Of a DNA stretch of 50,723 nt, positions 1 through 50,723 are shown one piece after another. The DNA is from Halopiger djelfimassiliensis. GTDB taxonomy: Archaea > Halobacteriota > Halobacteria > Halobacteriales > Natrialbaceae. The stretch's first letter is position 1, and every line of letters starts with the position of its first letter. The stretch spans positions 854,684 to 905,406 of the forward strand of contig NZ_HG315684.1 in the NCBI RefSeq assembly GCF_000455365.1. Reading direction: 5' to 3'. The notes below the pieces were generated by a model. That model searched no databases. It was not told where the DNA came from and saw only the letters and a program-made list of their open reading frames with translations. The translations under genes and the position numbers were made by a program.

Positions 1-110
1 GCCCGATCATGCTTACGCACGTATCCACGGCCTGAAGGCCGTGACATTGTGCTGTTCCTCCTGTAACGGCTCCTGAGTCCGACTCCACGCCCTGACGGCG
101 TGCGAGTTCG
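1..110. mobile_element. Remnant end of an IS200/IS605-like element
   Basis: Two short perfect hairpins lie close together. The first, at 27-46, reads CCACGGCC-TGAA-GGCCGTG. The second, at about 84-101, reads CACGCC-CTGA-CGGCGTG. Subterminal hairpins of this kind are typical of the ends of IS200/IS605-family elements in haloarchaea, and a related hairpin sits at the left end of the tnpB element at 40505-40524. No transposase frame is visible, so this is a decayed end or part of an element extending left of the window. The assignment rests on hairpin form only. Confidence 0.4.
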
Positions 111-114
111 GGTA

Positions 115-353
115 CGGATCGAGCGCGGCCGCTGTGGACCGCCGTTCGATCGTTCCGACAGCGGAATCGTACCGCACGACGCCCGCTTCGACCAGTTTCG
201 GAAGGGGAGCGTGGCGGAACCCGATCACGGCCGACTCGAGCCGTGGACGTGACGGCTCGCCGCCCCGAAGGCGACCTGCGCGGTGAGTTCGTCGACGGAC
301 ACGGCTCCGACGTTCTGTGACAGGTCGTCCTGCTGAAGCGCTGGTCGATAAAA
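115..353 (-). pseudogene. Frameshifted DUF7344-type winged-helix gene remnant
   Basis: Two frames on the minus strand each carry part of one domain. One (about 353-225) includes the stretch QNVGAVSVDELTAQVA and hits a stop at 225-227. The other (228-115) includes LPKLVEAGVVRYD. In haloarchaeal DUF7344 winged-helix proteins these two stretches follow one another: a 'vsvdELa..va' helix, then the 'hLPkLadaGvVeYD' wing. The break at about 225-237 is therefore a frameshift, and no start codon or N-terminal helix is left. An intact relative is at 15974-16369. Confidence 0.5.
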
Positions 354-437
354 TCAGGCACAGCGCCGATATCCACGGTTTCCGTCGACGTCGGTTCCGA
401 CCGGGCCGAAACGCGACCGGGTCGAGTCAGTTCGCGC

Positions 438-3101
438 TCACTCGAGGATGACGACCGCCGACTCGGTTTCGATCATCTCGCCCTCGCCGGAGTAGGTTCG
501 CTCGTACTCGACCTCGAAGAGGTCGGCCGCGAGTTCCTCGCCGGCGACCCGGAGAACCCCGGCGTCGCGGTCGAGTTCGTAGTCACCGCTTTCGATGCCC
601 GCGTCGATATCGCCGACTTTCGAGCCGAACTTCGGTCCGAGCGTCGAGTAATCGAGATCGATCGAGGCGATTTCGGTCGTCACCTCGGGCTCGTCCTCGA
701 GCACCGTCAGCTCCTGAACGTGCATCACGTTCCGGATCGCCCCTTCGAAGCCCTCGATGGGGCCGTAGACCGACACCGACTCGAGGTCAGCGTTCAGCGG
801 CAACTGGTTCTCGCTCTTGTAGCGTCGCAGCGCCGAGATGACCTCCATGGCGGTTTCGCCGGCCTCGAGATCGGCCTCGTACCCCTGCGGAGTGGGCCAG
901 TCGCGGGTGTGGATACTGCTGTCCTCGAGATCGGCACCGTCGTCAGTGTAGACGGCCTGCCAGATTTCCTCCGTCGCGTGGGGCAGGAACGGGGCCCACA
1001 ACTCGAGGAAGGTTCGGTGGGCGGTCCGCAAGGCGTACTGTGTCGAGGGGTTGTCCTCGCGTCCCTTCGCGATCTCGAGGTAGTCGTCGCAGAAGGTGTT
1101 CCAGAAGAAGGTTCGCAGGCGGTCGCGGGCCTTCGCGAACTCGTAGTCCTCGAGTTGGGCGGTCAACTCCTCGATGGCGTCGTCGAGTTCGGCCAGCAGC
1201 CAGCGGTCGATCGCCTCGAGCTCGTCGGGCTTCTCGGGATCGCGCGGTGCGAGCGTATCGACGAGTTTCGAGGCGTTCCAGAGTTTGCGCAGGAGCTTCT
1301 CGCCGGCCCGGAGATCCTTCTCCTGATACGGGAAGTCGTCGCCGACGGCGGCGCTTGCGGCCCAGAATCGAACCGCGTCGACGGGGTAGTCCGCGAGCAC
1401 CTCGTCGGGGGCGACGATGTTGCCCTTCGATTTGGACATCTTCTCCCGGTTCTCGTCCAGCACGTGGCCGTTGATCATCGTCGCGTCGAACGGCACCTCG
1501 CCGGTGTGTTCGTAACACTTGACGACGGTGTGGAACAGCCAGAACGAGATGATGTCGTGGCCCTGCGGACGCAGGTCGAAAGGATACAGTTCCGGCTTCT
1601 CCATCCGGAACGTCTCGGCGTCGGCGTCCCAGTCCCAGCCGGCGTTGATCAGCGGCGTCAGCGAGGAGGTCGCCCACGTATCGAAGACGTCGTCCTCGGG
1701 GACGAACTCGTCGCCGCCACACTCGGGACAGCTATCGACCGGCGGATCGTCGCTCAGGGGGTCGACCGGCAGGTCCTCCTTTGCGGCCACGATTTCGTGA
1801 TCGCAGTCCCCACAGTACCAGACCGGGAACGGAATGCCCGAGTCGCGCTGGCGGGAGATCAGCCAGTCCCACTCGAGGCCCTCGATCCAGTGCTTATAGC
1901 GAGTAAACATCTTCTCGGGGTACCAGTCCATCTCGCGGCCGGCCTCGAGATACTCGTCTTTGTGGTCGAGCATCTCGACGTACCACTGCTTGGAGACCCG
2001 GAACTCGACGGGCGTCTCGCAGCGCTCGTGGACCTGCACCGTGTGGGAGATCTCCCAGCGGTCCCGCAGGTACCCTTCAGCGTCCAGATCCTCGACGATG
2101 GCCTCGCGGGCGTCCTCGGTAGACAGCCCTTCGTAGTCGCCGGCGAGGTCGGTCATCGTCGCGGACTCGTCGATGGCGACGCGCAGCGGCAGGTCGTGAG
2201 CCTGATACCACTCGATGTCCTTCTGGTCGCCGAAGGTACAGCACATGACGATCCCGCTGCCTTTCTCCATGTCGACGCGCTCGTCCGCGATGATCGGCAC
2301 CTCGTGGCCGAAGATCGGGATGCGAGCGGTTTCGCCGACGAGATCCTGATTCGCCTCGTCGTCGGGGTGGACGAAGACCGAGACGCAGGCGGGGATGAGT
2401 TCGGGGCGCGTCGTTGAGATGACGAACTCGTCGCGGGGTGTGTCGTCACCGACCAGTTCGAACGCGATGTCGTTGAAATGCGAACCGCGCTCGTCGTCCT
2501 CCATCTCGACCTGCGAGATGGCCGTTTCGCAGTCGGGACACCAGATCGCCGGCGCTTTCTTTCGGTACTCCCGGCCCTTCTCGTAGAGATCGAGGAACGA
2601 AAGCTGGGAGATGCGCTGGACGCGGGGTTCGATCGTCTTGTAGGTGTTGTTCCAGTCGATCGAACACCCAAGCCCCTGCATCTTCTCCGTGAACTCGGCC
2701 TCGTACTCCTGACAGACCTCGCGACAGAGCTGTTGGAACTCGCGGCGCTCGTAGTCCTGGTGGCGGATATCCAGCTCCTTTTCGGTCAGTCGTTCGCTTG
2801 CGATCCCGTTGTCGTCGTAGCCGAACGGAAAGAGGACCGCACCGTCGTGCATTCGCTGGAACCGCGCGGCGAAGTCCTGTAGCGTGTGGCCGTAGAGATG
2901 GCCCATGTGCAGACTCCCCGAGACCGTCGGCGGCGGCGTATCGATAGCGTAGACGGTGTTCGGGTCGCGTTCCGGATCGCTTTCGTAGGCGTAGACGTCC
3001 TCGTCGACCCACCGCTGTTGCCAGCGGGATTCGACCGTCTCCGGCTCGTAGTCGCCCTCGAGGCTCGGTTCGTCGGTCTGTTCGGGCGCGTCCATACTCA
3101 T
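438..3101 (-). CDS. valS: Valyl-tRNA synthetase
   Basis: Class I aminoacyl-tRNA synthetase that charges tRNA-Val in the cytoplasm. The HIGH signature is HMGH at residues 65-68 after PPPTVSGSL. The KMSKS loop is intact at residues 554-558 (NREKMSKSKGN). Three Cys pairs (CPDC, CGDC, CPEC) mark zinc-binding knuckles in the editing/catalytic region, as in other archaeal ValRS. The frame stays open upstream, but I place the start at ATG 3101 because GGTGAG lies just before it at normal Shine-Dalgarno spacing, giving 887 residues, the usual family length. The roughly 230 bases upstream are probably a leader plus promoter. Confidence 0.97.
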   Translation of the reverse strand: MSMDAPEQTDEPSLEGDYEPETVESRWQQRWVDEDVYAYESDPERDPNTVYAIDTPPPTVSGSLHMGHLYGHTLQDFAARFQRMHDGAVLFPFGYDDNGIASERLTEKELDIRHQDYERREFQQLCREVCQEYEAEFTEKMQGLGCSIDWNNTYKTIEPRVQRISQLSFLDLYEKGREYRKKAPAIWCPDCETAISQVEMEDDERGSHFNDIAFELVGDDTPRDEFVISTTRPELIPACVSVFVHPDDEANQDLVGETARIPIFGHEVPIIADERVDMEKGSGIVMCCTFGDQKDIEWYQAHDLPLRVAIDESATMTDLAGDYEGLSTEDAREAIVEDLDAEGYLRDRWEISHTVQVHERCETPVEFRVSKQWYVEMLDHKDEYLEAGREMDWYPEKMFTRYKHWIEGLEWDWLISRQRDSGIPFPVWYCGDCDHEIVAAKEDLPVDPLSDDPPVDSCPECGGDEFVPEDDVFDTWATSSLTPLINAGWDWDADAETFRMEKPELYPFDLRPQGHDIISFWLFHTVVKCYEHTGEVPFDATMINGHVLDENREKMSKSKGNIVAPDEVLADYPVDAVRFWAASAAVGDDFPYQEKDLRAGEKLLRKLWNASKLVDTLAPRDPEKPDELEAIDRWLLAELDDAIEELTAQLEDYEFAKARDRLRTFFWNTFCDDYLEIAKGREDNPSTQYALRTAHRTFLELWAPFLPHATEEIWQAVYTDDGADLEDSSIHTRDWPTPQGYEADLEAGETAMEVISALRRYKSENQLPLNADLESVSVYGPIEGFEGAIRNVMHVQELTVLEDEPEVTTEIASIDLDYSTLGPKFGSKVGDIDAGIESGDYELDRDAGVLRVAGEELAADLFEVEYERTYSGEGEMIETESAVVILE

Positions 3102-3382
3102 GCTCTCACCGCCCGCCGCGGGCGTCGTCGATACGTCGTCGAAACGTGCAGTTGGCGCTGATCCATAGTCGTCGTTGTGCTGTGAATGCTGGTCGGCGAC
3201 AATACATCCGTCGAAACGGGGCGGGAAATGCGGGGCTACGAGGCCCCTACGAAAACGGCTGCAGCCGGGACCGCGACGGACTGGCTCATACCCTGAAGTT
3301 CGGATGGGGATCGTGTTAGATGTTTCGCGTCCGAGACGATACACGGATCACCGGGACTACCCGAACGCACGTCGACGGCACG

Positions 3383-3388
3383 AAAAAA
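3383..3388 (-). terminator. T-run terminator after the small peptide gene
   Basis: On the minus strand a run of six T follows the peptide stop codon by about 24 bases. Short T-runs are the usual archaeal termination signal. It would end the peptide transcript before valS begins, making the peptide a separate short transcription unit. Confidence 0.45.
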
Positions 3389-3411
3389 GGGACCGAGTTA
3401 CGCGGGCGAGA

Positions 3412-3534
3412 TTAGGAGCACTTTTCAGGACACTCGCCGGTTGCCAGGGTCGTGATCGAGTCGAGCGTTGCCGCGTTCGACCGTTCTTCGAGGTCCTCCA
3501 CGAAGTGGACCGGATCGTCGGTTTTGTCGGACAT
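3412..3534 (-). CDS. Candidate RiPP precursor peptide, 40 aa, C-terminal CPEKC
   Basis: A 40-residue frame running ATG to TAA. It starts MSDKTDDPVHFVEDLEERSN and ends TLATGECPEKCS. The first half is acidic with an amphipathic stretch (VHFVEDLEE), like leader peptides bound by RRE domains. The last ten residues hold two Cys (C35, C39) plus Glu, Lys, Thr and Ser side chains suited to ring or crosslink formation. Codon third positions are mostly C/G, as in expressed genes of this genome. A TATA-like box at 22-27 bases upstream implies a leaderless mRNA, and a T-run follows. It is divergent from an ATP-grasp gene and an RRE-M50 protease gene, which is the main reason to call it a precursor. Alternative: an unrelated small Cys-containing protein. 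Confidence 0.62.
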   Translation of the reverse strand: MSDKTDDPVHFVEDLEERSNAATLDSITTLATGECPEKCS

Positions 3535-3555
3535 TGCAAGCGATACTATGGGGGC

Positions 3556-3561
3556 AATAAA
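3556..3561 (-). promoter_or_regulatory. TATA-like box of the peptide gene
   Basis: On the minus strand TTTATT lies at -27 to -22 from the ATG at 3534, the spacing expected of a leaderless haloarchaeal transcript. Confidence 0.5.
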
Positions 3562-3758
3562 CAGTAAGCTTTCACACTCAAATCATAGGTTATGTACAAA
3601 AGATCCATATAGAATTTGATGGGCATGCATGTAAATGGCTATCACTACTATGTGTGTACATGGATGTCACTATCCGGTTCGGAACCCGTTCGCGACGGTC
3701 CACGCGATCGAACCGGCATGACGGTCCGAGACGCCGAACGTGTCCATACACAACACAG

Positions 3759-3766
3759 TTTTATTA
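3759..3766 (+). promoter_or_regulatory. TATA-like box of the ATP-grasp/M50 operon
   Basis: TTTTATTA ends 23 bases before the ATG at 3790, again implying a leaderless or near-leaderless mRNA. The interval 3535-3789 is a bidirectional promoter region, AT-rich compared with its surroundings. I see no further convincing gene in it. Confidence 0.5.
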
Positions 3767-3789
3767 CCTAATATAACACACTGGTAACT

Positions 3790-4743
3790 ATGGGTGTCCT
3801 GTTACTCGGCCCCGGTTCGGATCCGCAACTCACCGCCGTCGAGAACGAACTCGAGCAGCGAAGCGTCGAGACAACGGTCTGGGATGCGGACGAGTGGCCC
3901 GACGACGGCTCGCTCACCGTTCGACAGGACGGTGCGACGACGCGGCTGGCCGTCGGCGACACCGCGGTCGATCCGTCCTCGATTCACACCGTCTATCTGC
4001 GGAACTTCGCGCTCAACCCCCGACTGCCCGACTACCGGGATCGACTCGAGGAACGACCGTTCGCGCTCATAAACCAGCTCCGGGAGTATCAGGCCGTCGT
4101 CGAGTCGATGCTCGCACACCTTGCCGACCGCGGCGTCAGGCTGGTCAACCCGCTGGACACGCTGGATATTCACCGACAAAAACCGTGGCAGCTGTCGGTC
4201 CTCGGGGGGGCCGGGATCCCGATCCCGAACACCCTTACGACGACCGATCCGGATGCAGTTCGTGCGTTCGCGGATCGCGTCGACGAGGTCGTCTACAAAC
4301 CGGTCGGCGGTGGCGGCTACGCCAGCCTCCTGACCGACGACGACCTGACCGACGACCGACTCGAGTTGCTCTCGAACTCCCCGGTCCAGTTTCAGGAACG
4401 GATCGAGGGCGAGGATATCCGCCTGTTCGTCGTCGGCGGAGAGGTCGTCGCCGCCGCACGGATCGTCTCCGACGAACTGGACTACCGGACGGAAGACCAC
4501 GACGTCGAACGGATCGATCCCGCGTCCCTCGAGACCGACCTCGAACGGGCCGCGGTCGAGACGGCGGCCGCGCTCGACCTGTCGTTTGCCGGCGTCGACA
4601 TCGTCGCCGGCGCGGATCGGTTCTGCGTCCTCGAGGCCAACCCGTCGCCGATGTTCGCGGCGTTCGACGACCTCGCCGGAACCGATGTTGCGGGTGCGCT
4701 TGCGGAATTTCTGGCGACACCTGACACCGGCGACCGAGCATGA
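3790..4743 (+). CDS. ATP-grasp ligase of the MvdD/RimK type, probable peptide-modifying enzyme
   Basis: A 317-residue ATP-grasp protein with the layout of graspetide (microviridin-type) maturases. An N-terminal pre-ATP-grasp domain includes VYLRNFALNP near residue 70. LVNPLDTLDIHRQKPWQLSV and GIPIPNTLTTTDP follow. The nucleotide-binding Lys is K170 in VVYKPVGGGG, and QERIEGEDIRLFVVGG comes next. The metal-binding end is FCVLEANPSPMFAAFD, with E282 and N284. Such enzymes form amide or ester bonds from an activated carboxylate. It overlaps the M50 gene by 4 bases (ATGA) and is divergent from the 40-aa peptide, so that peptide is the likely substrate. Alternative: a RimK-like ligase acting on a protein or small metabolite. 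Confidence 0.75.
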   Translation: MGVLLLGPGSDPQLTAVENELEQRSVETTVWDADEWPDDGSLTVRQDGATTRLAVGDTAVDPSSIHTVYLRNFALNPRLPDYRDRLEERPFALINQLREYQAVVESMLAHLADRGVRLVNPLDTLDIHRQKPWQLSVLGGAGIPIPNTLTTTDPDAVRAFADRVDEVVYKPVGGGGYASLLTDDDLTDDRLELLSNSPVQFQERIEGEDIRLFVVGGEVVAAARIVSDELDYRTEDHDVERIDPASLETDLERAAVETAAALDLSFAGVDIVAGADRFCVLEANPSPMFAAFDDLAGTDVAGALAEFLATPDTGDRA

Positions 4744-5660
4744 CCAACGCATCGACGGCCGACGAGTCCGGCGTCGACGAACTGCTCCGTGGCGAGTTCG
4801 GCTTCACCTGGGGTGAAACCGACGGAACGACGTGGCTTCGCAACGACGACGGCGACTACAAGCGGCTCGACCCGTCGTTTTTCGACCGGTTGCGCGAGCT
4901 GGCTCACTCCGAGTGTGAACCGGCGTCGGTCGACCCGCGGGTCCGACAAACGATCGCACTCCTCGCCGACGAAGGCTACCTGCGACGTGGCGGCGAGATC
5001 ACGCACCACGAGACGCCGTCCGACATCAGACTGTGGCCTCGAGTCGGAGCGTTCGCGGCGATGGTCGCGCTCTGGCTGGCGTGTCTCGCGATCCGGCGGG
5101 CCGAACTCCGGCGCCTGCCGTCCGAACTCCCGTTCGGGCTGGAGTTTGCAGTACTCGTGTTGCCGATTTTACTCGCCTCGACGGCGATCCACGAACTCGG
5201 ACACTACACCGCGAGCCGGCGGTACTTCACGCCGACGATCAGGTTCGGATGGCTGAACAAGATCATTCCGGCCGTCATTACGCGCACCACCGACGCGTGG
5301 GCATGTCCGCGCAACGCCCGGATCTGGATCAGTCTCGCCGGCCCGTTCGTCGACGCCCTCGTCGCGGCGACCTTCGCGGCGGCGTTCGTCGCCGCTCCCG
5401 ATCGGCACGTGCTCGGGTTTCTGGCGCTGTTGATCGGCGCGCGGATGCTGTTCGTCCTCAACCCGCTCATCGAGGGAGACGGTTACTGGGTCGTCGTGGA
5501 CGCGTTCGGGCTGCACAACCTCCGAAGCAGGGGCTTCCGGGATCTCAAACGAGCAACCCCGTCCGGTCCGGCCGCGTACGCGCTCGCAGTCGTGGTGTTT
5601 ACCACTGGATTCGCTGCCCTCAACCTGTATGTCATCACCTCCGCCGTCGGCATCATCTGA
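4740..5660 (+). CDS. Membrane M50 zinc protease with N-terminal PqqD/RRE-like domain
   Basis: 306 residues. Residues 1-88 are soluble and read like a small winged-helix PqqD/RRE domain: WLRNDDGDYKRLDP, helix, then VRQTIALLADEGYLRRGG. The rest is a multi-pass membrane domain. The zinc motif HELGH is at 151-155, and the third-ligand motif NPLIEGDGYW lies about 90 residues later. This NPL..DGYW form is the one seen in peptide-processing M50 enzymes of RiPP clusters. It overlaps the ATP-grasp gene by ATGA, so the two are co-translated. Inferred role: bind the modified precursor and cut off its leader at the membrane. No dedicated exporter gene is nearby. The RRE-like call is by eye. Confidence 0.72.
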   Translation: MTNASTADESGVDELLRGEFGFTWGETDGTTWLRNDDGDYKRLDPSFFDRLRELAHSECEPASVDPRVRQTIALLADEGYLRRGGEITHHETPSDIRLWPRVGAFAAMVALWLACLAIRRAELRRLPSELPFGLEFAVLVLPILLASTAIHELGHYTASRRYFTPTIRFGWLNKIIPAVITRTTDAWACPRNARIWISLAGPFVDALVAATFAAAFVAAPDRHVLGFLALLIGARMLFVLNPLIEGDGYWVVVDAFGLHNLRSRGFRDLKRATPSGPAAYALAVVVFTTGFAALNLYVITSAVGII

Positions 5661-5696
5661 CGCAGCGCCGCCTGCGGCCGTGTTCGCCGGCGCTCG

Positions 5697-6641
5697 TCAG
5701 TCATCGGTCCCGTCGTCCGAGTGTGCTCTGACCCACAGTTCGCCGATCCGGGAGAGCCGCGTTCGGTAGGACTTCCCGTGCTCTTCGCGTTCGATGTAGC
5801 CTTTCCCGCCGGGACCGAGTCGGTCGACGTTGTAGATGACCTTCGATCGGAAGCTGTCGGTGTACTCTTCGTTTAGCTCGCGGGCGAGCGATTCGGCGAG
5901 TTCCGAGACCGAATCGAACTCCCCGTCCTCCCCGAGTTTATAGAGGATGAGTTCCTCGAAGGGTTTGACGTTCGAGAAGGTCGCAACCGGTAGTTCGACG
6001 ATGTGGTCTCCGCCGATCTCCTTCGCGCCGATCGTCGTCCCACGTTCGTCGAACTCGTCGAGGAGGTCCCGGGCGCTCTCGAGCCGGTCGGCGATCCGGT
6101 CGGCGGCGATTCCCTCCGCGTCCCCCTCGGCCCCGTCCGTCCGGGCGGCTCGTCGCTCGCGGTCCGCGAGATCCTCGAGCAGCGCGATCTGTTCGCGCAG
6201 TTCCTCGGCGAGTTCCGTCTCGAGGTACTTCTCCGGGGCGGTGTAGTAGGTGTGGATGTGCTCGCGATCCTCCTGTCGTTCGACCATCAGCGAGTGGGCG
6301 GCGTTGGCGAACGCGAAGCTAACCGTCCGGGGCATCGCGGCGACGTTGACCCAGACCTCGTTGCCCCGGTCGAGTTCCGCGGTGATGAGTTCGTAGGCCT
6401 GTTCGAAGGCGGCGTCGTAGTCGTAGACGTCTTCGAGCACGAACCGTTCGGTTTCGGCACCGAGCAGGCTCCGGAAGTCGGTCTCGAGCTTTTCCGAGAG
6501 GTGCCGGGAGTACTCGACGTTCGCCTCGCTGCCGACGGCCCCCTCGAGCAGGATGACGCTGTCGACGTCGATCTGATCGCGCACCAGCGGCGCGATCAGC
6601 CGGTCGTAGTCGAACCCGACCGGAACGATGTGCGTTTGCAT
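5697..6641 (-). CDS. HFX_2341/DUF6293-family transcriptional regulator with CARF-like N-terminus
   Basis: 314 residues from MQTHIVPVGFDYDRLIAPL. The N-terminal half looks like a Rossmann-type CARF-like ligand domain: strand, then helix; a conserved WVNVAAMPRTVSFAFANAAH segment; then HTYYTAPEKYLE. A coiled, charged linker follows, and the C-terminus is winged-helix-like (LGPGGKGYIEREEHGKSYRTRLSRIGELWV). The start at 6641 is supported by a box about 23-31 bases upstream; the frame extends further, but without that signal. It faces the M50 gene tail-to-tail with 36 bases between. No CRISPR-cas gene is in the window. Confidence 0.7.
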   Translation of the reverse strand: MQTHIVPVGFDYDRLIAPLVRDQIDVDSVILLEGAVGSEANVEYSRHLSEKLETDFRSLLGAETERFVLEDVYDYDAAFEQAYELITAELDRGNEVWVNVAAMPRTVSFAFANAAHSLMVERQEDREHIHTYYTAPEKYLETELAEELREQIALLEDLADRERRAARTDGAEGDAEGIAADRIADRLESARDLLDEFDERGTTIGAKEIGGDHIVELPVATFSNVKPFEELILYKLGEDGEFDSVSELAESLARELNEEYTDSFRSKVIYNVDRLGPGGKGYIEREEHGKSYRTRLSRIGELWVRAHSDDGTDD

Positions 6642-6663
6642 GTCCGAGACGTGGGGCGGCGTC

Positions 6664-6672
6664 GTAATCAAT
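6664..6672 (-). promoter_or_regulatory. TATA-like box of the CARF/HTH gene
   Basis: ATTGATTAC on the minus strand at -31 to -23 from the start at 6641, which supports that start over upstream alternatives. Confidence 0.4.
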
Positions 6673-6741
6673 CCCAGCACGTCGCTGCGAGCGTGTGCTA
6701 CGGTCCCGGAGTTCAGGGAAAATCCGGCGACTTTCGTCGCG

Positions 6742-7341
6742 TCACGTACCGAGGTCGACCGTTCGAACCAGCGTCGCGATCGTTTCGCGATCACGCTCCG
6801 GATCGACCGCGAGACCGTCCTCGTTCGACCCGCCCGCCGCGTCCGGCGTCTCGAGTGGCACCGTTCCGCCCGCCACCCCGTAACTCGTCTCGGTCGGCCA
6901 GACGGCGACGTGAGCCTCGGTCGCGATTCGGGGGGTTCCGTCGCCGGAATCGATCGGGTACGACGCCTCGAGGACGTACCAGATCCCTGCGGTGCCGTTT
7001 TGGGCCTCGAACTCGTGGGTTTCGCGGGTGTTCTCGACGGCCAGCCCTTCGCCCTCGATCGTCTCGACGAACTGAGATTTCGCTTCGGGTGCGGCTTTCG
7101 AGAGGACCGAATCGGGCGAGATACCGATCGACGAAAGCGACGGGGAGACGTCCAGATCGACCGCGAACAGTGAACGAGGTGGGATCGCGCTCTCGCCGCG
7201 GTCGGCCCGGATCTCCGGTTCGGTCGGCCCGTACAGGGTCGTCTCGGCGGTGATCGAGGCGACCAGCACGCTCGTCTCTCCGGTTCGCGTTCCCAGCGGC
7301 TGCCACGTCTCCGCTAACGAGTCCGGCAGGTCGGTCGTCAT
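6742..7341 (-). CDS. Haloarchaeal protein of unknown function, 199 aa
   Basis: Starts MTTDLPDSLAETWQPLGTRT. It is rich in beta-prone stretches (SVLVASITAETTLYGP, GIWYVLEASYPIDSG, TEAHVAVWPTETSYGVAGG). No signal peptide, membrane span or metal motif is visible. The pattern resembles a small family kept in Halobacteria (possibly the DUF6517 type), but I cannot assign it firmly. The upstream ORF extension is GC-biased and lacks a promoter, so ATG 7341 is preferred. It lies between the CARF-type regulator and a VOC protein, all on the minus strand but with separate spacing. Confidence 0.7.
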   Translation of the reverse strand: MTTDLPDSLAETWQPLGTRTGETSVLVASITAETTLYGPTEPEIRADRGESAIPPRSLFAVDLDVSPSLSSIGISPDSVLSKAAPEAKSQFVETIEGEGLAVENTRETHEFEAQNGTAGIWYVLEASYPIDSGDGTPRIATEAHVAVWPTETSYGVAGGTVPLETPDAAGGSNEDGLAVDPERDRETIATLVRTVDLGT

Positions 7342-7448
7342 CGACCGACCATAGGCTATCGTCACTTTTCGGTCTGCCGATACCGCAAGCTTCGATCGAT
7401 GGTGTCGCCCGCCGCTTTGCACTGGGACCGGAGCGACAGGATACCCAC

Positions 7449-7862
7449 TCACGCCTGTGGTGCAACGAGTTCGACCTTGATTCCATCCGGATCTTCGGCG
7501 TATACCGCGTAGTGGTCGTCGCCGCCCGCATACGGATGCTGGTCCTCATAGAGGATCGGAACACCCCGCTCACGGAATTTCCGGGTCATTTCATCGACGT
7601 GGTCCCGGGACGCCGCGTGAAAGGCGACGTGATTCAGACCGGGCCGCCGACGATCGAACGGGACGCCATCGCTCGCGTCGGCGTGGGCGAGAACGAGGTA
7701 CGTCTCCCCTCGTTTCCACGACGTTCCACCGTCCCACTCCTGATACGGTTCGTATCCCAGTTCGGGCAACAACCATCCCCAAAACCGCTTCGATCGATCG
7801 AACTCCGTCGTGTACAACTCGAGGTGGTGAAGTCGTCCCGTTCGGCCATCGACTCGACCCAT
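7449..7862 (-). CDS. VOC-family (glyoxalase/bleomycin-resistance fold) protein
   Basis: 137 residues forming one vicinal-oxygen-chelate domain of two beta-alpha-beta-beta-beta units. The first begins RLHHLELYTTEFDRSKRFW, with the metal-type His in LHHLELYT. The second begins LNHVAFHAASRDHVDEM and ends HYAVYAEDPDGIKVELVAP, carrying the His and the C-terminal Glu. The second-half GGDDHYAVYAEDPDG is typical of glyoxalase I-like and lactoylglutathione-lyase-like proteins. The substrate cannot be told from sequence. Confidence 0.85.
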   Translation of the reverse strand: MGRVDGRTGRLHHLELYTTEFDRSKRFWGWLLPELGYEPYQEWDGGTSWKRGETYLVLAHADASDGVPFDRRRPGLNHVAFHAASRDHVDEMTRKFRERGVPILYEDQHPYAGGDDHYAVYAEDPDGIKVELVAPQA

Positions 7863-7883
7863 GCGTTCTACACGAGTCTGACC

Positions 7884-7893
7884 GAAATTAATC
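7884..7893 (-). promoter_or_regulatory. TATA-like box of the VOC gene
   Basis: GATTAATTTC on the minus strand at -31 to -22 from the ATG at 7862. Confidence 0.4.
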
Positions 7894-7976
7894 CCCGTGG
7901 CCGTGAGCCACAGATCAGTCCGGTATGCTACTCACGGTGTTGCCGCTCGGAAGCGTAACCGACTCCGCACTGTCCG

Positions 7977-9569
7977 TTAGTCGGCACCGAGCCCGTCGAA
8001 GTAGATCGCCCGCCGTTCGTCGGCCGCCGGTGTCGTGACGAGCGAGACGCCGACGGTGACGACGAGGCCGATCCCCATCCCCACGAGGCCGGCCGACCAG
8101 CCCGCGTACGACCCCTGGAAGACGGTCACCAGTCCGGACCCGAGTGCAGCCGCGAAGCCGTCGATCGCCGCGGCCACGACGGCGGGCGCGATGGCCTCGA
8201 GTACCGTCGCGGCGGCGTCGATTCCCCCGACGATCGGCTCGACGAACAGAGTCGTCAGGTAAAACCCCTGACTGACGAGGAGGCCCATGGTGATCCCGGC
8301 CCGGGTCGTTTCCCGCCAGTACAGCGCGACGAGTACGGGCAACGCCAGCTGGGCGAACCCGCTGAAAGCCGCGTCCCCGAGTTCGAACAGCGTCGCGGGC
8401 TGGTGCAGGCTGACGAGAAACGCCGCGGTCGCGAAGACGACGACGACGACGCGGGCGATCAGGTCCTCCCGTCGCTGGGAAAGGCGGCGACCGAGGGTCT
8501 CGAGGACCGGCCGGTAGAGGTCCCGTGTGAAGTACGACGACCCCGAGAGCAGCATCGAGTCCGAGGAAGACATCATCGCAGCCATCGCGCCGGCGATCAC
8601 GAGCGCGGCGAACCAGCCGGGGGTAAACGCCGCAAGCACCGCGGGAAGGACGTTTCCGCCCTCGGGAACCGCGACGTCGAGGCCGCGAGCCCACGCGCCG
8701 AGCATGAACGACGGGACGAACAGCAACACACAGAGGACCGGCCACAGCGCGAACGATCGCTTGAGAACGGTCCGTGAGCCCGCCGCGAAAAAGCGCTGGT
8801 TCACCTGCGGGAACATCGTGACGCCGAACCCGATCACGATCGCCGTCGAGAGCATCCACTGGGGCGTGTAGTGGTCGCTTCCGAGGACGAGGTACTGTGG
8901 CGCTTCGGCCTCGAGCGCGGCGGTCGCACTCCCGGGGCCGCCGACGACCGCGAGCACCCACCCCATCGCGACCCAGGTGGTGACGAGCATGAACGCGCCC
9001 TGGAGGGTATCGGTCCAGGCGATACCGCGCATTCCGGCGACGACGACGTAGAGGATCATAAACGCCGTCACGAGCCCCGCGCCGACGGCGTAGGGAACTG
9101 CCCCGTCGGTCAGCGCCTGGAGTGCGGTGCCCGCACCGACCTGCTGGAGCATCACGTACGGGAACAGCCACAGCAGGCTGATGCCCGCGACCAGCCCGCG
9201 AAGCCACGGTGAGGCGAACCGGTCGCCGAGCATCTCCCCGAGCGTGACGTACTCGTAGCGGCGGCCGAGCAGCCACTGTTTGTAGCCGATCACGTACCAG
9301 AGGACCGCGAAAACGATCCCGTCCATCAGCCCCATAACCAGCACCCACTCGGGCCCCTCGTGGTAGGCGATGTTCGGCCCGGCAAAGAACGTAAAGGCCG
9401 ACAGGAGCGTCGCGAACGTCGTAAAGAGTAACACGACGGTTCCGAGCGTCCGGCTCGCGAGGTAGTAGTCCTCGGCCGTGCGATCGGTCAACCGGTACGC
9501 GACCACACCGACGAAAAGCGCCACCAGCAGATAGCCGACGATGATCCCGAGTTGCTGAGTCACGGTCAC
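7977..9569 (-). CDS. Sodium:solute symporter (SSS family)
   Basis: 530 residues with about 13 hydrophobic spans. The first spans include IIVGYLLVALFVGVVAYRLTDRTAEDYYLASRTLG, where DYYLASR is the family hallmark after TM1. Later spans include VVAGMRGIAWTDTLQGAFML, the sodium-solute symporter signature region. It is likely an Na+-coupled carrier for a carboxylate or similar solute (PanF/ActP-like); the substrate is not determinable. The start codon is GTG at 9569. It overlaps the stop of the DUF3311 gene (GTGA), which places both in one translationally coupled operon. Confidence 0.9.
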   Translation of the reverse strand: MTVTQQLGIIVGYLLVALFVGVVAYRLTDRTAEDYYLASRTLGTVVLLFTTFATLLSAFTFFAGPNIAYHEGPEWVLVMGLMDGIVFAVLWYVIGYKQWLLGRRYEYVTLGEMLGDRFASPWLRGLVAGISLLWLFPYVMLQQVGAGTALQALTDGAVPYAVGAGLVTAFMILYVVVAGMRGIAWTDTLQGAFMLVTTWVAMGWVLAVVGGPGSATAALEAEAPQYLVLGSDHYTPQWMLSTAIVIGFGVTMFPQVNQRFFAAGSRTVLKRSFALWPVLCVLLFVPSFMLGAWARGLDVAVPEGGNVLPAVLAAFTPGWFAALVIAGAMAAMMSSSDSMLLSGSSYFTRDLYRPVLETLGRRLSQRREDLIARVVVVVFATAAFLVSLHQPATLFELGDAAFSGFAQLALPVLVALYWRETTRAGITMGLLVSQGFYLTTLFVEPIVGGIDAAATVLEAIAPAVVAAAIDGFAAALGSGLVTVFQGSYAGWSAGLVGMGIGLVVTVGVSLVTTPAADERRAIYFDGLGAD

Positions 9570-9811
9570 GGCGGCTCACCCCCGGACCGGGGGTCCGTTC
9601 CGCTCGAGTCGGTTTCGATGCCGATCCCCCACGCCCGCTGTGTGAACAGCCAGAAGACGAGTGATGCAAGTCCCATCCAGCCGACGTGCCACCACAGCCA
9701 CAGCGGGAAGCCGGCGACGACCCGCCCGTTCCCCCACAGGAACCACGGGATCGCAAGCGCACAGAGGACGAGCGCGACCGCGATCCAGCCACCGGACTCG
9801 AGACGACCCAT
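9566..9811 (-). CDS. DUF3311 small membrane protein, SSS-transporter partner
   Basis: 81 residues with two hydrophobic spans: GWIAVALVLCALAIPW and FPLWLWWHVGWMGLASLVFWLF. The P-W pair and the FPLWLWWH motif match DUF3311, a small protein nearly always encoded directly upstream of SSS symporters. It overlaps the symporter start by 4 bases. The ATG at 9811 begins directly before the first span; the longer upstream frame is charged and unlike the family. It is probably an accessory subunit of the transporter. Confidence 0.85.
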   Translation of the reverse strand: MGRLESGGWIAVALVLCALAIPWFLWGNGRVVAGFPLWLWWHVGWMGLASLVFWLFTQRAWGIGIETDSSGTDPRSGGEPP

Positions 9812-9986
9812 GGGCGACTCTCCGGAGCCGACGTTGGTAACCCTTTCCTTCGACAACCCGTATCGAAGAGTATCGTTCTTCGGTCCGTCGTGACGGCTTC
9901 TGCGCGGGATTTTCCGTAGGTAAAATCGCTCTTTCACGGAGGAAAAAGCGTATACGTGTCGGACAGCGAATGAGAATCAGATCGCT

Positions 9987-10877
9987 ATGGCCCGTCTGTT
10001 CCCGTTCCGTTCCGAAACGTCCACACAGGACGGGCAGCCACGGGTCGTCGACCTCGAGGGAGAAGACGCCGACGCGGTGTTCAGCGCGCTCTCTTCGACG
10101 ACGGCCCGTCGGATCTACGCCCGACTCGACGACGAACCCGCGACGCCGAGCGACCTCGCCGACGCGATCGACTCCTCGATCCAGAACGTCCGGTATCACC
10201 TGGAGAAACTCGAGGACGCCGGCCTCGTCGAGGTCGTCGACACCTGGTACTCCTCGCGTGGCAACGAGATGAGCGTCTATGCGACCACCGACGGGCCGCT
10301 GATCGTCACGAGCGACGAGTCGAAGGCGGCCCAGCTAAAGCGTGCGCTCTCCCGGTTGATCGGCGGGGTCGGCGCGCTGGCAGGAGGCAGCCTGCTCGTT
10401 CAGTACGGGCTCACGCGGTGGTTCTCCGGGAGTCAAACGGGGGGAACCGACGGTGGGATGGTGACGACCCAGGACGACGCAGGCGGGGATGCAAGCGGCG
10501 GCGACGATCCCGGAGCCGACACCAGAGACGGCACCGAATCGGACGCAGATGTCGGAGTACAGGATACCGAAGAGACAGGGGAGGGGATGGAGAACGGTGC
10601 CGAAAACGGATACGAAAGCGGAGCCGAAAACGGGTACGAGAACGGTGCCGACGACGCGTCGGGAGACGTCTCCGAGGAGATGGCCGAAAACATCTCCGGC
10701 AACGGGTCCCTGCTCGACGGCGACAACGGGACCGCCGACAGTCTCGGCGATGGGGTCGCCGACGGGGCCGACGCCGTCTTTCAGACCGTCCCGCCGGGGC
10801 TGCTCTTTTTCCTCGGCGGACTGGCCGTGTTACTCGCCGTCACGATCTACTGGTACTGGTACCGACCGACGTACTGA
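9987..10877 (+). CDS. Membrane-anchored ArsR-like winged-helix protein with acidic repeat linker
   Basis: 296 residues. Residues 30-105 form an ArsR-type winged helix (FSALSSTTARRIYARLDDEP, SSIQNVRYHLEKLEDAGLVE). A first hydrophobic span (LIGGVGALAGGSLLVQYGL) is at about 128-146. A very acidic low-complexity region follows (about 150-262), including an 8-residue repeat ENGAENGY/ESGAENGY. The second span is LLFFLGGLAVLLAVTIYWYWY at the C-terminus. The layout suggests a DNA-binding domain tied to the membrane, possibly sensing envelope state. It is divergent from the DUF3311/SSS operon, with TATACG at 9951-9956 as a weak promoter candidate. The ligand is unknown. Confidence 0.8.
   Translation: MARLFPFRSETSTQDGQPRVVDLEGEDADAVFSALSSTTARRIYARLDDEPATPSDLADAIDSSIQNVRYHLEKLEDAGLVEVVDTWYSSRGNEMSVYATTDGPLIVTSDESKAAQLKRALSRLIGGVGALAGGSLLVQYGLTRWFSGSQTGGTDGGMVTTQDDAGGDASGGDDPGADTRDGTESDADVGVQDTEETGEGMENGAENGYESGAENGYENGADDASGDVSEEMAENISGNGSLLDGDNGTADSLGDGVADGADAVFQTVPPGLLFFLGGLAVLLAVTIYWYWYRPTY
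10590..10652 (+). repeat. In-frame 24-bp tandem repeat, about 2.6 copies
   Basis: Three successive units encode ENGAENGY (10590-10613), ESGAENGY (10614-10637) and ENGAD (from 10638). The 24-bp period keeps the frame, so copy number can change without breaking the linker of the membrane-anchored regulator. Confidence 0.7.
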
Positions 10878-10993
10878 TCGCGTGTGTTTCTTCACAGGTC
10901 AACAGCTATTTGCCCATCACGGCCCACATTCGACGTAAACCGATCTCAGTACGCGGCTCCCGCGTCATCGCCCCCTCCCGGGGCAGATCTCCC

Positions 10994-12391
10994 ATGGAAG
11001 ACACCTCGAAATACCTCATTCACGCGGATGTTACGGCTGACGGGGTCGTCGAGCGGAGCGACGTCGTCGGCGCGATCTTCGGGCAGACCGAAGGGCTGCT
11101 CGGCGACGAACTCGATCTCCGCGACCTCCGTCAGTCACAGAAAGTCGGGCGTATCGACGTCGAAATCGCAAGCACGCAGGGACAGTCACACGGCCATCTC
11201 ACCATCGCGACGAGCCTCGACAAGGTCGAAACGGCGACCCTCGCCGCCTCGCTCGAGACGATCTCCCGGGTCGGTCCCTGTCGGGCCGATCTCGAGGTCA
11301 CCGAGATCGAGGACGTCCGAGCGGCCAAACGAAAGGCGGTCGTCGATCGGGCGAAAGAACTCCTCAGGACGGGGTTCGACGATAGCGTCATGTCTTCGGA
11401 CGAGATCCTCGCGGAGGTTCGCCAGCACGTCCGCGTCGAGGACATCACCGAGTACGAAGGACTGCCCGCCGGCCCCCGCGTCACCGACAGCGACGCCATC
11501 ATCGTCGTCGAGGGGCGGTCGGACGTGCTCACCCTGCTGAAATACGGCGTCAAGAACGCGATCGCGGTCGAGGGAACGAACGTCCCCGACGCGGTCGCCG
11601 AGTTAACCCGCCACCGCACGGTTACGGCCTTTCTCGACGGCGACCGCGGGGGCGATCTCATCCTCGAGGAGCTCACGCAGGTCGGCGATGTCGACTACGT
11701 CGCCTTCGCCCCCTCCGGGAGTTCCGTAGAGGAGCTCGACCACCACGAACTGTTCGCCGCCCTCCGGAACAAGGTCGCGTACGACACCGTTTCGGGGTTA
11801 AACGAGCCCCGCGAGGCCGTGGCCGCGACCGACGGCAGCACGAGCCCGGCACCGGTCCCGTCGCCGGCACCGACCGATCCCGACGCCGTATCACCGTCGA
11901 TCGACGAGCCGGCCGATCCCGGATCCGATGACCGGGAGGCGACGAGCCGGTCGGGTTCCACACCCGACTCGAGTGACTCCCCGACGACCGAACCCGCCGG
12001 TCCCGATTCGAGTCCCGCCGAGCAGCCGGCCGCGGCGGGCGACGACGTCACAGACGCCGAAACGAAGCCCGACGAGCCCGAGACGGTCTACGGCCACGCG
12101 GCGGCGGTGATCCGTTCGGGAACCGATCGCGTCCGGTTTCTCGATGCGGAGACCGAAGTCATCGACGAAGCCGACGCGAGCGAGGCCTACGAGCGTCTCG
12201 CGGATCTCGAGCCGGTCCCGACGACGGTCGTCTTCGACGGGATTCTGGGACAGCAGTTGCTCGATCTCGCGGCCGATCGCGGCGTCGATCGGATCGTCGC
12301 CGGATCGCTCGGGCAGTTCACCAAACGGCCGACGAGCGTCCGGATCCACGCGATCGACGACATCGCGACCGAACCGCCGGACGGCGAGTAA
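10994..12391 (+). CDS. dnaG: DnaG-type primase (archaeal)
   Basis: 465 residues from MEDTSKYLIHADVTADGVVE, the usual N-terminus of archaeal DnaG. The TOPRIM domain carries IIVVEGRSDVLTLLKYG (catalytic Glu) at about residue 170, then FLDGDRGGDLILEEL (the D-x-D metal site). Residues about 276-356 are a Pro/Asp/Ser-rich linker. The conserved C-terminal domain resumes at YGHAAAVIRSGTDRVRFLDAE. Archaeal DnaG can prime RNA synthesis and also associates with the exosome. The ATG at 10994 is preferred; the longer frame upstream overlaps the preceding gene out of frame. Confidence 0.95.
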   Translation: MEDTSKYLIHADVTADGVVERSDVVGAIFGQTEGLLGDELDLRDLRQSQKVGRIDVEIASTQGQSHGHLTIATSLDKVETATLAASLETISRVGPCRADLEVTEIEDVRAAKRKAVVDRAKELLRTGFDDSVMSSDEILAEVRQHVRVEDITEYEGLPAGPRVTDSDAIIVVEGRSDVLTLLKYGVKNAIAVEGTNVPDAVAELTRHRTVTAFLDGDRGGDLILEELTQVGDVDYVAFAPSGSSVEELDHHELFAALRNKVAYDTVSGLNEPREAVAATDGSTSPAPVPSPAPTDPDAVSPSIDEPADPGSDDREATSRSGSTPDSSDSPTTEPAGPDSSPAEQPAAAGDDVTDAETKPDEPETVYGHAAAVIRSGTDRVRFLDAETEVIDEADASEAYERLADLEPVPTTVVFDGILGQQLLDLAADRGVDRIVAGSLGQFTKRPTSVRIHAIDDIATEPPDGE

Positions 12392-12502
12392 CGACGCCGT
12401 ACGGCACCGAGCCGACGGGAGCGGTTCGTGAGGGATGCCCACGCGTTTCAGGAAGGGAGCCGGTCCGAGGAGTTGATATGGGGATGGTCACGAGTGCAAC
12501 CG

Positions 12503-12688
12503 ATGACCCCATCGCTAACGGCCGCACTCGCCCTGCTCGGTACGTGGATCCTCCTGACGCTCGCGGTTACGGGAGCAACCGCGCGCACACAGCGGCGTTC
12601 GGACGACGTGCTCGACACCGTCGAACAGCTCGCCCGGCGGGAGCGAGACGAATCGGCTCCCGGCGTTCGATCTCGCTCGGAGGACTGA
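12503..12688 (+). CDS. Small single-span membrane protein, 61 aa
   Basis: MTPSLTAALALLGTWILLTL begins the protein. One hydrophobic helix covers residues 5-26, and a charged cytoplasmic tail (TQRRSDDVLDTVEQLARRERD) follows. The start is set by the helix beginning just after it and by GTTGATATG at 12472-12480, about 23-31 bases upstream. It lies downstream of dnaG and ends before a palindromic repeat. I do not recognise the family. Confidence 0.6.
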   Translation: MTPSLTAALALLGTWILLTLAVTGATARTQRRSDDVLDTVEQLARRERDESAPGVRSRSED

Positions 12689-12699
12689 CCCGACGCAGT

Positions 12700-12769
12700 C
12701 TATAGTAGCCACTGCAAGTCACTGCACACCCGATCGCACGACGGCTGTGCGATCGGTGTGTCACTATAG
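12700..12769. repeat. Nested palindromic intergenic repeat element, about 70 bp
   Basis: The outer arms are CTATAGT (12700-12706) and ACTATAG (12763-12769). Inside is a long stem: 12725-12739 pairs with 12747-12760 (CACACC-CGATCGCAC against GTGCGATCGGTGTG) with one bulged base and a 7-base loop. It sits between two convergent genes. The stop codon of the minus-strand gene (12764-12766) lies in its right arm. From memory, near-identical palindromes recur in intergenic regions of related haloarchaea, but I could not check this. It may be a REP-like or MITE-like element, or a bidirectional terminator. Confidence 0.65.
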
Positions 12770-13789
12770 CGCACAGCAGTCGAGCACGTCGGCGTGTGCC
12801 TGCAACAAGCCCTCCGTCGAAACGTCGGCATCGACGACGACCGTTCGGCCGTCCCGTTCGACGCGGACGTTCCGAATCCGATCGGAGTTCGCGTCGGCAT
12901 CCTCGAGCACGGACTCGAGGGAATCGATCGTGACCCGATCCGGATCGACGACGAACCCGTAGGTTACGTCGGTTCGGCCGGCCGATCGGACGGATGCCGA
13001 CGCCCCGATCCGTTCGGCGACGCCGACGGTTGCGGCCAGCGGGTCGGGTGCATCCGCGAGTGCCCGTCGAAGTCGCGTCCGCGTTCCGGATCCGAGGTCG
13101 GCGACGGCACTGACGTCGCCGTCGGGCACGGACTCGAGGTGACCGGCGGTCGCTGGTCCGGGGCGTCCTGCCGAACCGCGAGCACGGATGCCGAGTGCGG
13201 CGTCGGCGTGGCCGACAGCGGGGTGTGTTTCCGGGTTCGTCTGCGGTTCCGCGGCCGACTTCGACTGCCGGCCCCCCGCTCGGGTACTGTATCCGATAGC
13301 AACGGCCGAGCGCGTCGGAGCTATGGCGAATTCACCGTCGACGAACCGCTCGACACCGTCTCGGCTCTCGACGGCAGTGAAGCCCTCTTGCCGAAGCGTC
13401 GAGCGGACGGTATCGGCCGGGAACGAGCCGGTCGCGACTGCCGAACCGGTGACCGGGGTCCCGTCGACGACGCCGGCGGTGCCGGTGACGGCATGGACCG
13501 CATCGAGGGAAACGGGGTCGATCCGCTCCTCGAGGGCCGCCACGAACGGAGCGAGGTGTTCCGGGACGCGAGCGGTCCGGATCGCACTCCGGTTTGCCCT
13601 CGCGGTGATCGTCGTCGGTGGTCGGGAACCGACGGCAGTACCGGTCCCGCTCCGGCTCCGTGATGCCGACTCCGCTGTGGATCGGTTTCGTCGAGAACTG
13701 ACGGACCCGGCCGCGGTCCGGCCGAGCAGCGCCAAACCGCCGGTCGCAATCGCTGCTGCATTGTGGAGGATCGATCGCCTCGAGTTCAT
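12764..13789 (-). CDS. Tat-exported protein of unknown function, 341 aa
   Basis: The N-terminus MNSRRSILHNAAAIATGGLA carries a twin-arginine motif (SRRSIL) followed by a hydrophobic stretch ending near TAAGS, so export by Tat is likely. The mature part is Ala/Arg/Thr-rich, with motifs such as LAPFVAALEERIDPVSLDAVHAVTG, and ends with a Cys pair (DCCAL). I choose ATG 13789 over 13795 because the box TATAAAA (plus-strand reading) at 13812-13818 is then centred about 26 bases upstream. The stop codon lies inside a palindromic repeat. The function is not recognisable. Confidence 0.7.
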   Translation of the reverse strand: MNSRRSILHNAAAIATGGLALLGRTAAGSVSSRRNRSTAESASRSRSGTGTAVGSRPPTTITARANRSAIRTARVPEHLAPFVAALEERIDPVSLDAVHAVTGTAGVVDGTPVTGSAVATGSFPADTVRSTLRQEGFTAVESRDGVERFVDGEFAIAPTRSAVAIGYSTRAGGRQSKSAAEPQTNPETHPAVGHADAALGIRARGSAGRPGPATAGHLESVPDGDVSAVADLGSGTRTRLRRALADAPDPLAATVGVAERIGASASVRSAGRTDVTYGFVVDPDRVTIDSLESVLEDADANSDRIRNVRVERDGRTVVVDADVSTEGLLQAHADVLDCCAL

Positions 13790-13811
13790 ATCCATCGATT
13801 CGAGTGACGGA

Positions 13812-13818
13812 TATAAAA
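13812..13818 (-). promoter_or_regulatory. TATA box of the Tat-exported protein gene
   Basis: TTTTATA on the minus strand, -29 to -23 from ATG 13789. This decides the start in favour of the second of two nearby ATG codons. Confidence 0.5.
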
Positions 13819-13861
13819 ACGAGGGTCGGCGTCTTCTGACCGAGAAACCGTCGGCTCCCCT

Positions 13862-15190
13862 TCAGCCGAGCGTCGCAAACGAAAGCACCAGCAGCGCACA
13901 GACGAGCGCGCCGGACAACGTCGCGAGGAAGTTTACGCCCTGATTCCCGAGGAGCGATCCCTCGAGGGTCGCACCCAGAACGCTATCGACGGTCATCCCG
14001 ACGAAGCCGGCGGCGACGATGATCGCCGCGCCGATGGGGTCGACCTCGGGGAAGAGTCCGTAGGAGATGCCGGCGACGAGGGCTGCACCGACGAGACCGG
14101 CGAGTTCGCCCTGCCAGGTGACGCCGCCGTCGGTTCCGGGCTCGACCGGTTCCAGCGTCGTAATCAGCCGTGGCGTCTCGAAGACGCTGCCGATTTCGCT
14201 CGAGAGGGTGTCGCTCATCGCGGTCGCGACGGAACCGGTGAACGCGAAGAGAAACAGGATCGGATCGACCGCAAGCACGGTGGTAGAGCTTGCGGCATAG
14301 CCGAGTACCGCAGCGAGCGCGACGGCGGCGTTACCGAGGACGTTCCCGCTCCCGCGTGCGCCGTCGTTGTCCTCGGCGACGCCGAGTTCCGCTTTGCGCT
14401 CGTAGCGGAACTTCGTGGCGAGACCGCCGATCGCGAAGAACGCGATGAGGACGACGAACCAGCCGTAGCCGCCGAGGACGATGGTCAGCAGGCCGAGAAA
14501 GACGCCGGTGAGCATGCCCGCGACCGAGGCCGTCTCGAGGGCGTAGGAGACGTACCCGAGCGCGACGGTGACCGCGAGCGCGGCGGCGACCTCTGCGGCA
14601 CCGAGTGCTGGCTCGAGTTCCGCGAGCAGCCACAACAGGAGGCCGACAGAGAGCATGACGATCGGGTCGTCGTAAAGCAGGAGCATATCGCGCAAGAGCG
14701 CAGCGAGCAACGCGCCGCTTGCTGCGAGGAAGACGACCGTCGGAAGCGTCGGCCCGATGGCAAGACCCGACGCTGCAAGCGCAGCTATCTGGCCGCCAAC
14801 AGCGGCGACCGTCGCCACGAGACAGAAGGCGGCGACGACGAGAACGTCGTCGTCACCGACGTACGTCCGCGTAACGCGTTCGGCGAGGTTCCCGTATCCG
14901 ATGAGGAACACGGTGCCGACGAAAACCGCAAGCGACATCGACGAGGAGACGGCGACGAGTCCGAGTGCGACGGCCGCGAGGACGAACGTGATCAGTCCGT
15001 AGAGGCGGCCGTCCTCGTAATCGCCGGGATACGCGAGGAGATCGAACAGGGGACCGTCGGTGACGACGACCGCCCCGAGCAGGACGATCGCAGCCAGTAC
15101 GGCTCCCCCCTGTGGGCCGACGAGCGGAACGGCGAGCGAGAGCGTACTGAGAGCCGCGAAGACGCCGGCTCGCCGAACGGGTGCTGTCAC
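13862..15190 (-). CDS. DUF92 (TIGR00297-like) polytopic membrane protein
   Basis: 442 residues, GTG start, with about 11-12 hydrophobic spans. The second half carries the DUF92 pattern: GGLATKFRYERKAELGVAED, ATAMSDTLSSEIGSVF, TDGGVTWQGELAGLVGA, and the C-terminal GMTVDSVLGATLEGSLLGNQ. DUF92 proteins are related to VTE6-type prenyl-phosphate kinases of plants and cyanobacteria. A role in prenol or polyprenol phosphate metabolism would fit the two cis-prenyltransferase-like genes nearby, but that is inference. Confidence 0.88.
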   Translation of the reverse strand: MTAPVRRAGVFAALSTLSLAVPLVGPQGGAVLAAIVLLGAVVVTDGPLFDLLAYPGDYEDGRLYGLITFVLAAVALGLVAVSSSMSLAVFVGTVFLIGYGNLAERVTRTYVGDDDVLVVAAFCLVATVAAVGGQIAALAASGLAIGPTLPTVVFLAASGALLAALLRDMLLLYDDPIVMLSVGLLLWLLAELEPALGAAEVAAALAVTVALGYVSYALETASVAGMLTGVFLGLLTIVLGGYGWFVVLIAFFAIGGLATKFRYERKAELGVAEDNDGARGSGNVLGNAAVALAAVLGYAASSTTVLAVDPILFLFAFTGSVATAMSDTLSSEIGSVFETPRLITTLEPVEPGTDGGVTWQGELAGLVGAALVAGISYGLFPEVDPIGAAIIVAAGFVGMTVDSVLGATLEGSLLGNQGVNFLATLSGALVCALLVLSFATLG

Positions 15191-15358
15191 GATATCGGTG
15201 TCTTTCTGTGGCGTTCACTTGAAGGTTCCCGAACCCGAATCGCGCCCGATATCGGCGTCCTGCGCGGCTCTCGAGCGAGATGGTGGTCCTCGCCGTTCCG
15301 TCCCCGTTCGCGGCTCGGACCCGTAACCTGTATGGTATTGCCCTGAGAACGTAATTTC

Positions 15359-15964
15359 GTGGGACTGTACGAACAGTATCTGGCCCTCCGAATCCGCCGC
15401 CACGACGTCGACCTGCCCGAACACATCGCGCTGGTCATTACCGAGCGGGATCTGCTCGAGCGGGGTGCATACGAGACGCTCACCGATTTCTTCGAGTGGG
15501 CGTTCGAGTACGCGTCGCGCGTGACCGTCTACGTGAGCGTCCTCGATACCGCAGCTATTCCCGCGTTGCGACGCGAACTCGAGACGATGAACGCCCCGCG
15601 GGAGGTGGCCGTTCGGGATCCGGACGACCGATCGCGTGCCGACGCTCCGATCCAGATCGGGATCGGTCTCGGTGGAAAACACGAGTTCACAAGCGCCGTC
15701 CAAACGCTCGCCGAAAGCGTCGAAGCAGGCGAACTCGAGCCCGAAGGGATCGATGACGAACGCGTCGAGCAACATCTCGTGTTCCCGTCGGAGCCGGATC
15801 TGGTCATCAAAACCGGCGCGGAGCGGCTCTCGGACTTTATGATCTGGCAGTCGGTCTACTCGGAGCTGTACTTCACCGACGTCAACTGGCGGGATTTCCG
15901 CAAGCGGGACTTCCTGCGAGCGGTCCGGGAGTACTGTAACCGATCGCGGCGGTTCGGCCGCTAG
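15359..15964 (+). CDS. Short, divergent cis-prenyltransferase (UppS-like) protein
   Basis: 201 residues, GTG start. The C-terminal third matches undecaprenyl diphosphate synthases: PDLVIKTGAERLSDFMIWQS, then VYSELYFTDVNWRDFRKRDFLRAVREY. In the N-terminal part the usual diphosphate site (I-M-D-G-N-x-R) is replaced by ALVITERDLLERGAYET, so the catalytic Asp and Asn are missing. At 201 residues it is also shorter than the usual 240-330. It is probably a non-catalytic partner or regulator of the true UppS at 16476-17447, comparable in idea to the NgBR/Nus1 subunits of eukaryotic cis-prenyltransferases. It is divergent from the DUF92 gene. Confidence 0.75.
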   Translation: MGLYEQYLALRIRRHDVDLPEHIALVITERDLLERGAYETLTDFFEWAFEYASRVTVYVSVLDTAAIPALRRELETMNAPREVAVRDPDDRSRADAPIQIGIGLGGKHEFTSAVQTLAESVEAGELEPEGIDDERVEQHLVFPSEPDLVIKTGAERLSDFMIWQSVYSELYFTDVNWRDFRKRDFLRAVREYCNRSRRFGR

Positions 15965-15973
15965 CGCGTTCGA

Positions 15974-16369
15974 TCACCCGGAGCCGGTTTCGGTCCGCGG
16001 CCCGGACGACGGGGTCGACTCACCCGAACCCCCGACGAACCCCCGCTCGATCTCCGCCGGCGGCTCCTCGAGCGCGACGACCGGGGACTCCATTCTGACC
16101 GTCCCGCCGTCGTACTCGACGATGTCGTAGGCCTCGAGCGTCGGCAAGACGTCGTGAACGAGCGTAATCCGTACCCGATCGATCGCGGCGTCGTCCCATC
16201 TGGCGATCACGTTCGTCAACCGATCGACCGACAGCGGTGTTTCACACGCCGAAAGCACGTGGAGTGTGATCCGTGTCCGGGCGTCTGCGAGGAGCGTGTA
16301 GGCGTCGTCGACCGGAACGTCCGTCACCCGAACGAACCGCTCGACGTCGACGGGAGCACTGCGCGACAT
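15974..16369 (-). CDS. DUF7344-type winged-helix regulator
   Basis: 131 residues from MSRSAPVDVERFVRVTDVPV. The core reads YTLLADARTRITLHVLSACE, TPLSVDRLTNVIARW, then VRITLVHDVLPTLEAYDIVEYD, the helix-turn-helix and wing of haloarchaeal DUF7344 proteins. A Pro/Gly/Ser tail follows. The start is set by TTTATTA about 24-30 bases upstream. It lies between the UppS-like gene (convergent) and uppS. A broken relative is at 115-353. Confidence 0.75.
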   Translation of the reverse strand: MSRSAPVDVERFVRVTDVPVDDAYTLLADARTRITLHVLSACETPLSVDRLTNVIARWDDAAIDRVRITLVHDVLPTLEAYDIVEYDGGTVRMESPVVALEEPPAEIERGFVGGSGESTPSSGPRTETGSG

Positions 16370-16392
16370 TCGCCTAGTATTGAAATAATCGT

Positions 16393-16399
16393 TAATAAA
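16393..16399 (-). promoter_or_regulatory. TATA-like box of the DUF7344 gene
   Basis: TTTATTA on the minus strand, -30 to -24 from ATG 16369, in an AT-rich pocket of an otherwise GC-rich region. Confidence 0.5.
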
Positions 16400-16475
16400 A
16401 TTCTTCTGGTGGCGTAGCGAACGGTTTCCCGTCTGATCCAGCAGTTTCCGCGGTACTTCGAGAACGCGGCACCGA

Positions 16476-17447
16476 TCAGTCGGCGACCTGACCGCCCGAA
16501 TCGATGCCATCGACCGACTGGTCGTTCGCGTCCGGATCGTTTTTCGCCTCGAGCTCGTCGACGTCGGGTCGTTCTCCGGTCGGCAGCGAGTCCCGGAAGC
16601 GATCGAGGACCGACTTGGCTTCGGTGAGTTCCGCCTCGCTGACGGCCCCGAGTAGGGCACGCGCCCGCCGTGCCCGGGTTCGTCGCCACGACTCCTCACG
16701 GTGTTCGTAGGTCCGAATCCCGCGGAGGAAGTCGGTTTTCGAAAACTCCGGCCAGTAGGGCGTACAGAAGTAGACGGCCGCTTCGTTCCCGTTGGCATGC
16801 CAGGGGAGGAAATTCGACGTTCGTTCGTCGCCGCCGGGCCGGATGATCAGATCGACGTCCCGAACCGGACGGTCGTACAGACGGTCCTCGATCGTCTCGA
16901 CGTCGATCTCGTCGGGATCGATCTCGCCGGTATCGACCTCCGTGGCGACCCCGCGTGCGGCCTCGAGCAGCTGTGAGCGACCGCCGTATGCCACCGCGAT
17001 GTTGAGGACGAACCGATCGTAGGTGCGCGTCCGCTGTTCGGCGTACTCGATAGCCTCCTGTACCCGTTCGGGGAGCCGATCGATGTCGCCGATCGCGCGG
17101 ATGGAAACCTCGTTGTCGTGGACGCGCTCGGCGTCCGCGAACTCGTGGAGTTTCTCACGGAGGAGATCGAACAGCGCTTCCCGCTCGTCGGCCGGTCGTT
17201 CGAAGTTCTCCGTCGAGAACGTATACAGCGTCAACTCCTCGACGCCGATCTCCTGACACCACTCGAGGACGCGCTCGGCCGTCTCGGCACCCGCCCGGTG
17301 ACCGTCGTGGGCGCTACCGCCGTTCTGTCGGGCGTACCGCCGGTTCCCGTCCTGAATCACCGCGACGTGCGTTGGGGCGCCGGAGATTTCCCTCGAGAGG
17401 ACCCGCTCGTAAATTGCATCGACGCGCCGCCGAAACCAGCGCTTCAT
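16476..17447 (-). CDS. uppS: Polyprenyl (undecaprenyl-type) diphosphate synthase
   Basis: 323 residues. It carries the cis-prenyltransferase signatures THVAVIQDGNRRYARQNG (D33, the diphosphate/metal Asp), GHRAGAETAERVLEWC, LTLYTFSTENFERP, NIAVAYGGRSQLLEAA and DLIIRPGGDERTSNFLPW. It makes the long-chain polyprenyl diphosphate used as a glycan carrier (dolichol-type in archaea). The end region is an acidic tail. The DUF92 and degenerate UppS-like genes sit just downstream, suggesting one lipid-carrier neighbourhood. All key residues are present, unlike the shorter homologue at 15359. Confidence 0.93.
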   Translation of the reverse strand: MKRWFRRRVDAIYERVLSREISGAPTHVAVIQDGNRRYARQNGGSAHDGHRAGAETAERVLEWCQEIGVEELTLYTFSTENFERPADEREALFDLLREKLHEFADAERVHDNEVSIRAIGDIDRLPERVQEAIEYAEQRTRTYDRFVLNIAVAYGGRSQLLEAARGVATEVDTGEIDPDEIDVETIEDRLYDRPVRDVDLIIRPGGDERTSNFLPWHANGNEAAVYFCTPYWPEFSKTDFLRGIRTYEHREESWRRTRARRARALLGAVSEAELTEAKSVLDRFRDSLPTGERPDVDELEAKNDPDANDQSVDGIDSGGQVAD

Positions 17448-17611
17448 CGACCGATGAAACGTTATCGAGGATTATGTGTCTTGTGTGGTATTCCGGGTCA
17501 ATGAAACGGCGGTCCACGCAACGCAGCCAAGGAAAAAGACCCGTCGAATGGCGTGAGGACGGCTCCGTCGAATCGTGACGGCTATCAGTCCGGCGGTTCT
17601 CGGTTCGGGCA

Positions 17612-18016
17612 ATGACGGACGCGATCGACGAGGACCTCTACCAGCGGACCAAAGCACTGCTCGAACCCGGCGACATCGAACTCAACGGCGCGATCGTCCA
17701 CACCGACTACGCGGGAAGCGAGGACGTCCAGATGATGCAGGCGACGATCGACATCGGCGACAGCATCGCCGAACGATCGGGCTACGAGCCCAACGACTGT
17801 TACGTCTACTCGGGCAACGACGATCCCGACTTCTCCTCGAACCAGCATCAGGGCCTCACGCTCGAGGACGAGGAGTTCGTCTGGGAGTGCCAGCAACTCC
17901 TGCGAAACGGCAGCTTCGATATCGTCATCTACTACCGGGCCAGCGCCGACCACGAGGCGATCCTCGAGGACATCCGGGAACTCGGGTACGAGGTGACCGG
18001 CGTCGAAGGCGAGTGA
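17612..18016 (+). CDS. DUF5778-type haloarchaeal protein
   Basis: 134 residues from MTDAIDEDLYQRTKALLEPG. A compact alpha/beta pattern: IELNGAIVHTDYAGSEDVQM, MQATIDIGDSIAERSGYEPN, CYVYSGNDDPDF, GSFDIVIYYRASADHEAI. No catalytic motif is evident. It resembles the DUF5778 family restricted to Halobacteria; function unknown. It lies 49 bases before the haem operon start on the same strand but is probably transcribed separately. Confidence 0.75.
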   Translation: MTDAIDEDLYQRTKALLEPGDIELNGAIVHTDYAGSEDVQMMQATIDIGDSIAERSGYEPNDCYVYSGNDDPDFSSNQHQGLTLEDEEFVWECQQLLRNGSFDIVIYYRASADHEAILEDIRELGYEVTGVEGE

Positions 18017-18065
18017 GTTGACTGCCTCCGGTTTCCTTATCCTTTGGCAGTCCCGAGAGCCTCGT

Positions 18066-19145
18066 ATGGACACGGACGGCGACCTGACGGAACGCGAACG
18101 GGCGGTCGTCAACGCTTTTCAGGGCGGCTTTCCCGTCGTCGACCGGCCCTTCGAGCCCGCAGCGGCGGCCATGCGCGACCGCGGGGTCGACATCGACGCG
18201 ACCGCGCTGCTCGAGACGATCCGCGAACTGGACGCCGACGGCGTGCTCTCGCGGTTCGGGCCACTGGTAAACGCTCAAGAGATCGGCGGCGCGGCGACGC
18301 TGGTCGCCATGCACGCCCCCGACGATCGGTTCGACGAGATCGTCAAACACGTCAACGACCACCGCGAGGTGGCCCACAACTACGAACGCGAACACCCGCA
18401 TCTGAACGTCTGGTTCGTCGTCTCCGTCGCGAACGAGGACCGCGTCGAGGAGGTCCTTTCGGAGATCGAAGGCCAGACGGGACAGGAGACCTACAACCTG
18501 CCCAAACAGCGGGAGTTTCGCGTCGAGGCCAAGTTCTACGTCGACGGCCCGCTCGACGGAGCCGGCGACGAACCCGCCGGCATCGATCTCTCCGCTCTCG
18601 GTCCCGACGTCGAACCGACCGACGAGGCGGCGCTTTCCCCCGCCGAACGGGACCTCGTCCTCGAGGTACAGGACGGCCTTCCCGTGACCGAAACGCCCTA
18701 CGCCGACGTCGCCGACGCGATCGGGCGGGACCGCGAGTGGGTGCTCGAGACGCTCGTACGGTTCGATCGCGAAGGGAAAATCCGGCGGATCGGCGTCGTG
18801 CCAAACCACTACGCGCTCGGGTACACGGAAAACGGGATGACGGTCTGGAACGTTCCGGACGACGTCGTCGCCGATGTCGGCCCCGAGGTCGCCGCTTTAC
18901 CCTTCGTCACCCACTGTTACGAGCGCCCGCGCCACGAGGGCGTCTGGCCGTACAACTTCTTCGCGATGACACACGGCCGCACCGAGGCCGAGAGTCGACG
19001 CCGCATCCGGCAGGTCCGCGAGACGATGGCCGACCACTGGGACGTGACCGACGACGACTGGGACTCGTTGTTCTCCACGCGGATCCTGAAAAAGACCGGC
19101 ATCAGGCTGGAGGCACGGGCCAACTCGAATACCGTCTCCGACTAA
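18066..19145 (+). CDS. Siroheme decarboxylase, AhbA-AhbB fusion
   Basis: 359 residues containing two tandem Lrp/AsnC-like siroheme-decarboxylase modules. The first (about 1-170) reads LTERERAVVNAFQGGFPVVD ... VNDHREVAHNYEREHPHLNV. The second (about 190-350) reads LSPAERDLVLEVQDGLPVTE ... FVTHCYERPRHEGVWPYNFF. AhbA/AhbB convert siroheme to 12,18-didecarboxysiroheme in the alternative haem pathway. In most organisms they are separate subunits; here both halves are in one chain. SirC and HemA follow in the same operon. Start ATG 18066. Confidence 0.85.
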   Translation: MDTDGDLTERERAVVNAFQGGFPVVDRPFEPAAAAMRDRGVDIDATALLETIRELDADGVLSRFGPLVNAQEIGGAATLVAMHAPDDRFDEIVKHVNDHREVAHNYEREHPHLNVWFVVSVANEDRVEEVLSEIEGQTGQETYNLPKQREFRVEAKFYVDGPLDGAGDEPAGIDLSALGPDVEPTDEAALSPAERDLVLEVQDGLPVTETPYADVADAIGRDREWVLETLVRFDREGKIRRIGVVPNHYALGYTENGMTVWNVPDDVVADVGPEVAALPFVTHCYERPRHEGVWPYNFFAMTHGRTEAESRRRIRQVRETMADHWDVTDDDWDSLFSTRILKKTGIRLEARANSNTVSD

Positions 19146-19172
19146 CGACCGGCGGCGATACCGTTCCCACCA

Positions 19173-19829
19173 ATGATCCCGCTCTATCACGACTTCACGA
19201 ACGCGACGGTGCTTGTCTTCGGCGGCGGTCCCGTCGGCGCGCGGAAGGCGCGCCGGTTCGCCCGCGAAGCCGACGTTCTCGTGATCAGCCCCACGTTCGC
19301 CGACGAAGCGTTCGGCTCGGCCGAGCTGATCCGGGCGGCCCCCGGACCGGCGGACATCGGGGCGTGGATCGATCGCGTCGCGCCCGCGCTCGTCGTCGCC
19401 GCGACCGACGACGACGCCGTAAACGAAGCCGCGGTCGAGGCGGCCCGCGAACGGGGCAGCCTCGTCAACCGCGCTGATCGGTCCGGCGAGCGCGATCCCG
19501 GCAGCGTCGTCGTGCCCGCGACGGTCCGGGAAGACCCCGTCGTCGTCGCGATCGCAACCGGCGGCACCGCTCCCGCGTTGAGCAAACACCTCCGGCAGGA
19601 ACTCGAGGAGACGCTCGCGGGGGCCGGTCCCATGGCCGACCTCTGTGGGGCGTTGCGAACCGAACTCAAGTCCCGGGACGTATCGCCGGCACGGCGACGC
19701 GAGATCGTCACCGGCGTCGTCAATTCTCCGGAGGTTTGGACAGCTTTACGTAGCGGTACTTCGAACACACGTCAAGTGATCGAGGACGTGCTCGGCGAGG
19801 AACTATCTACGGGGGGTGAACGGACGTGA
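19173..19829 (+). CDS. Precorrin-2 dehydrogenase / sirohydrochlorin-type NAD enzyme
   Basis: 218 residues. The N-terminal Rossmann domain is NATVLVFGGGPVGARKARRF (GGGPVG NAD motif). ALVVAATDDDAVNEAAVEAA and LVNRADRSGERDPGSVVVPA match the SirC/Met8p family, and the STG-like ATGGTAPALSKHLRQELEE marks the C-terminal helical part. It oxidises precorrin-2 to sirohydrochlorin, supplying siroheme to the decarboxylase upstream. It overlaps hemA by GTGA (19826-19829). Confidence 0.9.
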   Translation: MIPLYHDFTNATVLVFGGGPVGARKARRFAREADVLVISPTFADEAFGSAELIRAAPGPADIGAWIDRVAPALVVAATDDDAVNEAAVEAARERGSLVNRADRSGERDPGSVVVPATVREDPVVVAIATGGTAPALSKHLRQELEETLAGAGPMADLCGALRTELKSRDVSPARRREIVTGVVNSPEVWTALRSGTSNTRQVIEDVLGEELSTGGERT

Positions 19830-21163
19830 TTCCGACGGGAGTCGTCACTGCCGCGCGGGTGACCCACGAGAGCGGCACCGTCGACGACCTCGCAGCCGCC
19901 AGTCCCGAGAGCCAGCGGGCCGCCGTCGCCGATCTCCGCTCCGTTCCCGACGTCGAGGAAGCGTACGTGCTCTCGACGTGTAATCGGGTCGAGGCCTACG
20001 TCGTCGGGACCGACGCCGCCGTCGGCCGGGCCGCCCTCGAGGAGTTTTTCGCCGCAGTCGACGACGACGCCGTCGCATGGACGGGCCACGATGAGAGCCT
20101 TCGACACCTGCTTCGTGTCGCATCGGGGCTCGAGTCGGTCGTGCTCGGCGAGGACCAGATCATCGGGCAGGTCCGGACGGCCTACGAGGACGCCCGCGAC
20201 GCCGGCGGCATCGGCTCGATGCTCGAAGCCGCCGTCACGAAGGCGATTCACGTCGGCGAACGCGCCCGGACGGAAACGTCGATCAACGAGGGCGTCGTCT
20301 CGCTTGGCTCGGCCGCGACGAAACTGGTCGCCGAGGAAGTCACACTCGCGGGTGCGACCGCACTCGTCGTCGGGGCGGGGGAGATGGGGCGACTCGCCGC
20401 CCGCAGCCTCGCGGATGCCGGCGTCGACGAACTCGTCATCGCGAACCGAACGCTCTCTCACGCCGACCATCTCGCCACGGAACTGGCCGACGTGGCCGAC
20501 ACAACGGCCGTTCCACTCGAGTCGCTCGCGACGGTTACGACCGAGGTCGACGCCGTCGTCACGGCGACCGGAAGCGACGAACCGGTACTCGACCCTCACC
20601 ACTTCGCGGACGAGGGGGCTGCCGACCGCGTCGTCGTCGATCTCGGCCAACCGCGTGACGTCGCTCCGGACGCGGACACGCTGTCGACGGTGACCGTCTA
20701 CGATCTCGACGATCTGGAGTCGATCACGCGAGAGACACGCGACCGGCGCGCCGACGCCGCCCGCGAGGTCGAATCGATGATCGACCGCGAGTTCGACCTG
20801 CTGTGTGAGCAGTACAAACGCGCCCGGGCCGACGAAGTCATCGCCGCGATGTACGAGTCCGCCGAGCGGATGAAAGAGCGCGAACTCGAGACGGCGCTTT
20901 CGCAACTCGAGGACGATACGTTCACCCCGGAACAGCGCGAGATCGTCGAATCGATGGCTGACGCACTGGTCAGTCAACTCCTCGCGCCGCCGACCAAGAG
21001 CCTGCGCGAGGCGGCCGCCGAAGACGACTGGAGTACGATCAATACCGCGTTACAGTTGTTCGACCCCGACTTCGGCGGCCGGGAGACGACGGCACCGTCA
21101 CTGCTGGATGCCGTCGACGGAACCGGGGCCGACGTCCAGATCGGCGCAGCCGACGACGATTGA
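19826..21163 (+). CDS. hemA: Glutamyl-tRNA reductase
   Basis: 445 residues, GTG start overlapping the SirC stop codon. The catalytic Cys is C52 in YVLSTCNRVEAYVVG. SGLESVVLGEDQIIGQV is the family signature, and LVVGAGEMGRLAARSLADAG is the NADPH-binding motif. A C-terminal helical dimerisation region follows (LCEQYKRARADEVIAAMYES). It makes glutamate-1-semialdehyde from glutamyl-tRNA, the first committed step of tetrapyrrole synthesis. Grouping with SirC and AhbAB puts both ends of the alternative haem route in one operon. Confidence 0.96.
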   Translation: MIPTGVVTAARVTHESGTVDDLAAASPESQRAAVADLRSVPDVEEAYVLSTCNRVEAYVVGTDAAVGRAALEEFFAAVDDDAVAWTGHDESLRHLLRVASGLESVVLGEDQIIGQVRTAYEDARDAGGIGSMLEAAVTKAIHVGERARTETSINEGVVSLGSAATKLVAEEVTLAGATALVVGAGEMGRLAARSLADAGVDELVIANRTLSHADHLATELADVADTTAVPLESLATVTTEVDAVVTATGSDEPVLDPHHFADEGAADRVVVDLGQPRDVAPDADTLSTVTVYDLDDLESITRETRDRRADAAREVESMIDREFDLLCEQYKRARADEVIAAMYESAERMKERELETALSQLEDDTFTPEQREIVESMADALVSQLLAPPTKSLREAAAEDDWSTINTALQLFDPDFGGRETTAPSLLDAVDGTGADVQIGAADDD

Positions 21164-21308
21164 GCCACGGGTCGCCGCTTGACTGTGGTTCCGACCGCAA
21201 GCGGCGGCGCTAACGCGGGCCGTCGAGCGATCCACGACCGTGGCGGCTGTTATCGGCGGCTCGGCCCACGAACCGTCCGGTTGTATCCGGTGTGGACGTG
21301 GCACAATC

Positions 21309-21317
21309 ATTATTTGA
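21309..21317 (+). promoter_or_regulatory. TATA-like box of the PCD gene
   Basis: ATTATTTGA, -30 to -22 from the ATG at 21339. It supports that start rather than the longer upstream frame, which would begin inside the promoter. Confidence 0.5.
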
Positions 21318-21338
21318 TTGGCCTTCGTTCGACAGCAC

Positions 21339-21620
21339 ATGGCCGATCTACTTTCCGACGACGAAATCGAGGCCCAACTCCCAGCCGAGTGGACCCGCGA
21401 GGGCGACGAGATCGTTCGGACCTACGAGTTCGACGACTACCTTCGGGGCGTCAACTTCGCCCAGATGGTCGGCGAAATCGCCGAATCGCAGTTCCACCAC
21501 CCGGAGATCGTTATCCGGTACAAGGAGGTCGAAATCCGTCTGACATCCCACGAGGCGGGCGGGATCACGGACGACGACGTCGAGATGGCGGAACTGATCG
21601 AATCCGAGCGAAACGCGTAA
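21339..21620 (+). CDS. 4a-hydroxytetrahydrobiopterin (pterin-4a-carbinolamine) dehydratase
   Basis: 93 residues. Family pattern: EWTREGDEIVRTYEFDDYLR, GVNFAQMVGEIAESQFHHPE and VEIRLTSHEAGGITDDDVEM. The pair His-His followed by Pro-Glu (FHHPEI) and the later SHEAGG His-Glu match the PCD active site (H-H-P motif and downstream His). It regenerates dihydrobiopterin or acts as a small dimerisation-type regulator. The next gene starts 7 bases after its stop, so the two are probably co-transcribed. Confidence 0.9.
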   Translation: MADLLSDDEIEAQLPAEWTREGDEIVRTYEFDDYLRGVNFAQMVGEIAESQFHHPEIVIRYKEVEIRLTSHEAGGITDDDVEMAELIESERNA

Positions 21621-21627
21621 CCTCGCG

Positions 21628-22014
21628 ATGGACGGCCGGTACGTCTTCCAGGTCCGGGTCCGCCTCGAGCCCGCGACGAACGCGGTTTTCCTCGAGCCGT
21701 CGACGGCCGAGACGAGCGTCACCCTCTTTCGCGAGGCACCGGAACCGGGGACGGAGGGCTGGCTGTTCTTCCGGGATACCCTCTGGCGCGGCGAGATCGG
21801 CGACGAGGCCCATGCCCGTCGCCTCGCCGAGGAGTGGCTCGACGAACCCGTCGAATCGGTTTCGTTCCGCGAACTGCAGGTCGACGGGACCTACTTCGCG
21901 TCGCTGAAGGACGCGATCGCCGACGATCTCGCGGCGTTCAAGGCCGACGACGTCGACGAGGTGCTCTCGAAGTACCTCGGCTCGAGCATCCGCGTCCTCG
22001 AGACCGACGAGTGA
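21628..22014 (+). CDS. LWR-salt family protein
   Basis: 128 residues from MDGRYVFQVRVRLEPATNAV. It contains the family signature Leu-Trp-Arg in FFRDTLWRGEIGDEAHARRL and a C-terminal helix-rich end (DVDEVLSKYLGSSIRVLETDE). LWR-salt proteins occur only in haloarchaea and have no known activity. It starts 7 bases after the PCD gene, consistent with one transcript. Confidence 0.85.
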   Translation: MDGRYVFQVRVRLEPATNAVFLEPSTAETSVTLFREAPEPGTEGWLFFRDTLWRGEIGDEAHARRLAEEWLDEPVESVSFRELQVDGTYFASLKDAIADDLAAFKADDVDEVLSKYLGSSIRVLETDE

Positions 22015-22074
22015 GCGTCTCGTTGTCATCGGTCGATACCCATTTATTCACGACTCCCGTAGCGTTGTGTCCCG

Positions 22075-22713
22075 ATGGTCTCCGAGTACGACTTTTGGTT
22101 GCTCGATCTCGATGGCACGCTCGTCGACGTGGAGTGGTCGTACACCCGCGAGGTGTTCGATCGGGTCGGCGACCGGCTCGGTTACGAGTTCTCCGACCGG
22201 GAGGCCGACATCCTCTGGAACGGACTGACGGGATCTCGAGACCGTCAGCTCCGGGAGTGGGGGCTCGAGCCCGGCGAGTTCTGGGAGGCGTTCCACGCCG
22301 AGGAGGATCCGCTCGTCAGGGCCGAACAGACGTACCTCCACGAGGACGCCGCGTTCGTCGCCGACCTCGAGAAACCGGTCGGGCTGGTCACCCACTGCCA
22401 GGAGTTCCTCTGTGAACCCGTCCTCGACCACGTCGGGATCCGCGACTGGTTCGATGCACGGCTCTGTTGTACCGAGGAAACCGGCTGGAAGCCCGATCCC
22501 GAACCGGTTCAGTCCGTGATGGCCGACCTCGGCGTCGGAAACAACGGCCACAGAGGCGTGCTGGCGGGTGACGGCGCTAACGACGTCGGCGCGGCCTGGA
22601 ACGCCGGACTCGACGCGATCCATGTCGAACGGGTCGGCCACGACCGGCGCGGGCGGTGTGTCCTCGGCGACTACCGCGTCCGGACGTTCGACGAACTCGA
22701 CGGTCTCCGATAA
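22075..22713 (+). CDS. HAD-superfamily hydrolase, phosphoglycolate-phosphatase-like
   Basis: 212 residues. Motif I is WLLDLDGTLVDVEWSYT (nucleophile Asp and acid/base Asp). Motif II is GLVTHCQEF (Thr). Motif III is in the KPDPEPVQSVMADL region (Lys). Motif IV is GVLAGDGANDVGAAWNAGLD. A helical cap lies between motifs I and II. It is a phosphatase of the beta-PGM/phosphoglycolate subgroup; substrate unknown. TTATTC at 22044-22049 is a likely TATA box 26-31 bases upstream. Confidence 0.88.
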   Translation: MVSEYDFWLLDLDGTLVDVEWSYTREVFDRVGDRLGYEFSDREADILWNGLTGSRDRQLREWGLEPGEFWEAFHAEEDPLVRAEQTYLHEDAAFVADLEKPVGLVTHCQEFLCEPVLDHVGIRDWFDARLCCTEETGWKPDPEPVQSVMADLGVGNNGHRGVLAGDGANDVGAAWNAGLDAIHVERVGHDRRGRCVLGDYRVRTFDELDGLR

Positions 22714-22778
22714 CCACCGAACGGTCGCGAGGGCGATCGACGGGTCGACCGCGGTCCGGCCTCCGTGGCGGCGAGGCG

Positions 22779-23438
22779 TTACTGCGATCGGGCGCGTTCG
22801 TTCGCCGGTTGCAGTTCGTCGTCGACCAGCGTTTCGTAGGCTCGCCGAAACCGCTCGGAGAGGGCCTGATGGGAGATGCCGAGTTCGTCGGCTAACTCCT
22901 CCATCGAGATATTCCGGGGAATCTCGAAGTAGCCGTACTCGAGGGCGGCTTCGAGGGCCTCCTGTTGCTCGGGGGTCAGTCGCGTCTCGCATCCCGCGGG
23001 CTGGGTAACGTCGGTCACGCGACGGAGATCGACGTTGAGTCCGGAGTCGGCGAGGCGATCGTAGGCCTCGGTAAGCGTCTGGCGGTCACGAAACCGCACT
23101 CTGGCCTGCCACCAGCCGTCGGTGCCCCACATCTCGAGCAGCGATCCGCCGTCGGCGAGCAATCGGTCACAGAGTCGATCCGTTCCCGCGTCGTCGGCGA
23201 ACGTAACGTCGAACAGCTGTCGGGGGCCGGTTTCGACGAGCAGTTCGTACTCCGCCACGGACGGGTCCGCTTCGAAGGCCGTTTCGACTCGCTCGCAGTC
23301 GACTCCGGATACCCAGAGACAGGGACGCGTCTTCGATACGGACGACTCGAGTTCGACGGTCGCGTCGGGTACGTACTCGAACGTCGTCGCCAGGGTCGTT
23401 TCGGTGGCCGGAAGCCGGAGCTCCGCTATGGTCGACAT
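22779..23438 (-). CDS. Bat-type regulator with C-terminal HTH-10 domain
   Basis: 219 residues from MSTIAELRLPATETTLATTF. The N-terminal 150 residues form the GAF/HTH-associated domain of the bacterio-opsin-activator (Bat) family, with beta-rich pairs such as EYELLVETGPRQLFDVTFAD. The C-terminus is HTH-10: LTPEQQEALEAALEYGYFEI PRNISMEELADELGISHQAL. These are one-domain-sensor transcription regulators expanded in haloarchaea. The longer ORF upstream of ATG 23438 lacks domain similarity. Confidence 0.9.
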   Translation of the reverse strand: MSTIAELRLPATETTLATTFEYVPDATVELESSVSKTRPCLWVSGVDCERVETAFEADPSVAEYELLVETGPRQLFDVTFADDAGTDRLCDRLLADGGSLLEMWGTDGWWQARVRFRDRQTLTEAYDRLADSGLNVDLRRVTDVTQPAGCETRLTPEQQEALEAALEYGYFEIPRNISMEELADELGISHQALSERFRRAYETLVDDELQPANERARSQ

Positions 23439-23511
23439 CAGGATTTGTACACCAGCACGGCCTAAAAATCGCTGTTCAGCGGACGGTGACTGTCTCGATC
23501 GGCGACCGGTT

Positions 23512-25356
23512 TCAGCTCCCCTCGAGCGCTCGCTCGAGGTCGCGGACGCCGGGTTTGTCCGTTCGGTCGGGGTTTGCGAGCACCCGGACCGACTGCGTGC
23601 CGATCGGAACGAACTCCAGATCGAGTCGGGTGGCGGTGTCGCGAAGGCCGAGGGCGGCGTCGGCGTCGCCCGCGATGACCTTCCGAGGAGGGCTCTCGTG
23701 GGCACGCAGTCCGAGATCGAAGCCGTCGATCGACGCGCGCAGGTCGGCCCGGTCGACCTCGCGATCGGCCGCGAGGTCCGCGAGGACGGCCTCGAGGCTC
23801 GAACGCAGGCCGGAGTCGGTCGTCCGGTTGACGAACCGAAGCTCGCGATCGACGAGGTCGGCGAGCCCCTCGATCTCGTCGGGGTTACCGGGCCGGACGA
23901 TCAGCCCCCACTCGCGCTCCCAACCGCCGAGCGCGGTCGCCTCGACGGATCGCTCGGTCGGCCCCGCGACGACCGCTACGTCCGGGACGCCATTGCGGAG
24001 CCGCCGCAGCCCGGGCCGGGACCCGACGGCGAGATAGCGGGGGTTCTCGAGGCCGTCGAGCAGTCGGTTCAGGGTCGGGTCATCCTCGCCGACGCCGAGC
24101 AGGGTCGGCGGCCGGACGGACGGCGAAAACAGGGTGACCGTGACGGATTCACCCGCCTCGAGGTAGTCGGTTTCGGGGTCGACCTCGACGACGCCGTCGG
24201 CTTCGGCGAGGCTGGTCGTCGCGCCGCTGCCCTTGTCGACGGGGTAGACGAGCGACTCGCCGTCGGCGTCCTCGACAAGTCCAACGGGCAGCAGGCGATG
24301 CCGCCCCTCCGCGTAGCGCTCCCGGACGGCCATCGTCCCGTCGATCGTCGCCGTCTCGGGTTCGGGCACGCCGGCCGCGTCCCGGATCGCCGGCGCGACG
24401 AACGTCCGAAAGACCATCATCGCGGAGACGGGGTACCCCGGCAGACCGACGTACGCGGATCCGTCCAGTTGCCCGACGAGCATCGGCTTGCCGGGTTTGA
24501 TGCGGACGCCATGGAGGAGCAACTCGCCTTGCGCTTCGATGACGCGGTAGATGACGTCGACCGCGCTCGCGCTCGTCGAACCGGACGAGAGGACGAGATC
24601 GCATTCGTCGGCGGCCTGCCGGAGGAGCCGTTCCATCTCGTCTTGCTCGTCGCCCGCGTGTGGGTAAAGGACGGGTTCCCCGCCCGCGTCTTCGACGCCC
24701 GCGGCGATGGTGTAGCTGTTGACGTCGTAGATCTCGCCGCGGTCGCTTTCGAGGTCCTCGCTCGGCCGGACGAGTTCGTCTCCCGTCGAGACGATGCCGA
24801 CGCGGGGGCGTTTCCGGACCGGCACCTCGTCGATCCCCAGCGCGGACAAGAGTCCGATATCCCGCGGGGTGATCCGGGTCCCGGGACCGAGCGCGCGTTC
24901 GCCCGCAGCGACATCCGCACCGGCGAACATGACGTTATCGCCGGGCGCGACCGCGGTACGGACCACCACGTCGGCCCCATCCCGCTCCGTCCGCTCGACG
25001 GGCACCATCGCGTCCGCGCCCGACGGCATCACCGCGCCGGTCGAAATCTCGACGGCCTGACCCCCCTCGAGTTCGACGGCGGGGTTCTCGCCGGCGTGGA
25101 CCTCGCCGACCACCTCGAGTCGGGCGGGATCGGCCTCGTCGGCACCGAACGTGTCCGCGGCCCGGAGGGCGTAGCCGTCGAGGCTCGCCCGGTCGAATCC
25201 CGGGACGTCGAGTTCGGCGTCCAGCCGCGCCACGAGCACCCGGTCGCGGGCGTTCTCGAGGGGTACGCGTTCGACGCCGCCCTCGATCGACAGCGAGTCG
25301 ATCGCCTCGTGAGCCGCCTCGGGGGACGCGAGGTCGCGAAACTCCTTGCGGTTCAT
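23512..25356 (-). CDS. MoeA-type molybdopterin molybdenumtransferase fused to a PBP-like domain
   Basis: 614 residues. Residues 1-400 are MoeA: PGFDRASLDGYALRAADTFG, GDNVMFAGADVAAGE, VGIVSTGDELV, LVLSSGSTSASAVDVIYRVI, GVRIKPGKPMLVGQLDG and GLPGYPVSAMMVF. Residues about 415-610 form a periplasmic-binding-like domain (YLAVGSRPGLRRLRNGVPDV ... RRKVIAGDADAALGL-like end), a fusion known in archaeal MoeA2. MoeA inserts molybdate (or tungstate) into molybdopterin; the added domain may sense or deliver the metal. Start ATG 25356. A second, unfused MoeA lies at 26593-27882. Confidence 0.92.
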   Translation of the reverse strand: MNRKEFRDLASPEAAHEAIDSLSIEGGVERVPLENARDRVLVARLDAELDVPGFDRASLDGYALRAADTFGADEADPARLEVVGEVHAGENPAVELEGGQAVEISTGAVMPSGADAMVPVERTERDGADVVVRTAVAPGDNVMFAGADVAAGERALGPGTRITPRDIGLLSALGIDEVPVRKRPRVGIVSTGDELVRPSEDLESDRGEIYDVNSYTIAAGVEDAGGEPVLYPHAGDEQDEMERLLRQAADECDLVLSSGSTSASAVDVIYRVIEAQGELLLHGVRIKPGKPMLVGQLDGSAYVGLPGYPVSAMMVFRTFVAPAIRDAAGVPEPETATIDGTMAVRERYAEGRHRLLPVGLVEDADGESLVYPVDKGSGATTSLAEADGVVEVDPETDYLEAGESVTVTLFSPSVRPPTLLGVGEDDPTLNRLLDGLENPRYLAVGSRPGLRRLRNGVPDVAVVAGPTERSVEATALGGWEREWGLIVRPGNPDEIEGLADLVDRELRFVNRTTDSGLRSSLEAVLADLAADREVDRADLRASIDGFDLGLRAHESPPRKVIAGDADAALGLRDTATRLDLEFVPIGTQSVRVLANPDRTDKPGVRDLERALEGS

Positions 25357-25461
25357 ACCGGTCCTTCGGAGCCCGGGGTCAAAAACGTCGGTCGATCCGA
25401 CGATAGTGTGGCGTGTTCGCAGACGCCAACCGTTAACCGTCCGCCCGGAGACGACGGAGGT

Positions 25462-26592
25462 ATGCCGCGTCTCACGGCGACCGATCGCGAGCGCATCGCC
25501 GATCTGTTCGACCGCCACCTCGAACTCGGCGTCCACCACGGCGCACAACTGGCCGTCTACGCCGACGAGGAGTGCGTGCTGGATCTGGCGGGCGGGGTCA
25601 CCGGACCCGACGGCGAGACGACGACGCCGGAAACGCGCCACGTGCTGTTTTCCTGTACGAAACCGTACGCGGCCGTCGCGTTACACGCCCTCGTCGACGA
25701 GGGCGACCTCGCCTACGACGATCGGATCGTCGACCACTGGCCCGAGTTCGCCGACTCGGGAACGACGAAAGCCGAGGTGACGGTGCGACAAGTACTCTCC
25801 CATACCGCCGGTCTCCCGTACGGCGAGATCAACGACCGGCCCGAAGCGTGGACCGACTGGGAGACCGCCGTCGAGCACGTCGAAGCGATGGACCTCGTCT
25901 TCGATCCCGGCGAGCGACCGGCCTATCACGCGCTGACCTTCGGCTGGCTGGTCGGCGAACTCGTCAGGCGGGTTTCGGGGTCCCCGATCGAGGAGGTCGC
26001 GGCCGATCGGGTGTTCGAACCGCTGGGAATGACGAACACCGGCATCGGTCTCCGGGCCGACGAACGGGACGACGTGGCGACGCTCGTCGGCTTCGAGACG
26101 TTCGACCGGTGTCGGGACCCCGGTGAAGGGCTCGGGGCGGACCACGTCGAACTCGCGGCCCTGTTCAACGAGGAGGCGTACCATCGGGCGGTCATCCCCG
26201 CTTCCAGCGGCATCGGCACAGCCCGCGATATGGCACGGTTCTACGCCTGTCTGGCCAACGACGGCGAGTTCGAGGGGACCCGCGTCCTCTCCGAGTCGAT
26301 CGTCGACGAGGCGACGGCGCTCGAGGCGGCGACCGACGCCGACGGGACGCTCTCCCGGCCGGCGCGGTTCGCACTCGGGTTCTGGAAGGGCGGCACGAAG
26401 GCGGACCCGTACGGCTCGCTGTCGCCGCCGCGCGTGTTCGGCCACGCCGGCCTCGGGAGCAGCGTCGGCTGGGCCGATCCCGACGATACCGTCGGCTTCT
26501 CGTACGTGACCAACGGAGTTCGGGACGGCACCTACGAACACGTCGTTCGCTCGAACGCGCTCGCGGACGCGGTCCGACGGGCGATCCGGTAG
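25462..26592 (+). CDS. Beta-lactamase-like serine hydrolase (class C / esterase type)
   Basis: 376 residues. The catalytic SxxK is SCTK at residues 64-67. The Tyr motif is Y155 in AYHALTFGWLVGELVRR, the esterase-like form rather than the YxN of true class C beta-lactamases. The third motif is GHAGLGSSVGW (HxG form) near residue 331. No signal peptide is seen, so a cytoplasmic esterase or peptidase role is more likely than antibiotic breakdown. The stop codon directly abuts the stop codon of the convergent moeA gene, with zero bases between them. Confidence 0.88.
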   Translation: MPRLTATDRERIADLFDRHLELGVHHGAQLAVYADEECVLDLAGGVTGPDGETTTPETRHVLFSCTKPYAAVALHALVDEGDLAYDDRIVDHWPEFADSGTTKAEVTVRQVLSHTAGLPYGEINDRPEAWTDWETAVEHVEAMDLVFDPGERPAYHALTFGWLVGELVRRVSGSPIEEVAADRVFEPLGMTNTGIGLRADERDDVATLVGFETFDRCRDPGEGLGADHVELAALFNEEAYHRAVIPASSGIGTARDMARFYACLANDGEFEGTRVLSESIVDEATALEAATDADGTLSRPARFALGFWKGGTKADPYGSLSPPRVFGHAGLGSSVGWADPDDTVGFSYVTNGVRDGTYEHVVRSNALADAVRRAIR

Positions 26593-27882
26593 TTACGGGG
26601 TAAGCTCCCAGTTTTCGACGGGAACGGTCTCGCCGGCCGGAATCCCCTCGCGGTCGTCGTCGACGACCACCCAGCCGTCGGCGAGCGCAACGCTCGAGAG
26701 CACGCCGGAGCCGCTCGCTCTGGTCGGCGTGGCGGTATACCGCGGCTCGTCGGACTCGACCGTGGTCCCGTCCCGCGGTTCGAGTTGGACCCGGACGAAC
26801 GTCCGGGTGCCCGGTTCGCTGGCGACCTTGCGCTCGAGTTCGGCACGGACGGTCGGGTGCGGGTCGGGCGTCGTCCCCTCGAGCCACCGCAGGGTCGGCC
26901 GGAGGAACTGGACGGCGTTGACGATGCAGGCGACCGGGTAGCCGGGGAGTGCGAGGACCGGCGTCCCCTCGACGACGCCGAGACAGACGGGGTGGCCGGG
27001 TTTGAGGCCGACGCCGTGGACGAGCACCTCCCCGAGGTCGTCGATGACTTCCGGCAGGTGGTCACGTTCGCCGACCGAGGAGCCGCCGGTCGTGACGACC
27101 GCGTCCTTCGTCAGGTCGCGCTGGATGGCGACCCGGAGCGATTCCGGATCGTCGGTGACGACGTCCCGATAGGTCGCCCGGCCACCCCAGCGGTCGACCA
27201 GCCGCGAGACGGTGAGCCCGTTCGTCTCGACGACCTCGCCCGGCCCGGGATCGCCCTCGACGAGTTCCTCGCCGGTGGGGATCACCCCGACCGTCGGGCG
27301 CTGGGCGACCTCGACGCGCCCGTACCCCGCGGATCGCAAGAGCCCGAGATCGGACGGCCGAAGCCGATGGCCCGCGTCGTAGAGGCACTGTCCCGCCTCG
27401 ATGTCCTCGCCGATCGGCGCGACGTTCTCGCCTTCGGCCACGGCGTCTGCGATCTCGAGTTCCCCCGCCGACTCGAGTTCGGTGACGTGTTCGATCATCA
27501 CGACGGCGGTTGCTCCATCGGGGAGGGCGCTCCCGGTGTGAACGCGGGCTGCCGTCCCGGGGGTGACGGTGGCGTCGTCGCCGGTCCCGTCGGCGATCCG
27601 GAGGACTGCCGGCGATCGCTCGCTCGCCCCGAACGTGTCCGCGGCCCGGACGGCGTAGCCGTCCATCGCCGCCCGGCGGTAGTGGGGGACGTCTCGAGCG
27701 GACTCGACGGGTGCCGCCAGCACGCGGCCGTCCGCCCGCTCGACGTCGACGGTTTCCGTTCCCGTCGTCCAGTCGTCGTCGCCACGTCGCCCGACGGCCT
27801 CCCTGAGGATCCGGCGCGCCTCGTCGACCGGCGTGCGTTCCTTGAACCCGGCCTCCGTGCGCTCGCGGTCGGCACCTTCCAT
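26593..27882 (-). CDS. moeA: Molybdopterin molybdenumtransferase (MoeA)
   Basis: 429 residues. Motifs in order: PHYRRAAMDGYAVRAADTFG, GDDATVTPGTAARVHTGSAL, GENVAPIGEDIEAGQ, VGVIPTGEELV, VVTTGGSSVGERDHLPEVID, GVGLKPGHPVCLGV and LALPGYPVACI. It ends with the MoeA domain IV beta barrel (GVLSSVALADGWVVVDDD). It catalyses metal insertion into adenylylated molybdopterin. The length is typical of an unfused MoeA, so together with 23512-25356 the locus holds both MoeA forms. Confidence 0.94.
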   Translation of the reverse strand: MEGADRERTEAGFKERTPVDEARRILREAVGRRGDDDWTTGTETVDVERADGRVLAAPVESARDVPHYRRAAMDGYAVRAADTFGASERSPAVLRIADGTGDDATVTPGTAARVHTGSALPDGATAVVMIEHVTELESAGELEIADAVAEGENVAPIGEDIEAGQCLYDAGHRLRPSDLGLLRSAGYGRVEVAQRPTVGVIPTGEELVEGDPGPGEVVETNGLTVSRLVDRWGGRATYRDVVTDDPESLRVAIQRDLTKDAVVTTGGSSVGERDHLPEVIDDLGEVLVHGVGLKPGHPVCLGVVEGTPVLALPGYPVACIVNAVQFLRPTLRWLEGTTPDPHPTVRAELERKVASEPGTRTFVRVQLEPRDGTTVESDEPRYTATPTRASGSGVLSSVALADGWVVVDDDREGIPAGETVPVENWELTP

Positions 27883-28102
27883 ACCCGGACTCGGATCGCC
27901 GGACGCTAAAAGCGTAGGGACTCGACGACCCGATCAGCACGGACCGAGGTTCATCTCGTAAGCCGGGAGTCCCCGGTTCGCACTCGCGAGACGGTCGGTT
28001 GCTGTTCGCTGCCCGAAACGGCCGGGCGAGACACGGTCGCCGGCCGCCCACGTATCCACCGCTACCGCGGGCTTTTTCGTATCGGCGTTCGAACCTGTAG
28101 CC

Positions 28103-28534
28103 ATGTCAGCGCTCCGCGATGCGTTGCGGGATCTCTCCGAGGACGTCTTCTTCGATCTCCTCGAGAACGAGGGGGCATACCTGCTCGTGATCGACCTGCC
28201 GGGTATCACCGCCGAGTCGGTCGATCTCTCCGTCGAGGACGGCCGACTCTCCATCGAGGCCCAGCGAGAGAAGTCCCTCCCCGACGACTACCGCTATCTC
28301 GAGGAAAACAGGTCGCTGTTTTTCGACCTCGAGCTTCCGCTCCCGGCCGACGCCAGCGGGGACAAAGCGGAGGCAGCCGTCGAACGGGGCGTACTCGAGT
28401 TGACGATCCCCAAATCGACCGCCGAGGAGACGACGATCGACGTCGTCGACCACGAAGAGGGCAGTGACGATCGATCCCGGACGCAAGACGGGACGAAAAC
28501 CGAGGGGACGGACGAGGACGCGGAACCGAGGTGA
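28103..28534 (+). CDS. Hsp20/alpha-crystallin small heat-shock protein
   Basis: 143 residues. The alpha-crystallin domain spans about 20-115: GAYLLVIDLPGITAESVDLS, VEDGRLSIEAQREK, LFFDLELPLPAD and AAVERGVLELTIPKS (the L-x-I/V-x-I/V type edge strand). The tail is acidic. It is an ATP-independent holdase chaperone. TTTTTCGTAT at 28073-28082 is a possible TATA box. The UbiB-like gene follows at once, in the same reading frame after the TGA stop. Confidence 0.9.
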   Translation: MSALRDALRDLSEDVFFDLLENEGAYLLVIDLPGITAESVDLSVEDGRLSIEAQREKSLPDDYRYLEENRSLFFDLELPLPADASGDKAEAAVERGVLELTIPKSTAEETTIDVVDHEEGSDDRSRTQDGTKTEGTDEDAEPR

Positions 28535-28540
28535 CCGAGG

Positions 28541-30217
28541 CTGGCGTTTCTCCGCGCGTACAAGCGGTTCGTCCTCGTCGCGTGGCAGTTCCTCCCGCTG
28601 TTGCTGGCGTACGCTCGTGACCGGCGTCGGTTCTTCCTGTTCGGCAGCCCCAGAACGGTCGATGCCGACACGCACCGTCATCGCGCCGAGGTGTTACTCG
28701 AGTCGCTGTTGACGCTCGGACCGACCTTCATCAAACTCGGCCAACTGCTGTCGACCCGACCCGACGTATTACCGCCGGCGTACATCGACGTCCTCTCGGC
28801 GCTGCAAGACGACGTACCGCCGGCCGAGTGGGGCGAGGCGAAACGGGTGCTCGAGGACGAGCTGGGTCCCGTCGACGAGCGCTTCGCATCGTTCGATACC
28901 GACGCGATAAGCGGGGCGAGCCTCGGGCAGGTGTACCGGGCGCGGATCGAACGGGACGACACGACACAGGAGGTCGCGGTGAAGGTCCGGCGACCGAACA
29001 TCGAGGAACTGGTCGCGGCCGACCTGCGGGTCATCCACTGGTCGTTGCCGATCCTGCTGTACTTCGTCGACGAATCCCGCGCGTTCTCGCTTGAAAACCT
29101 CGCCGACGAGTTCTCCAAGACGATCCGCGAGGAGATGGATTACGAGCGCGAAGCCGAGATGTTGACGGAGATCCGCGCGAACTTCGCGGCCGACGACCGG
29201 TTTCTCATCCCCGCGGTCGTCGAGAGCCACTCCGGCCCGCGGGTGCTCACCATGGAGTACGTCGAGGGAACGAAGATCAACGACGTCGAAACGCTCGAGC
29301 GAAAGGGAATCGACCGGACACAAGTCGCGGAGAACCTCCAGCGGTCGTACCTACAGATGATCATCGACGACGGGGTCTTTCACGCCGACCCCCATCCGGG
29401 AAACCTCGCGGTGACCGACGACGGACGGATCGTCTTCTACGACTTCGGGATGTCGGGCCGGGTCGATCCGTTCGTTCAGGAGAAGATCGTCGACTTCTAC
29501 GTGGCCGTCGCCAATCAGGACATCGACGGCATTCTCGACGCCCTGATCGAGATCGGGACTCTCTCGCCCGACGCCGACCGCGGGGTGATGGCGGAGGTGA
29601 TGGAGATCGCCATCCAGGACGCCCGCGGCGAGGACGTCGAACAGTACCGGGTCAATCAGATCGTCGGACAGATCGAGGACTCGATCTACGCGTTCCCGTT
29701 TCGGCTGCCCAAGAACCTCGCGCTGGTGCTTCGGGTCGCGACCGTCGTCGAGGGGGTCTGTGTCACCCTCGATCCGGACTTCGATTTCATCTCGACCGCG
29801 ACGGCCTACCTGACCGAGCAGGGCTACCGCGAGGAGTCGGTCCGGCGCTATCTCGAGGAGACGGGCCAGCAACTCCGGGAAACCGGGGAGTCGCTGACGC
29901 GACTCGCGCCGAAGGCCGAACGGGCCCTCGACCGACTCGATCGGGACGATCTCTACGTCCGCATCGGCGTCGAGGACTCCGAGGACGTTTTCGAAACCCT
30001 CGCAAAGCGGCTCGTCTACGGCATGCTCCTGACGATGTCGCTGTTCTCGATGGGCGTGCTGTACGCGCTCGAGGCACCCGAGGCATCGATCGTCGCCGCC
30101 GTCTTCTCGGTCGTCGTGACGATCCAGCTTTACCGGTCGTTCCGCAAGCCACACGCGATCAGGGCGAAACCGCAGTTCACGCGACAGAACCTCCGAAAGC
30201 GCCGCGGCGAGGAGTGA
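28541..30217 (+). CDS. UbiB/ABC1-family atypical protein kinase, membrane-anchored
   Basis: 559 residues if started at CTG 28541. Motifs: the KxGQ loop in FIKLGQLLSTRPDVLPP, A-rich ISGASLGQVYRAR, VAVKVRRPNIEELV (Lys), FSKTIREEMDYEREAEM, and HADPHPGNLAVTDDGRIVFYDFGM (catalytic loop and DFG). Two C-terminal hydrophobic spans include LVYGMLLTMSLFSMGVLYAL. The family supports isoprenoid-quinone or lipid metabolism. No ATG or GTG is in frame between the Hsp20 stop and the conserved N-terminus; TTG 28601 would cut it. CTG 28541 has GGTGA six bases upstream, so I favour CTG. Confidence 0.85.
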   Translation: MAFLRAYKRFVLVAWQFLPLLLAYARDRRRFFLFGSPRTVDADTHRHRAEVLLESLLTLGPTFIKLGQLLSTRPDVLPPAYIDVLSALQDDVPPAEWGEAKRVLEDELGPVDERFASFDTDAISGASLGQVYRARIERDDTTQEVAVKVRRPNIEELVAADLRVIHWSLPILLYFVDESRAFSLENLADEFSKTIREEMDYEREAEMLTEIRANFAADDRFLIPAVVESHSGPRVLTMEYVEGTKINDVETLERKGIDRTQVAENLQRSYLQMIIDDGVFHADPHPGNLAVTDDGRIVFYDFGMSGRVDPFVQEKIVDFYVAVANQDIDGILDALIEIGTLSPDADRGVMAEVMEIAIQDARGEDVEQYRVNQIVGQIEDSIYAFPFRLPKNLALVLRVATVVEGVCVTLDPDFDFISTATAYLTEQGYREESVRRYLEETGQQLRETGESLTRLAPKAERALDRLDRDDLYVRIGVEDSEDVFETLAKRLVYGMLLTMSLFSMGVLYALEAPEASIVAAVFSVVVTIQLYRSFRKPHAIRAKPQFTRQNLRKRRGEE

Positions 30218-30278
30218 ACGGACCCGTTCGTTCCCGGCCGCCGGCAACCCTCTTTCCGCTGGTCCTCGTGGATCCGGT

Positions 30279-31346
30279 ATGGACTACGACCGGATCGCCG
30301 ACCTGCCGCTGACGATCGACGGCCTCGAGAGCACGCGACTGGAGCGCGAGACCTCGAGCGAGTTTACCCGCGTCACGACGGCGATTTCGCTTACGGGACC
30401 GGACGGCGACGGAACGGCTACCGGGCGCGGCGAGGACGTTACCTACGAGACCGACGCCCACGACCGGCTGGCCGAGGCGGGTCTGCCGGACCTGACTGGC
30501 GAGTACACCGTCGACTCGTTTGCCGATCGGCTGGACGAAATCGATCTCTTTCCCGGCAGTCCGCCCGACCGCGAGGAGTTTCGGAACTACCGGCGGTGGG
30601 GCCTCGAGAGCGCGGCGCTCGATCTCGCGCTCCGGCAAGCCGAGACCGACCTCGCGAGTGTCCTCGAGCGGTCCGACGAGCCGGTCCGGTTCGTCGCCAG
30701 CACCCGCCTCGGCGAGCCGCCGACCGTCGAGCGGCTCGAGCGGCTTCGCGAACGGGTACCGGAGCTGGAATTCAAACTCGATCCGACGCCGGCGTGGGAC
30801 GCGACCCTCGTCGAAAACGTCGTCGGGACCGTCGGAACGGACGCAGTCCGCATTCTGGATCTCAAGGGCCGATACGAGGGGACGGAGGTCGACGTGCCCG
30901 CCGATCCGGAGCTGTACGAACTGGTGCTCGATGCGTTTCCGAGCGCCGTCGTCGAGGACCCCGCGCTGACTGACGAAACGCGCCCGCTGTTCGAGGACTC
31001 CGCCGTCCGGTCGCGCGTCTCGTGGGACGCGCCGATCCACGGACTCGAGGACGTGGAGGCGCTGCCCTGGGAGCCCGACTGGCTCAACGTCAAACCCTCG
31101 CGGTTCGGCTCGCTCGAGTCGCTGTTCGAGACGCTCGGCCACTGTACCGACCGCGGGATCCGGTGTTACGGCGGCGGCCAGTTCGAACTCGGCGTCGGCC
31201 GCGACCAGATCCAGACCCTCGCGTCCCTGTACTATCCCGATTCGCCGAACGACGTGGCTCCACGCGCGTACAACGATCCCGGCGTCGAAAGCGAGCTGCC
31301 GGCAAGTCCGCTCGAGCCGTCGGCAACCCGGGTCGGCTTTCGGTAG
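30279..31346 (+). CDS. Enolase-superfamily protein (haloarchaeal)
   Basis: 355 residues. The C-terminal part keeps the barrel pattern of the enolase superfamily: FKLDPTPAWDATLVENVV, VRILDLKGRYEGTEVDVPAD (LKG strand), FPSAVVEDPAL (EDP metal Glu), VSWDAPIHGLEDVEALPWEP, DWLNVKPSRFGSLESLFETL (NVKPS, catalytic Lys) and GGGQFELGVGRDQIQ. The N-terminal capping domain is present. The substrate is unknown; dipeptide epimerase or acid-sugar dehydratase-like chemistry is possible. It starts 61 bases after the UbiB-like gene. Confidence 0.8.
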   Translation: MDYDRIADLPLTIDGLESTRLERETSSEFTRVTTAISLTGPDGDGTATGRGEDVTYETDAHDRLAEAGLPDLTGEYTVDSFADRLDEIDLFPGSPPDREEFRNYRRWGLESAALDLALRQAETDLASVLERSDEPVRFVASTRLGEPPTVERLERLRERVPELEFKLDPTPAWDATLVENVVGTVGTDAVRILDLKGRYEGTEVDVPADPELYELVLDAFPSAVVEDPALTDETRPLFEDSAVRSRVSWDAPIHGLEDVEALPWEPDWLNVKPSRFGSLESLFETLGHCTDRGIRCYGGGQFELGVGRDQIQTLASLYYPDSPNDVAPRAYNDPGVESELPASPLEPSATRVGFR

Positions 31347-31490
31347 TTCGAGCGCAACCGATCGCCGCCGCTCGTGCTCGCTGAGGAATGCTCGCCGACG
31401 AGAAAGATTAATGTCGGTGCGATAGCATCCGTAGAATTACACGATGAGAGCCGTACGTTCGAGCCGTCGTACTCGCGGGGGGATCAGTAC

Positions 31491-32666
31491 GTGAGCCGTT
31501 CATGGTTGGGCGTTTCGTTCGTCGTTGGCGTCCTGTTTCTGGCCAGTGTCGGAACGCCGGTCGTTGCGACCGACGGATCCGGGACGAACGTCCAGATTTC
31601 GTCGGTTTCGGTGACACCGGACGATCCGACGACCGGGGACCGTGTCACTCTCGAAACCAAAATCTCGAACCTCGAGAGCAGCAGCGAAACGATCGAGGTA
31701 GCGGACATCTACGTTCGGGCGTCCGGAAGCGCACAATCGCACGGCCGACTGCAAAACGTCGGCTCCGTCGGTCCGGGCGGTTCGATCACGGTGCCGCTGT
31801 CGGCGACGTTCGATAGCCCGGGCGAAAAAACGCTGACCGTTCGGGCCGTCATCGAAGACGAGTCCGGGGACCGCCAGACCTACGAGTATCCCGTCTCGAT
31901 CGACGTCGCCGATCCGACCGTCAAAACGGACCTCTCGGTCCAGTCGCCGGCCAATCGATCCGACGTCACCGAGGTCGAACTCACCAACTACGGCAACGTG
32001 AACGTCTCCGACGTCGAGGTGGCTGCGGCCGTCGACGGTGACGTCGTCGCTCGACACCCGATGCACGACCTCGAACCCGAGTCTAGCCGTACCGTTCGGT
32101 TCGATACCGAAGCGCTGTCCGGAAAAGCGGTCACGTTCACCGCAACCTACACGGCTGCGGGCGACGCGCACGAGACCGTTACCACCGAAACCGTGGACGA
32201 GCCGGTCGAGGGGGAGATCAGACTAACCGGCATCGAAGCGACCGTGACCGGCACGGACGTAACGATCAGTGGCGACGCCGCGAACATCGGGAGCACCGAT
32301 ACCGAATCCGTGATCGTCAGCGTCCAGAACGGCGACGGCGTGAGGCCGGTCTCGCCGTCGGGCGAGTACTTCATCGGACCGGTCGACGCCAGCGAGTTCG
32401 CGACCTTCGAACTCACGGCGGCACTCGAGAACGGGACGTCGTCGGTACCCGTCGAAATCGCGTACATCGTCGACGGCGACCGGATTACGACGACACAACG
32501 GATCGACGTCAATGCTGCGGGCGCGTCCGTCGCAAGCGTCGAGGGGCAGGCACCCGACGCTCCGGGAGGGGAGTCCTCCGGATTCTTCGGCGGAGTTAGC
32601 TGGGTGCTGATCGGCGTCCTCGTCGTCGTTGTCGGCGGCCTCTACTACGCCTGGAACCGCGAATGA
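31491..32666 (+). CDS. Exported CARDB-domain protein, C-terminal membrane anchor
   Basis: 391 residues, GTG start preceded by a G-rich ribosome-binding-like stretch. A signal peptide (SWLGVSFVVGVLFLASVGTP) is followed by repeated CARDB/Ig-like beta domains (VSVTPDDPTTGDRVTLETKI; VTEVELTNYGNVNVSDVEVA; EIRLTGIEATVTGTDVTISG) and a C-terminal span, VSWVLIGVLVVVVGGLYYAW. It therefore faces outward with a single anchor. It overlaps the next ATPase gene by ATGA, so it is the external subunit of the ABC system downstream. GAAAGATTA near 31403 may be the promoter, with a leader of roughly 60 bases. Confidence 0.85.
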   Translation: MSRSWLGVSFVVGVLFLASVGTPVVATDGSGTNVQISSVSVTPDDPTTGDRVTLETKISNLESSSETIEVADIYVRASGSAQSHGRLQNVGSVGPGGSITVPLSATFDSPGEKTLTVRAVIEDESGDRQTYEYPVSIDVADPTVKTDLSVQSPANRSDVTEVELTNYGNVNVSDVEVAAAVDGDVVARHPMHDLEPESSRTVRFDTEALSGKAVTFTATYTAAGDAHETVTTETVDEPVEGEIRLTGIEATVTGTDVTISGDAANIGSTDTESVIVSVQNGDGVRPVSPSGEYFIGPVDASEFATFELTAALENGTSSVPVEIAYIVDGDRITTTQRIDVNAAGASVASVEGQAPDAPGGESSGFFGGVSWVLIGVLVVVVGGLYYAWNRE

Positions 32667-33325
32667 GCGTCATCGAACTGGACACCGTGGTCAAGCGGTA
32701 CGAGAGCGGTACCGAGACGGTCGAGGCGCTGAAAGGCGTCGATTTCCACGCCGACCGGGGTGAGATGGTCACGGTGATCGGTCCCTCGGGGTCCGGCAAG
32801 AGCACCATGCTCAACATGATCGGATTGCTCGATACGCCGACGCAGGGGACGGTTCGACTCGACGGCCGGGACGTGACCGACTTCACGGCGGACCAACTCA
32901 CGGAGGAACGCCGATCGGTGATCGGTTTCGTGTTTCAGGACTTTCACCTGCTGCCGATGCTCACCGCGATCGAGAACGTCGAACTCCCGTCAATGTGGGA
33001 GCCGTCGACCGATCGCCGCGAGCGCGCGATCGAGTTGCTTCACCGGGTCGGACTCGGCGACCGACTCGAGCACACACCCGACCAGCTGTCGGGCGGACAG
33101 TGCCAGCGCGTCGCCATCGCGCGGGCGTTGATCAACGAACCGGATATCGTTCTCGCGGACGAGCCGACCGGGAATCTCGACCAGGAGACGGGACGGACGA
33201 TCCTCGACGAACTCACTCGGCTCAAAGAAGCGGAGGACGTCGCGATCGTCTCGGTGACCCACGACGAGCAGATGGTCGAGTACGCCGATCGCGTCGTCCG
33301 GATCGTCGACGGGGTGATGCAGTGA
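32663..33325 (+). CDS. ABC transporter ATPase, MacB/LolD type
   Basis: 220 residues. Walker [11 protein letters not shown]-loop [20 protein letters not shown], signature [15 protein letters not shown], Walker [14 protein letters not shown] and H-loop VTHDE are all complete. The N-terminal [20 protein letters not shown] is the LolD/MacB style. It is overlapped at both ends (ATGA with the CARDB gene, TGATG with the permease), so the three genes are one coupled operon. Confidence 0.95.
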
Positions 33326-34467
33326 TGGGACGCAGGGGCATCCTGCGGCGGTTCCCGAGCGCCCTGATGGCCTGGCGCAACCTCGGCCGGAGCCGGGTCC
33401 GGACGGGATTGGCGACGCTCGGGATCGTCATCGGCGTGATAGCGATCGCGTCGCTCGGAATCGCCGGCGCGGCGATCCACCACCAAGCGACGGCGGACCT
33501 CGAGAGCCTCACGACCCAGGTGACGGTCTCGTCCGGCGAGGACAGTCCCACCGACGGCGTCACCACCAATCAGATCGACGAGATCCGCCGCCTCTCCAGC
33601 GGTGCCGAGGTCGTTCCACAGCGATCGAACTTCACGACGCTGTCGGCGAGAAACGGCCGGGAGGTAACCGTCGGCGTAACCGGCGTGACACAGGCGAGCA
33701 CACTGTACGACGTCTCCGAGGGCGAGGCTCCCGACCGGCTCCGGTCCGGCGCGTTGATCAGTGCCAGCACGGCCACCAAGCTCGGTCTCGAGATCGGTGA
33801 TCCCGTCAAGTTCGACGGGTCGCTCTACCGCATCAAGGGGCTCATCGAGTCCGAGCGCGGATACTCCGTCCGTGGGAGCCTCGTGGTTCCGCCGTCGGCG
33901 TTCTCCGACCGGCAACACTACGATACGGTGACGGTCATCGCCGACGACGGCAAGCACGCCCAGCGGACCGCCGACGCGATCGAGGAGCGGTTCAACGACG
34001 GCGACGACGAGGAGGTACGCGTCCGCAGCAACGCGGATGCCCAAGAGCGAGTCAGCGAGTTCATGTCCACGCTCAACCTCGCGTTGCTCGGGATCGGCTC
34101 CATATCGCTGATCGTCGCGAGCGTGGCCATCCTCAACGTCATGCTCATGAGTACGATCGAGCGCCGCGGCGAAATCGGCGTCCTTCGCGCGGTCGGGATC
34201 CGTCGCGGCGAAGTCCTCCGCATGATCCTCACCGAGGCGGCGCTCATCGGCGTGGTCGGCGGCGTAATCGGTGCAGCCGGTTCGCTGCTGGTCGGACTCG
34301 CGCTATTTGACCTGCTCGTCGGCGACGCGACGCTGGTCTTCAAGTGGCACAGCGCCAAATACCTGGTGTACGGGTTCGGATTCGCCGTCGTCGCGAGCGT
34401 ACTGAGCGGCCTGTACCCGGCGTGGAAGGCGGCGAACGATCGCCCCGTCGAGGCCCTCAGAGGGTAA
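33325..34467 (+). CDS. ABC transporter permease, MacB/FtsX type
   Basis: 380 residues. The first span is [20 protein letters not shown] after [12 protein letters not shown] (the MacB N-terminal elbow). An extracytoplasmic domain of about 200 residues follows, then three C-terminal spans including [31 protein letters not shown], the FtsX/MacB coupling motif. The end motif [17 protein letters not shown] is typical. It probably works mechanically on outward-facing substrates with the CARDB protein in place of MacA. Confidence 0.93.
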
Positions 34468-34541
34468 ACCGTTCGGTCCGCTCGGGGAGTCGGCGACCGC
34501 GGACCCGAACGTGCATATGCCGATCGCTCCAACCGGAGACT

Positions 34542-35654
34542 ATGCAGATCGAACCCTTCGGTCTCGAGCGGTGGTTCGCCGAGTACGAACACGGGGCGGA
34601 GATCATGCTCGCCGAGAGCGGCGTCCGGAGCCTCGGTTCCGGGCGGTTCGATACCGATCCCGGCGAGCTGGGGTACGTGATTCCGACCGACGGCGACCCC
34701 GAGGTTCGGGCGGCCGTCGCGGACCGGTACGACCGCGACGCCGATGAGGTGGTCTGTACCTGCGGCACACAGGAGGCGAACTTCCTCGCGGTTCTCGCCG
34801 TCCTCGGCGGGGCGCATCCGCTCGACGGCCAGCGGACCGCCCGCTCGTCGTCCGGGACCGCACACGCCGTCGTCGTCACGCCGACCTATCAGGCGCTCCA
34901 CGCCGTCCCCGAAGCCGTCGGCGAGGTGACGCGTGTGCCGCTCGAGCCGCCGAACTGGGAACTCGACATCGACGCCGTCGCCGACGCGATCCGGTCCGAC
35001 ACCCGGCTACTCGTGGTGAACAACCCGAACAACCCCACCGGACGATACCACCCGCTCGAGCGCATCGAGGCGCTGTACGACCTTGCCGCGGACAACGACG
35101 CGTACCTGCTATGTGACGAAGTCTACCGCCTGCTGGCCGAAGACCCGATCCCGCCGGTCGCGAGCATGGGGCCACACGGCCTCTCGACGGCGAGCCTCTC
35201 GAAGGCCTACGGTCTCGCCGGACTGCGCTTTGGCTGGCTGGCCGGCGATCGGGCGGTCGTCGACGCGGCCTGTCGCTGGAAGGACTACACGACGATCTCG
35301 CCGGGCACCTTCGGTCAGCACGTCGCGAAACAGGCTCTCGAGGACGATACCGAAGCGGAGATCATCGCTGAGAACCGCGACCTCGTCTCGCGGAACCACG
35401 ATCGCACACAGGCGTTCCTCGAACGCCACGGCCTCGAGTGGTACGACCCGGTCGGCGTCAACGGGTTCGTGACGATCCCGGACGAGTTCGAGAACGGTCG
35501 CGCATTCTGTCGAACGGTCGTCGAGGAAGCGAGCGTCGTCCTCGCGCCCGGCGAGTTCTTCGATCACCCCGACCGGTTCCGGATCGGGTTCGGGCTGCCG
35601 ACCCCGGAACTCGAGGCGGGGCTCGAACGGATCGAAGCGGTACTCGAGTCGTGA
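34542..35654 (+). CDS. Class I/II PLP-dependent aminotransferase
   Basis: 370 residues. Motifs: TCGTQEANFLAVLAVLGG, VVVTPTYQALHAVPEA, LVVNNPNNPTGRYHPLE (PLP-ring Asn), LLCDEVYRLLAEDP (Asp-Tyr), and SLSKAYGLAGLRFGWLAGD with the Schiff-base Lys. The C-terminal RFRIGFGLP provides the carboxylate-binding Arg. The amino-acid substrate is unknown. It is immediately upstream of aIF5A but has its own start region (CATATG box about 25 bases upstream). Confidence 0.9.
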   Translation: MQIEPFGLERWFAEYEHGAEIMLAESGVRSLGSGRFDTDPGELGYVIPTDGDPEVRAAVADRYDRDADEVVCTCGTQEANFLAVLAVLGGAHPLDGQRTARSSSGTAHAVVVTPTYQALHAVPEAVGEVTRVPLEPPNWELDIDAVADAIRSDTRLLVVNNPNNPTGRYHPLERIEALYDLAADNDAYLLCDEVYRLLAEDPIPPVASMGPHGLSTASLSKAYGLAGLRFGWLAGDRAVVDAACRWKDYTTISPGTFGQHVAKQALEDDTEAEIIAENRDLVSRNHDRTQAFLERHGLEWYDPVGVNGFVTIPDEFENGRAFCRTVVEEASVVLAPGEFFDHPDRFRIGFGLPTPELEAGLERIEAVLES

Positions 35655-35700
35655 GCGATCCGTTGCCGGACTGAACTCGCTGCAGCGAGCATTCCAAACG

Positions 35701-35708
35701 GTTTATGG
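35701..35708 (+). promoter_or_regulatory. TATA-like box of the aIF5A operon
   Basis: GTTTATGG, -31 to -24 from ATG 35732, implying a leaderless aIF5A-agmatinase transcript. Confidence 0.55.
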
Positions 35709-35731
35709 CCGTCGGTTGATTACGCCGCGAC

Positions 35732-36106
35732 ATGGCGAAACAACAGACCGAAGTTCGCGACCTCCAGGAAGGGAGCTACGTAATGATCGACGACGCGGCA
35801 TGTAAGATCAACTCGTACTCGACGGCCAAGCCGGGGAAACACGGCAGCGCCAAGGCCCGCATCGAGGCCGAGGGCGTCTTCGACGGCAAGAAGCGATCGC
35901 TCTCCCAGCCGGTCGACGCGAAGATCTGGGTCCCGATCATCGAGCGCAAACAGGGGCAGGTCGTCTCCGTCGACGGCGACGACATGCAGGTCATGGATCT
36001 GGAGACCTACGAGACCATCACGATGCGCATCCCCGACGACGCTGACGTTTCCCCCGACGAGAACATCGAGTACCTCGAGATGGAAGACCAGCGAAAGATC
36101 GTCTGA
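35732..36106 (+). CDS. Translation initiation factor aIF5A
   Basis: 124 residues. The hypusine loop is [20 protein letters not shown]; the Lys in the KHG segment is the one deoxyhypusinated in archaea. The N-terminal SH3-like and C-terminal OB-like halves are complete ([20 protein letters not shown]). It relieves ribosome stalling. It overlaps the agmatinase gene by one base (TGATG) and shares this region with deoxyhypusine synthase, so factor and modification enzymes are encoded together. Confidence 0.97.
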
Positions 36107-36957
36107 TGTTTCCCGGGGCGACTGACGAACGCGAGGGGACCGACGCGCGAGGGCGGGAGTCCGACCGTGGAGGCGCGAACTTCGTGGTCGTCGGTGCGCC
36201 CCTGGACGCCTCGACGACCTTTCAGCCGGGGACCAGATTCGGTCCCCAGCGGATACGGACGTTTGCAGAACCGTTCGACGACTATGATCGTCGAACGAAC
36301 CGATACTTTTCCGAGCTCGGCGTCGCCGACCACGGCGACGTCCGCGCGTGGGACGACGCCACGGAGTACCTCGAGTTCCTCGCAGGGACGCTTCGCGATG
36401 TCGTCTGGGACGACGCCGTCCCCCTGTTGCTCGGCGGCGAACACACCGTCTCGCTGGCGGGGGTCCGGGCCGTCGAGCCCGAGGTGGTCGTCTCGCTGGA
36501 CGCCCACCTCGATCTCCGCGACGAGTACGACGGGAATCCGCGCAACCACGCCTGCGTGATGCGGCGCGTCCTCGAGGACGTCGACTCGGTCGACGAACTC
36601 GTCGTCCTCGGCGCGCGAACGGGAAGCGAAGCCGAGTGGGAGCGGGCGAGCGAAAGCGACGTGACGGTCGTGCCGCCCGAGGCCGTCGCCGAGTGGTCGT
36701 TCGACGAGCGGTTGGCGGACCGGGACGTCTATCTGAGCGTCGACATCGACGCCGCCGATCCCGCGTACGCGCCGGGAACGGGCACGATGGAACCGTTCGG
36801 CCTCGAGCCCCGTGAACTGCGCGACGTCGTTCGCGAGGTCGGCCCCCACGCAAGCGGGTTCGACGTGGTCGAGGTCAACGACCGCGACGACGGACAAACC
36901 GCGGCGCTTGCGGGCAAACTGGTCCGGGAGTTCGTGTTCTCACACGCCGACGCGTAA
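36106..36957 (+). CDS. speB: Agmatinase-type ureohydrolase
   Basis: 283 residues. The Mn-binding motifs of the arginase/agmatinase family are complete: GGEHTVSLAG, VVSLDAHLDLRDEYDG (D-x-H-x-D) and VYLSVDIDAADPAYAPGTGT. GTRFGPQRIRTF is the N-terminal family motif. In haloarchaea agmatine is used in deoxyhypusine formation and an agmatinase completes the modification, so coupling to aIF5A (start codon overlapping its stop) points to that role rather than bulk polyamine synthesis. Confidence 0.92.
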   Translation: MFPGATDEREGTDARGRESDRGGANFVVVGAPLDASTTFQPGTRFGPQRIRTFAEPFDDYDRRTNRYFSELGVADHGDVRAWDDATEYLEFLAGTLRDVVWDDAVPLLLGGEHTVSLAGVRAVEPEVVVSLDAHLDLRDEYDGNPRNHACVMRRVLEDVDSVDELVVLGARTGSEAEWERASESDVTVVPPEAVAEWSFDERLADRDVYLSVDIDAADPAYAPGTGTMEPFGLEPRELRDVVREVGPHASGFDVVEVNDRDDGQTAALAGKLVREFVFSHADA

Positions 36958-36997
36958 CGGGAACGGCCTACCGACTCGCCACTCGGTCGGGAGCCGC

Positions 36998-37909
36998 TCA
37001 GAACGGCGACGAGAGGTACGCCTTCGGCACGGCGTTGCGCACCGTCACCAGCGGATCGACCACCTGACTGATCTCGAGGCCGCCGACGAGGCTCGAGACC
37101 ATGTAGGCCTCGGTTCGGTCGAACCCGTGTTCGGCCGCGAGCAGGTCGATGGCGTCGCCGTTCGCGAGTTCACACGCGGCCTCGAGCGTCTCCGCACTCG
37201 CGATCGTTTTCCAGGCGTCGGGCGTCTCCACGAGCGGCCGCTGGAGGGCGAGTTCGGGCGTCTCGATCACGTCGACGGTGACGTCGATTTCGGTGGCGAT
37301 CTCCGAGCCAGTCCCGCACATCTCGCCGTCGGCCATGGCGGCCTTGCAATCGCCCATCGCGAGCATCGCTCCCTCACGGAAGACCGGGAAGTACGCGACG
37401 TTGCCCGCCGTCATATCCGTCGTGTCGAGGTTCCCGCCGTGGTCGTGTGGGACGAGCGTCGTGTACGACTCGGAGTCGGGTGCGACCCCGATCGTCCCGA
37501 TGACGGGCTCGATCGGCACCTCGAGATCGCCGAACGCGATCGTTCCCGCGTCGCCATCGACGGGCGTCAGTCGCGTCCGCGGCGCTTCGATCCCGTCGTG
37601 GCCGTCCAGCAATCCGAAGCCGTCGGTCGTGATCACGCGCCCCTGTGGCTCTGCGATCCGGATTTCCGCTATCTCGACGCGCAAGACGTCGCCGGGGTCG
37701 GCTCCGTCGATCTCGATCGGTCCCGTCGCGGCATTGACCTCCTCGGGGACCGATTCGAGCACGTCCGTCTCCGCCTGTACCGCCCCGTCGAGGCTGTCCC
37801 TCGTCTCGATCGTCAGTTCCGTTCCCGGCTCGACCGTCGCGATCCCCTCGAGATCGGGCGTAAACTCGTAGATCGCTCCGTCCTCGTGCGAGACCGTCCG
37901 TCGTGACAT
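36998..37909 (-). CDS. Acetamidase/formamidase family protein
   Basis: 303 residues from MSRRTVSHEDGAIYEFTPDL. Motifs: GTELTIETRDSLDGAV, GPIEIDGADPGDVLRVEIAE, IGTIGVAPDSE, VPHDHGGNLDTTDMTAGNVA YFPVF and GAMLAMGDCKAAMADGEMCG. This is the FmdA/AmdA fold that hydrolyses short amides to ammonia and the acid. It is on the opposite strand between agmatinase and Nif3. ATTTAAG about 25-31 bases upstream supports this start. Confidence 0.9.
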   Translation of the reverse strand: MSRRTVSHEDGAIYEFTPDLEGIATVEPGTELTIETRDSLDGAVQAETDVLESVPEEVNAATGPIEIDGADPGDVLRVEIAEIRIAEPQGRVITTDGFGLLDGHDGIEAPRTRLTPVDGDAGTIAFGDLEVPIEPVIGTIGVAPDSESYTTLVPHDHGGNLDTTDMTAGNVAYFPVFREGAMLAMGDCKAAMADGEMCGTGSEIATEIDVTVDVIETPELALQRPLVETPDAWKTIASAETLEAACELANGDAIDLLAAEHGFDRTEAYMVSSLVGGLEISQVVDPLVTVRNAVPKAYLSSPF

Positions 37910-38027
37910 ACGCGGCGCTTCGCGGAGCGAGCTCTTAAATCGGCCTTTCACCGACCCGTCGTTCGATCGCCCGGCTGTCGGCAAGAAACCAGCCGGATAC
38001 AAGCCCCCGGCGACGAAACGGACGCGT

Positions 38028-38795
38028 ATGGATCGCACGGAATTCGTCGATCGCCTCGACGAGCGGTTGCGCACCGACGACTACGCCGATCTCGACGCCA
38101 GTGCGAACGGATTGCAGGTCGGCTCCGACGACGGCGAAATCGAGCGCGTCGCCTTCGCCGTCGACGGCGTCCGGGAGACGTTCGAGGCGGCGATCGACGC
38201 CGGCGCGGACGTGCTGGTCACCCACCACGGCATCTCGTGGGGCGGCTTCGACCGCGTGACGGGCCGTACCTACGACCGGATCGCTCCCCTAATCGAGAAC
38301 GACCTCGCGCTGTACGTCTCGCACCTCCCGCTGGACGGCCACCAGGAACTGGGCAACGCCGCCGGCGTCGCCGACGTCCTCGAACTCGAGGACCGGGCAC
38401 CGTTCGGCGAACTCGGCCCCGAACACGTCGGCCAGCGCGGCACCGCTGCCGAGCCGTTCACGACCGCGCAACTCCGCGAGCGTCTCGAGCGCGACCTCGA
38501 GACCGGCGGCCAGCCGGTCCAGCTGCTCGAGTTCGGTCCCGACGAGATCGAAGATGTCGCTATCGTTACCGGCAGCGGCACCGACTGGCTCGACGAAGCC
38601 GTCGCGGCCGAGGCCGATGCCCTCGTAACCGGCGAGGGGAAACAGAAAGTCTACCACGAGGCCCGGGAAGCGGGCATCAACGTCTTCCTCGCTGGCCACT
38701 ACGCGACCGAAACGTTCGGCGTCCGGGCGCTGCAGGAGCTGGTCGAGGAGTGGGGTCTCGAGACGACCTACCTCGAAGTTCCGACCGGGCTGTAG
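38028..38795 (+). CDS. Nif3-like dinuclear metal-centre protein
   Basis: 255 residues. Family motifs: DASANGLQVGSDDGEIERVA, VLVTHHGISWGGFDRVTGRT (His pair, metal site), ALYVSHLPLDGHQELGNAAG and the C-terminal VTGEGKQKVYHEAREAGINV FLAGHYATETFGVRALQELV. It is conserved across life, forms hexamers and may act as a GTP cyclohydrolase-like or nucleotide hydrolase; the role is not settled. GATACAAG about 25-32 bases upstream is a possible promoter. Confidence 0.9.
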   Translation: MDRTEFVDRLDERLRTDDYADLDASANGLQVGSDDGEIERVAFAVDGVRETFEAAIDAGADVLVTHHGISWGGFDRVTGRTYDRIAPLIENDLALYVSHLPLDGHQELGNAAGVADVLELEDRAPFGELGPEHVGQRGTAAEPFTTAQLRERLERDLETGGQPVQLLEFGPDEIEDVAIVTGSGTDWLDEAVAAEADALVTGEGKQKVYHEAREAGINVFLAGHYATETFGVRALQELVEEWGLETTYLEVPTGL

Positions 38796-39106
38796 TCGAC
38801 ATCGCGGGACCACCGAAAAGATCGCTCGTGTCTTCCGAATCGACGGTTCCACCGCCTCGCCCGTTATCCACGTCCCTCGTGGACGCATCCTCGGGGCGGT
38901 CGAGCCAGCACTCGGGACCCTCGTTGCGCTGACGGGACTGCTCAACGCCGTCTGCTATCTGCTGTACCGGACCGTGGAATACTGGCATCGGGTCCGGGCG
39001 TAGGGGCGTAACAAGACGGAACCGTCGGTCGGGCGTCGGTCGCTGTGGGATCCTCGAGACGGACCGAATCGCGACGTTCAAACCGCTGGCACCCGGAGAC
39101 GAGGAT
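38796..39106 (+). other. Gene-poor interval with a startless membrane-like frame
   Basis: No gene with a start codon can be supported. One plus-strand frame ending at TAG 39001 is open from about 38797. It encodes a hydrophobic helix, LGTLVALTGLLNAVCYLLYR, followed by TVEYWHRVRA. It has no ATG, GTG or TTG before the helix, so it is either a decayed small membrane protein or chance. The promoter of the deoxyhypusine synthase gene must lie in the last part. Confidence 0.3.
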
Positions 39107-40180
39107 ATGAGCGACGAGGACGACACCGAGAGCGACGGTAACGGCGGGACGGAACACGGTCACCACGACCCCGACAGGGAGGCGTTCTCGCACGATCCCG
39201 TCGGCCACGCCGAAGCCCGTGCCGGCATGACCGTCGGCGAACTCGCCGACGAATACGGACACGCCGGCGTCGGCGCGGCCGATCTCCACGAGGCCGTCGG
39301 CGTCGCCGAAGCGATGTTCGACGACGACGTGACCGTCTTCTTCAGTCTGGCAGGTGCGATGGTGCCGGCTGGGATGCGACAACTCGTCGTTGACCTGATC
39401 CGGGACGGCTACATCGACGTTCTTGTCACGACGGGGGCGAACCTCACCCACGACGCCATCGAGGCCATCGGCGGCAAACACCACCACGGCGAGGTCCACG
39501 CCGAGGGGAAAACCGAACGCGAACACGACGAAACGCTGCGCGACGAGGGCGTCGACCGGATCTACAACGTCTACCTCCCGCAGGAGTACTTCGCGACCTT
39601 CGAGTCGCACCTCCGCGAGGAGGTCTTTCCGGTGCTCGAAGCCGAATCCGAAACGGACGGGTCGGTTTCGATCCAGCGGCTCACCGAGGAGCTCGGGCGG
39701 GCCAACGCGGCGGTCAACGAGCGCGACGACGTCGACGAGGACCCCGGCATCGCCGCCGCGGCCTCCGAGTCGGACGTGCCGATCTACTGTCCGGCCGTCC
39801 AGGATTCGGTGCTCGGCCTGCAGGCCTGGATGTACTCCCAGACCTCGCCGTTCTCCCTCGATGCGCTGGCGGACATGACGCCGCTGACAGACATCGCCTT
39901 CGACGCCGAGGAAGCTGGCGCGTTCGTCGTCGGCGGCGGCGTCCCCAAGAACTTCACGCTCCAGACGATGCTCGTCACGCCCGGCGCGTACGATTACGCC
40001 GTTCAACTCACGATGGACCCCAAACAGACCGGCGGCCTCTCCGGCGCGACCCTCGACGAAGCCCGCTCGTGGGGCAAACTCGAGAAGGACGCCGAGAACG
40101 TCTCGGTCTACGGCGACGCGACGATCACGCTCCCGCTGGTGGTCGCAGCCGCGCGAGAACGAGTCGAGAACGCCGACTAA
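39107..40180 (+). CDS. Deoxyhypusine synthase
   Basis: 357 residues. Motifs: VTVFFSLAGAMVPAGMRQLV, VLVTTGANLTHDAIEAIGG, the His-rich segment, CPAVQDSVLGLQAWMYS, FVVGGGVPKNFTLQTM and GGLSGATLDEARSWGKLEKD, whose Lys is the covalent-intermediate Lys of the family. It transfers an aminobutyl (in haloarchaea possibly agmatine-derived) group to aIF5A. Its target gene is 3 kb upstream. The N-terminal 35 residues are an acidic, His-containing halophilic extension. Confidence 0.96.
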   Translation: MSDEDDTESDGNGGTEHGHHDPDREAFSHDPVGHAEARAGMTVGELADEYGHAGVGAADLHEAVGVAEAMFDDDVTVFFSLAGAMVPAGMRQLVVDLIRDGYIDVLVTTGANLTHDAIEAIGGKHHHGEVHAEGKTEREHDETLRDEGVDRIYNVYLPQEYFATFESHLREEVFPVLEAESETDGSVSIQRLTEELGRANAAVNERDDVDEDPGIAAAASESDVPIYCPAVQDSVLGLQAWMYSQTSPFSLDALADMTPLTDIAFDAEEAGAFVVGGGVPKNFTLQTMLVTPGAYDYAVQLTMDPKQTGGLSGATLDEARSWGKLEKDAENVSVYGDATITLPLVVAAARERVENAD

Positions 40181-40207
40181 CGGGGTCGGAACTGCTCGTG
40201 GGCCGCG

Positions 40208-40485
40208 TCAGGCCTCGGTTTCGACGCGCTCGAGGACGAGCCGGTCGCCGAACCCGCCCCGTTCGTCGGCCTTCCGTGATCGACGGTCCTCGAGTTCCGC
40301 CTCGGAGAGGCCCTCGAACGCCCGTATCGCGTGAACGACCTCGAGGATATCGGCCAACTCCTCGGGGGTTCGATCCGTGGCGTACTCCTCGACTTCCTCC
40401 CGGAGTTTCTCGACGAGGTACGCCTCGTACTCGCCGTCGTCGTTTGCGGTTCGAACGACCGGTACGTCGCCGTTATAGAGATTAC
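40208..40485 (-). pseudogene. 3' part of a MazG-like pyrophosphohydrolase gene cut by an IS element
   Basis: The minus-strand frame is open from the IS edge to TGA 40208 and encodes NGDVPVVRTANDDGEYEAYL, VEKLREEVEEYATDRTPEEL and ADILEVVHAIRAFEGLSEAE, with an end RKADERGGFGDRLVLERVE. This is the haloarchaeal MazG/phosphoribosyl-ATP-pyrophosphohydrolase-like pattern (EKLREEVEEY, then ELADILEVVHA). It has no start codon of its own. The missing first codons lie at 42023-42038, across the element. Joining the two gives a continuous 97-codon frame. It is convergent with the deoxyhypusine synthase gene. Confidence 0.75.
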
Positions 40486-40504
40486 AGCGGGAACAGCGCG
40501 AAAG

Positions 40505-40524
40505 CCCACGGCTTTAGTCGTGGG
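40505..40524 (+). repeat. Left-end subterminal hairpin of the tnpB element
   Basis: CCCACGGC and GTCGTGGG pair (one G-T wobble) around a TTTA loop, about 20 bases inside the proposed left tip, where the TnpA recognition hairpin of IS200/IS605 elements lies. Confidence 0.65.
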
Positions 40525-40593
40525 ATGAAGCCGACAACTGGGGGACTCACCATGCTCGAACGATCGGATGGATATTCTACGACACCCATCGTC

Positions 40594-40602
40594 TTTAATA
40601 AA
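40594..40602 (+). promoter_or_regulatory. TATA-like box of tnpB
   Basis: TTTAATAAA, -28 to -20 from the tnpB ATG at 40622. Confidence 0.45.
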
Positions 40603-40621
40603 GTAGCACTCGTAATTGGTT

Positions 40622-41948
40622 ATGAAGGCAGTACGGATGTTGAAGACGACCCGCACCTACGTCGCACGCATCACGAACCACTCACAGGTTCGTGACGACC
40701 TTGACCAGTGCGGGTTCTCCGCATCCAAACTGTGGAACGTCGGCCGCTACTACATCCAACAACGGTGGGATGAAGACGGCGAGATACCCGACGAATCCGA
40801 GCTGAAATCGGAGCTGAAAGACCACGAACGCTACAGTGACCTGCATTCTCAGTCAAGTTCGTTCGAGACGGCGAAGCCGTCTCGTGATGCCAATGAGCTT
40901 TGCTCATTGAGCACAGCGAGTTCTCGAAGAGCTTGCTGAGGCGTTCACCGGCTGGTACAACTCCGACGACGGCAATAACCCACCGGGCTATCGGAAACGT
41001 AGCGATCGACACCCACGCTCCACCGTGACGTGGAAACAGAAAGGCATCAAGCATGATGCTAAGCACAACCGTGTTCGGCTCTCGAAAGGTTGGAACCTGA
41101 AAGATGGACGATCGGACTTCATCCTCGCGGAGTACGAAACCCGCCCTGACGTAGAAGTCGAGAACATCCAGCAAGTGCGTGCCGTCTGGAACGACGACCG
41201 CTGGGAACTCCACCTCGTCTGCAAGAAAGAGATTCCTGTCGAGGATGCACCCGGCGACAACACTGCTGGTATCGACCTCGGTATCAGCAACTACCTTGCC
41301 ATCGACTACGAGGACGGCCCCTCGGAGCTGTATCCGGGGAACGTGCTGAAAGAGGACAAGCACTACTTCACTCGCGAGGAGTACCAGACCGAAGGCGAGA
41401 ACGGCCCGTCGAAGCGTGCGCTCAAGGCTCGCCGAAAACTCTCCCGGCGCAAAGACCACTTTCTCCATACGCTCTCGAAACACATCGTCGAGCGGTGTGT
41501 CGAAGAAGGCATAGGAGAGATCGCAGTTGGCGATCTCAGCGACATTCGCGAAGACGAGAACGGCGACTCGCGTAACTGGGGTGTGTCGGGGAACAAGAAA
41601 CTCCACGGATGGGAGTTCGACCGATTCGCCCGTCTGCTCGAATACAAGGCCGAGGAACACGGAATTCTCGTTGACCGCGTGGACGAAGAGAACACCTCGA
41701 AGACGTGTTCGTGTTGCGGGCAGATTCGAGATGGGAACCGCGTGGAGCGTGGTCTATACGTCTGTTCGTCGTGTGAGACGTCGATGAACGCGGACGTGAA
41801 CGGTGCGGTGAACATTCGCAGAAAGATAACTCAGAGTCCCCCGACCGGGGATATGAGTAACGGCTGGGTGGCACAGCCTGGAGTCTTGCTGTTCGACCGC
41901 GAGAGCGGACGGTTCACACCGAGAGAACGGGGAGACTGCAAACCCTAA
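40622..41948 (+). pseudogene. tnpB: TnpB (RNA-guided nuclease of IS200/IS605 elements), broken by a 55-bp insert
   Basis: The first part encodes ARITNHSQVRDDLDQCGFSA SKLWN. It runs to a stop at 40939 because of an insert at 40859-40913. The second part is complete: RuvC Asp in AGIDLGISNYLAID, VGDLSDIRE, the zinc ribbon CSCCGQI ... CSSCETSMNADVNGAVNIRR (with the last catalytic Asp), and the tail PGVLLFDRE. Removing exactly 55 bp restores one 423-residue frame, the normal length, and reads HSQSSQRVLEELAEAFTGWY. TnpB is an RNA-guided DNA nuclease that helps retain the element. Here it is inactive unless a downstream fragment is made. Confidence 0.88.
40859..40913 (+). repeat. 55-bp double-hairpin insertion inside tnpB
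   Basis: Two perfect hairpins with three-base loops lie side by side. The first, 40864-40884, is CGAGACGGC-GAA-GCCGTCTCG. The second, 40891-40909, is CAATGAGC-TTT-GCTCATTG. A 6-base spacer separates them. The segment interrupts a frame whose two sides otherwise join perfectly. It looks like a very small non-autonomous element (PATE- or REP-like), perhaps moved by a Y1 transposase that reads hairpins. The exact edges are uncertain by a few bases. Confidence 0.7.
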
Positions 41949-41961
41949 TATCCCAACGCTG

Positions 41962-41980
41962 AGCGAATCTTCGATTCGCT
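41962..41980 (+). repeat. Triloop hairpin 13 bases after the tnpB stop
   Basis: AGCGAATC-TTC-GATTCGCT, a perfect 8-bp stem with a three-base loop. It has the same design as the two hairpins inserted inside tnpB. It may be a further small insertion, or part of the omega-RNA fold. Confidence 0.55.
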
Positions 41981-41991
41981 TGACTCGGGAT

Positions 41992-42013
41992 TCCTCCGCC
42001 TTCAGCCGGAGGA
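41992..42013 (+). repeat. Right-end hairpin of the tnpB element
   Basis: TCCTCCG pairs with CGGAGGA around an eight-base loop, ending 9 bases before the proposed right tip (TCAA). This is the usual right-end structure of haloarchaeal IS200/IS605 elements. Confidence 0.65.
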
Positions 42014-42022
42014 GGATGTCAA

Positions 42023-42038
42023 CGTATTCTCGAGCCAC
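42023..42038 (-). pseudogene. 5' fragment of the IS-interrupted MazG-like gene
   Basis: GTG GCT CGA GAA TAC G encodes Met-Ala-Arg-Glu-Tyr plus one base, and matches the usual opening of the MazG-like family (an M-x-x-E-Y type start). Joined to the frame at 40485, the remaining base completes a Gly codon and the frame stays open to TGA 40208. The assignment depends on that join. Confidence 0.55.
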
Positions 42039-42254
42039 GGTCGACGTTCGAATGGCCCCGCATTGAACGTTGGGCGTCTCGCCGGGAAGCGGTCCGCCGC
42101 CACCTCGAGTGCCCTCGTCCGGAAGCGGCGGGACGATCACGCCAGATGACGCGGGACACGGTGTTGGTGGGGAGTTCAAACGGCTCCGGCAGTGGGCCGG
42201 GACGGCCGCATATGCACGGCCCAACCTCAACCCGCTTGGCGTCCTCCCACGACT

Positions 42255-43346
42255 ATGCCCGATCCACTCGCGTACGAGGTCGCGGTCGTCGGCGGCGGCC
42301 CCGCCGGCATGACGACGGCGCTGTACACGACCAGACTCGGCCACCGAACGGCGGTCTTCGAGAAGGAAGGCGGTCGGCACGCGGCGGTCACCCACGTCCA
42401 CAACCTGCTCGGGGTCTCGGAGACCGTCTCCGGCCAGCAGCTGGCGGCTCACGCCGTCGATCAGTTCGAACACTACGGCGGCGACTTCTTCCCCGACGCG
42501 GTCGAGTCCGTCGGACGGGTCGACGACCGCGACGGGACCGACGACCCCCGATTCCGACTCGAGGCCGCCCACGGGGCCGTCGAAGCCGAACGGGTCGTCT
42601 TCGCGACCGGATTCCGCGATCGGAGCCCGGACGTGCCGGAGCTCGAGCGGTTTACGGGTCGCGGCCTCCACTACTGTCTGCACTGTGATGCGTACACGCT
42701 CGGGGACGCTCCCGTCTTCGTGCTCGGCCACACCGAAAGCGCAGCCCACGTCGCGATGACGATGCTCAACTTCACCGACGACGTCGACCTCCTGCTGGAC
42801 GCCCGCGAGCCCGAGTGGGACGACGAAACCGACGCCCAGTTACGAGCCCACCCGGTCGATCGGATCGAGACGGCGGTCGTCTCCGCGTACGAAGGCGAAC
42901 GGACCGACGCGGACGAACAGCCGTGGCTCGGCGGCCTCTCGTTCGGGGACGGGACCGAACGGGACTACATCGGCGGCTTCGCCATGTACGGGACGGCGTA
43001 CAACGCCGACCTCGCTGCGGCACTCGGCTGTGAACGCACCGACGACGGCGCGATCGCCGTCGACGACGACGGGAATACGAGCGTCGACGGCGTCTACGCC
43101 GCCGGCGACGTGACTCACGGCCAGAACCAGACCACGATCGCGATCGGCGATGGGGCCGCCGCCGGACTCGCGATCCACAAGGACCTGCGTCGGTTCCCGA
43201 AAGCGCTCGCGGAACTCGAGGACGAGGAGGTCGACCCCGATCTCGAGGCCCCCGGAAGCAAGCCGGATCTGCGGGCGCGAATGCGACGCGTTCGCGCCCG
43301 GCGGACGCATCCGGGACTTCGCGAGCCGTCGCCCGGTCGTGAGTGA
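42255..43346 (+). CDS. Thioredoxin-reductase-like FAD oxidoreductase
   Basis: 363 residues. The FAD motif is EVAVVGGGPAGMTTALYTTR at the N-terminus. The redox pair is YCLHCDAY (CxxC), in the position of the CATC of thioredoxin reductase. The C-terminal FAD motif is GVYAAGDVTHGQNQTTIAIG. The NADPH-site loop reads FVLGHTESAAHVAM, where the usual Gly-rich GGGxSA is changed to GHTESA, so the electron donor may not be NADPH. A charged C-terminal extension of about 40 residues follows. The 217 bases upstream, from the MazG-like fragment back to this gene, hold no other gene I can support. Confidence 0.85.
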   Translation: MPDPLAYEVAVVGGGPAGMTTALYTTRLGHRTAVFEKEGGRHAAVTHVHNLLGVSETVSGQQLAAHAVDQFEHYGGDFFPDAVESVGRVDDRDGTDDPRFRLEAAHGAVEAERVVFATGFRDRSPDVPELERFTGRGLHYCLHCDAYTLGDAPVFVLGHTESAAHVAMTMLNFTDDVDLLLDAREPEWDDETDAQLRAHPVDRIETAVVSAYEGERTDADEQPWLGGLSFGDGTERDYIGGFAMYGTAYNADLAAALGCERTDDGAIAVDDDGNTSVDGVYAAGDVTHGQNQTTIAIGDGAAAGLAIHKDLRRFPKALAELEDEEVDPDLEAPGSKPDLRARMRRVRARRTHPGLREPSPGRE

Positions 43347-43392
43347 CCGGCCGTCCCGTATTCTTTTGCATCCCGAATACGAATCGCCGTCA

Positions 43393-43989
43393 ATGGACGC
43401 GCTCGTCTTCGATCTGGATGGGACGTTGCTTCGACTCGAGCGGGCGTACCGCGATGTCCTGGCCGACGCGATCGCGGACGTTCGAGGCGACGCCCCGGAC
43501 GGCTGGCTCGCGGCGTACGACGACGCGTTCTTCGCGGGTTTTGACGCGTTCGAACCCGCTCCCGTCCGGCGGGCGTTCGACCGAATCGACGGCTGTTCCG
43601 ATCCCGAACCGTACGCGGCAGCCCTCCTCGAGCGGGAACTCGAGTCGCTCGCCCCGCCAGCGAACGTCCACGCCGATCTCGAGCGGCTGGCCGAGTCGTT
43701 CGAACTCGGCGTCCTCACCGACGGCGTTCGCGACTGGCAACTCGAGAAGTTGCGAGCGCACGATCTCGAGCCGTACGTCGACGCGATCGTCGCCTCCTAC
43801 GACGTATCGGCACACAAGCCCGCTCTCGCGCCGTATCGGGAGCTCGAGGAACGGCTGCCGGCCGACCGGTACGCGATGATCGGCGACAGCGACGCCGACA
43901 TCGAGGGGGCGAGAAACGCAGGCTGGGCCGCGTACCGGTACGACGGGGGCGGGTTCGGGGAACTTCCCGAAGCGATCGGCGAACGCTGA
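43393..43989 (+). CDS. HAD-superfamily hydrolase
   Basis: 198 residues. Motif I is LVFDLDGTLLRLERAY. Motif II is LGVLTDGVRDWQ (Thr replaced in context by T-D-G, as in many HADs). Motif III is VSAHKPALAPYRE (Lys). Motif IV is YAMIGDSDADIEGARNAGW. Small helical cap. Substrate unknown. It starts 46 bases after the TrxR-like gene, with a TATTCTTTT box at 43359-43367, so it probably has its own promoter. Confidence 0.88.
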   Translation: MDALVFDLDGTLLRLERAYRDVLADAIADVRGDAPDGWLAAYDDAFFAGFDAFEPAPVRRAFDRIDGCSDPEPYAAALLERELESLAPPANVHADLERLAESFELGVLTDGVRDWQLEKLRAHDLEPYVDAIVASYDVSAHKPALAPYRELEERLPADRYAMIGDSDADIEGARNAGWAAYRYDGGGFGELPEAIGER

Positions 43990-44043
43990 GCAGCGCGGGC
44001 CGAAACGACCCGCCCGATCGAGAGCGGCCCGTCACCCTCGACG

Positions 44044-44430
44044 TCAGTAGGTTCGGGAGGTCGTCGATCCGACCTCGATTCGGACCAGCGTGTTCTCGGC
44101 GTACGCCCCCGGCTCCGCGCCGTACTTCTCGTTGATCCGTCGGCGAGCTGCGGTCGTCTCCGACTCGTCCTCGACGATCGTCGCCGTCCCGAGCAGCGTT
44201 ACCATCCACTCGGTCTTGCCTCCGTCATCGGCCTGAACCGAGAGGGCAACGCGAGGATTCGAGCGGATGTTAGCCAGCTTTCGGCCCGTCGTCACGATCT
44301 CGACGATGCCGTCCTCGTACCGATACCAGACCGGGGCGACGTGCGGTCGTCCCTCGGTACAGGTACCGAGGTGGGCCATCAACGGCTCGCTCTCGAGCAA
44401 CCGTTCCGCTTCCGCTGGGACGTTCGACAC
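44044..44430 (-). CDS. Pyridoxamine 5'-phosphate-oxidase-like flavin protein
   Basis: 128 residues, GTG start chosen because a G-rich ribosome-binding-like stretch precedes it and the family fold begins at once (EAERLLESEPLMAHLGTCTE). Core: GRPHVAPVWYRYEDGIVEIV, TGRKLANIRSNPRVALSVQ and EWMVTLLGTATIVEDESE. This is the split-barrel FMN/F420-binding fold. In haloarchaea many such proteins are F420- or FMN-dependent reductases; the substrate is unknown. Confidence 0.85.
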   Translation of the reverse strand: MSNVPAEAERLLESEPLMAHLGTCTEGRPHVAPVWYRYEDGIVEIVTTGRKLANIRSNPRVALSVQADDGGKTEWMVTLLGTATIVEDESETTAARRRINEKYGAEPGAYAENTLVRIEVGSTTSRTY

Positions 44431-44546
44431 GGTGTGTCCCCCGTTCCGATCGGTAAAAAACGGCCGCCATGAGGGTGCCGTCCGCGCCGGCCGGAAACAC
44501 CCCATTCGATACGGCGGCCGGATCGAACACCTTAGTATCGGAGGGG

Positions 44547-44556
44547 TTTTATTATA
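44547..44556 (+). promoter_or_regulatory. TATA box of the polytopic membrane protein gene
   Basis: TTTTATTATA, -28 to -19 from ATG 44575, inside a clear AT-rich stretch. It favours ATG 44575 over the out-of-frame ATG 4 bases earlier. Confidence 0.55.
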
Positions 44557-44574
44557 TATGTTCTAACACGATGT

Positions 44575-45180
44575 ATGAGATATCGGATCATCGTTCCCGT
44601 CTCCGCATTGCTTTTGCTGTTGCTTCCCTCCACCGTCGCGGCACAATCCGCGTTCAACTGGCTCAGTGAGGGGTATCCGATCCACTATCGGATGGGTGCC
44701 GAGTTCGCCGTGACGGCGTTTGTCGGTATCTCGCTTCTCGGTCTCTTTCCGGACTGGGGCCAGCAAGCAGTTCGAACCGCCAGACACAGCACGCTGCTCT
44801 CGATGGCTGTCGGACTACCGGGGCTATTCGTCTTCGTGACCCTGTGGTTGTTGTCGCTCGTCCTGATCGCAACCGTCATCGGGATGCTTATCGGTATCCC
44901 GCTCGCGGTGTTCGCTATCGTCTTCGAAATCGTGTGGGGGACCGTCGGCTACGTTGCCGTCGGCACCGTTCTCGGAGCGCGTTTCGGGACGGACAACGCG
45001 TGGCTCGGCATCTTCATTGGTGCGCTCCTGAGCGCGCTGTTCGTTCCGATCCCGTACCTCGGGACGGCCCTTGGCGTCCTCGTCGCAATGCTCGGTATCG
45101 GTGCCAGTCTTCGCGTGACCTTCGGCAGTGGAGGCGTCGACAGCCGCGAACGGACGGCCCCACCCGCCCACCGAACGTGA
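44575..45180 (+). CDS. Polytopic membrane protein of unknown function, 201 aa
   Basis: Signal-like N-terminus (IIVPVSALLLLLLPSTVAAQ), then hydrophobic segments including FAVTAFVGISLLGLF, LSMAVGLPGLFVFVTLWLLSLVLIATVIGMLIGIPLAVFAIVFEIVW, and Gly-rich spans near YVAVGTVLGARFGTDNAWLG and IGALLSALFVPIPYLGTALG. The repeated Gly-x-x-x-Gly spacing suggests packed helices. No catalytic motif is seen. The layout resembles the C-terminal membrane part of bactofilin-associated or polymer-forming-protein partners, but I cannot assign it. Confidence 0.8.
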   Translation: MRYRIIVPVSALLLLLLPSTVAAQSAFNWLSEGYPIHYRMGAEFAVTAFVGISLLGLFPDWGQQAVRTARHSTLLSMAVGLPGLFVFVTLWLLSLVLIATVIGMLIGIPLAVFAIVFEIVWGTVGYVAVGTVLGARFGTDNAWLGIFIGALLSALFVPIPYLGTALGVLVAMLGIGASLRVTFGSGGVDSRERTAPPAHRT

Positions 45181-45214
45181 CGTCCCGTCCCGCTCGAGCC
45201 GGGCCGATGGCACG

Positions 45215-45895
45215 TCACCCCTTCGATCGGAGGCGATCGACGTCCAGCCGCAGATAGTGCCACAGCGTCCCCGTCAGTCCGTGGTCGGCGATCCGCCGAC
45301 CCGAACTCTCGACCAGCACCGACGGACAGTACGCCGTCGGATACCGACCCGCGAGCCGCCGGCTGAACGCCGTGTCCTCGTTTGGGACGTCCGGAAACCC
45401 GCCGACTGCGGCGAACGCTCGCCGATGGACAAAACAGTTGAAACCCGGCAAAACCGGTCTCTCGAGCCGCGGGAAGACGTAGTTGATCGTCGCTTCCATC
45501 AGTTTGGCCCGTCGCGGACCGGTGATCCGACAGGACGAACTCGCGGCTGCGAGCCCGTTTGCCTCGACGAACCCGAGCATGTCGGTCAGGTAGCTCGCAC
45601 GAACTTCCGTATCGGCGTCGACGAACGCGAGCCACTCGCCGGTCGCGCGCTCGGCACCGAGGTTCCGTGCTCTCGCGATGCTCGTTCCCGGTCCCGAGAC
45701 GACGGTCGCGCCGTACTCGCGGGCGATGGCGGGCGTGTCGTCGCTCGAGTCCCCGTCGACGACGAGAACCTCGTACTCGTAGGCCGTATCCAGCGCGGCA
45801 ATACTCGCGAGCGCCCCCCGAAGGTACTCGGCCTCGTTTCTCGCGGGCACGACGAAACTGACGTCTGCACCACTCTTCCTATCGTCGCCCGTCAT
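45215..45895 (-). CDS. Glycosyltransferase family 2
   Basis: 226 residues. GT-A motifs: VSFVVPARNEAEYLRGALAS, EVLVVDGDSSDDT, ARARNLGAERATGEWLAFVD with the DxD-type FVDADTE, then GGFPDVPNEDTAFSRRLAG (acceptor-site ED). No membrane span is seen at the C-terminus. It probably transfers sugar from a nucleotide- or lipid-linked donor to an envelope glycan; the acceptor is unknown. The ORF extends upstream of ATG 45895 without domain similarity. Confidence 0.9.
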   Translation of the reverse strand: MTGDDRKSGADVSFVVPARNEAEYLRGALASIAALDTAYEYEVLVVDGDSSDDTPAIAREYGATVVSGPGTSIARARNLGAERATGEWLAFVDADTEVRASYLTDMLGFVEANGLAAASSSCRITGPRRAKLMEATINYVFPRLERPVLPGFNCFVHRRAFAAVGGFPDVPNEDTAFSRRLAGRYPTAYCPSVLVESSGRRIADHGLTGTLWHYLRLDVDRLRSKG

Positions 45896-46134
45896 CGTCC
45901 TACTCGAGCGGTCGCGGGCGCGGGTTCTCAAGGTGTCGGACTCGATTCCCCGAACACACCAGAGACGGACGCGATCCGTGTTCGATGCTGTGGGCTTTGT
46001 CGCATTATCGATCATTAACTTTTATGAGGGTGGAGTCAGTAGGAGGGGGTACAGATGTCGGTCGTACGCGTAGTAGCCTGAGCCCGTTTCCACCGACGAG
46101 TACCGCTTTTCGACGATCCCATCACCCGACCGAC

Positions 46135-46368
46135 ATGAGCACACGAACACCACCCCACGCCGACGCCGAACCGACACCGAATCGACCCGAAACTCGCGGC
46201 CGAACGCCTTCGAAGACCACACTCCCGGTTCAGTCCCCACGAGATCCGCAGTCAGCTACCGATCGCGCCCCGCAAACGTTTGCCCGTCGGGATCGAACCC
46301 GGCTCGAGAACCTGATCGACGAGTGGAACGCGGCGTTTGCGAACCACGGAAGCGGCCGCCGTTCGTAA
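46135..46368 (+). CDS. Small conserved-looking protein, 77 aa, LENLIDEWNAAF motif
   Basis: MSTRTPPHADAEPTPNRPET begins a Pro/Thr-rich disordered first half. The second half, TDRAPQTFARRDRTRLENLI followed by DEWNAAFANHGSG, is helix-like. A decayed copy of the same gene lies at 49697-50049, on the other side of the glucosidase gene; shared protein pattern across two loci supports this being a real coding sequence. Function unknown. The 239 bases upstream hold only a possible promoter (TTAACTTTTA near 46014-46023). Confidence 0.65.
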   Translation: MSTRTPPHADAEPTPNRPETRGRTPSKTTLPVQSPRDPQSATDRAPQTFARRDRTRLENLIDEWNAAFANHGSGRRS

Positions 46369-46667
46369 GCGTCAGTTGACGGCCGTGTTCGTTCGGAAAC
46401 CCAACCAGTAAACGAACCGGAAGCGAACGCTCGAAGGAATACTTCCTCCGGGGGCGGCGCAGCGATTCTCTCCATGCGCTCATCGATTTCGGCGCAGAAG
46501 TTCGTACTGCGACTACTCCGAACGAGGTGAGTTCTCCCGTCGATGCCGTTTGTGAGTACCACCTGAACGAAGAGCAGTCCGAAGCTAATTTGCACGATTA
46601 CCCACAACTCCTATTAGTATTGATTCGATAGAAAATTTTAATACAACTATAGTTAATTCTCCAAGCG
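46369..46667. other. Intergenic region upstream of the GH31 gene
   Basis: I find no gene here with a believable start, length and codon pattern. The second half becomes AT-rich and ends in the promoter of the glucosidase gene. A minus-strand frame across it (46607-46230) lacks halophilic codon bias and mostly mirrors the 77-aa gene. Confidence 0.5.
46635..46643 (+). promoter_or_regulatory. TATA box of the GH31 glucosidase gene
   Basis: ATTTTAATA, -33 to -25 from ATG 46668. A second AT-rich stretch (ACTATAGTTAA) follows at 46646-46656 and could be an operator or a second box. Confidence 0.5.
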
Positions 46668-49478
46668 ATGGGAGGTCGGTTATCCCCGTTTGCGACGCGA
46701 CGAACTGTCCTACAAGCATCGGCTGCGCTGCTGGCGGGCGGGACGCTCGCATCGACATCGGCGCGGGCGGATCACTACGACTCGAAGATACACTACGAGC
46801 CGGAACTCGACGAGGATAATCTCCAGACGCTGTCCGTTCGGGGCTACGAGATCCTCGAAGACGGGGTGAAAGTCGATCTCGGCGAGTACGAGGGGTACGT
46901 TCGGCTGTTCGCCGACGATATGGCCCGCGTTTCGATCGTCGAACGCGGCGAGGAAGAGTACGAGTCCCGGGGGATCGCGAAGGGGCGAACCGAGTGGGAC
47001 GCGCCCGAGTTTACTGTCGATACAACCGACGAGCGGATCGCGCTCGAGACGGCGACGATCACGATCGAGATCAACAACGGTCTCTTCGGCGTCAGGTTCC
47101 GTGACGACGACGGAAACGTCATTAACGAAGACTATCTGGAGAAGGGGACGCCGGGCTACGAGGACGGCAAACCGTACGCATACAAGAAAACTGACGAGGA
47201 CGAGGCGTTTTACGGATTCGGCGAACAGCCAGGAAACGAACTCAACAAACGGGGCGAGAAACTCGAGCACTGGAACACGGACCAGTACGCGTACAGCGCG
47301 GACAACGACTACGTCTACACGTCGATTCCGTTCTTCGTCGGCCTGAAGGACGTCGGCGCTTACGGGATCCTCTTCGACGATCCCTGTCACTCCGTGTTCG
47401 AGATGGCGACCGAGTCAGACGACTACTACTCCTTCTTTTCCGATGGCGGCCAGTTGACCTACTACTTCACCTACGGCCCCGACATCGAGGGGGTGCTCGA
47501 GCGGTACACGGAGCTGACCGGGACAATGGAGCTCCCGCCGAAGTGGGGACTCGGCCTCCACCAGAGCAAGTGGGAGTACACCCCGAAGGAGATCGTCGAA
47601 ACCGCCGAGACCTACCGCGAAAAGGGGATTCCGCTGGACGCGATGCACTTCGACATCGACTACATGAACGAGTATCGCGTCTTCACCTGGACCGACGAGT
47701 ACCGCGAGGCGCTCCGGCGCGTCGAGTCGGTTCCGGGGATCAGAACGGTTGCCGTTAACGATCCCGGTGTCGCCGCCGTGGAATCGTACGACAACACGCC
47801 CGACGACCCGTCCAAGGACGAGAACCCGTACGACGGAGAGTTCGACGGTGACGCGTCTGACGGCGACCGGTCCGGCGACGACCCGTCCGGTGACACGCCC
47901 TACGACGGTACGCCAGACGCCAGCCCGCGGGAGGACGGCGTCTCCGTCACCACTAGCGATATCCCCGACGACCACACCCCGTACGACGTCTACATCGAGG
48001 GGACGAAAAACGACTACTGGGTGAAAAACGCCGACGGCGAGACCTTCGTCGGGAGGGTCTGGCCGGACGAAACGGTCTGGCCCGACTTCGCTCGGCCGGA
48101 GGTCCGTTCATGGTGGGCCGAGCAACACGACGCGCTGTTCGAGGCTGGGATCGACGGAATCAAAAACGACATGGCCGAACCGGCAGTGTTCCAGGAGAAT
48201 GAGAAGTACGACTGGACGATGCCGGTCGACAACGTCCACGGGACCGGCGAGGATGCGATGTCCCACGCGGAGTACCACAACATGTACGGCTTCGACATGG
48301 CTAGAGCTGCTCACGAAGCCTACGATGTCTACAAACCCGACGAGCGGCCGTTCCTGTTGAACCGGAACCTGTACGCGGGCGGACAGCGCTACGCGGCGCT
48401 CTGGACCGGCGACAACGTGAGCTCGTGGGCGCACCTGCGCAAGTCGATCCCGATGCAGCTGAATCTGGGACTGTCGGGACTTGCCTTCGTCGGCCACGAC
48501 ATCGGCGGCTTCGTCGGTCGGCCCAGTCCGGAACTGTTCGCCCGGTGGATCGAACTGGGCGCGTTCGTCCCCTACTGTCGAAACCACGCGGACAGCCACA
48601 CCAAGGTCGACGACGGGGAGCCGCGCAACCAACACCCCTGGACGTTCGGCGACGAGGTCGAAACGATCAGCAAGACGTACCTCCGGCTGCGTTACCGGCT
48701 ACTCCCCTACCTCTACAACGAGTTCCGCGAGGCCAGCGAAACCGGCAAGCCCGTTCAGCAGCCGCTAGTGTTCCACTTCCAGAACGACGAGCGTGCCCGC
48801 GACGTCGACGATCAGTTCATGTTCGGCGACGACCTGCTGATCGCGCCGGTCCTCGAGGAAGGCGCGACCGCCCGCGAGGTCTACCTGCCCGAAGGCGAGC
48901 AGTGGATCGACTATTGGACCGGCGAGGAGTACGACGGCGGACGAACCCTCACGGTCGATGCGCCGCTCGACCACCTGCCGATTTTCGTTCGGACCGACTC
49001 CATCATCCCGATGCGGGAAGTCCAACAGTACACCGACGAACAGCCGTTGACGACGCTCGTCCTTGACGCGTACGTGGATGGGGAAGCGACGTACTCCTTC
49101 TACGAAGACGACGGCGAGAGTCGCGCCTACGAGGACGGCGAGTACAACGTGACCGACTTCTCCGTCTCGACTACTCCCGGCGGCGTAGTCACGTTCGAAC
49201 ACGAGTCGGTCGCCCGGAACTACGACGGGTCGCAGCTTTCGTCGTACGTCTTGAAACTGAATCGAGCGGAATCCCCGCGGAAAGTGCAGGCAGCTTCGAC
49301 GAAATACGAGGCCGTCGACGACGCGGAGACGGTGGAAGACACCCCCGAGACGTTCGCCTACAGCGAAGAGGAGGACGCCGTTTTCGTGCACGTCCCCGCC
49401 CACGAGGACGAAACGGTGAAGCTCTTCTTCAACGGAACAACCGGCGGCCGCCGGAACCACGGGAACGAGAGCAAGTAG
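46668..49478 (+). CDS. Tat-exported glycoside hydrolase family 31 (alpha-glucosidase type)
   Basis: 936 residues. A Tat signal (TRRTVLQASAALLAGGTLAS) gives export of the folded enzyme. An N-terminal beta domain (FYGFGEQPGNELNKRGEKLE HWNTDQYAY) precedes the barrel. The barrel has PPKWGLGLHQSKWEYTPKEI, GIPLDAMHFDIDYMNEYRVF, nucleophile D501 in GIDGIKNDMAEPAVF and acid/base D582 in ALWTGDNVSSWAHL. The C-terminal beta domains end in APVLEEGATAREVYLPEGEQ and beyond. An acidic insert at about residues 378-425 sits between barrel strands. The substrate is probably an alpha-glucan or related oligosaccharide in brine. A small gene and its decayed copy flank it. Confidence 0.93.
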   Translation: MGGRLSPFATRRTVLQASAALLAGGTLASTSARADHYDSKIHYEPELDEDNLQTLSVRGYEILEDGVKVDLGEYEGYVRLFADDMARVSIVERGEEEYESRGIAKGRTEWDAPEFTVDTTDERIALETATITIEINNGLFGVRFRDDDGNVINEDYLEKGTPGYEDGKPYAYKKTDEDEAFYGFGEQPGNELNKRGEKLEHWNTDQYAYSADNDYVYTSIPFFVGLKDVGAYGILFDDPCHSVFEMATESDDYYSFFSDGGQLTYYFTYGPDIEGVLERYTELTGTMELPPKWGLGLHQSKWEYTPKEIVETAETYREKGIPLDAMHFDIDYMNEYRVFTWTDEYREALRRVESVPGIRTVAVNDPGVAAVESYDNTPDDPSKDENPYDGEFDGDASDGDRSGDDPSGDTPYDGTPDASPREDGVSVTTSDIPDDHTPYDVYIEGTKNDYWVKNADGETFVGRVWPDETVWPDFARPEVRSWWAEQHDALFEAGIDGIKNDMAEPAVFQENEKYDWTMPVDNVHGTGEDAMSHAEYHNMYGFDMARAAHEAYDVYKPDERPFLLNRNLYAGGQRYAALWTGDNVSSWAHLRKSIPMQLNLGLSGLAFVGHDIGGFVGRPSPELFARWIELGAFVPYCRNHADSHTKVDDGEPRNQHPWTFGDEVETISKTYLRLRYRLLPYLYNEFREASETGKPVQQPLVFHFQNDERARDVDDQFMFGDDLLIAPVLEEGATAREVYLPEGEQWIDYWTGEEYDGGRTLTVDAPLDHLPIFVRTDSIIPMREVQQYTDEQPLTTLVLDAYVDGEATYSFYEDDGESRAYEDGEYNVTDFSVSTTPGGVVTFEHESVARNYDGSQLSSYVLKLNRAESPRKVQAASTKYEAVDDAETVEDTPETFAYSEEEDAVFVHVPAHEDETVKLFFNGTTGGRRNHGNESK

Positions 49479-49696
49479 TCGGGCGTTCGGCAGGCCGATC
49501 ACCGACGCCGCGACCGCCCGATCGGTTCCGCAGGTCATCCCCGACACTAAATCGAGGACGTATCAGCCAAAACCCGAGTGACACCCGCGATTCGACCCGT
49601 TGCAGATGTCGTCCCGCTCTGCCGTCCCGAGGTCGTCTCGAAGATCCGCCCGGTCCGACTCGACCCGGGACCAGTCGTAACGACGATGGCAACCTC
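49479..49696. other. Intergenic region, no gene supported
   Basis: No frame shows family similarity or a promoter. The antisense frames here are mirrors of GC-rich coding-like sequence. A terminator T-run after the glucosidase is not obvious. Confidence 0.4.
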
Positions 49697-50049
49697 TTGA
49701 CGGACCGAACACACGAACTGGTAACCCGTCCACGGACTCGAGCCGACACCGAATCGACGCCCGCACCCGCTACCGAGCGATCGACTCCGCCGTCCTCGAG
49801 ACAACCGACTCGAGCGCCGCGAACGATTCGACGGCGGATCGGACGCCCGGCACCGACCGCGCGCCGGCGATATTCTCCCGCCGGCATACAGTCCACCACA
49901 ATAACCTCATCGACGAGTGCAACGCCGCCCTCGTTCGGCGGTTCCTCCCTCGTCGTCGCGATCCAAACCGTCTTGGACTCGAGTCCCATAGTCCCGCGTG
50001 GCCGATGACGACGCACCCGCTCCGAGCCGGACTCGGCACCCGGCGGTGA
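49697..50049 (+). pseudogene. Decayed paralogue of the 77-aa gene at 46135
   Basis: A plus-strand frame ending at TGA 50047-50049 contains GTDRAPAIFSRRHTVHHNNL IDECNAALVRRF. This aligns to ATDRAPQTFARRDRTRLENL IDEWNAAFANHG of the intact gene. The DNA also matches further upstream (CGACACCGAATCGAC occurs in both), but the upstream part is in another frame, so at least one frameshift separates them. The copy ends with extra unrelated residues because the original stop is lost. It is a direct-repeat-like duplicate 3.5 kb from the intact gene. Confidence 0.6.
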
Positions 50050-50177
50050 CGAGCCCTATGAGTGCCGAGGCCTTCGGTTTACATGTGCAACTCTCCGTTT
50101 GACCGAAAATTCGACCAAGATCCTTCTAGATCGGCCAGTGCGTAAGATACATTAGATCAACAAATAACTAAAGTGTA

Positions 50178-50723
50178 ATGTATCTCTACACGCCGGACGA
50201 AATCGATCGAAAGCGGGCACATCATCAGGCAGTTATTCAAGGATCGGACGATCTTGATGTCAAACGCATCGGAAATCTCGGTGAACTCGCGTTCGAGCAG
50301 TTTTGCCGCGAATATCTCCCCGTGGAGATGTGGGACTGGCAAAACGAAGCGGCCATCCGTCGGTGTAATCCCGAGAGTTTCTCCGGTCACGACTTCGAGG
50401 TGTTCGGATACGAAATCGACGTGAAGACCTCTCGTGATGTCTCTGCTTTCCGGCCCGCGAACATCCTCGAGAATGACCCGGACGACGACATCATCGTGAT
50501 GGTCTGGCATCGAGACAACGAAGACGCACTCATCCTCCTCGGCTGGGAACGGACTGAAACGCTCAAATCGAAGGTAAAGACTCAGGAGTCATACTCCGGT
50601 GAGGAACCCGAGAAACTGGCACATTTAGCCGCTCGTCCGATGAACGAGTTGCACGACTTGGGTCCGAACACAGCTCATCTCAACCAGAAACCGGAGAACC
50701 CATTCTCACCTGGCGATCGTGTG
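50178..50723 (+). CDS. PD-(D/E)XK-like nuclease domain protein, partial at the window end
   Basis: 182 residues visible from MYLYTPDEIDRKRAHHQAVI, open at 50723. RIGNLGELAFEQFCREYLPV supplies a conserved Glu helix (E36, E40). GHDFEVFGYEIDVKTSRDVS holds D72 and the D81-x-K83 core of restriction-endonuclease-like folds. The chain continues with IIVMVWHRDNEDALILLGWE (edge strands). Base composition here is more AT-rich than the rest, and the codons are less GC-biased, suggesting an accessory or newly acquired region. ATTAGATCA at 50151-50159 is a possible TATA box. It may belong to a restriction or defence system to the right. Confidence 0.6.
   Translation, partial: MYLYTPDEIDRKRAHHQAVIQGSDDLDVKRIGNLGELAFEQFCREYLPVEMWDWQNEAAIRRCNPESFSGHDFEVFGYEIDVKTSRDVSAFRPANILENDPDDDIIVMVWHRDNEDALILLGWERTETLKSKVKTQESYSGEEPEKLAHLAARPMNELHDLGPNTAHLNQKPENPFSPGDRV

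Follow-up and report, generated by a model that had tools for sequence, protein, structure and literature searches.

A haloarchaeal gene cassette for a probable plesiocin-like graspetide with an RRE-fused M50 membrane protease

Locus anatomy and genomic setting

The window, i.e. the whole stretch of 50,723 nucleotides that was analysed, is one part of a haloarchaeal assembly of 3.78 Mb and contains a compact cassette of three genes. The precursor gene (3412..3534, reverse strand) encodes the 40-residue peptide MSDKTDDPVHFVEDLEERSNAATLDSITTLATGECPEKCS. Divergent from it and separated by 255 bp lies the gene of a 317-residue PsnB-like ATP-grasp ligase, a putative graspetide synthetase (3790..4743, forward strand). 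This is followed by the gene of a 306-residue M50 intramembrane metalloprotease of the site-2-protease type (4740..5660, forward strand), whose N-terminal part, about residues 20-84 (4797..4991, forward strand), is a predicted RRE-like domain. The two enzyme genes share 4 bp (ATGA). The original prediction, made from the DNA letters of the window, had given the positions of all three frames and the four-base overlap correctly. It had also assigned a promoter to the 40-residue frame, and a TATA-like element, TTTATT, indeed precedes the precursor ATG by about 27 nt (3556..3561, reverse strand). A candidate TATA-like element, TTTTATTA (3759..3766, forward strand), precedes the ATP-grasp ATG by about 31 nt, as judged from the sequence and from comparison with relatives.

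The cassette is flanked by valS and by a gene for an HFX_2341-family regulator. Two genomes (G004 and G241) have some 360 bp and no cassette between these two genes, in another (G398) the cassette is found on the opposite side of HFX_2341, and in other families it is placed elsewhere. The cassette is thus an accessory insertion between valS and the regulator gene, with both empty and decayed sites known; its membership in the valS or HFX_2341 operons was considered and rejected. The same cassette is present in Natronolimnohabitans sp. A-GB9. Two remnants were seen: a decayed precursor beside valS with the enzymes absent (G202, L111 near 5681-5752, reverse strand), and an M50 gene reduced to its last 63 residues (G377, L035:6902-7090). 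Judging from these, loss of the cassette seems to be piecemeal.

Conservation of the small frame

Related loci were gathered by searching relatives for the M50 protein and then for the ATP-grasp, and each of them has both enzymes side by side; a single-protein scan of the genome contigs had given one locus only. ATP-grasp/M50 pairs without a conserved peptide had been named in the original prediction as the finding that would speak against it; in this comparison a homologous precursor stands beside all of the loci (24 out of 24, in 22 haloarchaeal genomes). Six-frame translation of the window gave 972 segments, and among these a profile built from the precursors minus the window's own clade had a single significant match, at 3415..3582 on the reverse strand (E 4e-7; next 1.9). 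Codon changes in the frame are mostly silent, with a dN of 0.12 against a dS of 1.74 and 1.92 in comparison to two relatives, and the precursor dN/dS of about 0.06-0.23 indicates purifying selection. In whole genomes, another profile (A1) matched frames at ATP-grasp/M50 loci that are outside the profile itself, namely those of G360 (E 1.9e-8), G161 C12 (2.3e-6) and both G435 loci (1.5e-8 and 1.2e-5). A chance ORF is ruled out by the leave-clade-out match, the dN/dS values and the conservation at every locus.

TATA-like elements are found 27-38 nt upstream of the ATG in 19 of the 24 precursors, as opposed to 3.8 expected from shuffled upstream sequence. This spacing fits leaderless archaeal transcripts, and the element at 3556..3561 suggests that the precursor transcript of the window is leaderless. 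The precursor has no match in Pfam or NCBIfam and no convincing sequence match among PDB chains, so that its leader is not demonstrably plesiocin-like.

The association with the enzymes was also apparent in 391 sampled genomes of the class, where all 13 genomes with a full-length M50 protein also hold the precursor (Fisher 2e-23); this count is partly circular since the precursor profile was built from these loci, which does not apply to the leave-out results. The only other precursor match in this sample is a decayed remnant beside valS. The precursor is divergent in some genomes and convergent in others, so its link with the enzymes is more than mere neighbourhood.

Leader and core of the precursor

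The window precursor consists of the leader MSDKTDDPVHFVEDLEERSN and a core region of about AATLDSITTLATGECPEKCS, the boundary being approximate. What had been described as an acidic leader-like half is in fact a conserved leader, with the common motif HFVEDLEER-[ST]N and the wider form H[FY][VI]ExL...ER-N. An example from a close relative is MSQSNDPIHFVEDLEERSNATTLGDVTTLATGECPEKCW, and further precursors among the 24 loci are MTAENNDGVHFVEDLEERSNASPMVTTLAIGEEGGVTTLACAETGC, MTEDVHFIEELEERENATPIGVTTMAMGEEVGDLSLPLI and MKHFVEDLNESDVEDVENRTNTVVSTPITWFGG.

The core stretch of the window is TTLATGECPE. Cores of the type TTxxxxE are present in 13 of the 24 precursors and in all 12 members of the window's ATP-grasp clade; seven clade members have TTxxxxEE, while TTxxxxEC-PE stands in the window and in the four relatives closest to it. 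The wider clade shows TTxxxxEE plus C-x-ETGC. There are one or two core units per precursor, i.e. repeats number at most two, and the C-termini within the clade differ (S, W, C, I). We take TTxxxxEE to be the plesiocin motif, a repeat reportedly described by Lee et al. in 2017. The CPEKC tail, to which the original prediction drew attention, is present in the window and is kept only in its closest relatives. The alignment which that prediction proposed, for a conserved leader and a CPxxC core, bears out the leader, but the motif that would carry the chemistry is TTxxxxE rather than CPxxC. In known graspetides the nucleophiles stand before the acids (PMC7823629), and this order fits links from T28/T29 to E34/E37.

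The ATP-grasp ligase

The closest solved relative of the ATP-grasp protein is 7drm (phmmer 2e-44; profile 4.8e-72, next 2.8e-27), which we take to be PsnB, the bacterial plesiocin macrocyclase. The alignment spans the whole length of the protein; the solved ATP-grasps MdnB, MdnC and CdnC were also matched, and RimK-type ligases are among its relatives. The best NCBIfam model was TIGR04187 (E 1.1e-31), with 110 bits, below the cut-off of 350. The metal-binding residues D270, E282 and N284 are invariant, and the host genome has one enzyme of this kind (442 bits; next 78). A tree built from 27 ATP-grasps places the window protein in a clade of 12 (support 100/100) that coincides with the TTxxxxE cores. 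By its sequence the enzyme belongs with the graspetide-type macrocyclases, nearest to PsnB; calling it MvdD/RimK-like, as had been done, was right although imprecise.

The RRE-M50 protease

The HExxH (151-155) and NPxxxGDG (241-248) motifs of the M50 protein, the latter with the Asp that serves as third ligand, are placed within TM helices and are invariant or nearly so. In the AF2 model (pLDDT 88) the full protein is of the site-2-protease fold, with RseP, SpoIVFB and MjS2P aligned at Z 9.1-11.5 (VIA-align). PF02163 scored 23.7 bits, just under its cut-off of 27.2; good family matches were limited to two M50 models, those of daptides and epipeptides, and neither reached its cut-off (NF041824 at 2.8e-20). 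Weak M50 matches in other genomes (E about 1e-6) were judged to be another M50 subfamily.

The N-terminal domain, modelled alone (AF2, pLDDT 82), shows the winged-helix arrangement of leader-binding domains, a three-stranded sheet with helices. Its best match is 6jx3, a leader-bound lasso B1 RRE (Z 6.1, 67 residues, 2.6 A). The lasso B1 RREs 6jx3, 5v1u and 5v1v together gave Z 4.7-6.1, and the sactisynthase RRE 5wgg and PqqD 5sxy gave 4.4-4.9. A Z of 5-6 is in the range of common arrangements, as unrelated carbamoyltransferase chains in the same list reached about 5.3; several of the top matches are leader-bound RREs. These matches come from VIA-align, since Foldseek alone returned no significant PDB match for the M50 or the N-terminal-domain model. 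Pfam PqqD had no match in the M50-family members (14 out of 14); single profiles often overlook RREs. The RRE that had been claimed for this protein is therefore not visible to the PqqD profile, but structure alignment speaks for it, and with Z values as modest as these we regard the domain as RRE-like, supported rather than proven.

RREs bind leader peptides. M50 proteases mature other RiPPs such as epipeptides and pearlins; for the latter the enzymes are TglG and TmoG, which work on the C-terminal end of the scaffold (PMC10885120). Leader removal at the membrane is consequently the simplest role for the fused protein, and the protease probably recognises and cuts off the front part of the precursor.

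Proposed pathway

The observed gene anatomy, homology, conservation and co-occurrence point to a haloarchaeal system for a plesiocin-like graspetide, i.e. an omega-ester RiPP, with a dedicated RRE-M50 leader protease. We consider this reading likely, even though both enzymes fall under the curated NCBIfam cut-offs; with a precursor at each of the 24 loci and a PsnB-like enzyme, the graspetide-type interpretation of the original prediction appears largely right.

The 40-residue precursor would be transcribed from its own promoter, and the ATP-grasp would bind the conserved leader (HFVEDLEER-SN) and phosphorylate Glu side chains of the core, so that Thr-to-Glu side-chain ester rings form. One or two such esters are predicted in TTLATGECPEKCS. 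Within TTLATGE-CPE an inner ring T29-E34 is likely and an outer ring T28-E37 is possible, which should lower the mass by 18 or 36 Da. There is doubt about the second ring because the second acceptor of TTxxxxEE is a Cys in the window, and we give the two-ring connectivity an even chance. The leader would then be bound by the RRE at the N-terminus of the M50 protein and removed by the membrane-embedded metalloprotease, perhaps when the peptide is released across the membrane or in the course of that release. After release the two Cys residues of CPEKC may pair as a disulfide. The product may serve as a protease inhibitor, an inter-strain antagonist or a signal, the usual roles of graspetides and other RiPPs.

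Acid-free cores and alternative readings

Some related loci have cores without Asp or Glu after the leader: STPITWFGG (L027:7389-7490), TPITWFGG (L147:6234-6350, where acids stand before the core), TGGCIAYC (L030:9625-9723), GNVYFGA (L070:6220-6330) and TCPLSC (L072:5060-5152). The order of a donor Thr, Ser or Lys before an acceptor Asp or Glu is seen in the window core and is absent from four acid-free cores of related loci. Acid-free cores occur in the sister clade of the window's ATP-grasps, and side-chain esters of the standard kind cannot account for them. TPITWFGG recurs in L027 and L147 despite differing leader-core junctions, which suggests that this C-terminal stretch is functional. 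We speculate, with rather low confidence, that the sister-clade enzyme links the side chain of a Thr, Ser or Cys with the carboxylate at the peptide's C-terminus, giving C-terminal lactones or thiolactones, with the RRE-S2P protein as dedicated leader peptidase. To our knowledge, such a linkage has no description among graspetides. It would be a new graspetide linkage type and an archaeal counterpart to thiolactone signal peptides, and the acid-free cores as such would probe the reach of ATP-grasp macrocyclase chemistry.

These cores also lend some weight to the idea that at the window locus itself the ATP-grasp acts on the C-terminus of the peptide instead of between side chains, activating its carboxylate for lactone or thiolactone closure or for RimK-like addition of an amino acid, with the M50 protein trimming or releasing the product. 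RimK-type relatives of the enzyme and the C-terminal action of TglG and TmoG (PMC10885120) point in the same direction. However, the TTxxxxE core is universal in the window's clade, the enzyme is nearest to PsnB and the C-termini of the clade vary, which makes this reading unlikely. We find it quite improbable, too, that the peptide is a regulatory or signalling substrate, either pheromone-like or controlling HFX_2341, in which intramembrane proteolysis is the point and the ATP-grasp only tags the peptide. M50/S2P proteases commonly have regulatory roles, and the HFX_2341-family regulator adjoins the cassette in several family-f1 genomes. Yet 36 of 41 relatives have this regulator, with or without the cassette, loci of other families have no HFX_2341 nearby, and a fixed leader with variable cores resembles a product rather than a fixed signal. 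Finally, the two enzymes might work on another substrate, the small frame being no gene; it is short and absent from every family library. Its presence at 24 of 24 loci, the leave-clade-out E-value of 4e-7, a dN/dS well below 1 and the TATA element leave this reading practically no chance, and the comparative data have in practice already refuted it.

Comparison with known systems

The plesiocin-like graspetide system proposed here shares with plesiocin and the other group 2 graspetides (PsnA2, PsnB) a single PsnB-like ATP-grasp and probably a related core, TTxxxxEC in the window and TTxxxxEE in its relatives. It differs in being archaeal, and in having one or two core units as opposed to the four repeats of plesiocin. 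The cassette has an RRE-M50 protein, whereas group 2 co-occurs with an NHLM-type peptidase transporter (PMC13097080); none turned up in the genes next to the cassette that were examined. TIGR04187 synthetases (rosaritide MirB, GRASP_SAV_5884) are alike in that this is the best NCBIfam model for the window enzyme, but the score of the latter is far from the cut-off (110 versus 350 bits). The rosaritide partner MirC has a weakly RRE-like N-domain (PMC13097080), which recalls the N-terminal RRE-like domain of the window M50 protein. The genes adjoining the cassette include neither a PpiC-like partner nor a PCAT.

The M50 proteins of epipeptide (EpeP/YydH-LiaK) and daptide clusters are likewise intramembrane proteases of RiPP clusters, and it is their models that matched the M50 domain well. 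However, their clusters rely on radical SAM chemistry or oxidative decarboxylation rather than an ATP-grasp, and for these M50 proteins no N-terminal RRE is reported in the literature examined, while that of the window is fused to an RRE-like domain. Among solved structures the lasso B1 and TbiB1 RREs come nearest to the N-terminal domain, and the lasso leader peptidase also requires an RRE (PMC10885120), but there the RRE serves a cysteine protease, and in the cassette its fusion partner is a site-2-type metalloprotease. The predicted graspetide group 36 of Thermoprotea is archaeal too; it belongs to another archaeal lineage and has a segregation-like protein as partner, with no M50 mentioned (PMC13097080).

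Literature searches, which covered main texts, gave no haloarchaeal graspetide and no description of an RRE-M50 graspetide protease. The main text of a 2022 graspetide survey names neither haloarchaea nor M50 proteins. The main text of a 2026 survey has one archaeal group only (Thermoprotea), and for several of its groups it mentions proteases in the neighbourhood that are not specified further; the lineage of the window may stand in its supplements. Haloarchaeal RiPPs described so far are lanthipeptides (PMC10105419, PMC12144867), and the two archaeal RiPP papers on these contain no text on ATP-grasp enzymes or graspetides. For most graspetides the protease that removes the leader has yet to be named (PMC8939145, PMC12291112). 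Knowledge of archaeal RiPPs is scarce, and the cassette, as a minimal set of precursor, cyclase and RRE-fused membrane protease, allows leader recognition by two enzymes and proteolytic release to be tested directly in cultivable halophiles.

Variant loci

The three-gene form recognised in the original prediction is the usual one, but the M50 protein is not obligatory, as four related ATP-grasp loci have no intact M50 gene. In L147 and L148 an ATP-grasp and a leader-bearing precursor stand without this type of M50, and in L149 the ATP-grasp, likewise M50-less, is accompanied by a small frame of similar kind. In the fourth (L150:5293-5805) an RRE-membrane protein beside the ATP-grasp has lost the HExxH stretch, and is either decayed or an RRE-only partner. 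The ATP-grasp and precursor-like frames of L148:5904-7050 and L149:6308-7400 (the latter frames being MNHFIEELDDEPDHTKDANHYTDDDPHIG and MDHYINDLNDEDEHRENIQHTCDGACPT, respectively) are located inside an A-type ATP synthase operon, after the gene of the second alpha/beta-type subunit (PF00006, 474 aa) and directly ahead of subunit D; the genes of L148 and the subunit D of L149 were assigned directly, the remaining ones of L149 by their likeness. In L147 the ATP-grasp locus is preceded by genes for a CBS-domain M50 protease and an IS605 OrfB/TnpB-like protein (2555-3739 and 3746-5113).

Three loci (L033, L073 and L074) have two tandem, divergent ATP-grasp genes and one precursor with a REQTxxTS...DDK-like core, which recalls the two-ligase clusters of microviridins. 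In G397 (L068:3993-4029) the ATP-grasp gene is apparently frameshifted in its first codons, either by a sequencing error or as a pseudogene.
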